From the NCBI RefSeq assembly GCF_016925615.1, contig NZ_CP070499.1:2666001-2730000 (forward strand): a DNA stretch of 64,000 bases. Reading direction: 5' to 3'. The translations under genes were made by a program, and so were the position numbers. Below the pieces are notes generated by a model that was not told where the DNA came from, made no database searches, and worked only from the letters and a program-made list of their open reading frames with translations. Below, piece after piece: positions 1-64,000 of this stretch (positions are counted from its first letter, which is position 1; every line of letters starts with the position of its first letter). The stretch comes from Natronosporangium hydrolyticum. Its GTDB lineage: Bacteria > Actinomycetota > Actinomycetes > Mycobacteriales > Micromonosporaceae.

Positions 1-2914
1 CGTCCTCATCATCGTCGAAGTCCAGGACCGAGGCGACCGCCGCGGCCTCCGCGGCCGCGGTCAGGCCGGAGTCGCGGGCGTACTCCCGCAGCTTGGGCGG
101 CGTGCTCAGCCGTTGTTTGCTCGCCGGCTCGCGGAGCATCAAGGTCCGGGCGTTCACCACCCCGGCGGTGGTCAGGTCCAGCACCCGGCGGCTTCGCCGC
201 GTGATCGGAATCGGGTCGACGAACCGGTCGCCCTGTCGCACATAGGGTCCGAACTGGCGGAAGGTCTGGGCATCCCGCTCCCGGCCGATCTTGTGCAGCA
301 CGTAGACCAGACCCGGGAAGCTGCGCCCCACCCGGGCGGTGGTCTGGATGAACTCGGCGGTGGTCAGCGGCAGGCCGAGCATCACCATGGTGTTGAGCCG
401 GTTGACATCCACGCCGTGGGAGAGCATCGAGCTGGCCGCCACCACATGCACCCGTTCGGCGAACTCCTCCTCAGGCTTTTCGAGCCGGTCGAGGATCGCC
501 CGTACGTCGTCGAACTCGGTTTGCCCCGTGAGCTGCTCGACGTTGATGCCCTCGACGGTGGCGTTGCTGCCCAGGCTTCGGGCGGCGGCCTCCACGTCGT
601 AGAGGGTGGTGCCGTAGACGACGTTGGTGCCGTAGCGATTGATCAGCTGCTCCGCATGCGCCGGGTCGATGCCGGCCTCGGCGCATACGCCCGCCGGGTC
701 GTCGATCAACTCTCGTACGCACCGCTGCAAGGTGTCAAGGGTGCGGTCGCTGACGTGCTCCAGCGTCACCCCGCGCGGTGCGACCGCGACGAATCGCCGC
801 AGCGGGGCCCTCGTCGGCGCGGTCCAGAACGATTCGCCGGCGTAGGGGCCGGGCTGCGGGAAGACCCGCCCGGTCCGCTGGTAGAGCACATCGACCTGCC
901 GGTCGTAGCCGGTCAGGGTCGCGCTGCTGGCAATGATCTTCGCCGGGGTGCCACCCAGCTCCCGCTGGAGATGGTCGAGCAGGCTCTCATAGTGGGAGTC
1001 GACCGCGCCGAGACTGTCGCGTAGCAGGTGCAGCTCGTCCTGGAGTCGCAGCGACGGGGCGAAGCGCCCGGGCTCCATCGGCAGCGGCTTGAGATCCGGG
1101 CCGCCCTGGCAGCCCGGCACCAGGCAGCCGTTCGGGGAGGAGGAACGCTCGGCGTAGGTGAAGCCGTGCCAATCCACCCGGCACAGCTTCCGGGGCGGGC
1201 CGACCAAGCCGCGCATCGCCTGCTGCAGGCCGATGGAGGCGGCCTTGTCCAAGGTGCCGACCACTACCGTCGGCAGAAACCGGAACACCTCCTGATCGAC
1301 CACATACATCGGCAGGGCTCGCCCGTACCGCCGGCACGTGCTATTGGAGCAGCGGTGCTCCAGCAACCAGCGCTCCCGGTTGAACCGCATCTGCAGGCCC
1401 TCGTCCCGGCAGAACGGGCACCGCAGCAGCACCTGGTACTTGCCCGGCATGCCGGGACCGTCCGGGGTGATCTCGTCATCCTTGTCGGTCTTCGGGACGA
1501 TCTTGTTGGGAGTGCCGGCCTGCCCCACCAGGAAACCGAGGCTGAACGGAGCGCCGCCGATGTTCTCATCCTCGCGGACTATCTCGGCGGCAGCGAGGGC
1601 GTCGGCGAACCGCTGGGTCTGTTGCAGGCTCAGCAGTCGTAACGGGAAGCGGGACCAGGCCGTGACGCCGACGATCTTGCCAGTGAGCCGATCGTGGAAA
1701 GCCGCGGTGAGCAACAGGCCCAGGTAGGTCTCGGTCTTGCCGCCGCCGGTGGCGAACCAGACCGTGTCGACGTAGCGGCTCTCCTCCTCGGGCGCAATTA
1801 GGAACCGCACCGTGGAGAGCAGGAAGCCGACCTGGAACGGCCGCCATTGCGAATAGTCCCGGCCCTTGGCGCTCAACCCGATCGCTTGGTTCATCAGCTG
1901 GAACGCTCGACGCACGGTCGAATCGGTGCGGATCAGGTCGAGGCCGGCGCGCAGCCGGTCCAGCTCGGCGAAGACCTCCTGGGCGCACCGGTCGGCCTCG
2001 GCGCGCATGGCATCGTCCCAACTCCCCGCCGCTTGCCGGGCATCCAGCGCGGCCCGGGACCAATGGGCGTCGTCGTAGGCGGCGAGCGCCGCCACCAGTG
2101 CGGTCAGCTGGGGCAGCGGGTCGTGCGCCAAAGTGTCGAACGACAGGTCGGGGGGAGTGGTAGTGCCGTGCCAGTAGTGGGGCCGATAGGTCTGCACAGT
2201 GACTGTGTCGGTAGTGCGGAAACCTCCGCCGTCCGGGAGGACCTCGACGCCGACGTTGATCCCGTACGCCGGCACCTCCCGGTCGTACCGGAAGCTGTCG
2301 GGCAGCGACTCGAGCTGGAAGGACGTAGTTGCCAGCCCGGCGACCTCCAGTTGAGTCTCGTAGAGGTGGGAGTCGGTGACCCCCGGAGCCCGCTCCGGGC
2401 TGGTGTTGACCAGCTGAACGACCAGCTCGGTCTCGGCGTGCCAGTCCTCCACCTCGACGCGTACCTCGGCCGATCGGCCCGGCGCGCCTACGGCGGCGAA
2501 GGCATCCGCGAGCTGTTTGCCGCCGAACGCGCCGCCGGTGGTGTCGGCGAGCACCGTCACGGTCTCCTCGACTAGGTCGCTGCGCCACCACCAGCGCTTC
2601 GAGTCCGTCCCTTCCTTGGGATCCCCGATCCACGCCCGTGCCCGTACCGTTACCGTCATCGACCAGGGCGGGGCCCCGGCCGGCCGGAGCCGGATCGCGA
2701 TCGCGCACGGATCAAGCCGCTCCGCCCGCTCGTCGGGGGTGCCGTGACGCACCTCTTCCTCCGGAGCCAGCCGGCCGAGCCAGAATGTCCCGGATGGCGC
2801 GACCTCCAACCGGTCCAGCCCATCACCCCGGCCGGCAGCCGTCACCCGATGGTCCAGCCAGGTCACGAAGGCGGAGCAGGCCTCCTCGGCTGACTGGGTG
2901 GACGTCGTGTTCAT
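1..2914 (-). CDS. DISARM-type (DrmA-like) superfamily 2 helicase, 3' end beyond the window
   Basis: The minus-strand frame is open from an ATG at 2914 to the window edge, giving 971 visible residues without a stop. SF2 helicase motifs occur in order: a Walker A-like GGGKTE (in ATGGGKTETY), a DEAH-type box in LQDELHLL, motif III SSATLTG, motif V SHGVDVNR and motif VI QTTARVGRS. Between Walker A and the DEAH box there is a four-cysteine, zinc-finger-like insertion (CPFC ... CSNSTC). A long beta-rich N-terminal region with PSGTFWLGRLAPEE precedes the helicase core, as I recall for DrmA helicases of DISARM phage-defence systems. The ATG overlaps the stop of the upstream sigma factor by four bases (ATGA), so the two are probably translationally coupled. 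A C5 methyltransferase lies divergently upstream, as expected for a class 2-like DISARM. DrmB (DUF1998) and DrmC (PLD) would lie beyond the edge and cannot be seen. Helicase identity is firm; the DISARM assignment is inference. Confidence 0.72.
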   Translation of the reverse strand, partial: MNTTSTQSAEEACSAFVTWLDHRVTAAGRGDGLDRLEVAPSGTFWLGRLAPEEEVRHGTPDERAERLDPCAIAIRLRPAGAPPWSMTVTVRARAWIGDPKEGTDSKRWWWRSDLVEETVTVLADTTGGAFGGKQLADAFAAVGAPGRSAEVRVEVEDWHAETELVVQLVNTSPERAPGVTDSHLYETQLEVAGLATTSFQLESLPDSFRYDREVPAYGINVGVEVLPDGGGFRTTDTVTVQTYRPHYWHGTTTPPDLSFDTLAHDPLPQLTALVAALAAYDDAHWSRAALDARQAAGSWDDAMRAEADRCAQEVFAELDRLRAGLDLIRTDSTVRRAFQLMNQAIGLSAKGRDYSQWRPFQVGFLLSTVRFLIAPEEESRYVDTVWFATGGGKTETYLGLLLTAAFHDRLTGKIVGVTAWSRFPLRLLSLQQTQRFADALAAAEIVREDENIGGAPFSLGFLVGQAGTPNKIVPKTDKDDEITPDGPGMPGKYQVLLRCPFCRDEGLQMRFNRERWLLEHRCSNSTCRRYGRALPMYVVDQEVFRFLPTVVVGTLDKAASIGLQQAMRGLVGPPRKLCRVDWHGFTYAERSSSPNGCLVPGCQGGPDLKPLPMEPGRFAPSLRLQDELHLLRDSLGAVDSHYESLLDHLQRELGGTPAKIIASSATLTGYDRQVDVLYQRTGRVFPQPGPYAGESFWTAPTRAPLRRFVAVAPRGVTLEHVSDRTLDTLQRCVRELIDDPAGVCAEAGIDPAHAEQLINRYGTNVVYGTTLYDVEAAARSLGSNATVEGINVEQLTGQTEFDDVRAILDRLEKPEEEFAERVHVVAASSMLSHGVDVNRLNTMVMLGLPLTTAEFIQTTARVGRSFPGLVYVLHKIGRERDAQTFRQFGPYVRQGDRFVDPIPITRRSRRVLDLTTAGVVNARTLMLREPASKQRLSTPPKLREYARDSGLTAAAEAAAVASVLDFDDDED

Positions 2915-4257
2915 CGGGTCCCCTTCCTCACCAAGTCTCTCGGGGCTGGCGAGTCGTCGATCAGGTAGGCCCGCAGCATCGCCGCCTCCTCGCTCACGCG
3001 CAAGGTCGTCAACGACTTGCCCTCGATCTGTCGGATGCGCTCGCGGGTCACGCCGTAGTCGGCAGCGATCGCCTCCAATGTCTCCTCATGGTCGGTGCCC
3101 AGGCCGAATCTGCGGGCGATGACGTCTACGGCGCGTCCCGGCAGGAGCGTCCAGACGGCGCGGCAGACGTCCGATGCCAGCATCGCGTGGCTGACGATCT
3201 CTGCGGGGTCCGCGCGTCCGTCCCGCTCAGCAGGGTTGCCGATCACGTCTGACAGGTGCAGATCGCCGTCGTCTCCGAGTAGCGCGTCGATGCTGACAAC
3301 CGGGCGTATGAGATCGAGTACGAACTGCACCGTCCCTGGGCTCAGCCCGGTCTTGTCGGCGATCTCGGTGAGTGTCGGATCCCGGTCCAGCCGCACGGTC
3401 AGCCTCGAGATGGTGCGCTTCACTTGTTGCACCTTCTCGTGGAAATGGATCGGGATTCGGATGGTCCTCCCTCGGTCACCGATGCCCCGCTCGATCGACT
3501 GGCGGATCCACCAGGTGGCATAAGTGGAGAACTTGAACCCCTTCGACCCGTCGAATTTGTCTGCCGCTCGCATCAAACCCAGGTTGCCGTCCTGGATCCG
3601 GTCGGCGAACTCGACCCCGCTCGATTGGTACTGAGCCAACCTGGCGACCGACACGACCAACCGAAGGTTCGCGCAGACGAGTTCGTTGTGGGCACGCCTG
3701 CCAGCCTGCGCGGTTGCGAGTAGGTGCTGTCGGACACCCGGTGCGAGATCGTCAGCGGTCGCAGTAGCGAGCTCCCGCTGAGCTGCGTCTCCGTGCGAAA
3801 TCAACGACCAGAGTTCCACCTCCCGCGGGCCGTCGATCAACGGGTAGCGCGCGATGGTTTTCAGGTACTGGCCGATCGAGTCACGCTGCAGCTCATAACC
3901 TGGCGTGGCGGCTCGCCTCGGCCCCGGGGCGCCAGTGTCCGGAAGATCAACACCGGCCCTTGCCAACAATCTCAGGACCTCGCTGTGCTGAGCTGGCGAG
4001 AGCGCACGCTTGGTCGCCAGCATCGCAACGTCACCGAGGGTAAGCTGCCCGCCGGTGCGGGTCCAGTCGCCGACCAGGTCCTCGACCGCCTGCCCGACGA
4101 CATCGTCGCTGGTCAGGGGAGTGGCAGGCTCGGCGTCCGGGCCGAACATCCAGCCAAGACCGTCTGACAAGGCCGCAGCGGAGCCCGCGTCGGGGCATGG
4201 ATCTTCGATCGTTGTCATGTCCGACGTGGGGTGGGAAACGCTAGCTGATGTCGTCAC
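2911..4257 (-). CDS. sigma-70 family (RpoD/SigA-like) RNA polymerase sigma factor in a defence operon
   Basis: About 448 residues. It has region 1.2 (DSIGQYLKTIARYPLI), region 2 (ANLRLVVSVARLAQ, DRIQDGNLGLMRAADKFD, KFSTYATWWIRQSIERGI), region 3 (PTLTEIADKTGLSPGTV) and region 4.2 with its helix-turn-helix (GVTRERIRQIEGKSL). Primary and group 2 sigma factors have this architecture; ECF factors do not. I prefer GTG at 4257, which follows AAGGGG by six bases. An in-frame ATG at 4272 has no good ribosome-binding site. The stop overlaps the start of the DrmA-like helicase, so this factor is the first coupled gene of the operon. The N-terminal 130 residues are acidic and not obviously homologous to housekeeping SigA region 1.1. 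A role as a dedicated activator of the island, or as a phage-responsive switch, is inference; it could also be a mobile extra principal-type sigma factor. Confidence 0.88.
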   Translation of the reverse strand: MTTSASVSHPTSDMTTIEDPCPDAGSAAALSDGLGWMFGPDAEPATPLTSDDVVGQAVEDLVGDWTRTGGQLTLGDVAMLATKRALSPAQHSEVLRLLARAGVDLPDTGAPGPRRAATPGYELQRDSIGQYLKTIARYPLIDGPREVELWSLISHGDAAQRELATATADDLAPGVRQHLLATAQAGRRAHNELVCANLRLVVSVARLAQYQSSGVEFADRIQDGNLGLMRAADKFDGSKGFKFSTYATWWIRQSIERGIGDRGRTIRIPIHFHEKVQQVKRTISRLTVRLDRDPTLTEIADKTGLSPGTVQFVLDLIRPVVSIDALLGDDGDLHLSDVIGNPAERDGRADPAEIVSHAMLASDVCRAVWTLLPGRAVDVIARRFGLGTDHEETLEAIAADYGVTRERIRQIEGKSLTTLRVSEEAAMLRAYLIDDSPAPRDLVRKGTR

Positions 4258-4330
4258 GGCGGGCCCCTTCATCCTAATGGGACCAGCCTAGAGCCAGAGT
4301 CCGACAAAGCGCATGAATCGAACACAGGTT

Positions 4331-4456
4331 CTATGGCTCGGAGGACTGCCTCGCCCTCATCTCTGCGGGGTCGACGAGGACACCCCGGTCGGCCCATTCA
4401 AGCAGGTCCCGGTGCTCCCGCCGTATCGACGCCAGCGCCGTTGCCGCAGTAGACAT
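4331..4456 (-). CDS. possible small ORF upstream of the sigma factor gene
   Basis: A 41-codon minus-strand ORF (MSTAATALASIRREHRDLL..., ending RARQSSEP) lies about 70 bp upstream of the sigma factor in the same orientation. Codon third positions are GC-rich, and the amphipathic segment IRREHRDLLEWADRG looks protein-like. There is no convincing ribosome-binding site. It could be a leader peptide, a degraded gene or chance. Confidence 0.25.
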   Translation of the reverse strand: MSTAATALASIRREHRDLLEWADRGVLVDPAEMRARQSSEP

Positions 4457-4506
4457 GGCGGGAAGCGAGGTAGAACGGTGTGTCCAATCCGGCCGAACGG
4501 GTGAAC

Positions 4507-4564
4507 CTAGTCGACCGTGGCGTACCCATAACCTTGCGACTCTTGACTGTGGTTGATCGACTAG
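4507..4564. promoter_or_regulatory. long-spaced inverted repeat flanking the methyltransferase promoter region
   Basis: CTAGTCGA at 4507-4514 is the exact reverse complement of TCGACTAG at 4557-4564. Similarity extends outward on both sides (AAC.. and ..GTT). The right arm ends ten bases before the methyltransferase ATG, next to the GTTGGGGG ribosome-binding site. The arms enclose the probable promoter. This arrangement suits looping autoregulation or a control site between the divergent sigma factor/helicase and methyltransferase units. Confidence 0.35.
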
Positions 4565-4573
4565 AGTTGGGGG

Positions 4574-5671
4574 ATGACCCCCCGACCTGCCAGGGCAGCC
4601 GTTGTCGATCTCTTCTGTGGTGTCGGCGGGCTCTCCTATGGGCTGCAACAGGCGGGGATCGACGTCGTAGCCGGTGTCGACGTCGATTCGGCGTGCGACT
4701 ACCCCTACCGCACCAACGTTGGTGCACCGTTCCATCAGCGTGACATCCGGGACCTCACTGCTGGCGAGCTAGCCACGATGTGGCCGGCCGACACAGTTCG
4801 CGTCCTTGCGGGCTGTGCGCCATGTCAGCCCTTCTCTCCGTATCGCCGAGGCGTGGACACCTCCCACGAGAACGAGTTCTCCCTGGTGGACGAGTTCTAC
4901 CGGCTGGTGGAAGGAACGTTGCCGGAGGTGGTGACGATGGAGAACGTTCCCCGCATTGGTAGCAAGCCCATCTTCCGCAACTTCGTTGTTGGTCTTCGAG
5001 GGCTCGGCTACCACGTAGATCACATGTCGTGTTATTGCCCGGCCTACGGCGTTCCCCAGCACCGTAGAAGGAAGGTTCTGGTTGCATCGTTGCTTGGTGA
5101 GATCACCGTCCCCGCAGGGCAGCTCGCCGCCAGCGGTTACCGGACCGTGGGGCAGAAGATCAAGAGCCTGCCGCCGGTTGGTCATGGTGAGACTCACCCT
5201 GATGATCCACTCCACAAGAGTAGGAGACTGACCGAACGCAACCTTGAGCGGATACGACAGTCCAAGCCCGGCGGGACCTGGCAGGACTGGGACGAGGAGC
5301 TGCGCTCTCCCTGCCATCGCAGAGCTTCGGGGGCGACCTTCCGTAACGTCTACGCTCGCATGCGCTGGGATGAGCCATCACCCACGATCACCACGCTCGC
5401 CTTCAACTTCGGTGCTGGCCGGTTCGGCCACCCCGAGCAGGACCGTGCTATAACGCTTCGCGAGGCAGCGATCCTGCAGAGCTTTCCGCCTGACTACGAG
5501 TTCGTGCCGGACGGGGCAGCTGTACAATTCGCGCCGCTTGGCCGACTCATCGGCAATGCCGTGCCACCTAAGCTGGCCGAGGCGGTGGGCGAGGCGATCG
5601 TCGCGCACGTGGGTGCTGTGGGAAGCGGTAGGGGCAGGTCCAGGAGAAGGCGTGCCCCTTCCGCGCAGTAG
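4574..5671 (+). CDS. DNA (cytosine-5-)-methyltransferase (DrmMII-like)
   Basis: 365 residues with the C5-methyltransferase motifs in canonical order: motif I DLFCGVGGLSYGL (SAM binding), motif IV GCAPCQPFS with the catalytic Cys, motif VI TMENVPRI, motif VIII QHRRRKV, and motif X IGNAVPPKLAEAV at the C-terminus. The ATG follows GTTGGGGG closely. The gene is divergent from the sigma factor/DrmA-like operon, so it probably supplies the self-marking methylation of a DISARM-like or other restriction system. The target-recognition region is between motifs VIII and IX and cannot be read for specificity. No stand-alone restriction endonuclease is visible beside it. An orphan or Dcm-like methyltransferase is the alternative. 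Confidence 0.93.
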   Translation: MTPRPARAAVVDLFCGVGGLSYGLQQAGIDVVAGVDVDSACDYPYRTNVGAPFHQRDIRDLTAGELATMWPADTVRVLAGCAPCQPFSPYRRGVDTSHENEFSLVDEFYRLVEGTLPEVVTMENVPRIGSKPIFRNFVVGLRGLGYHVDHMSCYCPAYGVPQHRRRKVLVASLLGEITVPAGQLAASGYRTVGQKIKSLPPVGHGETHPDDPLHKSRRLTERNLERIRQSKPGGTWQDWDEELRSPCHRRASGATFRNVYARMRWDEPSPTITTLAFNFGAGRFGHPEQDRAITLREAAILQSFPPDYEFVPDGAAVQFAPLGRLIGNAVPPKLAEAVGEAIVAHVGAVGSGRGRSRRRRAPSAQ

Positions 5672-5734
5672 CTCCGGATCGAGAACAACCGGGCTGCTTC
5701 GCCAATCGGGGTTTCAACCTGTTTGGCCTGCCCG

Positions 5735-5982
5735 CTCACCTCGTCGACTACATCTGTGGCCACTGGCGCATCGAGGCCCTGCACCACATCCGAGACATCA
5801 GCTACGGCGAGGACGCCTCCCAGCTCCACGCCGGCACCGCACCCGGAGCCATGGCGGCACTGCGTAACCTCACCACCGGCATCCTGAAACACCACGGCAC
5901 GGCCAACATCGCAAGAGCCTCACGCCGCAACGCCCGCGATGCTCACCGGCCTCTCACGATCCTCGGCATCAGCACTCCGTAA
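5735..5982 (+). pseudogene. C-terminal remnant of an ISAs1-family transposase
   Basis: Forward-frame translation ending at TAA 5980-5982 reads YICGHWRIEALHHIRD, then YGEDASQLHAGTAPGAMAAL and a tail ending RRPLTILG-like (HRPLTILGISTP). This matches the C-terminus of ISAs1-type DDE transposases (GHWxIEN...HxxRDVxxxEDxS). About three quarters of the gene, including the DD catalytic residues, is missing, and no start codon or terminal repeats are evident. It marks past insertion at the edge of the defence island. Confidence 0.75.
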
Positions 5983-6145
5983 CCGAAATTCCGACACTTC
6001 GCCGGAGCCCTGGTCCGGGCTGGACAGATCAGTGATGCGGTACCACCTCGACTGGCGACCACGATGGGTTCGAACCATTGAGGTCACATAGCCGAAGGAA
6101 GCGAGCCGCAGGCGAGCGGTTGTGACATCAAGAGCTATCGCTTGG

Positions 6146-6541
6146 CTAGCTGCCGACGCCCGATGTCCCTGAGGTCGACCCGAGCCACAGCTCGGCGTGT
6201 ACCACATATCCCAGCGTGCGTTGGCCCGACTCGACCCAGTCGTGGGCGTCGGCTAGGAATTCTGCCAGCCATCGTTCGTCGTCGGTGAAGTGAATCCGAC
6301 CACGTCGGAGAGTCAAGCCGCTGCCGGTGTAGGTGATCGTCAACGTCGCGTCGTCGTAAGGACGGACCTCAACGATGATGCCGTCGCCGGTCTCGACTCG
6401 GGCGTGCGAGACCCCGAACTCCATTCGCCTTCCGGTGGCGAATTCGATGACAAGGTCGGCGTCCTTGCCGTTGCCGGCATGTGTCACCGATGCCAGCGGT
6501 TCGTCGATGAATGGGAGGGTGAACCAGGTCGAGCTGTCCAT
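6146..6541 (-). CDS. hypothetical protein (131 aa)
   Basis: Soluble, acidic, beta-rich protein starting MDSSTWFTLPFIDEPLASVT and ending LWLGSTSGTSGVGS. It has alternating hydrophobic strands (RMEFGVSHARVETGDGIIVE, DDATLTITYTG) and a helical segment DERWLAEFLADAHDWVESG. I recognise no family. The ATG at 6541 has a weak ribosome-binding site. It lies between the transposase remnant and tRNA-Leu, so it is probably accessory island cargo. The overlapping plus-strand ORFs are shadows. Confidence 0.55.
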   Translation of the reverse strand: MDSSTWFTLPFIDEPLASVTHAGNGKDADLVIEFATGRRMEFGVSHARVETGDGIIVEVRPYDDATLTITYTGSGLTLRRGRIHFTDDERWLAEFLADAHDWVESGQRTLGYVVHAELWLGSTSGTSGVGS

Positions 6542-6645
6542 TGAATCGGCGGCCGTTTCAGGCTTCGTCCATGGTCACATCGACCGTGGGGAGGCGTAGC
6601 TCAATTGCTAGGACGCGCCGCTCCAGCGTCGGCAGAGAATCCATG

Positions 6646-6730
6646 TGTCCGGAGGGGGACTTGAACCCCCACGCCCTTAACGGGCACTAGCACCTCAAGC
6701 TAGCGCGTCTGCCATTCCGCCACCCGGACA
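6646..6730 (-). tRNA. tRNA-Leu (anticodon GAG)
   Basis: On the minus strand the acceptor arm TGTCCGG pairs with CCGGACA. The T arm reads GGGGGTTCAAGTCCCCC, the variable arm is long (class II), and the anticodon arm CTAGC-TTGAGGT-GCTAG places GAG at positions 34-36. CCA is not encoded. The gene borders the accessory island and may be an integration site. Confidence 0.95.
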
Positions 6731-6830
6731 GGTGGTGCCCATCGTACCGCAGCGGTCACACCGGCATCAGCCGGCGGCCGCCCTGGTGGGCCGCACGGCA
6801 GCATACTTTACACGTCCGTTCGGGGCGGCC

Positions 6831-6862
6831 GCGAGCGCGTTGCCTCCGGGCAACGCGCTCGC
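6831..6862 (-). terminator. strong hairpin downstream of the antiporter gene
   Basis: A perfect 14-bp GC-rich stem (GCGAGCGCGTTGCC and its complement) closes a TCCG tetraloop (CGGA when read on the minus strand) 28 bases past the antiporter stop at 6890. There is no long U tract. This fits an actinobacterial intrinsic (I-shaped) terminator and separates the antiporter from tRNA-Leu. Confidence 0.65.
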
Positions 6863-6889
6863 GGGGGACTGCGCGGGTCCGGCCGACGT

Positions 6890-8086
6890 CTACTCCCGGT
6901 CCGGCGTGATCGAGCTCGCCGCGAGCTGCGCCAGCAGCGGGAAGAGCAGCACCGAGAGCATGGCGGCGCCGACCAGGCCGGCCGCTTCCGCGCTCTCCAG
7001 CCACTCGTACGACACTGCCAGGTCGGTGACGACCACCACCAGCGGCAGCGCCGTCGCCGCGTACAGGCCCAGCGCGGTCACGTCCCTGCTCGGCAGTTGG
7101 CTGCGGAAGGCGAGGATCACCGGGACGCCGCGGGCCAGCAGGAAGCCGACCAGGCCGATCGGCACCAGCGCCAGCGCGGTGGGGCTGCCCAGCAGCGCCG
7201 CCAGGTCGAAGCGGACGCCGACGGTGACGAAGAAGAGCGGGATCAGCAGTCCGAAGCCGATCCCTTCCAGCTTCGATTCGACCACCTCGGCTTCCTGCCG
7301 GGAGATGCTGCTGAGGACCAGGCGCATCACCAGCCCGGCGGCGAACGCGCCGATCACCAGGTCGAGGTGCAGTTCTACCGCGATCCAGACCATCACCAGT
7401 ACTGCCAGCATGGCGAGCCGGACGGCGAACTGGCCGCTGCCGGTGAGGGTGCCGCTCATCACCCGGGTCATCGCGGCTGGGGGTTGTCTGTCGGCGAGCA
7501 CCATGGCGGCGACCGCGGCCGCGGCGAAGCCGAGCAGCAGTGTGGTGGCGTGGAGCGGCCGGTCGCCGCTGAGCAGGATCGCGATGGCGATGATCGGGGC
7601 GAACTCGCCGATGGTGCCGACCGCCATGATCCGGGCGCCGAGCGGGGTGGGTAGTAGGCCGGCGTCGCGGACCATCGGCAGGATGGTGCCGAAGGCGGTG
7701 GTGGCCAACGCTAGGCCGAGCGCCAGGGCGGCCATCGTCCCACCGCCGATGATCATGGCCCCGCCGGCGCCGAGCAGCAGGCCGACCGCGAGCGAGACTC
7801 CCCAGGAGCCGGCCGCGCGGCGCAGCGGGCTGCCGCGGATCCGGCCGACGTCCACTTCGTATCCGGCGAGGAAGAAGAGCACCGCGAGGCCGAGGTTGGC
7901 GAAGGCGTCGACGATGGTGTCGACGTGGGCCAGGCCGAGCAGTGACGGTCCGATGAGGATGCCGAGGACGATTTCGAGCACCGTCGGTGGTATCCGGATC
8001 CATCGTTTCAGCTGGTCGGCGGCGAGCGGGGTGAGCGTCGCCACCGCGAAGATTACGACGATGCTGGTCAAGCTTCCGCTGGTCAT
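6890..8086 (-). CDS. cation:proton antiporter (CPA2, Na+/H+ exchanger family)
   Basis: 398 residues with about twelve predicted membrane segments, starting MTSGSLTSIVVIFAVATLTP. Family features include PTVLEIVLGILIGPSLLG and LGLAVLFFLAGYEVD near the N-terminus and LIPLFFVTVGVRFD in the second half. These are typical of KefB/NapA-like transporters that exchange Na+ or K+ for H+ at the cytoplasmic membrane. The start is ATG at 8086, preceded by GGGTGGGG; the open frame extends upstream to 8332 but that part is antisense to the GH36 gene. There is no C-terminal RCK/TrkA-N domain, so it is not KefC-like. It is divergent from the alpha-galactosidase and followed by a strong hairpin. Ion specificity is unknown. 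Confidence 0.9.
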   Translation of the reverse strand: MTSGSLTSIVVIFAVATLTPLAADQLKRWIRIPPTVLEIVLGILIGPSLLGLAHVDTIVDAFANLGLAVLFFLAGYEVDVGRIRGSPLRRAAGSWGVSLAVGLLLGAGGAMIIGGGTMAALALGLALATTAFGTILPMVRDAGLLPTPLGARIMAVGTIGEFAPIIAIAILLSGDRPLHATTLLLGFAAAAVAAMVLADRQPPAAMTRVMSGTLTGSGQFAVRLAMLAVLVMVWIAVELHLDLVIGAFAAGLVMRLVLSSISRQEAEVVESKLEGIGFGLLIPLFFVTVGVRFDLAALLGSPTALALVPIGLVGFLLARGVPVILAFRSQLPSRDVTALGLYAATALPLVVVVTDLAVSYEWLESAEAAGLVGAAMLSVLLFPLLAQLAASSITPDRE

Positions 8087-8153
8087 GGGCCCACCCCACC
8101 CTGAGGATAGGCCGTTTTGTCCGTCTTCGTCGTGAATCGGGGGGTGCCGGAGC

Positions 8154-10322
8154 GTGATCCAGCCGGTTAGGGTCATCGGCGTGAGCCAGACAGCCGTGAG
8201 CCAGCGTGCCGCACCCGAGACCGACCTGGTGGGCTTCGACCCGCCGACCCGCACCTTCCTGCTGACCACCCCCACCACCGCGTACGCGCTGCGGCTGGTC
8301 GACGGGCCGGGCGGGGTGCTGCCGCGCCACATCTACTGGGGGCCGCGGCTGGGCCTAGCCGACGCCGCCGCGCTACCCACCTGGCCCGACGCCAAGGATG
8401 ACGTGCTGGGGGTGGAGCTGCCGACCGAGAGCGGGCAGCAGTTCGGCCCGTCGGGGCTGCAGGTGCGGTTCGACCCGACCACCTCCGCGGTCGAGTGGCG
8501 GGCCGGCGAGCACACCATCGAGGCCGGGCACCTGCGGATCACCCTTACCGACCGGCATTATCCGCTGGCGGTGACGCTGCATTACCGGGTCCACCCGGAC
8601 ACCGACGTGATCGAGCGCTGGACCGAGCTGCACCACACCGGCGCCGGCGCAACCCCGATCACCGTCGACCGCGCTGACTCGGCCCACTGGACCCTGCCGG
8701 TACGCCCGGATTACCGGCTCAGCCAGGTCGGCGGGGAGTGGAGCGCCGAGTTCCAGCTGCACCGCGACCCGTTGCCGATCGGGGAGACCACGGTCGCCGG
8801 CCGGCGCGGCACCACCCGGCATCAGAACAACCCGTGGCTGATGGTCGACGACGGCCACGCCACCGAGACCACCGGTGAGGTGTGGTCGACCGTGCTCGCC
8901 TGGAGCGGCACCTTCCGGCTCACCGCCTGGCGGACCCTCGGTGGGCAGGTCAGTATCGGCGGCGGCGCCGGCCACGATGGCGTGAGCATCCGGCTGGAGC
9001 CGGGGGAGCGCTGGCACACCCCCACCCTGGCCGGGCTCTACACCCCCGAGGGGTTCGGGGCGACCAGCCGGGCCTGGCACGCGTACGCGCTGGCGCATGT
9101 GGTGCCCCACCCGGATGAGCTGCGGCCGGTGCTCTACAACTCGTGGGAGGGCACCTGGTTCGACGTCGACGAGGCTAACCAGCGTGAGCTCGCCACCATC
9201 GCCGCCGAGCTCGGCGTGGAGATGTACGTGGTCGACGACGGTTGGTTCGGCCGGCGGCTGAGCGACAACGCCGCGCTGGGGGACTGGTGGCCGAACCCGG
9301 ACCGGTTCCCGAACGGCCTGACCCCGCTCATCGACCACGTCCACCAGCTGGGGATGCGGTTCGGGCTGTGGGTGGAGCCGGAGATGGTCAACCCGGACAG
9401 CGACCTTTACCGGGCACATCCGGACTGGGTGCTGCATCAGCCCCACCGGCACCGCACCGAGCTGCGCCAGCAGCTGGTGTTGAACTTCGCCGACCCGCGG
9501 GTGGCGCAGTGGGCGCACGGGTGGCTCGACCGGCTGCTCGCCGATCATGAGATCGATTTTCTGAAGTGGGACATGAACCGGGCCTTCACCGAGGCCGGTT
9601 GGCCCGGCGCCGACGACCCGCAGCGGCTGTGGTTCGACCACACCCGGGCGCTCTATGCGCTAATCGACCGGCTCCGGGCCGACCATCCCGGGGTGCGGAT
9701 CGAGACCTGCGCCAGCGGCGGCGGCCGTTACGACCTCGGCATCCTCGCCCGCACCGATCAGGCGTGGGCCTCCGACAACACCGACCCGGTGGACCGGATC
9801 GCGATCCAGCACGGCTGCGGCCAGGTCTACCCGGCGCTGACCATGGGGGCCTGGGCCAGCGAAAGCCCGAACCCGCTGACCCGCCGGGAGGCGCCGTTGC
9901 GGTTCCGGTTCCACGTCGCGATGGCCGGCGCGTTGGGGATCAGCGGCGCGCTGCGGGAGTGGTCGGCGGCCGAGCGGGCGGAGGCGGCCGAGCTGGTCGC
10001 GCTCTACCGGCAGATCCGGCCGGTGGTGCAGCAGGGCGAGCTCTACCGGTTGACGCCGGCCCGGGTGGAGGGCACCACCGCGGTGCAATACCTGAGCCGC
10101 GACGGCGCGGAGGCGGTGGTGCTGGCCTGGCGGCCGATCGCCCGGTTTGCCCAACCCGACCCACCGGTACGCCTGGCGGGGCTGGCCGCGGCGGGGGAGT
10201 ACGAGCTGGTCGGGACGGGGGAGCGCCGTCGCGGCGCGGTGCTGGCCCACCATGGGCTGCCGCTAGGGCTGCCGGCCGGTGACCACGCGAGCGTGGTGCA
10301 CCGGCTGCGCCGGGTCGGGTGA
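8154..10322 (+). CDS. alpha-galactosidase, GH36
   Basis: 722 residues. The GH36 catalytic core is clear: the nucleophile Asp sits in FLKWDMNR and the acid/base Asp in WASDNTDPVDR, with ETCASGGGRYDLG between them. An N-terminal beta-sandwich of about 300 residues and a C-terminal beta domain complete the family layout. There is no signal peptide, so it probably acts in the cytoplasm, hydrolysing alpha-1,6-galactosides such as melibiose or raffinose-family sugars. GTG at 8154 is taken as the start, with GGGGGG upstream. A second GTG at 8181 is a good alternative because a TAGGGT -10-like box precedes it (leaderless start). No transporter is adjacent; the gene appears monocistronic. Confidence 0.93.
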   Translation: MIQPVRVIGVSQTAVSQRAAPETDLVGFDPPTRTFLLTTPTTAYALRLVDGPGGVLPRHIYWGPRLGLADAAALPTWPDAKDDVLGVELPTESGQQFGPSGLQVRFDPTTSAVEWRAGEHTIEAGHLRITLTDRHYPLAVTLHYRVHPDTDVIERWTELHHTGAGATPITVDRADSAHWTLPVRPDYRLSQVGGEWSAEFQLHRDPLPIGETTVAGRRGTTRHQNNPWLMVDDGHATETTGEVWSTVLAWSGTFRLTAWRTLGGQVSIGGGAGHDGVSIRLEPGERWHTPTLAGLYTPEGFGATSRAWHAYALAHVVPHPDELRPVLYNSWEGTWFDVDEANQRELATIAAELGVEMYVVDDGWFGRRLSDNAALGDWWPNPDRFPNGLTPLIDHVHQLGMRFGLWVEPEMVNPDSDLYRAHPDWVLHQPHRHRTELRQQLVLNFADPRVAQWAHGWLDRLLADHEIDFLKWDMNRAFTEAGWPGADDPQRLWFDHTRALYALIDRLRADHPGVRIETCASGGGRYDLGILARTDQAWASDNTDPVDRIAIQHGCGQVYPALTMGAWASESPNPLTRREAPLRFRFHVAMAGALGISGALREWSAAERAEAAELVALYRQIRPVVQQGELYRLTPARVEGTTAVQYLSRDGAEAVVLAWRPIARFAQPDPPVRLAGLAAAGEYELVGTGERRRGAVLAHHGLPLGLPAGDHASVVHRLRRVG

Positions 10323-10374
10323 GTCGGTCGGGCGAGCCACCGGACCCGGCGCAGCCGCTGCGCGATCGGGGTCG

Positions 10375-13628
<3,254 letters not shown>

Positions 13629-13677
13629 ACCGGCCGCGGCGGGTTTGCCGTCCGGCCCCGCCGGGAATCGGACAGCG

Positions 13678-14109
13678 ATGGAACGTGGCAGTAGCAAGCA
13701 CAGTCCGCAGCTCGACGACGAGCTGGCCAAGGAGGCGCGGGCCTACACCCAGGGTGCCCCCGGCCCGTCCCGGGTCGACGAGTGGCGCGATCCCGAGGTG
13801 GCAGACGACGACCAGCCGGAGGCTGACCGGATCCCCGCCGGGCAGCGGCCGAGCGGAGCCCCGGAACCGTTGCGGGGCCAGGATCTGGCCGCCCGCAGCC
13901 GGCTGGGTCGTTACATACCGTTGTCGTCGCTGCCGGGGGACCGGCGGGAGTTGTTGCGCGGGGCCGAGGAGATGGGGGTTCCGCCGGACCTGCGGGCGGA
14001 GCTGGACCGGTTGCCCGACGGGCAGATGTACCGAACCGTCTACGAGATCTGGGAAGCGCTGGGATACTCCAACGAGGACCCTGGGCGAGGTGGGGAGCAA
14101 GGTACGTAG
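13678..14109 (+). CDS. DUF2795 domain protein
   Basis: 143 residues. The first 70 are hydrophilic and probably disordered (MERGSSKHSPQLDDELAKEA, Pro/Asp rich). The second half (LGRYIPLSSLPGDRRELLRGAEEMGVPPDLRAELDRLPDG...YRTVYEIWEALGY) is a compact helical DUF2795-like domain common in actinomycetes. The function is unknown. The gene starts with ATG at 13678, 49 bp after guaB1, and may be co-transcribed with it or with the following glycosyltransferase 32 bp downstream. Confidence 0.75.
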   Translation: MERGSSKHSPQLDDELAKEARAYTQGAPGPSRVDEWRDPEVADDDQPEADRIPAGQRPSGAPEPLRGQDLAARSRLGRYIPLSSLPGDRRELLRGAEEMGVPPDLRAELDRLPDGQMYRTVYEIWEALGYSNEDPGRGGEQGT

Positions 14110-14141
14110 CAACGTCAGGTGGCCGGCGGGGGGTTCAGCTG

Positions 14142-15464
14142 ATGCACATCGTTGTCTGTTCGACGTATCCGCCGCGCCGCTGCGGCCTGGCAACCTTCAC
14201 CGACGACCTGCGCACCGCACTAGCGGTCAGTGCGCCACAGTGGCGGGTCGAGATCTGCGCGGTCGACCGGGACGGCCACCGGTACGGGCCGGAGGTCATC
14301 GAGGTGCTGCAGCAGGACGACCGGGGTGACTACCGCCGGGCCGCCCGCGCGGTCACCGCCACCGGCGCCGACCTGGTGCTGATCCAGCACGAGTACGGCA
14401 TCTTCGGCGGCCCGGACGGCGGCTATGTGCTCGACTTCGCCAGCGAACTGACCAGGCTCGGGACGCCCTACGCGGTCACCAGCCACACCGTGCTCAGCTC
14501 CGCCACCCCGGGCCAGGCCGGCGTGCTCGCCGGCCTGTGCCGCGGGGCGGCGGTGGTCACCGGCTTCAGCGAGACGGCCCGCCGCATCGCCAGCGAGGCC
14601 GGCTGGGTGGAAGCAGACCGGTTCGTGGTGGTGCCGCACGGGGTTCCCGAGGCGCTGTCCCGGCCCGCCGAGCCCACTGTGGCCGGACCCGCGCTGGCGG
14701 CGGCGCTCGCCGCGGCCGCCGACGACCGGATCCTGTCCACTTTCGGGCTGCTCCGCCCAGGTAAGGGGCTGGAGACCGCGGTCCAGGCGATGCCGGAGAT
14801 CGTGGCCCAGCACCCCGATGTGCGGTATCTGATCGTCGGCGCCACCCACCCGGAGACGCTGCGCCGCCGCGGCGAGCAGTACCGCGAGCAGCTCACCGAA
14901 CTCGCCGCGCAGCTGGGGGTCGGGGAGCGGGTGCAGTTCGTCGACGCGTTTCTGAGCGAACCGGAGTTGGCGCTGCTGTTGCAGCGCACCGAGCTCCACC
15001 TCACCCCGTACCGGAACCTGGAGCAGACCTGCTCCGGCGCGTTGACCTTCGCCCTCGCCGCCGGCTGCCCGGTGGTCTCCACCCCCTACCGGTACGCCGA
15101 GGATCTGGTCACCGGTGCCGGCGGGCCGCCGCTGGGCGTGCTGGTGCCGGCCGAGGACCCGGCCGGCTTCGCCGAGGCGACCTGTCGGCTGCTCGCCGAC
15201 CCGGACCGGCTCACCGCCACCCGCCGGGCCGCGAAGGCGGTCGGCGCGGAGCTGACCTGGCCCGCGGTCGGGGCGCGGTTCGCCGACGTGTTCGCCGCCG
15301 CGGCGGCGCCCCACCGGGTACGGTCCGCGGGATGGATCCGACCGGCCAGCCTCACCGAGCTGGTGGCGGATGCCCGGGTGGCTGGGGCGCCGGCCCGGGG
15401 CAGAGAGGAGCGCGCGTGGTCGCCGAGCCCACCGCCGCCCGCCTCGACGGAGCGGGCGAGCTGA
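14142..15464 (+). CDS. GT4-like family glycosyltransferase
   Basis: 440 residues with a GT-B fold. The N-terminal domain begins MHIVVCSTYPPRRCGLATFT and includes LVLIQHEYGIFGG. The C-terminal nucleotide-sugar domain has LSTFGLLRPGKGLETAVQAM, LIVGATHPE and an E-x7-E-type region LTPYRNLEQTCSGALTFALAAGCPVV. It probably transfers a hexose from a GDP- or UDP-sugar. The 3' end overlaps the GH130 gene by about 49 bases, so the two form a coupled pair found together in other bacteria. The shared substrate, perhaps a mannoside or mannosylated metabolite, is inference. Confidence 0.85.
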   Translation: MHIVVCSTYPPRRCGLATFTDDLRTALAVSAPQWRVEICAVDRDGHRYGPEVIEVLQQDDRGDYRRAARAVTATGADLVLIQHEYGIFGGPDGGYVLDFASELTRLGTPYAVTSHTVLSSATPGQAGVLAGLCRGAAVVTGFSETARRIASEAGWVEADRFVVVPHGVPEALSRPAEPTVAGPALAAALAAAADDRILSTFGLLRPGKGLETAVQAMPEIVAQHPDVRYLIVGATHPETLRRRGEQYREQLTELAAQLGVGERVQFVDAFLSEPELALLLQRTELHLTPYRNLEQTCSGALTFALAAGCPVVSTPYRYAEDLVTGAGGPPLGVLVPAEDPAGFAEATCRLLADPDRLTATRRAAKAVGAELTWPAVGARFADVFAAAAAPHRVRSAGWIRPASLTELVADARVAGAPARGREERAWSPSPPPPASTERAS

Positions 15465-16414
15465 CCGACCTGTTCACCCGCAGCAGCCACAATCCGCTGC
15501 TCACCGCGGCCGACTGGCCGTACCCGGCGAACAGCGTGCTGAATCCGGCCGCCGCCCAGGCCGACGACGAGACCGTGCTGGTATGCCGGGTGGAGGACCG
15601 GCGCGGCATCTCCCACCTGAGCGTCGCGCGCAGCAGCGACGGCGAGACCGGGTGGCGGGTGGACCCGCTGCCGCTGATCGGTCCGGCTGTCCACGGCGAA
15701 CAGTCCCGGTGGGGGGTGGAGGATCCGCGCCTCACCTGGCTCGCCGACCAGGCCTGTTGGGCGCTCACCTACACCGCGTACGGCCCGGCCGGGCCGGCGG
15801 TGGCGATCGCCACCACGACCGACTTTCGCGCCGTGACCTCGCTGGGGGTGGTGCTGCCGGCCGAAGACAAGAACGCCTCGCTGCTGCCGGAACGGGTCGG
15901 CGGCGACTATCTGATCTTCCATCGGCCGATGTCGGTGGCGCCCGGCCGGGCCGACGTCTGGTGTTCCCGCTCGCCCGACCTGCGCAGCTGGCGCGACCCG
16001 CGGCTGGTCCTGTCGACCCGGCCCGGTGCCTGGTGGGACCACCAGCGGGTGGGGATGGGGCCGCCGCCGCTGCGGACGCCGCACGGCTGGCTCGGGCTCT
16101 ACCACGGGATCAAGGAGTTGGCCGGCGGCAAGGTCTACCGGATGGGGGTGGTGCTGCTCGACCTGCTCGACCCGGCCATCGTGCTCCGCCGCGGCGACGA
16201 CTGGGTGCTCGGCCCGGCCACCGGCTACGAACGTACCGGCGACGCGCCGAACGTGGTCTTCCCGACCGGCCTGGTCCATGATCCCGGGCGGGACCGGCTG
16301 CGGGTCTACTACGGCGCGGCCGACACGTGCGTGGCGATGGCCAGCGCCGGCTACTCCGAGCTGCTCGACTATGTGCTGGCCTGCCCGGAGCCTGACCCCC
16401 GCCGGCCGTGGTGA
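15416..16414 (+). CDS. GH130-family glycosidase/phosphorylase
   Basis: 332 residues with a five-bladed beta-propeller pattern and the diagnostic GH130 motifs: NPAAAQADDETVLVCRVEDR near the N-terminus, WGVEDPRLTWL, then KNASLLPERVGGDYLIFHRP and WWDHQRVGMGPPPLRT. GH130 enzymes phosphorolyse or hydrolyse beta-mannosides, often Man-beta-1,4-Glc or Man-GlcNAc. GTG at 15416, with AGAGAGGAG upstream, is the start; it sits inside the 3' end of the glycosyltransferase gene. The pair could make and recycle a mannoside. Whether it is a phosphorylase or hydrolase cannot be settled here. Confidence 0.88.
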   Translation: MVAEPTAARLDGAGELTDLFTRSSHNPLLTAADWPYPANSVLNPAAAQADDETVLVCRVEDRRGISHLSVARSSDGETGWRVDPLPLIGPAVHGEQSRWGVEDPRLTWLADQACWALTYTAYGPAGPAVAIATTTDFRAVTSLGVVLPAEDKNASLLPERVGGDYLIFHRPMSVAPGRADVWCSRSPDLRSWRDPRLVLSTRPGAWWDHQRVGMGPPPLRTPHGWLGLYHGIKELAGGKVYRMGVVLLDLLDPAIVLRRGDDWVLGPATGYERTGDAPNVVFPTGLVHDPGRDRLRVYYGAADTCVAMASAGYSELLDYVLACPEPDPRRPW

Positions 16415-16459
16415 GCGGGCCTACAATGGCCCCACGACCGGCGATGGGTGGGTTCGACG

Positions 16460-17095
16460 ATGATCCGGGTGTTTCTGCTCGACGACCATGAGGTGGTCCG
16501 GCGCGGGCTCTGTGAGCTGCTGCAGGCCGACGGCGACATCGAGGTGGTGGGGGAGGCCGGCACCACCGCCGAGGCGGTCCGCCGCATCCCCGCCCTCAAG
16601 CCGGACGTGGCGATCCTCGACGCCCGCCTCCCCGACGGCAGCGGCATCGACGTCTGCCGGGAGATCCGCAGCGTCGACCCGTCGATCAAAGGGTTGATCC
16701 TCACCTCGTACGAGGACGACGAGGCCCTGTTCGCGGCGATCATGGCCGGTGCCGCCGGTTACGTGTTGAAGCAGATCCGGGGCACCGACCTGCTCGACAC
16801 CGTCCGGCGGGTGGCGGCCGGCCAGTCCCTGCTCGACCCGGCGGTCACCCAGCGGGTGCTGGAACGCATCCGGCACGGTGAGGCCGCCCCGCCCGAGCTG
16901 CAGTCGCTGACCGAGCAGGAGCGGCGGATCCTCGGCCACATCGCCGACGGTCTCACCAACCGGGAGATCGCCGCGAAGATGTATCTGGCCGAGAAGACCG
17001 TCAAAAACTACGTCTCCAGCCTGCTCTCCAAGCTCGGACTGGAGCGGCGCACCCAGGCCGCGGTGCTGGCCGCGAAGCTGCTCGGTAAGCACTGA
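16460..17095 (+). CDS. NarL/LuxR-family response regulator, DosR/DevR-like
   Basis: 211 residues. The receiver domain has the acidic pocket LLDDHE, phospho-acceptor Asp in DVAILDARLPDGSG and the conserved Lys in GYVLKQIRG. The LuxR-type HTH reads LTEQERRILGHIADGLTNRE and AEKTVKNYVSSLLSKLGLERRTQAA. The C-terminal segment is close to mycobacterial DosR. The start is ATG at 16460; a GTG at 16448 is possible. A TACAAT -10-like box lies at 16422-16427. No cognate GAF-type histidine kinase (DosS/DosT) is in the window. The gene is convergent with a stress operon whose genes match the DosR regulon type (USP, Acg nitroreductases), making it a likely regulator of that operon. Confidence 0.9.
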   Translation: MIRVFLLDDHEVVRRGLCELLQADGDIEVVGEAGTTAEAVRRIPALKPDVAILDARLPDGSGIDVCREIRSVDPSIKGLILTSYEDDEALFAAIMAGAAGYVLKQIRGTDLLDTVRRVAAGQSLLDPAVTQRVLERIRHGEAAPPELQSLTEQERRILGHIADGLTNREIAAKMYLAEKTVKNYVSSLLSKLGLERRTQAAVLAAKLLGKH

Positions 17096-17118
17096 CCACC
17101 GGGCCACTGGCCGCCGCG

Positions 17119-18063
17119 TCACCCGCCGGCGGCGTCGTCGGCTCCCTCCTGGTCGGGCAGCTTTCTGACCACCGCCACCGGGCACCCGGCGTGGTGCAAC
17201 ATCGCCTGGCTGACCGAGCCGAGCAGCAGCCCGGTGAACCCTCCCCGGCCGCGCGCCCCCACCACCACCAGCTGCGCAGGCTCCGCCGCCGCCAGCAACA
17301 CCCGGGCCGGCCGGCCGCGCCGCACCAGTTCCCGTACCGGCACCTGCGGCCACTGGTCGCGGGCCGGCGCCAACGCCTGGTGCAGCGCGGTCACCTGGGC
17401 GGCCTCGATGTCATCCGCGTCATAGATCAACGGCAGCTGCTCGGCCTGCTCGGTGGAGACCCGGCCGGTCCAGGCGGCGACCGCCAGCAGCTCGGCGTCC
17501 CGGGCCGCCGCCTCAGCGAAGGCGAAACCGACCGCGGCCTGGGAGACCGCAGAGCCGTCCACACCGACCACCACCGGCCCCTGCCGGCGCAGCTGCCCCC
17601 TGGCGACCAGCACCGGGGCCGGCGCGTGTGCGGCCACCTGGATCGCCACCGAGCCCAGCAGCAGCCCGCCGAAGCCGCCCAGGCCGCGGTCGCCCACGAC
17701 CAGCAGCGCCGCCCCCGCCGCCTCCCGCAGCAGCACCGGTGAGACCTCGCCGGTGACTACCTCGCCCTCGATCTGCGGAGTCCCGCCGCCGAGCGTGCCG
17801 CTGACGCTGTGGGCGTGGGCCAGCGCCTCGGCCAGGACCCGGTTCGCGTCGGCCCGCAACCCGGCGGCGCCGGCCTCGTCGGCGGGCAGCTCCGGCGACG
17901 GGCCCAGATAGACCCCGAGCAGCGGCCATTCGAAGGCGTGGACCACCCGCAGCGGCGAGTGGTGCAGGTGCGCCTCCCGGGCCGCGAGCTCCACCGCGGT
18001 GTGGCTGGCCGGTGAACCGTCCACGCCGACCACCACCGGCCGCGGTGTCGCCGGCGCGGTCAC
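17119..18063 (-). CDS. tandem universal stress protein (two USP domains)
   Basis: 314 residues made of two UspA domains, roughly 8-155 and 160-300. Each opens with a VVVGVDGS strand and closes with an ATP-binding loop of the G-2x-G-9x-G-S type (GDRGLGGFGGLLLGS and GARGRGGFTGLLLGS). This resembles the mycobacterial Rv2623/Rv2005c type in the DosR regulon. It is the last gene of a five-gene minus-strand operon; its start overlaps the end of the upstream nitroreductase by four bases. ATP-dependent growth control under hypoxia is known for Rv2623 and is only inferred here. Confidence 0.92.
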   Translation of the reverse strand: MTAPATPRPVVVGVDGSPASHTAVELAAREAHLHHSPLRVVHAFEWPLLGVYLGPSPELPADEAGAAGLRADANRVLAEALAHAHSVSGTLGGGTPQIEGEVVTGEVSPVLLREAAGAALLVVGDRGLGGFGGLLLGSVAIQVAAHAPAPVLVARGQLRRQGPVVVGVDGSAVSQAAVGFAFAEAAARDAELLAVAAWTGRVSTEQAEQLPLIYDADDIEAAQVTALHQALAPARDQWPQVPVRELVRRGRPARVLLAAAEPAQLVVVGARGRGGFTGLLLGSVSQAMLHHAGCPVAVVRKLPDQEGADDAAGG

Positions 18064-19049
18064 TGGTCACCGCCGACGATCTCGACGGTCTGCGCCGCAG
18101 CGAGCCGGTCGGTCGGCGCCGGCCCGGGATGGTCCGGGTCCGCCAGGCCCAGCCGCAGCACCAGGTACGGCTGGCCGAGCTCGGCCAGCAGGTGGCGCAG
18201 GACCGCGCGGGTCCCTGGTGCCTCCACGATCGCGCTGAACGGCAGCACCGCCACGCCCTGCTCGGTGGCGGTCAGCCAGCCGGCGGCGGCCGCCTGGCCG
18301 GCCCGCAGCCAGCTCGCCGGGGTGTCTTCGGCGCCGAACAGCACCGCATAGCTGGCGGCCCGGTCGGTGCCGGCGCCCGGCGCCAACTCCCCGGGGTGGC
18401 CGAAGTCGCGCACCGGTACGTGGGTGTGGGGCGGCTCGCTCGGGATCGCGCGGTCGGGGATCCCGGTGCCCGCGGGCTGCTGCCCGCCGGTCCAGTAGGC
18501 CAGCTCCGCGAGCAGCTCCGGCTGGGAGGCGGCCTGCCGCTCCGCCCGATCCGCCGCCACCGCCAGCTCGCTGAGCTGCTCGGGCCGGAACACGTGAAGG
18601 TTGAGGCCGTACTCCTCGACCGCCGCCCGGATCTGCGCCAGCGCCGTCGGCGGCACCGGCTGGTCGGTCACGGCGCGCCGGTCGGTGTGCCGCCGCTGCG
18701 CCGCCTGGAACCTGCGCAGCGCGGCGTTCGGGTCCTCGGTCGCCGTGGTGGGGATCACCCGGGCCAGCAGGTCTGGCTGTGCCGGGTCCGGCAACGGCGT
18801 GACCGTCGAACGCCAGCCCTCCGCCGCCAACGCCACCTGTGCGTGGTGCAGCGCGGCGCCGCAGCTGATGGTCAACAGCCGCCCTTCCGGGTCGGCCACC
18901 GGCAACTGCCGGCTGCGGTCGGCGTACAGCTCCAGGTGGTCGGGGTGGACCAGCCAGCGCCAGGGCTGAGTGTTGTGCACCGACGGGGCCAGCCCGGCCG
19001 CGCGGGCGGCCTCGGCCAGTTGCGGGGCCGTGGGGTTGTCTGTCGTCAT
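18060..19049 (-). CDS. Acg-family nitroreductase-like protein (copy 1)
   Basis: 329 residues from ATG at 19049 (GGAGAG just upstream). The N-terminal motif APSVHNTQPWRW and the later RRHTDRRAV and FGHPGELAPGAG are typical of the Acg/Rv2032-Rv3131 nitroreductase-like family. This family consists of two fused, diverged flavin-reductase halves; Acg itself binds FMN but may be a flavin store rather than an enzyme. In M. tuberculosis these genes are DosR-controlled. Here it overlaps the downstream USP gene by four bases and follows the adenylate kinase gene by 67 bp. Confidence 0.85.
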   Translation of the reverse strand: MTTDNPTAPQLAEAARAAGLAPSVHNTQPWRWLVHPDHLELYADRSRQLPVADPEGRLLTISCGAALHHAQVALAAEGWRSTVTPLPDPAQPDLLARVIPTTATEDPNAALRRFQAAQRRHTDRRAVTDQPVPPTALAQIRAAVEEYGLNLHVFRPEQLSELAVAADRAERQAASQPELLAELAYWTGGQQPAGTGIPDRAIPSEPPHTHVPVRDFGHPGELAPGAGTDRAASYAVLFGAEDTPASWLRAGQAAAAGWLTATEQGVAVLPFSAIVEAPGTRAVLRHLLAELGQPYLVLRLGLADPDHPGPAPTDRLAAAQTVEIVGGDQ

Positions 19050-19116
19050 CTCTCCAGCATGTCGGAGATTGGGCGGTCGTCGGCACCCGACTCCCCGATC
19101 CGACACCGGTCGGCGG

Positions 19117-19773
19117 CTACGGGTTGCGGTCGCCGGCCGGTGGGAGCCCCAGCTGCTTCCGGATGTCCAGCTGGACAGTGTCCCGGTCGGGACGGGCGTC
19201 GACTGTGATCACGAACTCTTTCCGGGAGAAGAGCTCCAGCACCGGGTCGATCTTGCGGTGGTAATCCTGCACCCGGCGTTCCAGCGCCTCCTCGGTGTCG
19301 TCGGCGCGGCGGACCAGTTCGCCGCCGCAGACGTCACACCGGTCTTCGGTCTCGGGGCGGTGGGCGATCAGGTTGTAGTCCAGGCCACAGCGGGAACACA
19401 ACCGCCTCGCCAGCACCCGCCGACGCACCTCGTCGTCGGGTAGCGCCAGGTGGATCACCGCGTCGATGTCGTAGCTCTCCAGGAAGAACTCGGCCTGGGT
19501 CCGGTTGCGGGGGAACCCGTCGACGATGAACCCGTAGTTCCAGTCGTGGATGTCGAGCCGCTGCCGCACCACCGAGCCGACCAGCTCGTCGTCGACCAGC
19601 TCACCGGCGGAGACGATTCGGCGGACCTGCGCACCGAGCTTGGTGTGGTGCTGGATGTGCCAGCGGAAGATGTCGCCGACGCTGATGTGGACCAGGTCCA
19701 GATCCTCGGCGAGCAGCGTGCTCTGAGTGCCCTTGCCGCTGCCCTGGATGCCCATGATCACGTACTTCCGCAC
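19117..19773 (-). CDS. adenylate kinase-like nucleoside monophosphate kinase with zinc-binding lid
   Basis: 218 residues from a GTG at 19773. It has P-loop GIQGSGKGTQ, the NMP-binding segment HISVGDIFRWHI, GFIVDGFPRNRTQAEFF, and a LID with four cysteines (CSRCGLDYN and CDVCGGEL) as in zinc-bearing adenylate kinases. It would phosphorylate AMP using ATP. Its place between two Acg-like genes in a stress operon, rather than beside secY in the ribosomal-protein operon, suggests a second, specialised paralogue. The longer open frame to 19854 is poorly conserved upstream of the GTG. Confidence 0.85.
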   Translation of the reverse strand: MRKYVIMGIQGSGKGTQSTLLAEDLDLVHISVGDIFRWHIQHHTKLGAQVRRIVSAGELVDDELVGSVVRQRLDIHDWNYGFIVDGFPRNRTQAEFFLESYDIDAVIHLALPDDEVRRRVLARRLCSRCGLDYNLIAHRPETEDRCDVCGGELVRRADDTEEALERRVQDYHRKIDPVLELFSRKEFVITVDARPDRDTVQLDIRKQLGLPPAGDRNP

Positions 19774-19850
19774 CTGGACACTCTGCCACGTGGCGCATCC
19801 TCCCCGTCCCGGGGGCGGGGGACGATCCGCTGGCCGGGGCGGATCCGCGG

Positions 19851-20888
19851 TCACCTGGGTGCCAGCAGCGCCTCCCGGCCGGAGCCGGCCGGCACGCCGG
19901 TCCGCGCCGACCTCACCCGGACCGGCGCGGCCTCGTCGATCACATCCGCGGCCGGTCGCCGCCCCGTCACCGGACCCGGGCTGCCGTACCCGAGCCGCAG
20001 CAACATCTGCGGCGTGCCGGAGCTGCCCAGCGCCAGCCGCAGCTGCTCCTGGATCCCCGGCACCTCGATCGGCTGCGACACCAGCGCCGCCACCAGCTGC
20101 GCGTCGGTGGCGGTGAGCAGCACCCGTTGCAGCGCCTGCCCGGCGACGAGCTGGTCGCCGGCGGTGTCGCCGACGGTGCCGAGCACCGCCACCAGCGGCT
20201 GCGAACCCGGGTCCGCCGGCGCCGTGCCGCCAGCCCCACCCGCGTACGGGCGGGCCGGGAAGTAGTCCTGCGGCTGCGCCTCGGGCGGCGCCGGCCGCAC
20301 CGGCACCCCGTCGGCGGCCTCGCTGCCGGGTGGCCGGCCCCAGGCGGCGAACTCTGCCCGGTAGTCGGGCTGACGCACCAGCAGCTCGTCGGCGGCCTGC
20401 GAGAGCTGGGCGACCGCGTTCGCCGGCCCGGTGCCGATCAGCAGCTCCAGCCAGCCGCCCTCATGCTGGGCGGCGGCGGTCAGTCGCGAGCGGGCCTCGG
20501 CGGGCACCGAGTCGGGCCAGAAACCCTCCCGGTGACTGCGGCGGCGCCAGATCGCGGCCGCCAGCCGCTGTTCGGCCGGTGACGGCGGGCCGGCGGCGCC
20601 GAGCGTGACGACGGCGAGCAGCTCCGGCTCGGCCGGCTCCGGCAGCAACCTGACCGCCGGCCGGACCCCCGCAACGGCGACCGCCAGCCGCAGGTTGAGC
20701 AGGGCCGCGCCGCCGGCCAGCCGCACCGCCCAGCCGGTCGGGTCGGTGGCCGGGGAGCGACGTCCCGGGTCGGCCCGCAGCTCGATGTAGTCGTGGCCGA
20801 GCCGGAACCGCCACGGTTGGCTGTTGTGCATAGATGGCGCGCGGACGGCGGCTTCGACCGCCCGGACGAGGTCGACCTGGTCAGCCAT
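19851..20888 (-). CDS. Acg-family nitroreductase-like protein (copy 2)
   Basis: 345 residues beginning MADQVDLVRAVEAAVRAPSM. It shares the SMHNSQPWRFRLG motif, the RRSHREGFW segment and overall two-half layout with the copy downstream, but is well diverged. Its C-terminal 30 residues (DEAAPVRVRSARTGVPAG) are an unusual extension. It follows the GNAT/acyl-CoA synthetase gene by 45 bp and precedes the adenylate kinase by about 77 bp, within the same operon. FMN binding and a stress role are family-based inferences. Confidence 0.83.
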   Translation of the reverse strand: MADQVDLVRAVEAAVRAPSMHNSQPWRFRLGHDYIELRADPGRRSPATDPTGWAVRLAGGAALLNLRLAVAVAGVRPAVRLLPEPAEPELLAVVTLGAAGPPSPAEQRLAAAIWRRRSHREGFWPDSVPAEARSRLTAAAQHEGGWLELLIGTGPANAVAQLSQAADELLVRQPDYRAEFAAWGRPPGSEAADGVPVRPAPPEAQPQDYFPARPYAGGAGGTAPADPGSQPLVAVLGTVGDTAGDQLVAGQALQRVLLTATDAQLVAALVSQPIEVPGIQEQLRLALGSSGTPQMLLRLGYGSPGPVTGRRPAADVIDEAAPVRVRSARTGVPAGSGREALLAPR

Positions 20889-20933
20889 TACGGCAACCTC
20901 CTGGGTGTCGATGTGCTGGGCGGAGCCTGCCGG

Positions 20934-23585
20934 TCATCGCAGCCTCCGAAGGGTCGGATCCGGTTCCTCGCCGACCGGGCAGAGGCGCAGTGCGGCGTCC
21001 ACCGCCACCACCTGCCCGGGGCCGGCCAGCACCGGGTTCAGGTCGAGTTCGGCCACCTCCGGCAGCTCCTCGGCGAGCCGGCCGAGGCGGAGCAGGAGCA
21101 GCTCCAACTCGTCGGTGGCTACCGGCGGGAGATTGCGGTACCCGGTGAGCAGCGGGGCGCTGCGCAACGACCGCCACATCCGGCCAGCGTCCAGATCGGT
21201 CAGCGGCACCAACCGGAAGGTACGGTCGGCGAGCAGGTCGGTGTGGACCCCGCCAAGGCCGACCATGACCAGCGAACCGAAGTGTGGCTCGTGGGAGACC
21301 CCGGCGACGAGTTCCACGCTGCCGGACGCCATCGGCTGCACCAGCACCGGCGGGTCGGGCCGGGCCAACGCCGCGGCGACGGCGTGGTAGGCGGTGGTGA
21401 CGGCCGAACCGTCGGCGAGGTCGAGCCGGACCGCCCCGATGTCGCTCTTGTGCACCAGCTGCGGGTCGGCGGCCTTCAGCGCGACCGGGTAACCGATCTC
21501 GGCCGCTGCGGCTACCGCCGCTGCTGCACTATGGACAACCCGGGAGGGCGACAACGGGAGCTGGTAGGCCGCGGCGATGCCGGCGATGCGGGCGTAGGGC
21601 TGCCAACCGCCGCCTTCGGCGAGACCCTCGGCGACCAGGGCCCGCGCTGCCTCGGTGTCTACCTCGGGCAGTGGTGGCCGGGTGCCGAGCGGTTCCCGGC
21701 GCCACGCCGCATAGGCGACCGCCCGACCCAGCGCCCTCGTCGCCTGCTCGGGCAGCTCGAAGACGGGGGCGCGGCGTTCCCCGAGGGCGACCGGGGCACC
21801 ACCACCGAGCGCCACGCCAGCCAGCGGCAGCGCCGGCCACCGGTCGGCGACGCTCGCCACCTGCCGCCACAGCGCCGGCGGGTCGTTGGCCCGGGTAGCC
21901 GCGAGGAGCACCAGAACGGCGTCTACCGCGCCGGAGCCGGCGACGATCGACAACGACTCGGCCAACCCGGCGGGAGTCGCGTCGGCGCCGAGGTCCAGCG
22001 GGTTGGGCAGCCCGGACACCTGCTCGGGCAGGCGCAGACCGGCGGACTCCGCGGCGTCGGCCGCCAACACGTTCGCACCGCCAGCGTTGCCGACGATGCC
22101 CAGCCGGTGCCCCTGCGGCAACGGCTGGTCGGTGAGCATGCGGGCGGCGTCGACCAGCTCCCCGAGGTGCTCCACCTGGACCACGCCGGCCTGAGCGAAC
22201 AGGCTGGTCACCGCCGCCTCCGGGGCGGCGGCCGCGCCGGTGTGCGAGGCCCCGGCGCGGGCGCCGGCGCCGGAGTGGCCGCTGACCACGGCCAGCACCG
22301 GCTTGCGGCGTGCCAGGGCCCGCGCCAGCCGGGCGAACTTACGCGGGTTGCCGAATGATTCCAGGTAGAGGGCGACGGCGCGGGTCGCCGGATCGTCGTA
22401 CCAGTAGGAGATCAGGTCATTGCCGCTGACATCGGCCTTGTTGCCGAGAGAGACGAAGCTGGCGGTGCCGCATCCGGCCCGTCGCAGCTGGTCCAGGACG
22501 GCGATGCCGACCGCGCCGGACTGGGAGGCGACCGCCAACCCCCCGGCGGGTGGTGTCGCCGGGGCGAAGCTGGCGTCCAGCCGTACCAGCGGATCGGTGT
22601 TGATCACGCCGAGGCAGTTCGGGCCGACCAGCCGGATGTTGTGGGCGCGGGCGGCTCGGACCAGCTCGTCCTGCCGCCGGGTGCCGGCCTCGCCAGCGTC
22701 GGCGAAGCCCGCGCTGAGCACCACCGCCGCCCGGGCTCCGGCGGCTGCCGCGTCGGTCACCGCGGTGACCACCTGCGGCGCCGGCACCGCGATCACCGCC
22801 AGTTCGATCGGCCCCGGCAGGTGCCGCAGCGAAGGGTACGCGGGCACTCCCGCAACCGCCGTGGCGTGCGGATTGACCGGATAGACCGGGCCGGTGAAGC
22901 CATAGCTCACCAGGCCGGTGAGGAGTTCGTGGCCGACCCCACCGGTGCGGCCGGCGCCGACGATCGCCACCGAGTGGGGTGCGAGCAGCGGCCGCAGGGA
23001 TGCCTGGCCAGCGGCCCGGTCCCGGGCCGCCACGGCGGCCAGCGCGGCCTCGTCCGCGGCGGTGGTCAGCGTCACCTCGACTACGCCGTCGGCCAGGTAC
23101 GGAGTGGTGGCCGCGGTGAGATCGCCGGCTACCCGCAACATCCGGGCGTTACCGGCGAGCACCTCGCCGAAAAGTTCGGTGATGCCGTGCCGGCGGGCGT
23201 ACTGGGCAAGATGTTCCAGGAGCAGGGTGCCGATGCCCCGACCCTGGTGCCGGTCGGCGACGAAGACGGCGAACTCCGCCCGGTGGTCCTGCGGGCCGCG
23301 CCGCTCATAGGAGGCGACGCCGACGGTCTCACCGGCGAGTTCGGCGGCGAGCGTGGCATGTTCGGCGGTGGGCGGACGGAGCAGCCGAGTGATCTCGGCC
23401 GCTAGCAGCGGCCCGGCCGGATTGGTGAAGAACCGTAGCCGCAGACTCGCCCCGGATGCCTGCTCGAAGAGGCCCGCCACCGCCGCCCGGTCGGCCTCGG
23501 AGCCGTGGACCGGGCGAATGGTGATGATCGCGCCGTCGGCGGTAAGCGCGTCGACCGCGGCCGGCGGCGGATAGGTGGTGGTCAC
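20934..23585 (-). CDS. GNAT acetyltransferase-ADP-forming acyl-CoA synthetase fusion (Pat-like)
   Basis: 883 residues. An N-terminal GNAT domain (about 15-165; acetyl-CoA loop RHQGRGIGTLLLEHL) precedes a CoA-binding domain (SVAIVGAGRTGGVG, YPVNPHA), a succinyl-CoA-ligase-like domain with GPNCLGVINT, ASQSGAVG and the likely phospho-His in GASHTGA, and a C-terminal ATP-grasp domain (GYPVALKAADPQLVHKSDIG). GNAT-first order matches the actinobacterial protein lysine acetyltransferases of the PatA type, whereas enteric Pat has GNAT last. It may acetylate acyl-CoA synthetases, or the NDP-forming part may be catalytic. GTG at 23585 starts the five-gene operon, with a DosR-box-like palindrome about 60 bp upstream. 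Confidence 0.88.
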   Translation of the reverse strand: MTTTYPPPAAVDALTADGAIITIRPVHGSEADRAAVAGLFEQASGASLRLRFFTNPAGPLLAAEITRLLRPPTAEHATLAAELAGETVGVASYERRGPQDHRAEFAVFVADRHQGRGIGTLLLEHLAQYARRHGITELFGEVLAGNARMLRVAGDLTAATTPYLADGVVEVTLTTAADEAALAAVAARDRAAGQASLRPLLAPHSVAIVGAGRTGGVGHELLTGLVSYGFTGPVYPVNPHATAVAGVPAYPSLRHLPGPIELAVIAVPAPQVVTAVTDAAAAGARAAVVLSAGFADAGEAGTRRQDELVRAARAHNIRLVGPNCLGVINTDPLVRLDASFAPATPPAGGLAVASQSGAVGIAVLDQLRRAGCGTASFVSLGNKADVSGNDLISYWYDDPATRAVALYLESFGNPRKFARLARALARRKPVLAVVSGHSGAGARAGASHTGAAAAPEAAVTSLFAQAGVVQVEHLGELVDAARMLTDQPLPQGHRLGIVGNAGGANVLAADAAESAGLRLPEQVSGLPNPLDLGADATPAGLAESLSIVAGSGAVDAVLVLLAATRANDPPALWRQVASVADRWPALPLAGVALGGGAPVALGERRAPVFELPEQATRALGRAVAYAAWRREPLGTRPPLPEVDTEAARALVAEGLAEGGGWQPYARIAGIAAAYQLPLSPSRVVHSAAAAVAAAAEIGYPVALKAADPQLVHKSDIGAVRLDLADGSAVTTAYHAVAAALARPDPPVLVQPMASGSVELVAGVSHEPHFGSLVMVGLGGVHTDLLADRTFRLVPLTDLDAGRMWRSLRSAPLLTGYRNLPPVATDELELLLLRLGRLAEELPEVAELDLNPVLAGPGQVVAVDAALRLCPVGEEPDPTLRRLR

Positions 23586-23643
23586 GTAGTCAGCGTGGCG
23601 CGGTTGACACCCCCGGCGACATGGCCATTGGTCACGTGGGTCC

Positions 23644-23658
23644 GGGACCCCTGGTCAG
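23644..23658 (-). promoter_or_regulatory. DosR-box-like operator upstream of the stress operon
   Basis: GGGACCCCTGGTCAG fits an imperfect inverted repeat GGGACC-N3-GGTCxx, similar to DosR/DevR-type boxes built on GGGAC and GTCCC half sites. It overlaps a perfect 13-bp palindrome (GGGTCCGGGACCC, 23638-23650). The site is 59-73 bp upstream of the operon start, a suitable place for activation. Binding by the nearby DosR-like regulator is inference. Confidence 0.4.
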
Positions 23659-23819
23659 CCCCGGGATCCGGCCAGCCCCCGAGCCGGGCCGTCCGCCGCG
23701 CGGTGTTCGGCTAACCGTAACCGAGTTGATCTACAGGTTTCACCGGTAGCCATAGCCAACGATCGTCACCGTTACGTAGGCTCTCGATGCGGCGGCCATG
23801 TCTGTCTGGGGAGGAGCCG

Positions 23820-23894
23820 ATGGCGTCACCGGTGGATGGTTCGGCAGCCGGCGAACCGGCCGAGCGCTGTCGCCCGGTGGCGATGCCCCGGTGA
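23820..23894 (+). CDS. leader ORF (24 aa) overlapping the giant gene start
   Basis: An ATG at 23820, preceded by a strong GGGGAGGAG at ideal spacing, opens a 24-codon ORF (MASPVDGSAAGEPAERC...). It ends in TGA at 23892-23894, which overlaps the ATG of the giant gene as TGATG. The arrangement suggests translational coupling, with this short peptide as the ribosome entry point. An alternative is that the giant gene starts at ATG 23798 in its own frame, which lacks a good ribosome-binding site. Confidence 0.4.
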   Translation: MASPVDGSAAGEPAERCRPVAMPR

Positions 23895-26800
23895 TGTTCG
23901 ATGAGGTCGATTACGCGATTCAGGAGTTTCTTGAGGGGTTCGACGACGGTATTCGTTCGTTGAATGATTGGTGGGCGGAGCACGGGCCGGCGTGGCTCAA
24001 TTATTTGATGTTTGCGGGGTCGCCGTTGGTGGGGGTGGCGGCGACGACTGGGAATTTCCCGGTGCCGCCGTTCGGGTTGGAGACGTATCGGTTGTTGTTG
24101 GGTGTGAATCCGCGGGCGGATGAGTATTCGTTGCAGGCGTTGGCGGAGTTTTGGGCGGAGGAGGCGCGGGTCACCTTGGAGGTGGCGGTGGCGGGGGTGC
24201 AGGCGGCGCAGGATATTCAGGTGACGTGGTTGGGTGATGGTGCGCCGCAGGTGTTTTCGCAGCAGGTGCAGGAGGTGGCGCGGGCGGCGGCGGGTTTGGC
24301 GCAGACGCAGCAGGCGTTGGCGACGCAGGTGACCGAGTTTACGGTGCAGACGGTGCAGGCGAAGGCGGCGTTTCGGGCGCAGGTTATTTTGATGCTTTTT
24401 GAGTTGATGGTGGCGTTGGCGTTGGCGTTTTTTACATTGGGTGCTTCGTTGGTGGCGGCGGCGGCGTCTATGGCGGGGAAGGTGACCGCGATTCGGGCGT
24501 TGATGCAGGGGTTTTTGCAGCGGATTATGTCGGCGACGGCGCGGAGTAGTTTGTCGGATGTTTCGCGGGTGGCGGGGCCGTCGGGGGTTCGGGGTGGGTT
24601 GTTTGGTCAGGCGGTGCGGGAGGTGGGGGTGTCGGTGGGGCGGTCGGTGGGTGGGGCGGTGGGGCGGGGGGTGCGGGCGGTGGGTCGGGATGTGGGGTCG
24701 AATCCGTTGTCGATGGTGCAGGTGGGGGCGCGGCATGCGGCGCCGCGGGTGCAGCGGGAGGTGGTGGATGCGGCGCGGCGGAATGGGGCGGATGCGGCGA
24801 CGGTGGCGCGGTTGCGGAATGTGGATACGCGGGGGGATGTCGAGGCGTTGGTGCGGTGGGAGTTGTCGGGTCGGTCGGGGGCGGGGCCGGTGACGCGGTT
24901 GGGTGCGGAGGATGTGTGGGTGCGGCAGTTGGTGGCGGAGGTGGTGGATCGGGGGGTGACGGTGGGTGGGGAGATCGGGGGTCGGGTGTTGGCGTATGGG
25001 GGGCGGTCGGCGTTGCGGTTTGGGGCGTTGGGGTGGGGGTTGCAGGAGGTGATGACGGCGGCGCAGTTGCAGCAGATGGGGGTGGGTGGGTATTCGGTGA
25101 ATTGGGTGGGGTTGCCGGTGGCGGTGGTGGGTGCGGGGTTGGGTGGGGCGCCGTTGGGGTTTGCGTCGGGGGCGTTGCCGATGGCGGTGATGGGTGGGGT
25201 GGGTGGTGGGTTGGGGTTTGTGGGGGCGAATGGGTTGCAGGCGTTGTTGACGGATCAGGAGTTTGCGAGTTTGTTGCGGGCGGGTGGGGCGTCGAATTTT
25301 TGGGAGGCGGTGGGGCAGGGGGCGGTGGGTGGGGTGTGGGAGCGGTTTGTGGGGCAGGCGGGGTTGGGGGATGTGCGGGCGACGTTGGGGGATATCGGGT
25401 TTTTGTTGTCTGGTTCGGATGTGTCGGGGTTGGCGGATCGGTTCGGGGTAAGCAGTGTGTGGGTTGCGGATTTGTTGAATGGTGACGCGGCTACTCAGGC
25501 GGCAGGCGGGCGTGCTGCTGCGGGCGGGTCTGGTGGGGTGGGTGCGGATGGTGGTGGTCCGCGGGTGGGGGATGTGCTGGCGGGTGAGGGTGGGTTCGGC
25601 GGGGCGGGTGGCGGGTCGCCGTCGGGTGTGGATGTGTCGGTGGTGGGGCGGGAGGGGTTGGTGGATGGGTTGTTTGCGCATGCGCGGGAGCAGTTGGCGG
25701 GGTTGGAGCAGGCGGCCGGTGGGGGGTTGGGGCAGGTGTTGGAGCGGTTGGGGATTGTGCAGGGGGGTGGGGATCTGCGGGAGGTGGTGGGTTGGGATTA
25801 CGGGCGGGTGTCGGATGCGGTGGATGCGGTGGTGTCGCAGGCGCGGGAGTTTCGGGATGTGGGGCATTGGAAGCCGGTGGGGGATGGGTGGTTGGTGCAG
25901 GGGCGGTTTGCGGGGGTGCCGTTGGTGTTGCAGTTGGATGGTCAGGGGGTGGTGGTGGGGGCTGAGGTGGGTTCGTTTGCGGAGTTGACGGTGGGTGGGG
26001 TGGCAGGTGAGGGGGCGGGGGTGGCGGGGATCAATTCGGCGGAGCAGGCGGTGGGGCGGGTGTTGGCGGGGTTGCGGGGGCAGGGGGTGGTGGAGCTGGC
26101 CGGTGGCGCCGGTGGTGAGGGGGCGGGTCGGGTGTTTGTGCGGGGTGAGGGTGGTGGCCGGGTGGAGACGGTGTTTGGGGTGGATCGGTCGTTGCCGGAG
26201 GGTCGGTGGTTTGTGCGGCCGGGGGTGTTCGAGTTCACCGGGGCGGGGTGGGTGCAGACGGCGGCGGCGCAGGTGGTGGTGTCGGGGCAGGTGCGGGCGG
26301 GGTTGGCGGAGATGGCGCGGGATGTGTCGGGTCAGCTGCGGCAGGCGATGGCGACGGTGGGGCGGGAGGTCCCGGCCAGCGTCACCGTCGCGGAGCAGGA
26401 GACCGGCCCCGCGCAGCCCAACCCTGGGGAGCCCGGTTCCGTGCCCACCGGAGCTGGAAAGCCCGAAGCCGAACCCGCCGAGCAGACCGAGCAGACAGAG
26501 TCGCTCGTCCGATTCGACGAGTCGCAGTTGCTGACCGGAGATCACGCTGCGGAGCAACCACAGCTGGCACCCGTCGATCAGGCCAGCGCCGGTTCCGTCG
26601 CCGCCGGCGCGTCACCGCCCGCCTCGGGAGGCAGACCAGCAAGGGAGCCCGCGGCGGAGCCGTTCCGGGCGGGCCTGCTCGCCGGGGCGCCGATGGGTAG
26701 ATTCCCCCATCTCCAAGCCATGACCGAGTTCCTGAACGAACAGTTCGCCGAACATGCGGTTGATCATCGCCCACTCACCGCGCCAGAGCTGGATCGGCGG

Positions 26801-29800
26801 CTGCAGGCCCGGTGGCGGGAGGTCCTCTCGGCGGAGGGAGCCCGGCTGAGCTTCGGCGATCGGGCGCAACGGCAGTTCCAGATCCGGTACGCGGTAACCG
26901 ATGTCCAGCCGGTCGCCTCGCCGGTCACCCCGATCCGGCAGATCCAGCACCACATCGGACGTGGTCAGTGGGGGCAGGCGCAGGTCGCTGCCCGGGCGAG
27001 CCTGTTCACGCTCGGTCGCCGAGCCCAGGCTGGCCTGCCGCTGCTGTTGCGCGGGGGCTGGCAGCACCAGCTGCGAGGCTGGCTCGGGCAGGAGATGACC
27101 TCCCAGGCTTGGGTCGAACCGACCATCGCCGCCGTCGACAACCAGGGCCCGGCCACGCCACACGACGTCGCCCTCGCCGCAACCATCCAAGACCTGAAAA
27201 CCGGTACGCAGTTCCGTTCCGATCCCGACCAGCCCGAGTCGATGCCGGTGGCGATCGCCGACGCCTTTACCGACCAGCCGCCGGAGAGCGTCCGGGCGGC
27301 GGCTCCCGAGCAGCTGGCTGGGGGCACCGAGACGCCACAGTTCATGGTGTTGGAGTGGACCGGCCGCAGCCGCATCGTCGACTGGGTGATGGCACGATTG
27401 CCCGACGCTGCGGCGGGCGACCGCAAATGGCAGGTCCAAGCACAGGTCTGGCAGCGGGTCAGCGAGCTGCCGGCGAGCCTCGACGCCGCGGTGAACACCG
27501 ACGGATACGAATTTCCGGTGATCAGCGACGGGGTCACCGTCGCGGTGGTGCAGATCCACAGTGACCTGCTCCGGGAGCAAGCTCGGATGGTCAGCGCCGC
27601 GACCCGCGAGGTGAACCTGGAACAGACGGCGGAGGTGGTCGCGGGCACCGGTGGTGTCACCAGCCAGGGCAGGGCAGCCGAGCACGGGCCGTTCGCCAGC
27701 CTGGGGCTTTCCCAGTGGGTGCGGGACCAGCTCCCGACCCGATTGGCCGGCTGGCTGGAGCGTATCCAGGCTGGCCTGGACGGGTCTCTGCTGCGCGGGT
27801 CCGGCTCCGTCCATGAACTGCACACCGACGCCACCAGCCACGAGATCATCGTCGAGCGCTGGACCGGAGAGGTGCAGGCTCACGCCTGGGGTGCAGCAGA
27901 CCGGCCCGGGGTCAGCCATCAGGTCACCCTCTGGCGCGGGGACAGCGCCGAGCCGGTGTCGGCCACCTTTGCGGGCACCATGCTGACCCTGTCCCGTGAG
28001 CCCGACGCGTACCGGTTCGGTCTGCCGGTGGACCCGGCAGCCGTGGACGAAGGTGGCCAGCTGCGGCGCAACGTCGTGACCAATCCGACCGGCGAGCGCC
28101 TCGCCTATCCACGCCACGCGGTGAGTACGGATTCGGCAGGGCGGCCGGTGGGGCTCGGCGCCGGTCCCGCGCTGGTCCGGAACTTTTCGGCGCACCCCCC
28201 AGCGCCGGCCGACCAACCCGACGCTGCGGCGCGGCCGGCGGGCGCGGTCGACCAACTTGGGCAGCTGCGCAGCCACGTCCTCGCAGTGCTGCGGCCGCTA
28301 GGCTTTGTGCTGCCGGACGGGGCGGAGCTGGACCGGCGGGAAAGGTCGCAGCTGGCCGCCGCGTTGCGGGGCCGGTGGTGGCGCAACGTCAACCGGGACG
28401 CGTTGGCCCGCAACTTGACTGCCTTCAACACGTTGTTGGTGGAACGGCAGTTGACCGCGGCGGCGCTGCAGGCCAACTATGACCAGTTGGCACAGTCCGG
28501 GCTGCGGTTCACCGTGGCCCGGTTGCCGGCCGGGCAACCTCTCCACGAGCTCCGGTTCGCGGTGCTGGAGATTCGGCTCGACCAGCTGCTCGACGGCGCT
28601 GACCAGGAGTCGCTGTTCCGGGGGTATGTCCACGATCGAACGTTGGCGTCGTTGAACATCGACGACACCGGCGCGGCGACCTACGACGCCGCTCATGTCT
28701 CCCGCCAGTGGCTCGCCCACGTACGCGCCGCGTACGAGCGGCCGGCGGCGGGGGCCACCGACGCCGTGTCGCACGGGGCGGTCGCGGGCGTTGGCCGGGG
28801 GCCGCTGCGGCGGTGGACGCTGGGTAGCGGCGAGCACACCCGAGCCATCAGCTACCTCGAACACCGGGGCCCGTTGGGCGTGTGGCGGATTCCCCATCAA
28901 CTTTCGGTACACATCACCGACGAGGGGGGAGCACCGTTGCCCGGCGGCGAGCGGCTCACCTTCCACGGGGCGGCCGATGTCCATGCCCCGGCGTCGTTCA
29001 GTTACCGGTCGCCGCCGCGGCCGGCGGTGGCCGGGGCAACCGGTCCGCAGCTGTTGGCGACGGCGGACTCTTTCATCACCATGGTCGATGCCCGTGGGCT
29101 CCGGGAGGCGGCGGTGGCTGCGTTGCGGCAGGTCTCCGATGGCCGGCGGCGAGCGAGCGACCTGTCACCCGAGCTACTTGCCACTGTGGATTCGTTGACG
29201 ACGGTGCCGGCGCTCCGGTCACGGCTGGCGGAGTTGGTCACCGAGGGGGAGCATCACGATCAGCTGTTCCAGAGCAGTCTGGCCAGTCACACCAGGTACG
29301 GGTTGTCGTTGCAGGCAACGGCCGGCGCTACCCGGTTGCTCGGCACGCCGGAGGTGACCGTCCTGGGCCAGCTGATGTTCCGGCTGCGGTCGGCGGTCGC
29401 CGGGCTCGGCAAGGCGACCGCCCGACTGGTCACCGGCGGCTTCGCCCGGGTCGACCCGGAGGCGCTGGCGGGGTCGCCGGAGGGGGCGGTGGGTACCGCC
29501 CGGGGCGAGACCGGCCGGACCCGGTTCGGGACCCTGCGTCGCGGCATCGAGCGGATGCTCTTCAACCATGAGGAGCGCCGTTTCCACTTTGAAACTGACC
29601 TCACCTTCACCGTCGAGGCCACCACCGATGGTGGTCGGGTCGCGGACCGCACCAGCACCGGTACGGTGGGGTGGCTGCTCTCCGAGTCTGCTGTGGTCGA
29701 TGCGTACGCGGCGGGCCGGCTGGCGCAGCTGCCGCGCGATGTGGTCGCCGCCAGCCTGGAGCGTTGGCGGACCGGCGAGTTGCAGCTTGAGCCGCAGGTG

Positions 29801-32800
29801 GCGGCCCGGGCGGTGCACCGGTTGGCGGAGGCCCAACTCGGGCACGGCGAGCCGGTCGACGCCGCACTGTTGCGGGTGGCGCTGGCGCAGGTCGACCATC
29901 AGCCGGAGGCCGCCGACACCGGCAGCGTGCCGGCTGACCTGGCGGCTGCGTTGCTCACCGATCGGCTCGGAGGGCTGCTGGAGCGGCCGGTGCGGCTCCG
30001 GCCGGAGAGCAATCTGCTGGTCCCCGAGTACCTCCGCGACGGCGACAGTCTTGGTTTGAGTACGGTGCGTGAGCTGCAGCTGTACCGCTCAGACGGCGCC
30101 GCGATGCTGCCGGTCGCGGCCGCCGACGCGGTCACCTCACTGGTCGGCGAGGCGTTTCCGGGGTTGGTCGACCGGCATGGGCGGGAGGCGGTGGCGGCGC
30201 GCATCGGCCGGCTTCCTGGCATGCGGCGGGCGTTGGCCGCGCTGACCGGCGGTCCCCGGCTGCGCGGCCCGGTCGAGGTGATGCTTGCGGGAGAGTCGGA
30301 GTTCCTCAACACCGCCATCCCCCGGGATCTGCTCGGGGTCACCGGGGAACGGGTGCGGCTGGTGGGCAAGCTGCGCCCGCTCACGTTGGCCGAGCTGCGG
30401 TCGCAGGGCTGGGACGAGGGGCAAATCGAAGCCTACCGTTCCGCCTTGGGTGGTGTCCGCGGTGACGGTCCGGAGGTCACCAGTCACCGGTCGGCGCTCG
30501 GCATCGAGCAGCAGAGCTACCGGCAGGACGAGCTGCAACTTAGTGAGACCAAGAGCGCGGCGGCACCCGTACGCGTCGGCGGCGCCGCTGACCTGGGGCT
30601 GGGGTCGAACTCCGCCGAGGTCGCCACCGGCCGTAGCCGTGGCACCGCGGTCAGCGTCGGCTACGCGGACACCCACGCTGTGCATCAGGGACACTTCTCG
30701 GGTGCGTTCGGGGTGACAGTGCCGGTGGCGGTGACCTTTGAGCTGCAGCGTTCCCGGCTCCCGAGGCGGCCGGTGGCGAACGCCGTGACCTGGGTCGCCG
30801 ACCTGGCGAGCCGGCGCTCCCGCGCCGCGGTGCGGACCAGCCTGGTGGGTCGGCTGGACCTGTGGCTTCCGGACCTGCTGACAACCGACCGGGCCAGCGC
30901 CCCGACCGGGGCTGCGGAGCAGGTGAGCTATCGCCGGTTCACCGGGCTGCCGGCGCGGGTCGCCGCCACCGGGCAGACCGCGCCGATGCAGTCGGCGGTG
31001 CTCCGGGCGTTGGGCAGACTGCTGGGCGGCGGCGCCGAGCAGCTGCGACCGCTGGTGGCGGCGAGCATGTCCGCCGACGCGCTGCCGAGCCTGCTCTCCG
31101 CGCTGGCCAGCCCGGCCGGCGCGCAGCTGTTGCCACTTGACCGGACGCCGCTGCTGTCGGCGGACAATCAGACCGTCTCGGCCCACGCCTGGCTGCGACT
31201 GACCGCCCTCGAAACCGGCCCGTTGCTGCCGGAGCAGGCGGCGCTGGGAGTCCTAGCCCGGCACGAGGCGACGTTCGACCACGCCGACGTTCGGGGCCGA
31301 CCAGCTCCGCTAGCGGTGAAGCTCACCAGCTCCGCCGACGGAGAATCCGGGCTCGACGGGGTTCTCGCCGCCACCAACCAGGTCCTGCCGGCGCTGGAGG
31401 ATCTGGCGGCGAGCGCCTCGTTGCAGGTAGGCGAGCAATCCAGCCGGGGAGTGGGCACCCGCCACGGGCAGCGCGTCGACACCACCGCCAAGGAACGCGG
31501 CCCGGTGCGCGTACTGCGGGTGCGGTACACCACCGATGTCGAGGTGTCGCGGCATCATGAGAGCTACGACGGTGAGCTGCCCCGACCGCCGAAGCGGCTG
31601 GCCATTCAGGACACCGAGCCGGGCACGCTGTATCTATGGGTCTACGAGCGGGACCTGCCCGAGTTGTTGTCCCGGCTCTCCGATGACGACCCGCGCCGGC
31701 TGGCCACCACCGCCGACCTCGCGGCGCTGGAGCACGGCCGGGTCGACCAGTTGCTCGCCGATCGGGAGCGGGCAGCGCCGGTGCTGCCACTGGCAGAGCT
31801 GGTCGCCGAAGCGGCGGCGGTGGCGGACTTGGACCCGAGCCGCCCCGCCGAGGGCGCCGGCCGGGCCGCCCGGCGGCGCCTGCCCGGCCTGCGGCAGGGG
31901 GTGGACGACAGACTCCTCCGGCGCCGCTACCGGGTCGACCCGGGCCGGCCGGTCGCCCCGCTGCTCCGGCTGCGCAGCGACCCGTTGCGGGAGTCGCTGC
32001 TGCGCCACCACCTGCTCGCTGCCCGGGTGACGGGGACGATGGCCCGGGTCGAGCCGCTACTCGACGCCGCCCGGGACCAGGCGGTCGACACCGACCCGGA
32101 CACAATGGTGCGGTTGGCGCAGGCTTCGGTGCTGGTCGCGGAGGCCACCATCGGGGCGGAGGCGTTGCTCGCGCTGAATCTGCAGCTGGCGCGGGCGAGG
32201 GGAGCCGGCGACCGGGCCGCCGTCGACGCCGCGTACGCGGACTGGCAGGCGGCTGCCGCCGAGACCCAGCCACTCGTGGCCACCGCGAGCGAGGCGATCT
32301 GGCTGATCGAGGAGGTGATCGCAGATCGGCCCGACCCGGATCTCCCGCTACTGACCGAGCTGCAGACCCTCGCCGAGCAGGTGGATACCCGGCAGCCGCA
32401 CGATGAGTTCGACCCGGTGGCGACCGCGCGTGGTCTCGCCTCGGAGTTGGCCGTGGAGGTGTTGCTGTCGGTGACCGGCGCCGATGGCGCGGCGGTGGGG
32501 TACCGGATCGACCCGGAGGGCGGGGTCCATCCGGCCGACCCGCTGGCCGGTCCACCACCATCGCCACCGGCTGACCAGCCACCGGCCGAAGAGCCCGCCT
32601 CCGTACCGTCGCCACCGGATGCGGCGCAGGCGGCGAATCTGGCGGCCGGCCTCGCCGATTTCTTCGCGCAGCTGAGCCGGCCGGGTCCGCGGTCGGCCGC
32701 GGCGGAGGAGGTCGGGCCGGCGGAGATCGTCGAGGCGAGTGAGCTCGGGGGGCGGGTCGACCCGGCCGGGCTAGCGTGGCGGGTCCGTTACCAGGACGGC

Positions 32801-32995
32801 GTCGAGGCCCAGGTCTGGTTCGAGCCGACTGGCCAGAGCATCGGCACGCTCGCAGCGGTAGGCCCGGGCCGCACCGCGCGGGTCCGGGTGCCGTCGCTGC
32901 CGATGGCGCGGGGACCCCGCCGGCTGATGGCCGGGGTGTATGTCCGGGACCTGCTGGGTCAGCTCCCCGAACGCTGGGGCGACACCGGGCGCTGA
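23894..32995 (+). CDS. giant secreted/surface-type protein with WXG100-like N-terminal region
   Basis: About 3,033 residues from ATG 23894 (3,065 if ATG 23798 is used). The N-terminal 200 residues form a helical, WXG100/PPE-like region (WLNYLMFAGSP, IQVTWLGDGAPQVFSQQ), followed by a hydrophobic stretch (MLFELMVALALAFFTLGASL), a basic Gly/Val/Arg segment and a Gly-rich hydrophobic region (PVAVVGAGLGGAPLGFA). A Pro/Glu-rich linker (near 26,380-26,480) leads into some 2,100 residues of mixed beta/alpha units. A final Pro-rich spacer (DPLAGPPPSPPADQPPAEEP) precedes a 120-residue end domain. No toxin, protease or enzyme motif is recognisable. Similar giant proteins with WXG100-like N-termini occur in Streptomyces and Micromonosporaceae, and export by a type VII-like route is inferred. 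The first 2.4 kb has a striking G/T-rich codon choice unlike the remainder. Confidence 0.8.
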   Translation: MFDEVDYAIQEFLEGFDDGIRSLNDWWAEHGPAWLNYLMFAGSPLVGVAATTGNFPVPPFGLETYRLLLGVNPRADEYSLQALAEFWAEEARVTLEVAVAGVQAAQDIQVTWLGDGAPQVFSQQVQEVARAAAGLAQTQQALATQVTEFTVQTVQAKAAFRAQVILMLFELMVALALAFFTLGASLVAAAASMAGKVTAIRALMQGFLQRIMSATARSSLSDVSRVAGPSGVRGGLFGQAVREVGVSVGRSVGGAVGRGVRAVGRDVGSNPLSMVQVGARHAAPRVQREVVDAARRNGADAATVARLRNVDTRGDVEALVRWELSGRSGAGPVTRLGAEDVWVRQLVAEVVDRGVTVGGEIGGRVLAYGGRSALRFGALGWGLQEVMTAAQLQQMGVGGYSVNWVGLPVAVVGAGLGGAPLGFASGALPMAVMGGVGGGLGFVGANGLQALLTDQEFASLLRAGGASNFWEAVGQGAVGGVWERFVGQAGLGDVRATLGDIGFLLSGSDVSGLADRFGVSSVWVADLLNGDAATQAAGGRAAAGGSGGVGADGGGPRVGDVLAGEGGFGGAGGGSPSGVDVSVVGREGLVDGLFAHAREQLAGLEQAAGGGLGQVLERLGIVQGGGDLREVVGWDYGRVSDAVDAVVSQAREFRDVGHWKPVGDGWLVQGRFAGVPLVLQLDGQGVVVGAEVGSFAELTVGGVAGEGAGVAGINSAEQAVGRVLAGLRGQGVVELAGGAGGEGAGRVFVRGEGGGRVETVFGVDRSLPEGRWFVRPGVFEFTGAGWVQTAAAQVVVSGQVRAGLAEMARDVSGQLRQAMATVGREVPASVTVAEQETGPAQPNPGEPGSVPTGAGKPEAEPAEQTEQTESLVRFDESQLLTGDHAAEQPQLAPVDQASAGSVAAGASPPASGGRPAREPAAEPFRAGLLAGAPMGRFPHLQAMTEFLNEQFAEHAVDHRPLTAPELDRRLQARWREVLSAEGARLSFGDRAQRQFQIRYAVTDVQPVASPVTPIRQIQHHIGRGQWGQAQVAARASLFTLGRRAQAGLPLLLRGGWQHQLRGWLGQEMTSQAWVEPTIAAVDNQGPATPHDVALAATIQDLKTGTQFRSDPDQPESMPVAIADAFTDQPPESVRAAAPEQLAGGTETPQFMVLEWTGRSRIVDWVMARLPDAAAGDRKWQVQAQVWQRVSELPASLDAAVNTDGYEFPVISDGVTVAVVQIHSDLLREQARMVSAATREVNLEQTAEVVAGTGGVTSQGRAAEHGPFASLGLSQWVRDQLPTRLAGWLERIQAGLDGSLLRGSGSVHELHTDATSHEIIVERWTGEVQAHAWGAADRPGVSHQVTLWRGDSAEPVSATFAGTMLTLSREPDAYRFGLPVDPAAVDEGGQLRRNVVTNPTGERLAYPRHAVSTDSAGRPVGLGAGPALVRNFSAHPPAPADQPDAAARPAGAVDQLGQLRSHVLAVLRPLGFVLPDGAELDRRERSQLAAALRGRWWRNVNRDALARNLTAFNTLLVERQLTAAALQANYDQLAQSGLRFTVARLPAGQPLHELRFAVLEIRLDQLLDGADQESLFRGYVHDRTLASLNIDDTGAATYDAAHVSRQWLAHVRAAYERPAAGATDAVSHGAVAGVGRGPLRRWTLGSGEHTRAISYLEHRGPLGVWRIPHQLSVHITDEGGAPLPGGERLTFHGAADVHAPASFSYRSPPRPAVAGATGPQLLATADSFITMVDARGLREAAVAALRQVSDGRRRASDLSPELLATVDSLTTVPALRSRLAELVTEGEHHDQLFQSSLASHTRYGLSLQATAGATRLLGTPEVTVLGQLMFRLRSAVAGLGKATARLVTGGFARVDPEALAGSPEGAVGTARGETGRTRFGTLRRGIERMLFNHEERRFHFETDLTFTVEATTDGGRVADRTSTGTVGWLLSESAVVDAYAAGRLAQLPRDVVAASLERWRTGELQLEPQVAARAVHRLAEAQLGHGEPVDAALLRVALAQVDHQPEAADTGSVPADLAAALLTDRLGGLLERPVRLRPESNLLVPEYLRDGDSLGLSTVRELQLYRSDGAAMLPVAAADAVTSLVGEAFPGLVDRHGREAVAARIGRLPGMRRALAALTGGPRLRGPVEVMLAGESEFLNTAIPRDLLGVTGERVRLVGKLRPLTLAELRSQGWDEGQIEAYRSALGGVRGDGPEVTSHRSALGIEQQSYRQDELQLSETKSAAAPVRVGGAADLGLGSNSAEVATGRSRGTAVSVGYADTHAVHQGHFSGAFGVTVPVAVTFELQRSRLPRRPVANAVTWVADLASRRSRAAVRTSLVGRLDLWLPDLLTTDRASAPTGAAEQVSYRRFTGLPARVAATGQTAPMQSAVLRALGRLLGGGAEQLRPLVAASMSADALPSLLSALASPAGAQLLPLDRTPLLSADNQTVSAHAWLRLTALETGPLLPEQAALGVLARHEATFDHADVRGRPAPLAVKLTSSADGESGLDGVLAATNQVLPALEDLAASASLQVGEQSSRGVGTRHGQRVDTTAKERGPVRVLRVRYTTDVEVSRHHESYDGELPRPPKRLAIQDTEPGTLYLWVYERDLPELLSRLSDDDPRRLATTADLAALEHGRVDQLLADRERAAPVLPLAELVAEAAAVADLDPSRPAEGAGRAARRRLPGLRQGVDDRLLRRRYRVDPGRPVAPLLRLRSDPLRESLLRHHLLAARVTGTMARVEPLLDAARDQAVDTDPDTMVRLAQASVLVAEATIGAEALLALNLQLARARGAGDRAAVDAAYADWQAAAAETQPLVATASEAIWLIEEVIADRPDPDLPLLTELQTLAEQVDTRQPHDEFDPVATARGLASELAVEVLLSVTGADGAAVGYRIDPEGGVHPADPLAGPPPSPPADQPPAEEPASVPSPPDAAQAANLAAGLADFFAQLSRPGPRSAAAEEVGPAEIVEASELGGRVDPAGLAWRVRYQDGVEAQVWFEPTGQSIGTLAAVGPGRTARVRVPSLPMARGPRRLMAGVYVRDLLGQLPERWGDTGR

Positions 32996-33633
32996 TCGGC
33001 CCACAGGCGCAGCGCTACCAGGCTGATCCAGGCCCACCCGACGATGATCTGGGCCCGCTGCACCAGCCCGGAGGCAGCGTGGTCAGCCTCGTAGGCGGTG
33101 CCGAAGGCGATCAGCAGGACGATCATCGCGACCCCGGTCACCAGGCTGTACCACATCCACCCCGGTCGTCCAGGCCGCGATCCGAACCACCGGGCCATGA
33201 CGAAGCACGCGATCGGCAGCAACCCGAACACCCCGGCGCCGGCGAGGTCGTGCAGGGTGTGGTGCCAGGTGGCCGGTTCCGGGATGCTGGTGGTGCCGGG
33301 CGGGAAGGTAGGAATCGGGTCCATGACGAACACACCCGAGGCCACCAGGCTGACGCCGACCATTCCGATCAGGACCGGTGCCCACCGGGAACCTGGGCCG
33401 GGCCGCATCACCCGCCGCAGGCCGACCGCGAACGCGAGCAATAGCAACCCAGTCACCACGAAGCTGGTGATCTGAAGCCAGCCCAGGCCGCCCAGGCTCA
33501 GCGCACTCACCGGATGGTACGTCGGGTCGTACCCGGCTCGGAGCGCCCCGGCGACGAGGAAGACCACCACAAACACCGGAGGCGCTAGCGCTCCACAGAA
33601 GAGCAGAGGGCGGACGGACGAGAAACGGTTCAT
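32959..33633 (-). CDS. DUF998-type six-helix membrane protein
   Basis: 224 residues with about six hydrophobic helices: LLFCGALAPPVFVVVFLVAG, ITSFVVTGLLLLAFAVGL, VLIGMVGVSLVASGVFVMD, GAGVFGLLPIACFVMARW, MWYSLVTGVAMIVLLIAFGT and AQIIVGWAWISLVALRLW. The loop after the first helix, YDPTYHPVSALSLGGLGW, and MDPIPTFPPGT are typical of the DUF998 family; the function is unknown. The 3' end overlaps that of the giant gene by 37 bases in convergent orientation. Confidence 0.8.
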   Translation of the reverse strand: MNRFSSVRPLLFCGALAPPVFVVVFLVAGALRAGYDPTYHPVSALSLGGLGWLQITSFVVTGLLLLAFAVGLRRVMRPGPGSRWAPVLIGMVGVSLVASGVFVMDPIPTFPPGTTSIPEPATWHHTLHDLAGAGVFGLLPIACFVMARWFGSRPGRPGWMWYSLVTGVAMIVLLIAFGTAYEADHAASGLVQRAQIIVGWAWISLVALRLWADQRPVSPQRSGS

Positions 33634-33796
33634 GTGGTCAGGGTGACGCGGTAGGGATCGCTACGCCCCTGCCGATCGGCGAAAAGTTCTGATCTTGGGG
33701 CTATGGCGTTCTGGCCAGCTGGACGGTGACGCCCGATAGCTTGAGCAATGCTGATGCAAACTACCCTATGCTGCCTTGATGAGGTAATCTTGCGGG

Positions 33797-34249
33797 GTGA
33801 TAGGGAAGGATCTCTACTCGGTTGAAGAGGTTGCCGACCGGCTCGGACTGCATGTACGCACGGTCCGGGGCTACATCCGCACGGGCCGGCTCCGGGCGGT
33901 TCGCATCGGCAAGCAGTACCGCGTGCACGCCCGTGATCTCACGGCGTTCACCGGTGACTCGGCGCCCGCGACCAGGGAGATAGCGGTAGAGGTCACCAGC
34001 GTCGTGCAGGTCGACGGGGTCGACCGGGCGACCGCCGACCGGTTGGGCACGCTCGCGGTGGCCGCCGCCTACGGCGAACCGGACCTGGGGCGCCCGCTGC
34101 GGGTGCAGACGAGCTATGAGGGGGAGCGAGCGCGGATGACGATCGTGCTGATCGGGGGCGCGGCGGACACCGCCGGCCTGGTCCAGCTGCTGGATGCGGT
34201 GGTCGATGACGCCGGCGCGGTGGTTGCCGAGGGCGGTGCTGATGCCTGA
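33797..34249 (+). CDS. excisionase/MerR-type HTH DNA-binding protein
   Basis: 150 residues from GTG 33797. The N-terminal 55 residues form a winged HTH of the HTH_17/excisionase type (LYSVEEVADRLGLHVRTVRG, RLRAVRIGKQYRVHARDL). The rest is a ferredoxin-like domain (EVTSVVQVDGVDRATADRLG) that could bind a ligand or dimerise. The stop overlaps the start of the DUF4180-like gene by eight bases, so the two form a regulator/partner pair. A TTGAGC-containing promoter-like region lies at 33741-33772. The target is not known; autoregulation is likely. Confidence 0.85.
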   Translation: MIGKDLYSVEEVADRLGLHVRTVRGYIRTGRLRAVRIGKQYRVHARDLTAFTGDSAPATREIAVEVTSVVQVDGVDRATADRLGTLAVAAAYGEPDLGRPLRVQTSYEGERARMTIVLIGGAADTAGLVQLLDAVVDDAGAVVAEGGADA

Positions 34250-34607
34250 CGAGCTGCAGGAACGCTCCGGGGTGACGGTGCTGATGTGTGACCCAGCCGG
34301 GCCGCCGGTGGCGACTACTCAGGACGCGCTGGATCTGATCGGTGCCGCGTTCGCAGGGGCAGAGGTGGTGGTGATGCCCGCCGGCCGGCTCGACGAACGG
34401 TTCTTCAGTCTCGGCACCCGGTTCGCCGGCGACATCATGCAGAAGTTCGTCAACTATCGGCTTCGGTTGGTCGTAATGGGGGATATCTCAGCCCAGCTGG
34501 CGGCGAGCGACTCGCTCCGGGCGCTCGTCCATGAGTCGAATCAGGGTGCCCACATCTGGTTTGTGCCAGATCTGGACACCCTGGACTCCCGGCTGCGCAC
34601 CAGCTAA
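34242..34607 (+). CDS. DUF4180-like protein
   Basis: 121 residues (MPDELQERSGVTVLMCDPAG). The segments DALDLIGAAFAGAEVVVMPAGRLDERFFSLGTRFAGDI and FVNYRLRLVVMGDIS match the DUF4180 family, a STAS-like or alpha/beta fold of unknown function that is often paired with an HTH gene. It is coupled to the preceding HTH gene by an eight-base overlap. Its stop overlaps the end of the convergent reductase fragment. Confidence 0.8.
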   Translation: MPDELQERSGVTVLMCDPAGPPVATTQDALDLIGAAFAGAEVVVMPAGRLDERFFSLGTRFAGDIMQKFVNYRLRLVVMGDISAQLAASDSLRALVHESNQGAHIWFVPDLDTLDSRLRTS

Positions 34608-34999
34608 CCCTCACCACCAGCGCCGAGCGTGACTGGCGCGACGTGGGTGCGCAGCTCGTCGATGTGACCAGCTCGAAGGTACTGGTTGATGGTGGCCGCT
34701 CCGCCGGCGATGGCCACGTTCCGGTCGCCGGCCGCCGCGCGCGCCTGCGCTAGCGCCGACTCGATGCCGTCGGTGACGAAGTTGAAAGTGGTGCCGCCCT
34801 GCATAACCAGCGGTTCCCGGGGGTAGTGGGTGAGCACGAAGACCGGGGCGTGGTACGGGGGCTCATCGCCCCACCAGCCGGTCCAGCTGAGATCCCAGTC
34901 GCCCCGGATAGGGCCGAACATGTTGCGTCCCATGACGAAGGCACCGGCCGAAACGACATCGTCGATCTCGGCCCGGTTTTCGTCGGGCGTGGCGAACAT
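34604..34999 (-). pseudogene. dihydrofolate reductase/RibD C-terminal family fragment
   Basis: 131 codons encode the central part of a RibD_C/DHFR-like protein: GAFVMGRNMFGPIRGDW, APVFVLTHYPREPLVMQGGTTF, VAIAGGAATINQYLRAGHIDEL and HVAPVTLGAG. The usual N-terminal strand with the SLDG motif is absent; upstream sequence to 35,090 does not encode it in any frame. The C-terminus also stops right after TLGAGGEG, about 20-30 residues short. It is therefore probably an inactive remnant, cut at the 3' side by the DUF4180-like gene junction. Confidence 0.6.
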
Positions 35000-35092
35000 C
35001 GAAATGCAAGCGGTCGGGGTGGGTCGGCGTGGCGGGTGGACGGGCCCGGCGCACGCCGAGCCCGCCGCACCTCCGTTAGTGCCGCACCCTCA

Positions 35093-36610
35093 CTAGTTCT
35101 GCAGCGTCAGCACGCCTGGCCGGTAGGGCAGGAGGCCGTAATCGCCGCCAGAACTTGGGGATCGTCCCTGGTAGAGGAATTGTAGGTTGCAGACGTCGAT
35201 GGTCATGGTCTGATCGGGGTTGGTGCGAATCAGTTCGCCGTGACTGATGTCGTTGGTCCAGGTGGCGCCGCTGTTGACCCGGCCGGCGAAGGGGTTGCTC
35301 TCGGTCGCGGCCTGTGGCGTCCAGTTGCCGTCCAGGCTGTTGGCCGTGAACGAGCGGAAGTAGCGGTCTCCCTGGTTACCGATCGCCTCGACGATCATGA
35401 GGTACCGGTCCTCGCCCTGGAGCTTGTAGACCTGTACGCCTTCGAACAGGTTGTTCGTGGTATCACTCATGATGATCGTCGATTGGGTACCGAAGCTGCT
35501 CGGGAAGTTGCCGATCGGCATGCTGGCCCGGTAGATCCGGCCGTTGTCTCCAGCGAAGAACAGATACATGTGCGTGTCGTCGCCGATGACCGCCTGATCG
35601 ATCGGCCCCGTACTAGAGTCGCTGATGCTCCCGGAGAAGAGGGTCTGGTGCGCCGACCAGCTGTTCACATCGGCGGGGTTGGTCGATGTTCGGTAGGAGA
35701 AGGCGGGTCCACCCCACTGATAGGCCAGCACCCAGATGTTCCCGGGGGCGAAGTAGAAGAGCGACGGTGCGACGGCCGAGAACGGCATCGGGTTCTGGTT
35801 GGCCGAGCTCATGTCCGACCAGTCGTTGAAGAGCCCGAAATTCATCGAGCCCCAGCTCGTGCCGTGGTCATGCGTCGTCGCGTAGACCAGGTGGCTGCCG
35901 TTGTAGGGGGCGTGGGTGAAGTCCTTGAGCGAGACCCACTCCGGCCTCGGGGTCGCCAGTGGTCCGGTCGATGACCAGTTGTACGACGAAGGGAGCGCGC
36001 AGTTCTGGCCCGGTGGTGTGCCACCGCCACCGTCGACCCGGACGAGTTGCCACTGCTGATTGTGGCCGTTCCAGTCGTCGTACTGCACGATGTTGCCGCC
36101 GTCCGCGGTCGACCCGCCCTGCACCTCCAGGACCTTGTCACTGTGGCGGTTGATCAGCCGGATGTGACCGCCGTCGGAGTCTGCCAACCGAAACTGCTGG
36201 TTGGCTCCGTTGTGGTCAGCCCACTGTACGATCTCGGCACCGTTCGAGCTGGACCAGTTGTAGACATCCAACACCTTGCCGGACAGCCGGGACTGCAGGC
36301 GGTAGTAGCCACCGCCGGAGTCGACAAACCGCCACTGCTGCTGGTCGCCGTCGTTTCGGGTCCACTGCGTGATCCGTGCCCCGTCATTGGTGGCCAAGTT
36401 GTACACGTCCAACGCCTTGCCACTGTTGCGGTTCAACAACACGTACCAGGCGTCCGTATCGACCGTGGCGGCGGCGGCCGGCTTCGCCGCCACCACCGCA
36501 CCGGCGCCACCGACCACTATCGCCATCACGCTAGCTATGACGACTCGCAGTAACCACCCCCGCGATCGCGATCGCGGCGCGATCGGTATTGAGCTAGTTA
36601 AGGCAGACAT
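35093..36610 (-). CDS. secreted GH62 alpha-L-arabinofuranosidase with ricin-type (CBM13) domain
   Basis: 505 residues. A signal peptide (twin Arg-like [20 protein letters not shown], ending AAKPAAAA) is followed by a beta-trefoil lectin domain (about 50-190; three QxW repeats: QQQWRF, NQQFRL, NQQWQL). A GGGGTPPG linker leads to the catalytic domain (about 205-505; [60 protein letters not shown]). GH62 enzymes release arabinofuranose from arabinoxylan. The ATG at 36610 has a strong GAGGAGG site. The gene is divergent from the sugar ABC operon, and a LacI-type operator at 36695-36708 lies upstream, so it is probably induced with the transporter. Confidence 0.94.
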
Positions 36611-36694
36611 GATGCTCCTCCTCTACCAAGTGCCGAACGGTCTACCCGAACCGGGTACACCGTGAGGCAGGTGCCGCGCGTGGGCGCGCGGCGA

Positions 36695-36708
36695 TGTGAG
36701 CGCTAACA
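36695..36708. promoter_or_regulatory. LacI-family operator upstream of the GH62 gene
   Basis: TGTGAGCGCTAACA is a near-perfect palindrome around AGCGCT, typical of LacI/GalR-family operators. It lies 85-98 bp upstream of the GH62 start and matches 12 of 14 bases of the site in the transporter promoter. Confidence 0.7.
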
Positions 36709-36932
36709 AGGGCGTCCGCTGCCCGGGCGCACGCCGGAGGTCAAGGCTCGGCGGCGTGGGCTTGCCCGGTGAGCCACGGCCACCGCCGTCCTTTGACCAT
36801 CGACTGTGAGCGAGAAGCTGCCGTTTCGTCAAGTAGGAGGGCGGGCGGGTCCGGTCGCCCGCCAGCAGGGTGGGTGGCCCGGCCCTCGCCCCCCGGCCAC
36901 CGCTGCCGCAGCTAGTCCGGCGGTCAGGGCTA

Positions 36933-36961
36933 TTGACACCCGCCAGTGTCAACGCTAACAA
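36933..36961 (+). promoter_or_regulatory. promoter of the sugar ABC transporter operon
   Basis: TTGACA at 36933-36938 and TAACAA at 36956-36961 are separated by 17 bp, a good vegetative promoter. The predicted transcript has a leader of roughly 85 bases before the GGAG-bearing start at 37055. Confidence 0.65.
36947..36960. promoter_or_regulatory. LacI-family operator in the transporter promoter
   Basis: TGTCAACGCTAACA overlaps the spacer and -10 box of the promoter, so a bound LacI-type repressor would block RNA polymerase. It matches the operator before the GH62 gene at 12 of 14 positions. The probable regulator is encoded at 41843-42874. Confidence 0.7.
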
Positions 36962-37054
36962 TATTCACCGAAGTTAGTTTGCAGGGTGAACCAACGAATG
37001 ACCAGGCGGGCCTGAGGGCGCCGCTGACCGCCGTGACGCCACGAAGGAGATCGA

Positions 37055-38038
37055 ATGTCGAGGAAAAGGTCGGTGCGCGCACTCGCCGGAGCGGCTGGTG
37101 CGGTCGCCGTCGCCCTGCCGCTCGCCGCGTGCGGCGGTGGCGGCGGCGGTGGCGGGGATACGGTCTCGGTAGGCTTCGTCGCGGTCGGCCCGGAGGGCGC
37201 CTGGCGGGCCGCTAACGAGCAGGATGTGCGGGACACGTTCACCGAGGACGCGGGCTTCGACCTGCGGTACGCTCCGGCGACCAACCTGGACCAGCAGTCT
37301 CAGATCTCCGCCTTTACGTCGTTCGTGGACGAGGGCGTCGACATCATCCTGCTCTCCGCGACCGAGGCCACCGGCTGGGAGCCCTCGCTGCAGCGTGCCC
37401 AGGAGGCCGAGATCCCGGTGATCCTGGTCGACCGGGGCATCGACCCGGACGATCCGAGCCTCTACGTCACCCGGATCGCGCCGGACAATGTCGAGGTCGC
37501 CAGCTCCGTCGCCGAGTGGGCGGTGACGGAGTTCCCCGACGGGGCGAACTACTTCACGCTCGAAGGCCCCGCCGGCGTCGGCGTGGTCAACGAGCGCAAC
37601 AGCGGTTGGGACTCGGTGATCGGGTCGAGCCCCGAGTTCGTCAAACTCGGCGCCCAGACCGCGAACTGGTCGGCAGAGGAGGCCAAGAGCGTCTTCGAGA
37701 CCGTGTTGCGCGCCAACGACAACGACATCCAGCTGGTCTTCGCGCAGAACGACGAGATGGGGCTAGGGGCGGCGCTCGCGATCGAGGAGGCGGGCCTCAC
37801 CCCCGGCGAAGACGTCAAGATCGCCACGATCGACGGGACCAGGGGTGCGCTGGAGGCCCTCGCCGACGGCCGGCTGACCTTCGTCGCAGAGTACAACCCG
37901 CTCTTCGGCGACACCCTGCAGGAGGCCGTGGACCAGGCGCTGAACGATGAGCCGGTCGACTCCTACATCATAGTGCCGAGCCTGACCTTCGACTCGCCGG
38001 AGTCCGCGGCCGCGGCGCTGCCGGAGCGGCAGTTCTAG
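37055..38038 (+). CDS. sugar ABC transporter substrate-binding lipoprotein (YtfQ-like)
   Basis: 327 residues. A basic N-terminus and hydrophobic core lead to the lipobox LAAC (Cys26), followed by a Gly-rich tether. The periplasmic-binding-protein type 1 fold follows (VSVGFVAVGPEGAWRAANEQ, DIILLSATEATGWEP, PVILVDRG, VFAQNDEMGLGAALAIEEAG). GPEGAWR and the general layout resemble E. coli YtfQ, a galactofuranose/arabinose-furanose binding protein. First gene of a five-gene locus. With the divergent GH62 enzyme, L-arabinofuranose is the most likely ligand (inference). Confidence 0.9.
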   Translation: MSRKRSVRALAGAAGAVAVALPLAACGGGGGGGGDTVSVGFVAVGPEGAWRAANEQDVRDTFTEDAGFDLRYAPATNLDQQSQISAFTSFVDEGVDIILLSATEATGWEPSLQRAQEAEIPVILVDRGIDPDDPSLYVTRIAPDNVEVASSVAEWAVTEFPDGANYFTLEGPAGVGVVNERNSGWDSVIGSSPEFVKLGAQTANWSAEEAKSVFETVLRANDNDIQLVFAQNDEMGLGAALAIEEAGLTPGEDVKIATIDGTRGALEALADGRLTFVAEYNPLFGDTLQEAVDQALNDEPVDSYIIVPSLTFDSPESAAAALPERQF

Positions 38039-38042
38039 CGCA

Positions 38043-39608
38043 GTGGACGGACCACCGCCGATAGTCGAGATGACCGGAATCTCGATCGCCTTCCCCGGAG
38101 TCAAAGCGCTCGACGATGTCAGCTTCCGCCTCTTCCCCGGCGAGGTGCACAGCCTGCTGGGGGAGAACGGGGCGGGGAAGTCGACGCTCATCAAGGCGCT
38201 CACCGGGGTCTACTCGATCGACGCCGGCACGATTCTGATCGACGGCGAACAACGCCGGCTGCACGGTACGGCCGAGGCGCAAGCTGCCGGCATCGCCACC
38301 GTCTACCAGGAGGTGAACCTCTGCCCCAACCTCACCATCGGCGAGAACGTGATGCTCGGTCACGAGGTGCGCAGGCGGCTCGGGATCGACTGGCGCGCCA
38401 CCTACCGGGTGGCGACCGAAGCGCTCGCCAAGCTGGGGCTCGAACGGCTCGACCCGCGGCTACCGCTGGCCAGCATCTCGCTGGCGTTGCAGCAGCTGGT
38501 CGCGATCAGCCGGGCGATGGTCGTCAACGCCAAGGTGCTCATCCTTGATGAGCCGACCTCGAGCCTCGACGCCGCTGAGGTCACGGCGCTTTTCAAAGTC
38601 ATCAAGCAGCTGCGTACCGAAGGCGTGGCGATCCTGTTCGTCTCGCACTTCCTCGACCAGGTCTTCGCGCTCAGCGACCGGCTGACCGTGCTACGCAATG
38701 GCAGGTTCGAAGGGGAGTACCGCCGGCGGGAACTGGACCGGTCGACGCTCATCTCCAAGATGATCGGCAAAGATCTGGGTGCCCTCCGGGCGCTCGGCTC
38801 CAGCCAACCGGGCAGCGAGCGGGACCGCTCGGCGACGCCGCTGCTGCGGGTGGTGGGTCTGGGCCGGGCCGGCTCGCTTGAACCCACCGACGTCGAGGTG
38901 CACCCGGGTGAGGTGGTGGGCTTCGCCGGGCTGCTCGGCTCCGGCCGCACCGAGCTGGCCCGGTTGATTTACGGCGCCGACCGGCCCGACCGCGGCCAGG
39001 TCATGATCGACGGTGAGCCTGCCCATATCCATACGCCCGTCGACGGGCTCGACCACGGTATCGCCTACGCCACCGAGAACCGCCGCGACGAGGGCATCGT
39101 CGACGACCTGACGGTACGGGAGAACCTCATCCTCGCCGTACAGGCGCGGCGGGGTTGGGCCCGACCGCTGTCGCGCCGCGAGCAGGACCAGATCGTACGG
39201 CGATTCCTGACCCTGCTGAACGTGCGGCCGGCAGACCCCGAGCAACTGATCAAGAACCTCTCCGGCGGCAATCAACAGAAGGTCCTGCTGGGGAGGTGGC
39301 TGGCGGTCCAGCCCCGGCTGTTGATCCTCGACGAACCCACCCGCGGCATCGACGTCGGGGCCAAGGCGGAGATCCAGGAAGAGGTGGCGCAGCTCGCCGA
39401 GAGCGGGGTGGCCGTCGTGTTCATCTCGTCCGAGATCGAGGAGGTGGTACGGCTGAGCGAGCGCATCGTCGTCCTCAAAGACCACCACAAGATCGATGAG
39501 TTCGGGAACGGAACGGACGTCACGGCGCAACGCATCGTCGAGATCATCGCGGAGCACGAGGGCAACATCGAGCGCGGCCTCGCCGCCGCGGAGGAGGAGT
39601 CGTCGTGA
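38043..39608 (+). CDS. sugar ABC transporter ATP-binding protein, two ABC domains (YtfR-like)
   Basis: 521 residues with duplicated ABC modules. The first has Walker A GENGAGKST, Walker B VLILDEPTSSLD and a degenerate signature (SISLALQQLVAISRAM). The second has a modified Walker A (GLLGSGRTEL), signature LSGGNQQKVLLGRWL and LLILDEPTRGIDVGAK. This is the RbsA/MglA/YtfR architecture. GTG at 38043 is four bases past the binding-protein stop; an ATG at 38070 is an alternative. The end overlaps the first permease by four bases. Confidence 0.93.
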   Translation: MDGPPPIVEMTGISIAFPGVKALDDVSFRLFPGEVHSLLGENGAGKSTLIKALTGVYSIDAGTILIDGEQRRLHGTAEAQAAGIATVYQEVNLCPNLTIGENVMLGHEVRRRLGIDWRATYRVATEALAKLGLERLDPRLPLASISLALQQLVAISRAMVVNAKVLILDEPTSSLDAAEVTALFKVIKQLRTEGVAILFVSHFLDQVFALSDRLTVLRNGRFEGEYRRRELDRSTLISKMIGKDLGALRALGSSQPGSERDRSATPLLRVVGLGRAGSLEPTDVEVHPGEVVGFAGLLGSGRTELARLIYGADRPDRGQVMIDGEPAHIHTPVDGLDHGIAYATENRRDEGIVDDLTVRENLILAVQARRGWARPLSRREQDQIVRRFLTLLNVRPADPEQLIKNLSGGNQQKVLLGRWLAVQPRLLILDEPTRGIDVGAKAEIQEEVAQLAESGVAVVFISSEIEEVVRLSERIVVLKDHHKIDEFGNGTDVTAQRIVEIIAEHEGNIERGLAAAEEESS

Positions 39609-40696
39609 CGGATCGAGCAGGGCCGTGGGTCGGCGCGCTCGTACGCCGGCAGTATTTCTGGGGGATCGTCGCGATCCTTTTCCTGCTCGGCGTCAACCTC
39701 GTCCGGGACCCGAACTACCTCGCCGTCACGGTCAACCCGGCCGGCAACCTGTCCGGCAACATCGTCGACATCCTGCGCGCCGCGGCGCCGATCCTGATGA
39801 TCGCGGTCGGGATGGTGCTCGTCATCGCCACCAAGGGCATCGACCTCTCGGTCGGCTCGCTGATGGTGGTGGCCGGAGCGGTCTCCATGGAGTTCCTCGC
39901 CGCGCTGGGCGACACCACCTCGGTCACCGCCATGCTCGCAGCGGTCGGGCTCGCGCTCGCATTCAGTGGCGCGCTCGGGGCGGTGAACGGGGTTCTGGTC
40001 GCGTTCGTCGGTCTGCAACCTTTCATCAGCACCCTGGTGATGATGCTCGCCGGTCGCGGCATCGCCAAGGTGATCACGTCCGGCCAGAACACCACCGCGG
40101 CCAACGATCCATACCGGTGGATCGCTAACGGCTACCTGCTGGGCCTACCGGTGGTGTTCCTGATCGCTGCCGCGATCGTGGTGCTGGTGGCGCTGGTCGT
40201 ACGCCGCAGCGCGTTGGGGTTGATGATCGAGGCGATCGGGATCAACCCGCGGGCCAGCCGGATGGCGGGCCTCAAGCGCCGAGGGTTGCTCGTCGCGGTC
40301 TACTCGATGAGCGGCGTGCTCGCCGGCGTCGCCGGCGTGTTCGCGGTGTCCAGCGTCATGACCGTCGACGTTTCGCGCACCGGCTACCAGCTTGAGCTCG
40401 ACGCCATCCTGGCCGTCGTCATCGGCGGGACGGCGCTGGCCGGCGGGAAGTTCTCGATCGGTGGCGCGGCGGTCGGAGCGCTGCTGATCGCCACCCTCGA
40501 CAAGACCGTCGTCTTCCTCGGTGTCTCGTCGTCGGCGACCCCGGCGTTCAAGGCCGTGGTGATCATCATCCTGTGTCTGCTGCAGTCGGAGCGGGTGCGG
40601 GCACGCATCTTCCGCCGCCGTCGTGCCGCGAACGATCCTCCGCCCAGCCAGGCCGACCACCCGTCCACCGCTAAGGAAGAAGAAGTGGCGGCATGA
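39605..40696 (+). CDS. sugar ABC transporter permease (YtfT-like)
   Basis: 363 residues, about eight to ten membrane segments, with the RbsC-type motif ATKGIDLSVGSLMVVAGAV and EAIGINPRASRMAGLKRRGL, the cytoplasmic coupling loop. It overlaps the ATPase gene by four bases (GTGA) and the next permease by four bases (ATGA), so translation is coupled. The C-terminal tail (RRRRAANDPPPSQADHPSTA) is hydrophilic. It pairs with the second permease as the transmembrane heterodimer. Confidence 0.92.
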   Translation: MTDRAGPWVGALVRRQYFWGIVAILFLLGVNLVRDPNYLAVTVNPAGNLSGNIVDILRAAAPILMIAVGMVLVIATKGIDLSVGSLMVVAGAVSMEFLAALGDTTSVTAMLAAVGLALAFSGALGAVNGVLVAFVGLQPFISTLVMMLAGRGIAKVITSGQNTTAANDPYRWIANGYLLGLPVVFLIAAAIVVLVALVVRRSALGLMIEAIGINPRASRMAGLKRRGLLVAVYSMSGVLAGVAGVFAVSSVMTVDVSRTGYQLELDAILAVVIGGTALAGGKFSIGGAAVGALLIATLDKTVVFLGVSSSATPAFKAVVIIILCLLQSERVRARIFRRRRAANDPPPSQADHPSTAKEEEVAA

Positions 40697-41730
40697 GCAC
40701 GACGACCAATAAGAGGCAGCAAGCCCGCGCCGAGTACGTCGAACGGTTCAGCCGGCTGTGGGAGTCGAACCGCCGGGCGCTCCCCACCCTTGCCGCATTG
40801 GCGATCTTCTTCAGCATGGTGGGGTACGGCGAACTCGTCTATGGCGGCATCGTCCAGTACAACACGATGTCGAACCTGCTGATCAACAATGCGCACCTGG
40901 TGCTGATCGCGGTCGGGATGACGTTCGTCATCCTCATGGGCGGGATCGACCTGTCAGTCGGCGCCGTGATCGCGTTCTCGTCGGTCGCCGGGGTGATCCT
41001 CATCAACGCGGGGTGGAACCCGTGGGTGGTGATCGTACTGATGGTCGCGATGGGCGCCGGCTTCGGAGCGATCTCGGGCACGCTGGTCCAGTACTTCAAC
41101 GTCCAGCCGTTCATCGCCACCCTGGCCACGATGTTCCTCGCCCGCGGGCTCGCCTCGATGCTCAGCACCGTGCCGGAGCGGCTCCCGGTCGACTCGGAGC
41201 TACGGCTGCTCCACCACGGTTTCAAGCTGATCGACGGCCCCAGAGTGAACGACCTCGTCGTCACCCCGAACGTCATCCTCGCCGCACTAGTCGTTGTGGC
41301 GGCGGTGTTCGTGCTGCACCGGACCAGGTTCGGGCGCACGATCTACGCGATCGGCGGGTCGGAACGGTCGGCGTCGCTGATGGGCCTCCCGGTCGCCCGG
41401 ACGAAGCTGCTCGCGTACGTGGTCAGTGGTTCGTTGGCGGGTCTAGCGGCGGTGGTCTACACCTCGCGGCTGGGCGCCGCGCAGAACATCACCGGTGTCG
41501 GGTGGGAGCTCGATGCGATCGCCGCGACGGTGATCGGTGGCACGCTGCTCACCGGCGGAGCCGGTTTCGTGCTCGGCTCGGTCGTGGGCGCCCTGGTGCT
41601 CGGCCTGATGACGGTGCTCATCACCCGCGACGGCGGCATCCCGCCCGAAGCCACCACCATCATCACCGGGGGCATCCTGCTGATCTTCGTGCTGTTGCAG
41701 CGGGGCGTCATTGGCCGCAGACGCGAGTGA
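40693..41730 (+). CDS. sugar ABC transporter permease (YjfF-like)
   Basis: 345 residues, a second RbsC-type permease with MGGIDLSVGAVIAFSSVAGV, QPFIATLATMFLARGLASM and YAIGGSERSASLMGLPVART. Two distinct permeases with one duplicated ATPase is the ytfQRT-yjfF arrangement. The start ATG overlaps the stop of the first permease. It is the last transport gene; a 112-bp gap separates it from the LacI gene. Confidence 0.92.
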   Translation: MSTTTNKRQQARAEYVERFSRLWESNRRALPTLAALAIFFSMVGYGELVYGGIVQYNTMSNLLINNAHLVLIAVGMTFVILMGGIDLSVGAVIAFSSVAGVILINAGWNPWVVIVLMVAMGAGFGAISGTLVQYFNVQPFIATLATMFLARGLASMLSTVPERLPVDSELRLLHHGFKLIDGPRVNDLVVTPNVILAALVVVAAVFVLHRTRFGRTIYAIGGSERSASLMGLPVARTKLLAYVVSGSLAGLAAVVYTSRLGAAQNITGVGWELDAIAATVIGGTLLTGGAGFVLGSVVGALVLGLMTVLITRDGGIPPEATTIITGGILLIFVLLQRGVIGRRRE

Positions 41731-41842
41731 GCACAGCAGACCGGTCGAGCCGGCCGCGACCGCCGCTGTCCCGGCGCTAGATTGGTAACTCGCAGCTCAC
41801 TAGTGGACGGGGCACAGTGCGACAGCGACCAGATGAGACGTC

Positions 41843-42874
41843 ATGACAGCCGCTCCAGACCAGGCCCGGCCGGCCGTGATGACCGACGTCGCCCAGCTGG
41901 CCGGCGTCTCCCACCAGACCGTCTCGCGGGTGTTGAACGACAACCCGCGGGTGCACCCGGAGACCCGCGAGCGGGTGCTGCGGGCGATCGCTCAACTGGG
42001 TTATCGGCGCAACGCTATGGCCCGGGGGCTGGTCAGCCGGCGCTCCCGGGTCTTGGGGGTGGTCAGCTTCGACACGATCCTGTTCGGCCCCGCATCGACG
42101 CTGCTCGGCATCGAGCGGGCGGCGCGGGTGGCCGGCTACGGGGTCAGCATCGTCACCCTGGAGCGGGTCGACCGCACCAGTGTGCTCGACGCCACCAACG
42201 TGCTGGCCGACCAGGGGGTCGACGGTGTCATCATCATCGCCCCGCAGATGTCCGCCGCCGCCGCGCTGCACAACCTTCCCAACGGGTTGGTCGCGGTGGC
42301 GGTGGAGGCCGGTCACGACAGTGCCCTGCCCTCGGTGGCGGTGGACCAGGTCGACGGCGCCCGACTGGCCGTACGCCACCTCCTCGAGCTGGGCCACGAG
42401 ACGGTGTGGCACATCGCCGGTCCCAGCGACTGGCTGGAGGCGCGGGACCGGATCGAGGGCTGGCGGCAAACGCTGGCGGAGGCGGGGGCCACCGTGCCGC
42501 CGGTGATGGTAGGGGACTGGAGTGCCCGGTCCGGCTACGCCGCGGGTCTGGCGTTATCCGCAATCGCCGGGGTGACGGCGGTGTTCGCCGGCAACGACCA
42601 GATGGCGTTGGGTCTACTTCGGGCGCTGCACGAGCGGGGCATCCGGGTGCCGGACGACATTAGCGTCGTCGGGTTCGACGACATTCCGGAGGCGGAGTTC
42701 CTGCTTCCCCCGTTGACCACGGTGCGGCAGGACTTCGACGAGGTCGGTCGCCGCAGCATGGCGCTGTTGCTGGACCTGCTCGACAGCGACGCCGGGGCCC
42801 GGACCGTCGCCACACCGTCGGCAGTGCGCCCCACCCTGGTGTTACGGCAGAGCACGGCGCCTCGCGCCGGTTGA
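41843..42874 (+). CDS. LacI-family transcriptional regulator of the sugar locus
   Basis: 343 residues. The N-terminal HTH reads MTDVAQLAGVSHQTVSRVLN with the hinge RRNAMARGLVSRRS, followed by a periplasmic-binding-protein-like effector domain (VLGVVSFDTILFGPAS, VDGVIIIAPQ, FAGNDQMALGLLRALHERG, VVGFDDIPEAEFLLPPLTTV). The gene is at the end of the transporter operon and is the natural candidate to bind the two operators between the operon and the GH62 gene. An inducer such as arabinose or an arabino-oligosaccharide is inferred from context. Confidence 0.93.
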   Translation: MTAAPDQARPAVMTDVAQLAGVSHQTVSRVLNDNPRVHPETRERVLRAIAQLGYRRNAMARGLVSRRSRVLGVVSFDTILFGPASTLLGIERAARVAGYGVSIVTLERVDRTSVLDATNVLADQGVDGVIIIAPQMSAAAALHNLPNGLVAVAVEAGHDSALPSVAVDQVDGARLAVRHLLELGHETVWHIAGPSDWLEARDRIEGWRQTLAEAGATVPPVMVGDWSARSGYAAGLALSAIAGVTAVFAGNDQMALGLLRALHERGIRVPDDISVVGFDDIPEAEFLLPPLTTVRQDFDEVGRRSMALLLDLLDSDAGARTVATPSAVRPTLVLRQSTAPRAG

Positions 42875-42923
42875 GCACGCGTTCGTTCCCCGTCGAGCAG
42901 GTCCGGCAGGGCGAGCAGGTAGG

Positions 42924-43208
42924 TCAGCCGTGAGTGCTGGCGCCGGGGGCGGCCACTGGCATGCCGAGAGCATGGGCGGCGTCGCGGACCTCCTCGGTCA
43001 CGAGGATCTCGGTGAATCCTGCGACCAGGTCGGCCATGACGCTCGGGTAGTTGCCGATCTGATCGAGAGTGCGGACCGTCTCTACGAACCCGAGTGTGGA
43101 GGTCCCCATCGGCATGGTCGGTTTCGCAGCCAGGAAGTCCCTGAGCTCAGGTGCGTGCGTGCGTCCAGCGATCAAGGTGATGATGGCCGAGGCGTCCAGG
43201 TAGATCAA
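42924..43208 (-). CDS. PIN-domain toxin (VapC-like), apparently C-terminally truncated
   Basis: 94 residues beginning MIYLDASAIITLIAG, with the first PIN aspartate in YLDASA and the conserved Glu in GFVETVR. VapC toxins normally run to about 130 residues, with a second acidic cluster (LRTLDAIHLA-like, then a D in a final strand). Here the sequence diverges after EEVRDAAHALGMP and stops at GASTHG, so the active site is incomplete. The gene overlaps the antitoxin gene by four bases. It is probably a decayed toxin. Confidence 0.7.
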   Translation of the reverse strand: MIYLDASAIITLIAGRTHAPELRDFLAAKPTMPMGTSTLGFVETVRTLDQIGNYPSVMADLVAGFTEILVTEEVRDAAHALGMPVAAPGASTHG

Positions 43209-43489
43209 CGATCGTCCTCCGCGCGGCTGGCCAGCATCGTCTCCAGCGGATCAGCCTCTGGGGGCACCTCATAGCGCGGAAGCGAGTCGAGCTCGTCGGT
43301 GGTGGTCGCCTTGAGTCGAAGCAGCCCTTTTGCGACCAGCGAGGCGTACCGGTCCAGCACGCCAGCGGCGGGCAGGAGCACAGCGATGACGGTGCCATGC
43401 CGAGTTACCTGGATGGTCTCCCCGCGCTCGACCCGTGCGAACATCGCGCTCGGATTGTAGGAGAACTCACGCACCGAAACCGCACTCAT
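43205..43489 (-). CDS. Phd/YefM-type antitoxin
   Basis: 94 residues. The N-terminus MSAVSVREFSYNPSAMFARV and RGETIQVTRHGTVIAVLLP form the DNA-binding Phd/YefM fold. The acidic C-terminus (YEVPPEADPLETMLASRAED) would wrap around the toxin. The ATG at 43489 follows CAGGAGGCT. The toxin gene starts within its stop codon. The operator at 43507-43524 lies just upstream. Confidence 0.88.
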   Translation of the reverse strand: MSAVSVREFSYNPSAMFARVERGETIQVTRHGTVIAVLLPAAGVLDRYASLVAKGLLRLKATTTDELDSLPRYEVPPEADPLETMLASRAEDDR

Positions 43490-43506
43490 GATCAGCCTCC
43501 TGTGCC

Positions 43507-43524
43507 TACAACGGTGCCATTGTA
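43507..43524. promoter_or_regulatory. palindromic operator of the VapBC-like module
   Basis: TACAA and TTGTA form a perfect inverted repeat separated by eight bases, 18-35 bp upstream of the antitoxin start. This is the expected place for autorepression by a Phd/YefM-type antitoxin. Confidence 0.5.
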
Positions 43525-43646
43525 CCTACGATTCGCTCGTCAGGCGCCCGATGCCACCATCCAAGGCTCGGGCGACCGCAGAATATGGCTGTGAGCCCCT
43601 CCTGCCGGCATCGTTAGGGATGCCCAGTTGCCGCGTGGACAGCAGA

Positions 43647-44027
43647 TCAGAGCCAGGTGGTGGTGGCGCGTGCGAGCGCGGCGGCGATGCCCCCGACATC
43701 GTCGAGGGCGCCAGCGGCCACGGCCATGACCAGATCGTAGGCAGCGTCGTTGGTGAGCGTCAGTCGCCGACCGTTGAGGCCGTAGAAGGCGATCAATGCG
43801 CCCAATGCCAGCCGCTTGTTGCCGTCGATCAACGCATGATTGCGGGCCAGCGAGTGCAGCAACGCTGCCGCCTTCTCATCCAGGTTCGGGTAGGCGTCCT
43901 GGCCGAAGGCGCTCGCCCGCGGCCGGGCCAGCGCCGACTCCAGCAGACCGTAGTCGCGGACCTTGACTTCGCTGTCGATGACCCGTTCGGCGATCCGGAG
44001 TAGTTCTGGCAGCGTCAGGTGGATCAT
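43647..44027 (-). CDS. Doc-family (death-on-curing) Fic-fold toxin
   Basis: 126 residues starting MIHLTLPELLRIAERVIDSE. The Fic signature is the Doc variant HALIDGNKRLA (canonical HxFxxGNKR; here HALIDGNKR). GLLESALARPRASAFG is the usual Doc lead-in. Doc phosphorylates elongation factor Tu and halts translation. The gene overlaps its antitoxin gene by four bases (ATGA). The length is normal, and the active-site His, Asp, Asn, Lys and Arg are all present, so it looks intact. Confidence 0.9.
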   Translation of the reverse strand: MIHLTLPELLRIAERVIDSEVKVRDYGLLESALARPRASAFGQDAYPNLDEKAAALLHSLARNHALIDGNKRLALGALIAFYGLNGRRLTLTNDAAYDLVMAVAAGALDDVGGIAAALARATTTWL

Positions 44028-44227
44028 TCGCCAAGCCGGCGTAGCGCCTCGGCATAGCGAGGAAGTTCCTGGTCGAGAACCCGGTCGAGTAGGTCGGCCC
44101 GACTGTGGTTCTCGACGTACTCGCGGATCGCCTGCCGGGCTACCTCCTGCATCGATCGGGACTCTAGCTCAGCCCGCTGACGCAAAGCGTCGGCCTCGTC
44201 ATCGGCCAGCCGTAGAGTCATCGCCAT
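44024..44227 (-). CDS. ribbon-helix-helix antitoxin partner of Doc
   Basis: 67 residues (MAMTLRLADDEADALRQRAE, then SRSMQEVARQAIREYVENHS) with a ribbon-helix-helix DNA-binding N-terminus and a charged toxin-binding tail (LLDRVLDQELPRYAEALRRL). The start is ATG at 44227; the open frame to 44380 reads through the promoter. Pairing with Doc is shown by the four-base overlap. Confidence 0.85.
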   Translation of the reverse strand: MAMTLRLADDEADALRQRAELESRSMQEVARQAIREYVENHSRADLLDRVLDQELPRYAEALRRLGE

Positions 44228-44234
44228 GGGGCCA

Positions 44235-44253
44235 TGATACCAGCCGTGATACC
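44235..44253. promoter_or_regulatory. direct repeat operator of the Doc module
   Basis: TGATACC occurs at 44235-44241 and again at 44247-44253, 12 bp apart, 8-26 bp upstream of the antitoxin start. Closely spaced direct repeats suit two ribbon-helix-helix dimers. Confidence 0.45.
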
Positions 44254-44427
44254 GCCCGCCCGTGGTTCCAGTGCGCTGCAGGTCGAACCGACGTAGCCGT
44301 GGTTCGAGCACATGATCTGTGTGGGGCCGAACTACCCAGAATCCGAACCGCGCGCCGGTGGTCCGGGCGCCTGCGGTCACAGTCGGAGCCGTCCGGAACC
44401 GGATGTGATCACCACCCGAGCCCAGGC

Positions 44428-44494
44428 TGCGATTGGCAGGCTAAACGCTCTGCGATTGGGAGACTAAAAATTCTGCGTTTGGTAGAGTAGCAAA
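44428..44494 (+). repeat. three 23-bp-phased iterons before the AAA/DUF4143 gene
   Basis: Units start at 44428, 44451 and 44474, exactly 23 bp apart. The first two share TGCGATTGGxAGxCTAAA; the third is TGCGTTTGGTAGAGTAGCAA and ends at the ATG (44495). The spacing is just over two helical turns, so a protein would bind along one face. The array covers the expected promoter and ribosome-binding region. Confidence 0.8.
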
Positions 44495-45763
44495 ATGGTC
44501 ACGTATCGGCGTCGGATAATCGACGACACGCTGGATGAGCTTCAGCCTGACCTTCGCGCCCTGTCCATCCACGGGCCGAAAGGTGTCGGAAAGACCGCGA
44601 CGGCGATGCAGCGGGCCGCATCGGTCATCGATCTCAGCCTTCCCGCCCAGCGCGAGATCGTCACGGCTGACCCCGCTATCCTGACCCGCCTGCCCGGGCC
44701 GGTGCTGGTGGACGAGTGGCAGCGACTGTCCGAGGTCTGGGACCACGTGCGGCATGCGGTCGACGCCGGCTCGCCGCCGGGCCACTTCCTCCTCGCCGGA
44801 AGCTCAGCACCCCGGGGCGCGGTGGTCCATTCGGGCGCCGGGCGGATCGTGCCGATGCGGATGCGTCCACTGAGCTTGGCGGAGCGCGGCATCGAGACCC
44901 CGACCGTTGGCCTGGCTGAGCTGCTGGCCGGCAACCGCGATGTCGGTGGAACAACGAAACTCCGGCTGGCGGACTACGTCGAGGAGATCGTTGCATCGGG
45001 GTTTCCCGCCATCCGTGGACTACCAGCCCGCGTGCGACGAGCGGAACTGGACGGTTACCTGGACAACGTCGTGCAGCGGGAGTTCCCTGAGCAGGGCTAT
45101 CCGGTCCGCCGGCCGGCAGTCCTGCGGGCTTGGCTTGGCGCCTATGCCGCCGCCACGTCGACGACGACGGCCTATTCGAAGATCCTCGACGCAGCTACCG
45201 GCGGGCTGGCGAACAAGCCGGCCAAGCAGACCACCCTCGCCTATCGTGACGCACTGTCGTCTCTCTGGCTGCTTGATGCCATACCTCCGTGGATCCCTAG
45301 CCACAACCACCTCGACCGACTCGGTCAATCCTCCAAACACCACTTGGCCGACCCCGCGCTAGCTGCGCGACTGCTCGGGCTCGATGCCGCCGCGCTGTTG
45401 CGCGCCGAGCAGGGCAGCACAAGCCTGTCAGAGGGCACGATCCTCGGCGCGCTGTTCGAGCACCTCGCGGCGCTCAGCATCCACACCTACGCCGAGGCGG
45501 CCGAGGCGTTGGTGGGTCATCTCCGTACCCGGAACAACGACCACGAAGTCGACCTTGTCGTACAGCGCGCGGACGGCAAGGTTCTGGCCATGGAGATCAA
45601 GCTGGCCGACCGAGTCGAGGATGCCGATGCTAAGCACCTGCGTTGGCTGCGCGACCGAGTCGGCAATGACCTGATTGACGCCGCCGTCATCTACGCGGGC
45701 GAACACGCCTACCGTCGGCAAGACGGCGTCGCCGTCATCCCGCTGGCCCTACTCGGCCCGTAA
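44495..45763 (+). CDS. AAA family ATPase with DUF4143 domain
   Basis: 422 residues. The N-terminal AAA_14 domain has the P-loop GPKGVGKTATAM (about residue 27) and Walker B-like VLVDEWQRL, with an Arg-rich sensor region (GAGRIVPMRMRPLSLAERG). The C-terminal half is DUF4143 (about 200-380), ending in a nuclease-like core (NDHEVDLVVQRADGKVLAMEIKLADRV; E, D and ExK pattern of the PD-(D/E)XK fold). DUF4143 ATPases are mobile, abundant and of unknown role; some travel with toxin-antitoxin genes, as here. The iterons upstream suggest autoregulation. The gene lies next to tRNA-Val. Confidence 0.9.
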   Translation: MVTYRRRIIDDTLDELQPDLRALSIHGPKGVGKTATAMQRAASVIDLSLPAQREIVTADPAILTRLPGPVLVDEWQRLSEVWDHVRHAVDAGSPPGHFLLAGSSAPRGAVVHSGAGRIVPMRMRPLSLAERGIETPTVGLAELLAGNRDVGGTTKLRLADYVEEIVASGFPAIRGLPARVRRAELDGYLDNVVQREFPEQGYPVRRPAVLRAWLGAYAAATSTTTAYSKILDAATGGLANKPAKQTTLAYRDALSSLWLLDAIPPWIPSHNHLDRLGQSSKHHLADPALAARLLGLDAAALLRAEQGSTSLSEGTILGALFEHLAALSIHTYAEAAEALVGHLRTRNNDHEVDLVVQRADGKVLAMEIKLADRVEDADAKHLRWLRDRVGNDLIDAAVIYAGEHAYRRQDGVAVIPLALLGP

Positions 45764-45838
45764 CGGACGCCGTTATCGCCATCGATCAGCGAAACCGCGG
45801 GTGATGCCACCCGGCACGGTTCGAGTACGTCGAGAAAG

Positions 45839-45910
45839 TGGGCGATACTGGGATCGAACCAGTGACCTCTTCGGTGTGAACGAAGCGCTCTCCCGCTGAG
45901 CTAATCGCCC
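45839..45910 (-). tRNA. tRNA-Val (anticodon CAC)
   Basis: The minus-strand cloverleaf has acceptor GGGCGAT/ATCGCCC, D arm TAGCTCAGCGGGAGAGC, anticodon arm CTTCG-TTCACAC-CGAAG with CAC, and T arm CACTGGTTCGATCCCAGT. CCA is not encoded. It borders the toxin-antitoxin/DUF4143 cluster. Confidence 0.95.
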
Positions 45911-46291
45911 GGGCGCCGCATAACTGTACCGGAGGCAGGGCGGTCGGCGCATCCAGGGGGTGCCTGCGGCGGGGTGTCGCGCGATTTCTGGAGCAAACCG
46001 GGCAACTTACACGCGTGTGAGTTTTCTGTGCGGCCGGCCGTCACCGTCTTGGCCCTGGTGGCGTTACGGAGGTAGGTCGAGTCCGCACCGCACCCGACGT
46101 ATGGCGCTCTCCCCGGCCAAGGGCAAAACAGACACCTTACGCGAAAATGGAAAATAAGGAATGTCGGTATGGCGTGTTTTCCCACTACAGGGTGAGATAA
46201 GCTCATGGCGGAGCGTGACGGGGTGCGTCGCCTGAATATGGGAAGGGCGGGGTACGCGTGTCCCCGCTGCGGTGCCGGGGGGAGTATGCCG
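45911..46291. other. intergenic region upstream of the SsgA-like gene
   Basis: 381 bases without a convincing gene. A perfect 10-bp palindrome ACACGCGTGT lies at 46009-46018. A GGGGGGAG ribosome-binding site at 46277-46284 decides the downstream start. No clear sigma factor consensus was found. Confidence 0.4.
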
Positions 46292-46723
46292 ATGAGTGTT
46301 ATCAAGCCAACGACCGTGGAGGTCGAGACGTCGCTGCGGTTGGTGGCGCCGGATGCCACCGCCTTGCCGGTGCGTGCCAGCCTGCGCTATGACCCAGCCG
46401 ATCCATACGCGGTGAACGTCCTATTCCATGCCGAGGCCGCCGGTGGCGAGGCGGTCGGCTGGTCGTTCGCGCGGGAACTGCTGGTCACCGGGCTCGACGA
46501 GCCGGCGGGGATCGGGGACGTGCGGGTATGGCCGTGGGCGACGCCCCGCGGGGACTTCGTCGCGCTGGCGTTGTCGTCGCCGGACGGCAACGCCCTGTTC
46601 GAGGTGCCCCGCAGCGTGCTGGTGCGGTTCCTGCGCCGCACCTATGTGGTGGTGCCGCGCGGCCGGGAGGCCGACCACCTCGACGTAGACACGGCGGTGA
46701 CCCGGCTGCTCGCCGGTCGCTGA
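46292..46723 (+). CDS. SsgA/SsgB-like sporulation and cell division regulator
   Basis: 143 residues. The SALP-family fold is recognisable: RASLRYDPADPYAVNVLFH, GWSFARELLVTGLDEPAGIG, VRVWPWATPRGDFVALALSS and LVRFLRRTYVVVPRGRE. SsgB-type proteins bring FtsZ to sporulation septa. ATG at 46292 is chosen because GGGGGGAG ends seven bases upstream; ATG 46286 is too close, and the frame back to 46205 encodes unrelated residues. The gene stands alone between tRNA-Val and an MFS gene. Which SALP subgroup it belongs to is not resolved here. Confidence 0.9.
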   Translation: MSVIKPTTVEVETSLRLVAPDATALPVRASLRYDPADPYAVNVLFHAEAAGGEAVGWSFARELLVTGLDEPAGIGDVRVWPWATPRGDFVALALSSPDGNALFEVPRSVLVRFLRRTYVVVPRGREADHLDVDTAVTRLLAGR

Positions 46724-46777
46724 CCGGCCCGACCAGACTCACCGGAGGTAGGCCGCTGCGCGGGCTAAAGTGCCTGC

Positions 46778-48307
46778 GTGACTGCCACCCCTCGGCGTTG
46801 GCGCGGCGGCTGCGCCCACCGGGTCTACAGCGTGGTCGTGTTCATCGTGCTCGCCGCGCTGGACAACGTCGCGATCGCGTTGCCGCCGCCGCTGTTGAGC
46901 CCGATCAGCCGCGACCTCGGCGTGGCCGAGCCGGTGGTCGCGGCGGCGGTCGCCGTAAACCTGTTGCTGACCGCGGTAGCCGCGGTGGCGTGGGCCTACG
47001 TGGGGGATCGCGGCAACCGGAAGCGCCTGCTGCTGGTCGGCACCCTGATGTGGACCGCCGGGATCGGCGCTACCACGGTGGTCGGCAGCTACCCGGCTTT
47101 CCTCGCCGCCCAGGCGTTCGCCGGGATCGGCCTCGGGGCGGTCGCTTCGGTCGGTTTCAGCGTGGTCAGCGACCTGATCACCCCCCGGCGGCGGGGCCTG
47201 GTGATGGGGCTGTGGGGGTTGTCGCAGGGGGTCGGGACGCTGGCCGGTGTGGCGCTGGCGGGGGTGTTGGGCGCCGCCGACTGGCGGACCCCGTTCCGGG
47301 TGCTGACCATTGTCGGGTTGGTGGCTACCTTCGCTTACCTTTTCACCTACGACATTCGTCGGGGGCAGAGCGAGCCGGCGTTGCGGGCGCTCTACGAGTC
47401 CGGCGGCGAGTACGACCATCGGATCAGTCGGGCTGACCTCCCCCGGATCGCCGCCCGGCGGACCAACCTGTGGCTGGTGGCGCAGGGGTTGACCGCCCAG
47501 CTGGCGTTCGGTTCGCTGGTGTGGTTGCCGCGACTGTTCCAGGCCAAGGTCGAAGACCTGGGGTACGCCGAGTCCACCGCGATCGTGGTCGGCAGCGTGT
47601 TCACCGTCATGCTGCTCAGCGGCGGGGTGCTGTCGTTGGTGGGGGCGTTGGTGGGGGACCGGCTGCAACGCCGTACTCCGCGGGGTCGGGCGCTGGTGGC
47701 CGCGGTGGGGGTGTTGGCGGCCACGCCGTTGTTTGTGGCGTTGGTGTTCTTCCCGCTTCGGTTGGAGTTGCCCGCGGCGGACCCGACCACCGGCGAGATC
47801 GTCGTCGGTCTCATGCGCAGCCTGGTCACCGAGCCGACGATGGCCGCCACCTTCCTGGTCGCGCTGGTCGCGCTCGCGCTGGTCTCCGCCCAGTCGCCGA
47901 ACTGGTTCGCGCTGGTAGTGGAGGTGAATCCGCCGGAGCACCGCGGCACCGTCTTCAGCGCCGGCAATCTGGTCAACGGGGTGGGCCGGACGCTCGGGAC
48001 TTATCTGGTGGTGCGCAGCTTCGAGGCGCTGGAGCGGTCGCTGCCGCCGCCGTTGAATTTCGCGGTGGGGCTGGCCGCTTTTCAGCTCTTCTTCATCCCG
48101 ACCGGGGTGATGTATTGGCGCGCTTCCCGGAGCGCGCCGGCCGACATCGCCGAGGTCGACCGGATGCTGGTCGCCCGGGCGACGCTGCCGGCGGGCGCCG
48201 GCGGGCGCTCAGGGGAGCAGGCGGGCGAACAGCCCGTCGTCGAGCGACTCGAATCCGACCCGCCGGTAGAAGCCGATGGCCCGGTGGTTGTCGACCGCCA
48301 CCCCTAG
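46778..48307 (+). CDS. MFS transporter (spinster-like)
   Basis: 509 residues from GTG 46778, with twelve predicted membrane segments. MFS loop motif GDRGNRKRLLLVG lies between TM2 and TM3, VGFSVVSDLITPRRRGLVMG between TM4 and TM5, and NPPEHRGTVFSAGNLVNGVGR in the C-terminal half. The wide central loop (YESGGEYDHRISRADLPRI) and overall form resemble spinster-type or sugar/lipid MFS proteins. The substrate is unknown. The C-terminal 45 residues are hydrophilic and overlap the convergent GNAT gene by about 99 bases. Confidence 0.87.
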   Translation: MTATPRRWRGGCAHRVYSVVVFIVLAALDNVAIALPPPLLSPISRDLGVAEPVVAAAVAVNLLLTAVAAVAWAYVGDRGNRKRLLLVGTLMWTAGIGATTVVGSYPAFLAAQAFAGIGLGAVASVGFSVVSDLITPRRRGLVMGLWGLSQGVGTLAGVALAGVLGAADWRTPFRVLTIVGLVATFAYLFTYDIRRGQSEPALRALYESGGEYDHRISRADLPRIAARRTNLWLVAQGLTAQLAFGSLVWLPRLFQAKVEDLGYAESTAIVVGSVFTVMLLSGGVLSLVGALVGDRLQRRTPRGRALVAAVGVLAATPLFVALVFFPLRLELPAADPTTGEIVVGLMRSLVTEPTMAATFLVALVALALVSAQSPNWFALVVEVNPPEHRGTVFSAGNLVNGVGRTLGTYLVVRSFEALERSLPPPLNFAVGLAAFQLFFIPTGVMYWRASRSAPADIAEVDRMLVARATLPAGAGGRSGEQAGEQPVVERLESDPPVEADGPVVVDRHP

Positions 48308-48844
48308 ATAGATGCCGGCAGCGCCGGCCTGGGCGAGGGCCGGCAGCAGCGTGCCGATCAGGGCTCGGCCTCGGCCCTGCCCCTGCGCCGGCGGGAGCAG
48401 GTTGATGTGCAGGTGCGCGGGGTAGCGCGCCAGGACCCAGTCAGGGGCGGTTGGCGGATCGTGGATCAACCGCGCCAGCCGCTGATCCGGGGTGTGCCGA
48501 TCGGCCGGTCCGGTCGGCGCCGGGTAGCGCCGCCGCAGCGGCGGCCACCAGTGCTGTTCACAGGCTGCGGCGAAGCCGGCCGTGTCCGGGACGCCGACCG
48601 CGTACCCGGCGGGCGCCCCGGCGCCGTCGTCGAGCACGAACGCCCACTGCGGGGCGAGTGCGAGGTAGGGCCCGACATAGACGTGGCCGAGCAACCGCGG
48701 GTCGGCGTACAGCTGGGTAGCGTCGCCGCCGCGGTCGCCGGTGCGGCGGCAGATGTCGTAGAGCGCCTCGTGATCCGACGGTTGGTAGCGGCGGATGTGC
48801 ACGGCGCCGACCTCCCGGGGCATGTGGTGGACGACACGAAGCAT
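48209..48844 (-). CDS. GNAT family N-acetyltransferase
   Basis: About 197-211 residues. The core starts VHIRRYQPSDHEALYDICRR (GTG 48802 is a likely start; ATG 48844 gives the full frame). The acetyl-CoA motif is PAQGQGRGRALIGTLLPAL, followed by IYLGVAVDNHRAIGFYRRVGF. It resembles the acetyltransferase domain found with bacterial O-GlcNAcases. The substrate is unknown. It overlaps the 3' end of the MFS gene by 99 bases and is divergent from the MscS-like gene. Confidence 0.85.
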   Translation of the reverse strand: MLRVVHHMPREVGAVHIRRYQPSDHEALYDICRRTGDRGGDATQLYADPRLLGHVYVGPYLALAPQWAFVLDDGAGAPAGYAVGVPDTAGFAAACEQHWWPPLRRRYPAPTGPADRHTPDQRLARLIHDPPTAPDWVLARYPAHLHINLLPPAQGQGRGRALIGTLLPALAQAGAAGIYLGVAVDNHRAIGFYRRVGFESLDDGLFARLLP

Positions 48845-48929
48845 ATTCCACCACCGAGGTATTGCCGCTATTGCGGCGAACCGGGCACGCTGGGCGAGCT
48901 GGTTTCATCGTGCGGGGGGAGGTACGACC

Positions 48930-50018
48930 GTGGCTGAGCTGTGGCAGAGCCTGGGCCCACTGCTCGTCGTGGCGTGCGCGGCGACCGTCGGGCTGTTCGC
49001 GGTCGAGGTGGGCCACCGGATGCTGCTGCGCGCCGGCCAACGGGTGTGGTTTCTCGCCAGCATGACCCGCCGCGCCTACCGGCCCACTCAGCTGCTGGTT
49101 TCGCTGTTGCTGGTGCGCATCGCGGTGGTAGCCACGACGGACACCGGCCTCTGGCGGGATCCGCTGCTCCACGCGTTGCTGATCGCAGTGATCATCGCAG
49201 CTGGGTGGCTACTCGGTGTCATGCTGCTGGTGCTGGAGGACGGCGCCCGGTCCCGGTTGCGCACCGACGGGCCGGACAACCGCACCGCCCGGCAGGTGCA
49301 GACCCAGGTGATGATCCTGCGCCGGGTGACCGTGGTGCTGGTGACGGTGCTCACCGTCGGGACCGCGCTGACCACGTTCCCCGGTGTGCGTACCTTCGGC
49401 GCCACCATGCTCGCCTCCGCCGGCCTCGCCGGGGTGGTCGCCGGGTTCGCCGCCCAGCAGACGCTCGGCAACCTGTTCGCAGGCCTGCAACTGGCGTTCG
49501 GGGGTGCGTTGCGCCTCGACGACGTGGTGGTCGTCGAGGGGGAGTGGGGCCACGTCGAAGAGCTGACGCTCTGCTACGCGGTGGTCCGGATCTGGGACCA
49601 GCGCCGGTTGGTGCTGCCCACCTCCTACTTCACGACCACGCCGTTCACGATCTGGACCCGGCGGGGTGCGGAGATCCTGGGTACGGTCATGTTCGAACTG
49701 GACTGGGCGGTGCCGGTGCGGGAGCTGCGCGCCGAGCTGGAACGGGTGGCCCGGCAGGATCCGCGGTGGGACGGGCGGGTCGCCACCCTCCAGGTGGTCG
49801 AGGCGACCGGCGGTCTGGTCACGGTACGAGGGCTGGTGAGCGCGGCGAACGCCGACGCCTCCTGGGACCTGCGCTGCGCGGTGCGGGAACACCTGGTCGA
49901 GTGGCTGCAGATCCATCACCCGTACGCGCTGCCCCGGACCCGAACCGAGGTCAGCGGTGGCGGCGGCGACCAGGAACCCGTCGGGTACCTGACCCCGAAC
50001 GGGAGCAACGGCGCCTGA
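48930..50018 (+). CDS. MscS family mechanosensitive ion channel
   Basis: 362 residues from GTG 48930, with GGGGGGAGG upstream. Four membrane helices end in the pore helix TMLASAGLAGVVAGFAAQQT, LGNLFAGLQLAF, the MscS pattern of small-residue packing. A beta domain (VVVVEGEWGHVEELTLCYAV, RRLVLPTSYFTTTPFTIW) and an alpha/beta C-terminal domain follow. It opens under membrane tension to release osmolytes. It is upstream of the LprG-like pair, 30 bp away, and may share its transcript. Confidence 0.92.
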   Translation: MAELWQSLGPLLVVACAATVGLFAVEVGHRMLLRAGQRVWFLASMTRRAYRPTQLLVSLLLVRIAVVATTDTGLWRDPLLHALLIAVIIAAGWLLGVMLLVLEDGARSRLRTDGPDNRTARQVQTQVMILRRVTVVLVTVLTVGTALTTFPGVRTFGATMLASAGLAGVVAGFAAQQTLGNLFAGLQLAFGGALRLDDVVVVEGEWGHVEELTLCYAVVRIWDQRRLVLPTSYFTTTPFTIWTRRGAEILGTVMFELDWAVPVRELRAELERVARQDPRWDGRVATLQVVEATGGLVTVRGLVSAANADASWDLRCAVREHLVEWLQIHHPYALPRTRTEVSGGGGDQEPVGYLTPNGSNGA

Positions 50019-50048
50019 CGCGGTAACCACTGGTACGGGAGGTCTACC

Positions 50049-50735
50049 ATGCCGCGTATGCGTAGACACCTGATCGCCGCGCCGGCACTGGCGACGGCGC
50101 TGCTGCTGGCGGCTGCCTGCACCGGCGAAGCCGACGACGAGGGCGAGCTTCCGGAGGGCAGTGAGCTGCTCGCCGATGCCGCCGATGAGATGGCGACGGT
50201 AACCACGGTCCGGATGCGGCTGGCCACTGAGGAGCCGTTCGCTGACCTTCCGGTGTACGGCGTGGACGGTGTGATCACCGACGAGGGCGACGCCGAGGGC
50301 ACCGCCGACCTTGAACAGCTGGGGCAGCAGCTGCAGCTGCAGTTCGTGGTGGTCGACGAGACCTTCCACTACCAGCTCGTCGGCGCCTGGGCGGAGCTTC
50401 CGCTCGCCGACGCGCAAGTGATCTACGACCCGTCGGCGGTGCTGGATCCGGAGCGCGGCGTCGCCAACCTGTTGCGGACAGCGACCGACGCCGAGGTGGT
50501 GGGCCGCGCCGGCGACGAGTACGAGGTGACCGCGAACTTCCAGGCCAGCGAGTTGTCGGTGCTGTTGCCGGGGCCGGTCGAGGAGGATCTGCCGGGCACG
50601 GTCTGGATCGGCGCGGAGCAGCCGCTGCTGCACCGGGCGGAGTTCCCGGTGCCGGTGCCGGACGAGCCTGAGGGGGTGCTCACGGTGGAGCTGTCGGAGT
50701 TCAACGAGCCGGTGGAGATCAGTGCCCCTTCGTGA
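50049..50735 (+). CDS. LppX/LprG-like lipoprotein
   Basis: 228 residues. A signal sequence with lipobox LAAAC is followed by the LppX_LprAFG fold ([68 protein letters not shown]). In mycobacteria LprG carries triacylglycerides and lipoglycans across the periplasm for the P55 exporter. The ATG follows GGGAGG. It overlaps the MFS gene by 14 bases, exactly the lprG-p55 operon order, so this is probably the functional equivalent. Confidence 0.9.
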
Positions 50736-52272
50736 ACCAGCTGCGGCGGCCCCGACCGGGGCCGCCGCCGAGCACGGGCGTCGGGCCACCGTGGTCGGGG
50801 TGGGCGCCACCGCCGTGCTGGTCGCGGCGCTCGACGCGTACGTAGTGGTCACGCTGCTGGTCGACATCATGGCCGACCTGCAGATCCCGGTGAACCGGCT
50901 GGAGCGTGCCACCTGGCTGGTGACCGGCTTCCTGCTCGGCTATGTGGCCGGGATGCCGCTGTTGGGCAGCCTCTCCGACCGCTACGGGCGCCGGCTGGTG
51001 ATCCACCTGTGCCTGGCCGGATTCGCGGTCGGCTCGGTGGTCACCGCGCTGGGCACCTCGCTGCCGCTGGTGGTGGGAGGCCGGCTGCTGCAGGGGCTCG
51101 CCGGCGGGGCGTTGTTGCCGGTCACGTTGGCGCTGGTCGCGGATGTCTGCGGCCCCGCCCGCCGCGCGGTGGCGTTGGGTGCGGTCAACGCCGCGCAGGA
51201 GCTTGGTGCGGTGCTGGGGCCGCTCTACGGCGCCGGGCTGGCGGTGCTGGTGAGCTGGCGGGGAGTGTTCTGGCTCAATCTGCCGCTGGTCGCGGTCGCC
51301 GCGGTCGTCATCCACCGCACGGTGCCGGGCGGACGCCCGACACCGGCTCACGGCGGGCCGCCAGCGGTGCCGGTGCTGGGCGGCACCCTGCTCGCGCTCG
51401 CGCTCGGCCTGGCGGTGGTCGGGCTCTACCAGCACGAACCGGAGCAGGGGGCGTTGCCGCCGTGGGGGCCGGCCGCGTTGGCGGCGGCAGCGGTGGTGAC
51501 CGCAGCCTTCCTGTGGCATCAGGCCCGTGGCCGGCGGCCACTGCTCGACACCACCGGGGTACACACTGGCCGGTTGGTGGCGATCCTCGTCGCCAGCCTG
51601 CTCGCGGGCGCCGCTCTGCTCGGCACCCTGGTCAACATGCAGTTGCTCGCCCAGACCGTGCTGGGTCGGGACTCGGTCGGCGGGGCGCTGCTGCTGGTGC
51701 GGTTCCTCGCCGCGCTCCCGGTCGGCGCCGTCCTCGGTGGCTGGCTGGTGCGCCGAGTCGGCGAGCGGGCGGTGGCGGTCGCCGGCATGGCGTTGGCCGC
51801 GGCGGGCTATCTGCTGGTGGCGGCCTGGCCGGATGACCTCCTCGCGGCCCGTTACGAGGTCGGGCCGCTGTCGCTGCCCCGGTTGGATGTGGACCTGGCG
51901 CTCGCCGGTGCCGGTCTCGGGCTGGTGATCGCGCCGTTGTCGGCCGCGGTGCTGCGGATCGCCCCGGCCACCGCCCATGGTGTGGCCTCGGCCGCGGTGG
52001 TGGTCGCCCGGATGGTCGGCATGCTGGTCGGGGTCGCGGCGCTCGCGGCCTGGGGGCATCACCGGTTCCACCAGTTGACGGCAGAGCTGCCGCCGCCGCC
52101 GTTGCCGATCGGCGTCACCGAGGCCGAGTATCAACGTGCGCTCGCCGTCTACACCGATGGTTTACAGGCCGCGATGCGCACCGAGTACGCAGAGATCTTC
52201 GCGATCATCGCGGCGCTCTGCGCGGTAGCCGCGGTGGTCAGCCTCGCCCTGCCGGGCCGCGAACGGAGTTGA
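50722..52272 (+). CDS. P55-like MFS exporter (DHA2/Rv1410 type)
   Basis: 516 residues from GTG 50722, 14 predicted membrane segments. The MFS motif [15 protein letters not shown] and motif C-like [21 protein letters not shown] are present, and D-A-Y in [17 protein letters not shown] is typical of the first helix. The late hairpin ([18 protein letters not shown], then [20 protein letters not shown]) includes a long periplasmic loop like that of P55. Together with the LprG-like protein it is expected to export lipids such as triacylglycerides. The context, not motifs alone, supports this. Confidence 0.88.
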
Positions 52273-52293
52273 TCAGCACGTACCATCGGCGGC

Positions 52294-53172
52294 ATGGACG
52301 TCTTCGATGACCGGCCCTGCCAGCTCGCCGAGGGGCCCTTCTACGACCCAGCGACCGGCCGAGTGGGCTGGGTGGACATCCTCGGCTGCCGGGTTCGTTG
52401 GCGGGATCTCGCCACCGGTGAGACCGGGGAGGTGACGACCTCGGGTCATGTCGGCGCGGCGGTGCTTCGCCGCGGCGGCGGCATGGTGCTGTGTCTGCCG
52501 GCCGGGCCGGTGCTGCTGGACGACGCGGGCCAGCAGCGCCACCTGGGCACCTTCGCCGAGGCGGATCAGGTCGCGGGGGCGCCGCCGGCGGCGGACGCGC
52601 CGGCCCGCCGTTCCAACGACGCCAAGGCCGACCCGGCCGGCCGGCTGTGGCTGGGCACGATGGCGTACGACGAGACGCCCGGGGCGGGGGCGCTCTACCG
52701 GCTCGATCCGGGCGCGTCGGCCCCGGTGCGCGTGTTGGGGGAGGTCACCATCAGCAACGGTCTGGGCTGGTCGCCAGATCACCGGTTGATGTATTACGTC
52801 GACACGCCCACCGGCCGGATCGACGTCTTCGACTTCGACCTCGCCTCGGGGGCGATCACCAACCGGCGCCCGTTCGTGACGGTCGCCGGCGAGGGCAGCC
52901 CGGACGGGCTGTGCGTGGACGCCGCCGGCGGGGTCTGGGTGGCGCTGTTCAACGGTGGCGCGGTGCGACGCTACACCCCGGAGGGAGCGCTGGACCGGGT
53001 GGTGGAGGTCGGTACCCCGATGGTTACCTCGTGTGCGTTCGCCGGCCCCGACCACCGGCAGCTGATCATTACGACGGCACGGCTGGATCGGGATGATCCC
53101 CGCGCTGGTCTGATCTATGTCCATGAGCCCGGTGATGTCACGGGGCTACCGGTCGAACGGTTCGCCGGCTGA
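52294..53172 (+). CDS. SMP-30/gluconolactonase-like lactonase
   Basis: 292 residues in a six-bladed beta-propeller. The metal site Glu is in LAEGPFYDPATGRVGWVDI; RRSNDAKADPAGRLWLGTM supplies Asn and other ligands; TISNGLGWSPDHRLMYYVDT and GSPDGLCVDAAGGVWVA complete the SMP-30/Gluconolactonase pattern. It would open sugar lactones such as glucono- or arabino-lactone, using Ca2+ or Zn2+. It is 21 bp from the P55-like gene. Confidence 0.92.
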   Translation: MDVFDDRPCQLAEGPFYDPATGRVGWVDILGCRVRWRDLATGETGEVTTSGHVGAAVLRRGGGMVLCLPAGPVLLDDAGQQRHLGTFAEADQVAGAPPAADAPARRSNDAKADPAGRLWLGTMAYDETPGAGALYRLDPGASAPVRVLGEVTISNGLGWSPDHRLMYYVDTPTGRIDVFDFDLASGAITNRRPFVTVAGEGSPDGLCVDAAGGVWVALFNGGAVRRYTPEGALDRVVEVGTPMVTSCAFAGPDHRQLIITTARLDRDDPRAGLIYVHEPGDVTGLPVERFAG

Positions 53173-53466
53173 GCCGGCCACTCGCAGTGGGGAGTGGGAG
53201 TTGATGCGCGGCAGCGGGCCTGCTCGAGATGGGGGCGGGCACAACCCGCTGCGCGCGCGGTGGTCGCGCCGGATCGTGGTGGGCTGATCGGTTTGGTCGA
53301 TCCGGCGAAACCGGGTGGGACGCTCTCGACGATAGCTGCCTCAATGCGCTGGTCAATGGGCTAGTGACCGGATTAAGCCGGACCTAAGGAAGACTTGCGA
53401 CCCCGGACAGATCCCGGCCGATCATGACCGGGTGAGCAGACTCGCCGAGCGTGTCGGTCAACCCGC
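53173..53466. other. intergenic region between convergent genes
   Basis: 294 bases with no gene I can support. The only structure noticed is a weak hairpin (CGGTTT with AAACCG, near 53,299-53,323) that might terminate transcription. Confidence 0.3.
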
Positions 53467-55080
53467 TCATGATCTGCGCGAGAGGCGGGGTTCCCGGGTC
53501 AGCCGGCCGATCAGGCCGCGGCGGCTGGGCGCCGACGGCGGCGGAGCCTCCGCGTCGGCGAGCAACATCACCACGCTCGCGCCACCGAGCCGGCCGTTGC
53601 CGACGCTCACCGAACCGCCGCCGGTCTGCGCGACCCGGCGCGCGATGTCCAGGCCGAGGCCGGTCGAACCCTGGTCGCTCGCGCCGCGGGTGAGCGCGCG
53701 GTCCGGGTCGGCGATGCCGGCGCCGGCGTCATCGACCCGGACCGCCACCCAGCCGTCGTGCCGGGAGACCGCCACCTCCAACGCGGTCCCCTGGGGGGTG
53801 TATCGGAACGCGTTGCCGAGCACCGCGTCGAGCGCTGCCGCCAGCTCCGCCCCGGGCACCCGCACCGGGGCCGGGGTCGGCGGGACGACCACCTCGCACG
53901 GGCGGTCCTGGTCGCCGGCGACCGCCGACCAGAAGCTCATCCGTTCCGCGACCACCTCGCCAGCGTCGCAGCGGCCCGGGGGCGGTGGCTCGTCCGCGGT
54001 CGCCTGGGTCGCCTGCCGGGTGGTCCGGATCAGGACGTCGATCTCGTGCTCCAGCGTGGTGAGCGCTTGGCGGACCCGGGCTAGTGTGCGGTAGCGATCG
54101 TCGTCGTCGGCGGCCGGGTACCCGTAGCCGCCGGCCCGGGGCTCGTGCGCGGCCAACGCGTCGGCCTCGGCGGCCTCCAACGCCTCCACGTCCAGCCGCA
54201 GTCCGGTCAGCGGAGTGCGGAGCCGGTGGGACAGATCCGCCACCATTTCCCGTTCTGCGGTACGCAGGGCCGCCAGCCGGTCGGCCATCTGGTTGAACGC
54301 GTACCCGGCTTCGGCGAGTTCCCGGGGGCCGCTGAGGGTCACCCGGACGTCGAGGGCACCGTCGCCGAGCGCGGTGGCGGCGTCGGCGAGGCTGCGCGCT
54401 GGGCGGACCATCCGGTTCGCCAGCCGGTCGCCCACCAACGCCGAACCGAGGACCAGCCCGGCGGCGACCACTACCAGCGCGCCCCAGGCGGCCCACACCC
54501 CGCCGCGTAGCGCAGCGCTGGGGACGTGGACCTCCACCACGGCTAGCTGGTCGTCGCCGATCTCTACCGGCTCCAGGTACGCGACCCCGTCGTCGAGTGG
54601 GGCGAGCACGGTGTGTTGCTGCTGGGCGGCTCGGGTGAGGTCGGTGGTCGCGGCGTAGCTGGTGCCGAGCGGCTGCTCGGCCAGCCCATGCACCGCGAGC
54701 TGGCCGCCGCCGCCGTTTTCGGCGGGGGTGTCGCCCTGCGCCGAGGCGATCACCTGCTCGACCGCGTTCGGGTCGGTCGTGACCGCGAGCACCGACACGA
54801 CGATCGCGGCCCGCCGCTCGGCCTGGGCGAGCGCGCGCTCCTGGGCCAGCTGCTCCACCAGCAGCCCGAGCGGGATCATGAAGGCGATCGCGACCAGCGC
54901 GGCGATCGCGACCGAGTGGATGGCGAGTTGCCGCCTTAGGCGGGCGCCACCAACCGCAGCCCGACCCCCCGCACGGTGTGCAGGTAGCGCGGTTTCGCCG
55001 CGGTCTCGCCCAGCTTTCGACGTAGCCAGTAGAGATGGACGTCGATGGTCTGGTCCTCGCCGATCGACGGCTGTCGCCAT
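53467..55080 (-). CDS. two-component sensor histidine kinase
   Basis: Up to 537 residues. TM1 (HSVAIAALVAIAFMIPLGLL), an extracytoplasmic sensor domain of about 110 residues, TM2 (WAAWGALVVVAAGLVLG), a HAMP domain (ANRMVRPARSLADAATALGD), the HisKA H-box (MVADLSHRLRTPLTGLRLD) and an HATPase with VLGNAFRYTPQGT, VDDAGAGIAD and GSTGLGLDIARRVAQ. The upstream start is odd: the only ATG before TM1 is at 55080, which overlaps the response regulator by 145 bases, and no GTG/TTG lies between. A non-standard start nearer to 54,936 is possible. It pairs with the OmpR-type regulator just upstream. Confidence 0.88.
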   Translation of the reverse strand: MATAVDRRGPDHRRPSLLATSKAGRDRGETALPAHRAGGRAAVGGARLRRQLAIHSVAIAALVAIAFMIPLGLLVEQLAQERALAQAERRAAIVVSVLAVTTDPNAVEQVIASAQGDTPAENGGGGQLAVHGLAEQPLGTSYAATTDLTRAAQQQHTVLAPLDDGVAYLEPVEIGDDQLAVVEVHVPSAALRGGVWAAWGALVVVAAGLVLGSALVGDRLANRMVRPARSLADAATALGDGALDVRVTLSGPRELAEAGYAFNQMADRLAALRTAEREMVADLSHRLRTPLTGLRLDVEALEAAEADALAAHEPRAGGYGYPAADDDDRYRTLARVRQALTTLEHEIDVLIRTTRQATQATADEPPPPGRCDAGEVVAERMSFWSAVAGDQDRPCEVVVPPTPAPVRVPGAELAAALDAVLGNAFRYTPQGTALEVAVSRHDGWVAVRVDDAGAGIADPDRALTRGASDQGSTGLGLDIARRVAQTGGGSVSVGNGRLGGASVVMLLADAEAPPPSAPSRRGLIGRLTREPRLSRRS

Positions 55081-55622
55081 ACCTCCTCCAGCAGTTCTCG
55101 GCGGGACACCACCCGGCCGGGACGGGCCGCGAGGTACGCCAGTAGGTCGAACTCCTTGCGGGTCAACTCCAGCGGGGCCCCGTCGAGCTGAGCTTGTCGC
55201 TGACCGACATCGATTCGCAGGCCGCCCACCTGGATGGCGGTGGGTTCGCTGCGGCTGGCCACCCCGGAGCGGCGCAGCACCGAGGCCACCCGGGCGTCCA
55301 GGTGTGGGCCGCTGAACGGCTTGACCATGTAGTCGTCGGCGCCGGCACGCAGTAGTTTAACGATCTCCGACTCGTCGTCGCGGGCGGTGGCGATGATGAT
55401 CGGGGTGTCGGTGATGCCGCGCAGCATCCGTAAGGCGTCGGCGCCGTCCAGGTCGGGGAGACCGAGATCGAGCACGATCAGGTCCGGCGCGTCGGCCGCG
55501 ACCCGTCGCAGCGCGTCCAGCGCGGTGCTCGCCGCGTGGACGGCGTGCCCGCGGTCGGTCAATGAGCGCAGCATCGCGCTGCGCACGACATGATCGTCCT
55601 CCACCAGTAGCACCGTCGCCAT
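54936..55622 (-). CDS. OmpR/PhoB-family response regulator
   Basis: 228 residues from ATG 55622 (GTG 55631 is an alternative). The receiver has DDHVV, phospho-acceptor Asp in DLIVLDLGLPDLDG, T in IIIATARDDE and K in YMVKPFSG. The winged HTH reads LTRKEFDLLAYLAARPGRVV and IDVHLYWLRRKLG, ending VRGVGLRLVAPA. It is co-transcribed with the histidine kinase. The targets are unknown; cell-envelope stress genes are common for this group but not shown. Confidence 0.93.
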   Translation of the reverse strand: MATVLLVEDDHVVRSAMLRSLTDRGHAVHAASTALDALRRVAADAPDLIVLDLGLPDLDGADALRMLRGITDTPIIIATARDDESEIVKLLRAGADDYMVKPFSGPHLDARVASVLRRSGVASRSEPTAIQVGGLRIDVGQRQAQLDGAPLELTRKEFDLLAYLAARPGRVVSRRELLEEVWRQPSIGEDQTIDVHLYWLRRKLGETAAKPRYLHTVRGVGLRLVAPA

Positions 55623-55657
55623 GGAGGACACCGTACTGGGTGTAGCAAGATGTGGGA

Positions 55658-56212
55658 ATGCGCAGACCGCTTGGTTACGTCTTAGCCTGGCTGCTCGCCA
55701 CCGTGGTCGCGGTTACCGGCTCGTGGGTGGGGTTGCAGCCGTTGCTGGCCGCGACGAGTCCGGAGCTGCCGCCCCGGCTCTCGGCCTCGCAACTGCGGGA
55801 GGCGGTGCCGCCCCCGTCGCCGACCGCGCGGGACGCCACCCCAACTGAGTCGCCGTCGGAATCTCCGACGCCGGCTCCGTCGCCGACTCCGACTCCGACG
55901 CCGGACGCCACCGACCCCCCGGAACCGCCGCCGCCGCAGCCGATGTTGCCGGCGACCTCCGAGTGGCGGGAGCTAGATGATGGTCGCACCATGGAACGGA
56001 CATTCATCGTTCGGGGCGGCGAGGTGACCTTCCACGTAAACCGGCGGGAGGTACGGGTCGTGGAGCACACCGCAAATCCAGGGTACGAGGTCGCGGTCAA
56101 CCGGTGGTCGCGTAGCTCACTCATCCTTTCGTTCGAATCAGTGGAGCAGACCTCACGAATCTGGGTAATGTGGCGAGACGGACCGTATGCGGAGGTAACT
56201 GAGACGGTATGA
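55658..56212 (+). CDS. membrane-anchored protein with Pro/Ser/Thr-rich linker
   Basis: 184 residues. One N-terminal helix (LGYVLAWLLATVVAVTGSWV) is followed by a Pro/Thr/Ser-rich stretch (residues about 50-93, PSPTPTPTP-like) and a small beta domain of about 80 residues (EWRELDDGRTMERTFIVRGG, EVRVVEHTANPGYEVAVNRW). No family is recognised. It overlaps the GH63-like gene by four bases (ATGA), so they are coupled. It is divergent from the two-component system. Confidence 0.75.
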   Translation: MRRPLGYVLAWLLATVVAVTGSWVGLQPLLAATSPELPPRLSASQLREAVPPPSPTARDATPTESPSESPTPAPSPTPTPTPDATDPPEPPPPQPMLPATSEWRELDDGRTMERTFIVRGGEVTFHVNRREVRVVEHTANPGYEVAVNRWSRSSLILSFESVEQTSRIWVMWRDGPYAEVTETV

Positions 56213-57558
56213 GTGGCATATCCGAGGAGCAGCTATGGCAGCTCGCGGTAACCACGCTCGCGGACAACTGGTGGCACGACCACACCGTTCCTTCCCGCAC
56301 CCTCTACCCGTACCAATGGAGTTGGGACACCGGCTTCATCGCGGTCGGGTTGGCGCACGTGGCGCCGGCGCGGGCATGGCACGATCTGCGGACGTTGTTC
56401 GAGGCCCAGTGGGCCGATGGGCGGGTGCCCCACATCGTCTTCGACGCCGCGGCGATGACCGATCCGAAACCTGGCCGTGAGCGGTATTTTCCCGGTCCCG
56501 CGTTCTGGCGCTCCACCGACGTCCCGGCCGCGCCGCAGCGACCCACCAGCGGGCTGGTGCAGCCGCCGGTCCACGCGCTCGCCGCGTGGGATATCTACCG
56601 TCACTCGCCCGATTCGGAGAGTCGCGAGCGCGCCGCCGCCGAGCTCGGCTGGCTCTATCCCCGACTCGTGGCCCAGCAGCGCTATCTCACCACTCACCGC
56701 GACATCGGCGGGTCTGGCCTGGCGTGCCTGGTGCACCCGTGGGAGTCCGGTCAGGACAACTCGCCCGCCTGGGATGCGGCGCTGGCCGCGGTGCCGGCCG
56801 ACCTCACGCTGCTGGAGAAGTATCAGCGCCGGGATCTCGAGGTGTCCCACCGCTCCCACCGGCCCACCGACGCCGACTATGCGCGCTACATCTTGATTGC
56901 CCAGCGTTATCGCGACCATGGTTACCTCGACGACGGCCCAGGCGAGCGCTATCCGTTCCTTGTGGAGTGTCCGGGCTTCAACAGCCTGATCATCGCCGCG
57001 GAGTTGGCGCTGGCGGAGATCGCCCCGGTGGTGGGGGCGGACCCGCAACCGCATCGGGAGCGGGCCGACCGGCTCACCGACGTGTTGGTGGACCGACTCT
57101 TCGACCCGGCAACCGGCATGTTCCACGCCCGAGACGTCTACATCGACCAGCTCAGCCCGGTGCGATATCTGGGTGGGCTGCTGCCGTTGCTGCTGCCGGA
57201 TCTGCCGACCGCCCAGGTCAAGTCGCTGTTGGTAGAGGCGGCCGCACCGGCCTTCGGGCTGAATGAGCACGTTTCGTTGCCGCTGCCCAGCTACGACCGG
57301 ACCGCGCCGGATCTGGACCCGGAGCGATACTGGCGCGGACCGATCTGGATCAACATGAACTGGTTGCTCTGGCGAGGTCTGCGGCAGCATGGTCAGCCGA
57401 CCCTGGCGACGGCGCTACGCGGAGCCATGATCGACGTGGTGCGGCGGTCGGGGTGTTACGAGTATTTCCACACCACCACCGGGGCCGGCATCGGTACGCC
57501 GGAGTTCAGCTGGACCGCGGCGCTGACACTGGACCTGCTGGCTCACCCGGAGGGTTGA
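56209..57558 (+). CDS. GH63-like glucosylglycerate/mannosylglycerate hydrolase
   Basis: 449 residues in an (alpha/alpha)6 barrel. LYPYQWSWDTGFIAVGLAH, WADGRVPHI, LACLVHPWESGQDNSPAWD (catalytic Asp candidate in WESGQDN) and YWRGPIWINMNWLLWRGL are hallmarks of the GH63 subgroup that includes mannosylglycerate hydrolase and mycobacterial glucosylglycerate hydrolase (about 445 residues). It would recover glycerate and sugar from this compatible solute. No signal peptide is visible, so it acts in the cytoplasm. Coupled to the preceding membrane protein; the meaning of that pairing is unclear. Confidence 0.85.
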   Translation: MSGISEEQLWQLAVTTLADNWWHDHTVPSRTLYPYQWSWDTGFIAVGLAHVAPARAWHDLRTLFEAQWADGRVPHIVFDAAAMTDPKPGRERYFPGPAFWRSTDVPAAPQRPTSGLVQPPVHALAAWDIYRHSPDSESRERAAAELGWLYPRLVAQQRYLTTHRDIGGSGLACLVHPWESGQDNSPAWDAALAAVPADLTLLEKYQRRDLEVSHRSHRPTDADYARYILIAQRYRDHGYLDDGPGERYPFLVECPGFNSLIIAAELALAEIAPVVGADPQPHRERADRLTDVLVDRLFDPATGMFHARDVYIDQLSPVRYLGGLLPLLLPDLPTAQVKSLLVEAAAPAFGLNEHVSLPLPSYDRTAPDLDPERYWRGPIWINMNWLLWRGLRQHGQPTLATALRGAMIDVVRRSGCYEYFHTTTGAGIGTPEFSWTAALTLDLLAHPEG

Positions 57559-57740
57559 CCGGGCCGCGATGGCCGGCGGCGACCCGGGCCTGCCGCAGCA
57601 GCACCGCCGGGACCAGCAACAGCTCCACCCCGAGCACAACGCGAAGCACCGTGGTGGTCTGCTCAACTCGGGGGAGGGTGGCGATAGCATAGCCAGTCGG
57701 GCGGGGTCCGCCCGAACCGCCGTGATCTTGAGGAGCAGCC

Positions 57741-59762
57741 GTGTCCGCATCCCGCAGCAACGCCGTCGAGCTGGCACCCGTCGTGGTTCCGGCCGGGACG
57801 ACGTGTGCCGACGCGGTGGCCGCAACCGGCGCCCCTACCAAGGGGCCGCGCGCGGTCGTGGTGGTGCGGGACGGCGACGGCCGGCTCCGGGATCTTGCGT
57901 GGGTGCCCGAGACCGAGGTCACCGTGGAGCCGGTGCCGCTGGACTCTCCCGACGGCCTGGCGGTGCTGCGGCACTCCTGCGCGCACGTGCTCGCCCAAGC
58001 GGTGCAGGACCTCTACCCGCAGGCCAAGCTGGGTATCGGCCCGCCGGTGGAGAACGGCTTCTACTACGATTTCGATGTCCCGCCGCTCCACCCGGAGGAT
58101 CTGGGCAAGATCGAGCAGCGGATGGTCGAGATCATCAAGTCCGGCCAGCGGTTTCGCCGGCGCCGGTTCGACGGCGTCGAGCAGGCCCGCAGCGAGCTAG
58201 CCCACGAGCCGTTCAAGCTCGATCTGCTCGCCGAGCGCGGTGGCGGTTTCGACGACTCGGAGGTGATGGAGCTCGGCGGGGACACCGACGGTGAGCTCAC
58301 CATCTACGACAACCTCGATCAGAGCAGCGGGGCGATCTGCTGGTCGGATCTGTGCCGTGGGCCGCACCTGCCCACCACCCACTTCATCGACCCGCGGGCG
58401 GTCAAGCTGATGCGGACCGCCGCCGCGTATTGGCGGGGCAGCGAGGCCAACCCGCAGCTGCAGCGAGTCTACGGCACCGCCTGGCCGACCCGGGATCAGC
58501 TCAAGGGCTACTTGAAGCTGCTGGAGGAGGCGGCCCGGCGCGACCACCGCAAGCTCGGTGCCGAGCTGGACCTGTTCTCGTTCCCGGAAGAGGTCGGCTC
58601 GGGGCTGCCGGTCTTCCACCCCAAGGGCGGGGTGATCCGCCGGGAGATGGAGGACTACTCCCGGCGCCGGCATGAAGAGGCGGGGTACGAGTTCGTCAAC
58701 ACCCCGCACATCACCAAGGCCAACCTCTTCGAGACCTCCGGGCACCTGACCTGGTTCGCCGACGGCATGTACCCGCCGATGTCGATGGAGGGGGCCGAGT
58801 ATTACCTCAAGCCGATGAACTGCCCCTTCCACAACCTGATCTTCCGGTCCCGGGGCCGTTCGTACCGGGAGCTGCCGCTGCGGCTGTTCGAGTTCGGCAG
58901 CGTGTACCGGTATGAGAAGTCAGGTGTGGTGCACGGGTTGACCCGGGTGCGGGGGATGACCCAGGATGACGCCCACATCTACTGCACCAAGGAGCAGATG
59001 ACTGGGGAGCTCACCAGCCTGCTCGAGTTCGTGCTGGGGTTGCTCCGCGACTACGGGCTCGACGACTTCTATCTGGAGCTGTCCACTCGCGACGATTCGA
59101 AGGCGAAGTTCGTCGGGGCGCCGGAGGAGTGGGCCGAGGCGACCGAGGCGCTCCGGGTAACCGCGGAGGCTTCCGGCTTGGAGCTGGTGCCCGACCCGGG
59201 TGGGGCGGCCTTCTACGGTCCGAAGATCTCCGTGCAGGCACGGGACGCGATCGGCCGGACCTGGCAGATGTCCACCATCCAGGTCGATTTCCAGCTGCCG
59301 CAGCGGTTCAATCTGGAGTACCAGGCGGCGGACGGCAGCCGGCAGCGCCCGATCATGATCCACCGGGCGCTCTTCGGGTCGATCGAGCGGTTCTTCGGGG
59401 TGCTCACCGAGCACTACGCGGGCGCCTTCCCGGCCTGGCTCGCGCCGGTCCAGGTGGTCGGCATCCCGGTCCGCGACGACCACGCCGACTATCTGGCGGA
59501 GTTCGTGACCCGGCTGCGGGCGGAGGGTGTCCGGGCCGAGGTCGACAGCTCCAGCGACCGGATGCAGAAGAAGATCCGCAACGCCCAGCAGCAGAAGATC
59601 CCGTTCATGGCGATCGCTGGTGACTCGGATGTCACCGACGGCACGGTCTCGTTCCGGTACCGGGACGGTTCCCAGCGCAACGGGGTCCCGTTCGACGCCG
59701 CCGTGACCCATGTGGCGAACGTGATCCGTTCCCGGACCAACCAGGGACCGTCCGCGGAGTAA
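57741..59762 (+). CDS. thrS: threonyl-tRNA synthetase
   Basis: 673 residues from GTG 57741. It has a TGS-like domain, an editing domain with HSCAH (His78, His82), the class II core with zinc ligand Cys in [10 protein letters not shown], motif 2 ([26 protein letters not shown]), motif 3 ([18 protein letters not shown]) and an anticodon-binding domain ([15 protein letters not shown]). It charges tRNA-Thr and edits Ser-tRNA-Thr. Length is normal and all motifs are present. No T-box leader was seen upstream. Confidence 0.97.
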
Positions 59763-59768
59763 CGGGGC

Positions 59769-59786
59769 GTCAGCTCCGGAGCTGAC
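59769..59786. terminator. hairpin between thrS and the convergent membrane protein
   Basis: GTCAGCTCCGGAGCTGAC is a perfect 18-base palindrome immediately after the thrS stop. A smaller CCGGC/GCCGG hairpin follows at 59789. It could end both convergent transcripts; a U tract is lacking. Confidence 0.5.
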
Positions 59787-59809
59787 GACCGGCTAGGCCG
59801 GCCGCCAGA

Positions 59810-60700
59810 TCAGGAGCTGACGATGGTGATCCGGTCCAGGTCGGGAGCGCGCCGACCAGTGTTGCCGAACCAGATGGTGTGCTCCCCCTCCGACAGCTCC
59901 ACCGTCACCGTGACCGTCGCCACCGCGTCGTCGCCCGCGGCGGGGAAGTCGACAGTGGTCAACCGGCCACCATTGATCGAGAACTGCCCGCGTCGATCGC
60001 GGCTCGACAGGTAGTGGAAGGTCAGCTCGTACTCGCCGGGCTCGACGGTGACCGCCCCGAACCGTACATAGTGCAGCCCGAACCCGCCGAGGTCACCGAC
60101 TGCCTGCCCGCCGGAGGCGGCCTCGGTGGAGTAGACGCGGGCCCGCCCACCCAACTCGGCCGCCTCGGCCTCAAACGAGCGGAGATCCGGCGGTGGGGGC
60201 GCAGGGGGCGGCGGTTCGGTCGCCGCCGGTGGGGTGGTCGGGGGCTCGGTCGTGCCCGCACCGGTAGCGCTCGGCGCCGCCGTTGGACTCGGCGACAGCG
60301 TGGGTGAGGGAGCACCACCCAGCCGGGCGTGCGGGGCGGCTGTCGGGTCGTCCTGCCGAGCGGGCGGGCTGGGCGGCGCCGGCAGCGCGGTGGGTTCGGG
60401 ACGGAGCGCGCTGGCGAGCGCTCCAGTCCCGATGAGGACGGTGCCGGTGAGGACGATCACGACCGTGGCACGGCGCAGTCCGAACCGTCGCTCGGTCGAC
60501 CGACCCGGCTCAGTCAGTGGTTCCTCGGCCGGGTCACCGTCGCCGGCTCCTACCGGCTGGTATTGCGGCTGATCCCAGGGGTCTGGGGCGTCCTCCCACC
60601 ACTGCCGGGTTGGCGCGGGCGGCGGCGTGGTCGGACCATCGACCCCGGGCCGGTGGCCGGGTAGGAAGGGCTCGCTCCGGACCTGGTCGTCGCCGGTCAT
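59810..60700 (-). CDS. membrane protein with Pro-rich linker and C-terminal CBM6/CBM35-like domain
   Basis: 296 residues from ATG 60700, preceded by GGGGAGG. A Pro-rich cytoplasmic segment (TTPPPAPTRQWWEDAPDPWD) is followed by one membrane helix (ATVVIVLTGTVLIGTGALAS), a long Pro/Thr/Ser linker and a beta-sandwich (FEAEAAELGGRARVYSTEAA, GEYELTFHYLSSRDRRGQFS, DLDRITIVSS) typical of carbohydrate-binding modules of family 35/6. It probably displays a sugar-binding module at the wall. No catalytic domain is present. Confidence 0.82.
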   Translation of the reverse strand: MTGDDQVRSEPFLPGHRPGVDGPTTPPPAPTRQWWEDAPDPWDQPQYQPVGAGDGDPAEEPLTEPGRSTERRFGLRRATVVIVLTGTVLIGTGALASALRPEPTALPAPPSPPARQDDPTAAPHARLGGAPSPTLSPSPTAAPSATGAGTTEPPTTPPAATEPPPPAPPPPDLRSFEAEAAELGGRARVYSTEAASGGQAVGDLGGFGLHYVRFGAVTVEPGEYELTFHYLSSRDRRGQFSINGGRLTTVDFPAAGDDAVATVTVTVELSEGEHTIWFGNTGRRAPDLDRITIVSS

Positions 60701-61603
60701 GCCCACCTCCCCGTCGCGGACGACCGTGGCAGGCTAGCGTGGCCCGCCCACCGGGGCAAGCGCCGTGTCGCGGTGCACGGCATCCTTCGATATCCTGTCG
60801 CGGGGCGGTCACGTGTGGTGGCTGGTGCGGAGGGGGAGTCGACTCGCAATATTGGTGTCCATCGTCTGCGTCAGTGCGAATGGCTGCGCCGCGGCCTCGC
60901 GGAGCCAGCGATCGCTGTAAATGCTCGGGACGGCCCGGGTAATGCGTTGTGGATTCGGTGAGCTTGAATTCCGCAGCGCTTTCGAGTCGTGCTGATGCGC
61001 TATGCCCCGACACAATTTGTGGCTGTGTCGCTCGGGTCGGTGAGTCGCTGGCCAGTGCTCCCCGGAGCCCTTGCGGTCGAGGCCTGATGGCCGCCTTGCC
61101 CCCGCCTGGTGTCTCGTCGTAGTCGGGCGATCGCACGAGGTGGCACGGCTGCGCCGGTGCCCTAATGCCCATAGTGGAGCGTGTCTCGGCGGTATTACCC
61201 ACTCGGAGTTGGCGCGCCACCGAGGGTAGCAGTCGGCGCAGTTTCCGGGGTCGCCACCTACGTAAGGTGATCGTCGCGCCGCATAACCGCCGGCGGACCG
61301 CGCAATCGTTACCTTCCGTGGAATCTCGAACGCGCAGGGCTGTGCAAAAGGTCCATATTCAGAGAGTCTGCTTAATTGGTCGGCAGGCATTTCGCCAGGC
61401 CATTCCCGGTGCCTATCGTACCTCTCATACGGACTTTGGGGCGCTACACCGGAGCGAACCTCAAAAAGTAGGGTATGACGGCTATAGCGGGAGGTAAGGG
61501 AATGCGTACCAACGACTGGAACTAATCCGCCGCTGGCGCTCCGTCGCCGAGGCCGTAGTCTGGGGGCCGACCACCATCTGGACTTCGCGGGCGGGCGCTT
61601 GTT
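60701..61603. other. long intergenic region (about 900 bp) before the GGDEF-EAL gene
   Basis: No coding region with normal codon bias is visible; GC content is lower and the ORFs found are short and unconvincing. The last 100 bases hold promoter-like AT-rich sequence (CTCAAAAAGTAGGGTATGAC near 61,460), a strong ribosome-binding site and a seven-codon ORF. No c-di-GMP riboswitch motif was found. Confidence 0.4.
61502..61525 (+). CDS. seven-codon ORF with strong ribosome-binding site
   Basis: ATG 61502 follows GGGAGGTAAGGG and encodes MRTNDWN before TAA. It is 79 bases upstream of the TTG start of the GGDEF-EAL gene and could be a leader peptide. No homology can be claimed. Confidence 0.25.
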   Translation: MRTNDWN

Positions 61604-64000
61604 TTGACACGGTCTTCGGGCAAGCCCGACCAGCGGCTGCGGCTGCTGGTCGGGCTTGTTCTGCTATCTGGAGCCCTGGTCGGCGGGGTCGCGGGCTGGG
61701 TGGTCGGCACGGAGTTCCCGGCGTCACCGCCGCCCGAATGGCCAGTGCTGGCCTCGATCGCCGGCCTGGTGGCGGTGGGCGGTCTGGTCAACATCGACGT
61801 CCGGGTCCGGTCGACTCTGCACGGTGTGGCCTGGACCGACGCGGCGATCCTGATCGGCCTGGCGATCGCCCCGAGCCCATGGACCGTCCTCGCGGCGTTG
61901 GCGGGGGTGCTCTCCGCCAAGATCATTCGTCGGCGGCAGCCGATCAAGTCAGCCTTCGGCGTGGCGAAAGACACGATCACCGCCGGCGTCGGCTGGGCGG
62001 TGCTGACCGTGCTGGGATTCACCGGCTCGCTCGACATCCTCGGGGTGCTCTCGCTGGCGGTGGCGTTCCTGGCCATGACCCTGGTCGACGAGCTGCTGGT
62101 GATCCCGGTGATCGCGTTGTCGTCTCGGACCAGGATCTGGGAACGGTTCCGCGCCGACTGGGACATCCGGCTGCTGACGTTGCTGTGGCGGTTCGGGGTG
62201 GCGATCGCGGCCGCGTTCCTGCTGGAGATCGACGAACAGCTGCTGTATGCGCTGCCGCTGGCGGTGATCCTCGGTCACCTCTGGCATGAACGGTGGGTGC
62301 GTGCCCGGGAGGAAAGGCTCGCCTGGCAACACCTGGCCGAAGCCACCAAGACGTTCACCGGCGTCGACCTGGATGTGGTGCTTCGACAGGCCGTACTCAA
62401 AGGGTCGCGGCTGTTCGCCGCCGACGAGCTGGAGGTAGAGGTCTGGTTGGGAGACCAGCAGCGGCTGGTCCGGGGCGCCGACGAGATCAGTTACGACGGG
62501 CCCCCCGCGGCGGCCCCGGCCGCCGGCAGCCGGGTCTACGCGGCCCCCCTGCATGGCTATCGGGGCCGGCGCGACATCGGAGTCTTGCGGCTTCGGTTCC
62601 GGAACCGGGTGAAGATGAGCGAGCGGGAAGAGGCGATGGTGGCTAGCTACGCCGCCGCGCTCGACACCGCGGTCCGCAACGCCGCCGCGTACCGGCAACT
62701 GGGGGAGGCGACCGAGGCCCACGCCTACGCTGCCGCGCACGATGCGTTGACCGGCCTGGCGAACCGGCGGGAGCTTGAGCGGCAGCTGGCGGAGGCGCTG
62801 GTCGACCAGGCGAGCCTGGATAGCCGGATCGCGGTGTTGCTGATCGACCTGCGCCACTTCAAAGAGGTCAACGACACGCTCGGCCACCTGGCCGGCGACC
62901 GGGTGCTGGCCAAGGTGGCGGAGCGGCTCACCAGCGGCGCCGGCCCGAACGACCTGGTGAGCCGGTTCGGCGGCGACGAGTTCGCGGTGCTGCTCCGCAG
63001 CGCTTGGCGACCGGCCCGGGTAAGTGCCCGAGCGCAGCGGGTGCTGCGGTCGCTGGCCGAGCCGATCGAGGTCGACGGCCTGCCGATCATGGTGGAGGCG
63101 AACGGCGGGCTGGCGCTCGCGATCGACCCGCAGGACACCGAACCCGAAGCCGACGCCCCGGCGGCAGACTTCCGCAGCACTGCGCAAGGGTGGCAGGCGG
63201 AGCTACTGCGCCGCGCCGATGTGGCGATGTACCAGGCCAAGCGCAACAGCCGGCCGTTGGTCGCCTACACGTTGGCGCAGGACCCGGCCGACCGGGACCG
63301 GCTGGCGCTGGCCGGGCAGCTGCCGAGGGCGGTGTCGCAGCGGGAGTTCATCCTGCATTTCCAGCCCATCGCCGAACTCGGCAGCGGGCAGGTGATCGGC
63401 GCCGAGGCGCTGGCCCGCTGGCGGCACCCCACCCGTGGTGAGCTGAGCCCGGGCGCCTTCCTGGACCTGCTGGAGCGGTCGACGCAGTTGTCGGCGTTCA
63501 CCGCAGCGGTGCTCGAAGACGCGTTGGCGGCCGCGGCGATGTGGCGAGCGGCCGGTCACGACCTGCGGGTCTCGGTGAACATCTCGGCGCGGAGTCTGCT
63601 CGACGCGAGCCTGCCACGGCAGGTTCTGACCGTGCTGGAGGCTCATCACACCCGGCCGGACCGGCTCTGCCTGGAGCTCACCGAGACGTTGGCGATCAGC
63701 CAGCTCGACACCGTCGATCAGGTGCTGACCCAGCTGCACGACATCGGCGTCCAGCTCGCGCTCGACGACTTTGGCACGGGCTTCTCCTCGTTGGCGGTGC
63801 TGTCCCGGATTCCGGTGGACCAACTGAAGGTCGACCGAAGCTTCGTCCAGGCATTGGCGGACCTGGGTGACTCCGGCGGCCCGGCCGGGGCGGCGGCGGT
63901 CGTCGACCCAGTCGATCCGGGCAGTGACGCGGTAGCCATCTCGCAGGCCAAGGCGGTGGTTCGCTCCACCGTCCAGCTTGGGCGCACCCTCGACCTCGGG
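61604..64000 (+). CDS. membrane GGDEF-EAL bifunctional c-di-GMP enzyme (3' end beyond window)
   Basis: 799 residues visible. A TTG at 61604 is the only start compatible with the first helix (LLVGLVLLSGALVGGVAGWV), since in-frame stops lie upstream. A membrane domain of about six to eight helices and a GAF-like segment precede GGDEF (LTGLANRRELERQL, RFGGDEFAVLL) and EAL (FQPIAELGSGQVIGAEALAR, VNISARSL, LELTET, ALDDFGTGFSSL, DQLKVDRSFV). Both GGDEF and EAL signature residues are intact in the visible part, so it could both make and break c-di-GMP. The C-terminal end of EAL is cut off. In actinomycetes c-di-GMP controls development through BldD. Confidence 0.9.
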   Translation, partial: MTRSSGKPDQRLRLLVGLVLLSGALVGGVAGWVVGTEFPASPPPEWPVLASIAGLVAVGGLVNIDVRVRSTLHGVAWTDAAILIGLAIAPSPWTVLAALAGVLSAKIIRRRQPIKSAFGVAKDTITAGVGWAVLTVLGFTGSLDILGVLSLAVAFLAMTLVDELLVIPVIALSSRTRIWERFRADWDIRLLTLLWRFGVAIAAAFLLEIDEQLLYALPLAVILGHLWHERWVRAREERLAWQHLAEATKTFTGVDLDVVLRQAVLKGSRLFAADELEVEVWLGDQQRLVRGADEISYDGPPAAAPAAGSRVYAAPLHGYRGRRDIGVLRLRFRNRVKMSEREEAMVASYAAALDTAVRNAAAYRQLGEATEAHAYAAAHDALTGLANRRELERQLAEALVDQASLDSRIAVLLIDLRHFKEVNDTLGHLAGDRVLAKVAERLTSGAGPNDLVSRFGGDEFAVLLRSAWRPARVSARAQRVLRSLAEPIEVDGLPIMVEANGGLALAIDPQDTEPEADAPAADFRSTAQGWQAELLRRADVAMYQAKRNSRPLVAYTLAQDPADRDRLALAGQLPRAVSQREFILHFQPIAELGSGQVIGAEALARWRHPTRGELSPGAFLDLLERSTQLSAFTAAVLEDALAAAAMWRAAGHDLRVSVNISARSLLDASLPRQVLTVLEAHHTRPDRLCLELTETLAISQLDTVDQVLTQLHDIGVQLALDDFGTGFSSLAVLSRIPVDQLKVDRSFVQALADLGDSGGPAGAAAVVDPVDPGSDAVAISQAKAVVRSTVQLGRTLDLG
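61622..61657 (+). promoter_or_regulatory. 13-bp perfect stem-loop at the start of the GGDEF-EAL gene
   Basis: AAGCCCGACCAGC at 61622-61634 pairs perfectly with GCTGGTCGGGCTT at 61645-61657 around a ten-base loop. It begins 18 bases after the TTG start, so it lies in the coding sequence and could attenuate translation or transcription. Confidence 0.5.

Follow-up and report, generated by a model that had tools for sequence, protein, structure and literature searches.

The window, the whole 64,000-nucleotide stretch of the Natronosporangium hydrolyticum genome that was analysed, opens on most of a DrmA-type helicase gene, which is preceded by a gene for a sigma-70 family factor and a divergent C5 cytosine methyltransferase gene (Table 1). 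A sequence-only reading had described these genes, including the ATGA through which sigma factor and helicase are joined, and the description was borne out by open reading frame, Pfam and PADLOC analyses. The overlap is predicted to couple the translation of the sigma factor to that of drmA, and this junction is likewise an overlap or a gap of a few bases in most other members. The current genome annotation of the pair offers only a "sigma-70 family factor" beside a "helicase-related protein".

Table 1. Genes and putative promoter elements at the left end of the window.
Feature	Position	Strand	Remarks
DrmA-type SF2 helicase	2..2914	-	N-terminal 971 of 1022 aa in window; runs on leftward to G000:C1:2665846
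ATGA overlap, sigma stop / drmA start	2911..2914	-	TGA of sigma gene overlaps ATG of helicase gene
Sigma-70 family factor	2911..4272	-	453 aa; regions 1.1-like, 1.2, 2, 3, 4; first gene of operon
PafBC/RecA-NDp-type promoter motif, TTGTCGGAC-N8-TAGGCT	4285..4307	-	12 nt before sigma ATG
LexA-like box, GAAC-N4-GTTC	4320..4331	-	Directly upstream of PafBC-type motif
Extended -10-like element, GATCGACTAGAGT	4555..4567	+	Conserved; leaderless C5 methylase start 6 nt on
C5 cytosine methyltransferase (DrmMII-like)	4574..5671	+	Divergent from sigma gene; PF00145 165 bits, PADLOC DrmMII 325 bits

The helicase gene crosses the window edge and encodes 1022 aa when complete (L008:1846-4914, equivalent to G000:C1:2665846-2668914). 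DrmA was its top match in PADLOC (323 bits) and, when a profile of the family was compared with solved structures, again the top match (7s9v, E 1.3e-72); the NCBIfam DrmA model gave 360 bits against a cut-off of 950. Cys-rich zinc motifs are discernible in the translation. Left of the window edge, where the sequence-only reading had proposed to look for DrmB (DUF1998), there is indeed a DrmB-type, DUF1998-like gene (PADLOC DrmB, 109 bits; NCBIfam DrmB, 50 bits against a cut-off of 240; no Pfam match), followed by a set of genes like that of ARMADA Type II. Among the 76 close-clade loci described below, the DrmB-type partner was present in all 76 by its own profile, and the C5 methylase in 65.

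The core of DISARM is drmABC, with DrmC a PLD nuclease. The DrmA-type helicase, the DrmB-type partner and the DrmMII-like C5 methylase are common to the window's module and to the class 2 type (DrmE, DrmA, DrmB, DrmC and a C5 methylase), and to this extent the class 2 theme that had been proposed for the locus holds. Nevertheless, the predicted module is not canonical class 2 DISARM, because DrmC and DrmE gave no match and the matches to DrmA, DrmB and DrmD (336 bits against 610 for the last) fall far below the NCBIfam cut-offs. Specifically, DrmC, proposed as something to look for beyond the left edge, failed to appear: profiles of DrmC (built from 10 relatives) and DrmE matched nothing in G000:C1:2630001-2730000, the window plus 36 kb to its left, the DrmC profile having been run at E 1e-3 on L007, L008, L009 and the window. 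A PLD-like fragment was seen by eye behind a transposase (L009:7612-7956). Bravo et al. (2022) describe DrmC as dispensable and often missing. Also unlike DISARM, the module includes a sigma factor as an operon gene, and its accessory nucleases are a NERD-helicase, an SRA-HNH protein, an Mrr-helicase plus a MutL-like ATPase, and Vsr.

The genes downstream of DrmB resemble ARMADA Type II as described by Bell et al. (2025; PMC12458937), with a SNF2/BrxHII-like helicase, a methylase, a YprA-like helicase and a GajB/UvrD-like helicase. The order ArmA-ArmB-ArmC-ArmD is strictly kept (P0003, P0002, P0001 and L009:17017-19308, all on the minus strand), with a putative C-terminal Vsr-type nuclease in ArmC and a putative N-terminal RelE domain in ArmD recognised by eye only, neither being found in Pfam at E 0.01. 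Unlike ARMADA Type II, the set stands behind the sigma-DrmA-DrmB block, and an antisense pair of small genes separates its first two members. The main text of the ARMADA preprint has the word "sigma" only as a supplier's name (PMC12458937).

The sigma factor itself is full-length and RpoD-like: Pfam detected regions 1.2, 2, 3 and 4, and RpoD-type models scored 230-256 bits. Beyond the regions 1.2 to 4.2 of the sequence-only reading, hhalign recovered a region-1.1-like N-terminal block, absent from the Pfam output, at P 8e-6 and a probability of 83.7; none of 30 column-shuffled controls exceeded 0.64. Regions 1.2-4.2 and the region-1.1-like block are shared with the primary (group 1) factors HrdB, SigA and RpoD; unlike these, the system sigmas are only 34-60% identical even among L011-L019, have changed -12 and core-binding positions, and form a separate clade. 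The sequence-only reading had called a primary-type sigma at the head of the helicase operon foreign to DISARM as described; for a sigma factor within a defence system there is a precedent in MzaA, the sigma-70 family protein of the anti-phage system MZA (NF041931; PMC9523054). Unlike MzaA, the window sigma scored 259 bits against a cut-off of 800 with the MzaA model, no higher than with the RpoD models, and its neighbour genes come from families other than MzaB-E. Searches of open-licence papers turned up none that treats a DISARM-like system with a sigma factor. The module would be a new form of DISARM-like defence, a defence-encoded sigma being known already from MZA.

Phylogenetically, the system sigmas were set apart from 23 housekeeping-type references plus one RpoD (SH-aLRT 90), lending moderate confidence to a putative clade distinct from housekeeping-type sigmas. 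Repeated recruitment of local housekeeping sigmas is less likely, the tree showing a different pattern at this moderate clade support. MzaA was not placed in the tree, as 0/369 and 0/198 genomes held a match over the cut-off.

Residues follow a nominal E. coli numbering, transferred to a Pseudoalteromonas RpoD. The residues predicted to melt promoters and read the -35 element are intact in the system sigmas, with T429, Y430, W434, E585, R588 and Q589 kept in 65/65 and W433, Q437 and R584 in 64/65. Some core-binding and -12 positions have diverged: leucine at Ec402 is found in four of 65 system sigmas versus 23/23 references, Ec446 is Q in all 23 references and most commonly R or T in the system sigmas, and further reference-invariant positions drift at Ec596-603. 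A canonical -35-reading helix amid such drift would suit a factor that keeps defence genes transcribed once the housekeeping sigma has been put out of action by phage proteins, whether anti-sigmas or modifiers of the polymerase; special promoters would then be unneeded, and the diverged surfaces would be what matters. The sigma is also less conserved than its helicase, which is 51-79% identical among L011-L019, but fast divergence fits altered promoter choice too, and we regard resistance to phage takeover as an unlikely explanation.

The association of sigma factor and helicase recurs across genomes, a point that the sequence-only reading had proposed to test. Loci were fetched with DrmA alone, 80 of 81 relatives were kept, and 76 of the 80 form a close clade; the sigma is present in 64 of these 76, across five phyla, standing directly upstream on the same strand in 54 and convergent downstream in 10. 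In another search, of 397 genomes of the order, it was found at 10/10 DrmA matches of 53-100% identity, the two samples overlapping at L011 = L055, L018 = L112 and L019 = L076. Both plasmid-borne close-clade members examined carry it. The sigma and DrmA distances are strongly correlated over the 64 loci (Mantel r 0.93), a value reached in 0/9999 permutations, including those within classes (maximum 0.63), and the two trees have 38/61 splits in common versus at most three in 500 shuffles. The DrmA tree (FastTree, 80 rows) was built without L056, whose called gene exceeds the 1300-aa limit and which is also outside the Mantel test. No sigma was found near 20 distant DrmA genes (L020-L039), a weak negative given flanks of only ~1.5 kb, or at four distant DrmA loci with long flanks (L114, L117-L119). 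Unrelated genes do gather in defence islands, but a chance or hitchhiking neighbour is scarcely credible and was rejected because of the recurrence, the congruent trees and the plasmid copies. That sigma and DrmA are paired across several phyla points to a transcription switch that arose in bacteria specifically to serve a defence system.

DrmC is found in 10 of the 76 close-clade loci, nine without the sigma and one with both. This exclusion is pronounced (Fisher p 1.5e-8), but the DrmC loci form one clade and are not independent data points, so that it counts as one event; the pattern is consistent with a single ancestral replacement. The sigma-less loci of this DrmA clade possess DrmC, plus a DrmE-like gene in five of nine, and these relatives indicate that DrmAB can work without the sigma. 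Near mutual exclusion, as if one component replaced the other, might also point to the sigma as a direct part of immunity, in which its holoenzyme would open or mark foreign DNA or be monitored by DrmAB, making the sigma a sensor or loader rather than the module's regulator. Strict co-inheritance, translational coupling with DrmA and the region-1.1-like domain would agree with such a role; however, the activities of sigma and DrmC bear no resemblance, their exclusion is that of one clade, and the convergent arrangement parts sigma from DrmA in 10 loci, so we hold it to be quite unlikely. Quite unlikely, too, is a version in which a family of primary-like sigmas evolved as immune proteins moving with DrmAB between phyla, the holoenzyme helping directly to recognise or open foreign DNA for DrmAB and so standing in for the DrmC nuclease branch, and PafBC, the cell's sensor of DNA damage, acting as trigger.

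The PafBC-type motif lies at a conserved position before the sigma gene in the window and 10 other loci, and the LexA-like box stands beside it in the window and nine of those 10. Among 1433 background windows, the exact motif occurs in five and the motif with the box in one; in the window's genome, the motif also precedes recA, uvrA and polA. It was detected solely in part of the window's subfamily and in no other sigma subfamily. The Streptomyces LexA consensus is given as tCGAAC-N4-GNNCGa (PMC9380542), and PMC11804915 describes motifs of the PafBC type as targets of the housekeeping sigma acting together with PafBC. The earlier proposal of infection-specific expression thus gains a DNA-damage promoter motif, but one that would switch on the sigma gene itself rather than the sigma's targets. 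Could the factor simply tune its own operon, with no infection-specific behaviour? It heads the operon, where regulators often sit, and the precedent mzaA is reported from just a few related systems (PMC9523054); the motif before the operon, however, is of the housekeeping sigma and PafBC type and not of an unknown sigma type (PMC11804915), and conservation over five phyla is not required of a dispensable tuner, making plain autoregulation unlikely.

The -10-like element before the C5 methylase has the core ACTANRGT in 10/11 related loci, and it is retained in L082, which is without a sigma. A genome-wide sigma regulon based on it was rejected, with eight occurrences versus eight in a reversed control and hence no enrichment. 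In the ten convergent proteobacterial loci, a common promoter of sigma and C5 methylase was likewise rejected, as alignments of nine and ten upstream regions gave no clear shared motif ahead of the sigma gene. Most of the C5 methylases there are preceded by an RGATCTTG-like element. Before the ARMADA genes, a search for a conserved promoter yielded a TANNNT element and nothing specific.

Gene order, predicted translational coupling, co-inheritance, intact promoter-melting and -35-reading residues and a putative DNA-damage promoter motif are best explained by a sigma that is an integral, dedicated, DNA-damage-inducible factor of the DISARM-like DrmAB/C5-methylase module and that transcribes its putative defence genes, a reading to which we give about an even chance. 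We infer that the motif is functional, that phage infection is the trigger, that the sigma reads defence-gene promoters and that the module blocks phage. In the most likely order of events, single-stranded or damaged DNA arising upon infection would activate PafBC and inactivate LexA, and the housekeeping polymerase would read the sigma-drmA-drmB operon. The new sigma would then direct core RNA polymerase to defence-gene promoters, raising and sustaining defence-gene expression, while DrmAB would attack foreign DNA and the C5 methylase would mark the host's own. Bravo et al. (2022) portrayed DrmAB as always on while inhibiting itself.

A conserved, co-inherited sigma factor in a large DrmA clade would make the control of transcription an element of the defence in these bacteria. 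Were this confirmed, how a defence system remains expressed during phage takeover of RNA polymerase would become directly testable, and the sigma may serve as a marker for finding the module in genomes.

The sigma-70 family factor encoded with the DrmA-type helicase is almost certainly an integral part of the defence module. A DrmA search of 397 genomes of the order gave matches in 58, and in all ten loci with DrmA at 53-100% identity, the window's own locus included, the order is sigma-DrmA-DrmB. Beyond these ten, identity drops to 39% or less, and the sigma was not found within the short flanks covered at 20 such loci. A wider sample came from scanning a collection of genomes, chosen at species level, with a DrmA profile, the sigma playing no part in selection; 80 of 81 relatives were kept, 76 close and four distant (31-36%). 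Recurrence of the sigma next to such helicases, one of the checks named in the sequence-only reading, is borne out in 64 of the 76 close loci (33 Actinomycetota, 26 Pseudomonadota, 2 Acidobacteriota, 2 Myxococcota and 1 Planctomycetota). In 54 of these its gene precedes DrmA in the same orientation, and in ten it is downstream and convergent. Of the 12 others, nine have no sigma but carry DrmC, two (L087 and L092) lie on contigs that end too early to judge, and the last, L082, lacks the sigma. Close-clade members also occur on two plasmids, both with the sigma (Roseomonas pOT10-1 and a Burkholderia plasmid, where DrmA is interrupted); distant DrmA on Halobacterium and Streptomyces plasmids has a PLD gene and no sigma. 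The phage records searched gave no match. In L055, the sigma lies upstream of DrmA within an overlong frame, called at 2165 aa and probably open simply through high GC.

The two proteins also share a history. In a tree of 89 sequences, 65 system sigmas fall on one side (SH-aLRT 90), and the other comprises 23 reference sigmas drawn from these genomes plus one RpoD that lay by chance in L105. Sigma and DrmA trees are congruent across 64 loci (Mantel r 0.93; none of 9999 permutations as high, maximum 0.63 when exchange was restricted to loci within one class) and have 38 of 61 splits in common, versus at most three in 500 shuffles. Because the common splits include class- and phylum-mixing groups, such as an Acidobacteriota locus nested among proteobacterial ones, they point to transfer of sigma and DrmA as a unit. 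The DrmC loci form a single nested clade in the DrmA tree whose sister, L107, combines a sigma with DrmC; therefore, the sigma is probably ancestral and was lost once. Five sigma-less loci (L090, L095, L100, L103 and L106) have a DrmE-like gene of ~790 aa ahead of DrmA, the sole Pfam DrmE_C match being weak (L095, E 0.003).

At the window's left end, the proposed three-gene layout holds, as does the ATGA overlap of sigma stop and helicase start. The window covers G000:C1:2666001-2730000 in a genome that is one contig of 5.70 Mb.

Genes of the module, from the window leftward (L009, a stretch of the same genome left of the window)
Feature	Position	Strand	Length	Profile match
C5 methylase	4574-5671	+
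Sigma-70 factor	2911-4272	-		Pfam regions 1.2, 2, 3 and 4
DrmA-type helicase	from 2914 across left window edge	-	1022 aa (complete)
DrmB-type	next after DrmA	same	577 aa	PADLOC DrmB, 109 bits
SNF2 helicase	after DrmB	same	971 aa	PADLOC DrmD, 304 bits
Methylase	after SNF2 helicase	same	1597 aa	PADLOC type IIG, 1566 bits; DrmMI, 179
DEAD helicase with MZB/DUF1998 domain	after methylase	same	2116 aa	PADLOC DruE, 257
UvrD-like helicase	after DEAD helicase	same	763 aa
Restriction-endonuclease-like	L009:15650-16978, operon end	-	442 aa	PADLOC mREase_II, 576 bits

Of the two partners expected beyond the edge, the DrmB-type gene is present, while profiles for DrmC and DrmE built from relatives had no match in the window or in the three stretches to its left (L007, L008 and L009). 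The four genes behind DrmB match the gene order described for ARMADA Type II (PMC12458937). From this ARMADA-like set, 13 of the 80 loci, L082 included, have both the SNF2 helicase and the IIG methylase. C5 methylase is found in 65 and Vsr in 46 of the 76 close loci, and the 64 sigma loci include a NERD-helicase (30), an SRA-HNH protein (5) or a MutL-like ATPase (5). By eye, an apparent transposase remnant lies right behind the C5 methylase (~5700-5985, +); two small RelB/RelE-like genes (L007:12365-12930, +), without NCBIfam match at 1e-4, lie antisense between SNF2 helicase and methylase; and a helicase-like gene, after which comes a short PLD-like frame (L009:4891-7956, +), stands behind a transposase gene (L009:10387-11739). 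A tRNA-Leu(GAG) at 6645-6729 (-), near the block's right end, is a possible island boundary.

The sigma itself scores highest among NCBIfam models with MzaA (259 bits; cut-off 800), RpoD-type models being slightly lower, and its N-terminal block resembles RpoD region 1.1 (probability 83.7, P 8e-6; no more than 0.64 in any of 30 shuffled controls). With E. coli numbering transferred to a Pseudoalteromonas RpoD, promoter-melting and -35-reading residues are retained in 64-65 of 65 system sigmas. Position 440, which we take to read -12, is T in 13 of 65 versus 17 of 23 references, and core-binding position 402 is L in 4 of 65 versus 23 of 23.

Upstream of the window's sigma gene stands GAAC-N4-GTTC, followed after 12 nt by TTGTCGGAC-N8-TAGGCT; for comparison, PafBC promoters have the consensus TTGTCRGTG-N8-TANNNT. 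Across the 54 upstream-sigma loci, the promoter motif recurs at the same place in ten (L040, with one base relaxed, L041, L042, L046, L048-L052 and L054), accompanied by the LexA-like box in all except L051. It is absent from this place in eight window-subfamily loci (L043, L044, L045, L047, L053, L055, L066 and L104) and in all 21 non-actinobacterial loci; matches elsewhere in L053 and L112 look like chance. Among 1433 background windows of the same actinobacterial loci, the exact motif occurs in 5, the box in 36 and both in 1. The window's genome holds 11 occurrences of the pattern versus 5 of a reversed control; three precede uvrA, polA and recA, and several of the rest precede unrelated genes. 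A tandem WYL-domain gene pair without NCBIfam name (G000:C1:3015294-3016489, same contig) is a candidate PafBC. Published work confirms that single-stranded DNA activates PafBC, which acts together with the housekeeping sigma at the RecA-NDp motif (PMC6789036, PMC11804915).

A candidate target of the sigma is the leaderless C5 methylase promoter, where ACTANRGT is conserved in the window and 10 of 11 related loci, its longer form being found in those loci solely there. The element is compatible with the housekeeping sigma too, and L082 retains it though without system sigma.

The best mechanism, to which we give about an even chance, is that the sigma would be induced by damage and serve as the module's own dedicated transcription factor. 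The idea of a defence-encoded sigma has precedent, since mzaA is a sigma encoded by the MZA system. MutL-like protein is a component of MZA, and five loci (L062, L065, L069, L076 and L078) join sigma-DrmAB to a MutL-like ATPase and Mrr-helicase pair, a likeness extended by the sigma that MZA also encodes. Judged by the cut-offs, the locus falls outside DISARM as defined; it has the core pair DrmAB in common with DISARM and is a new variant.
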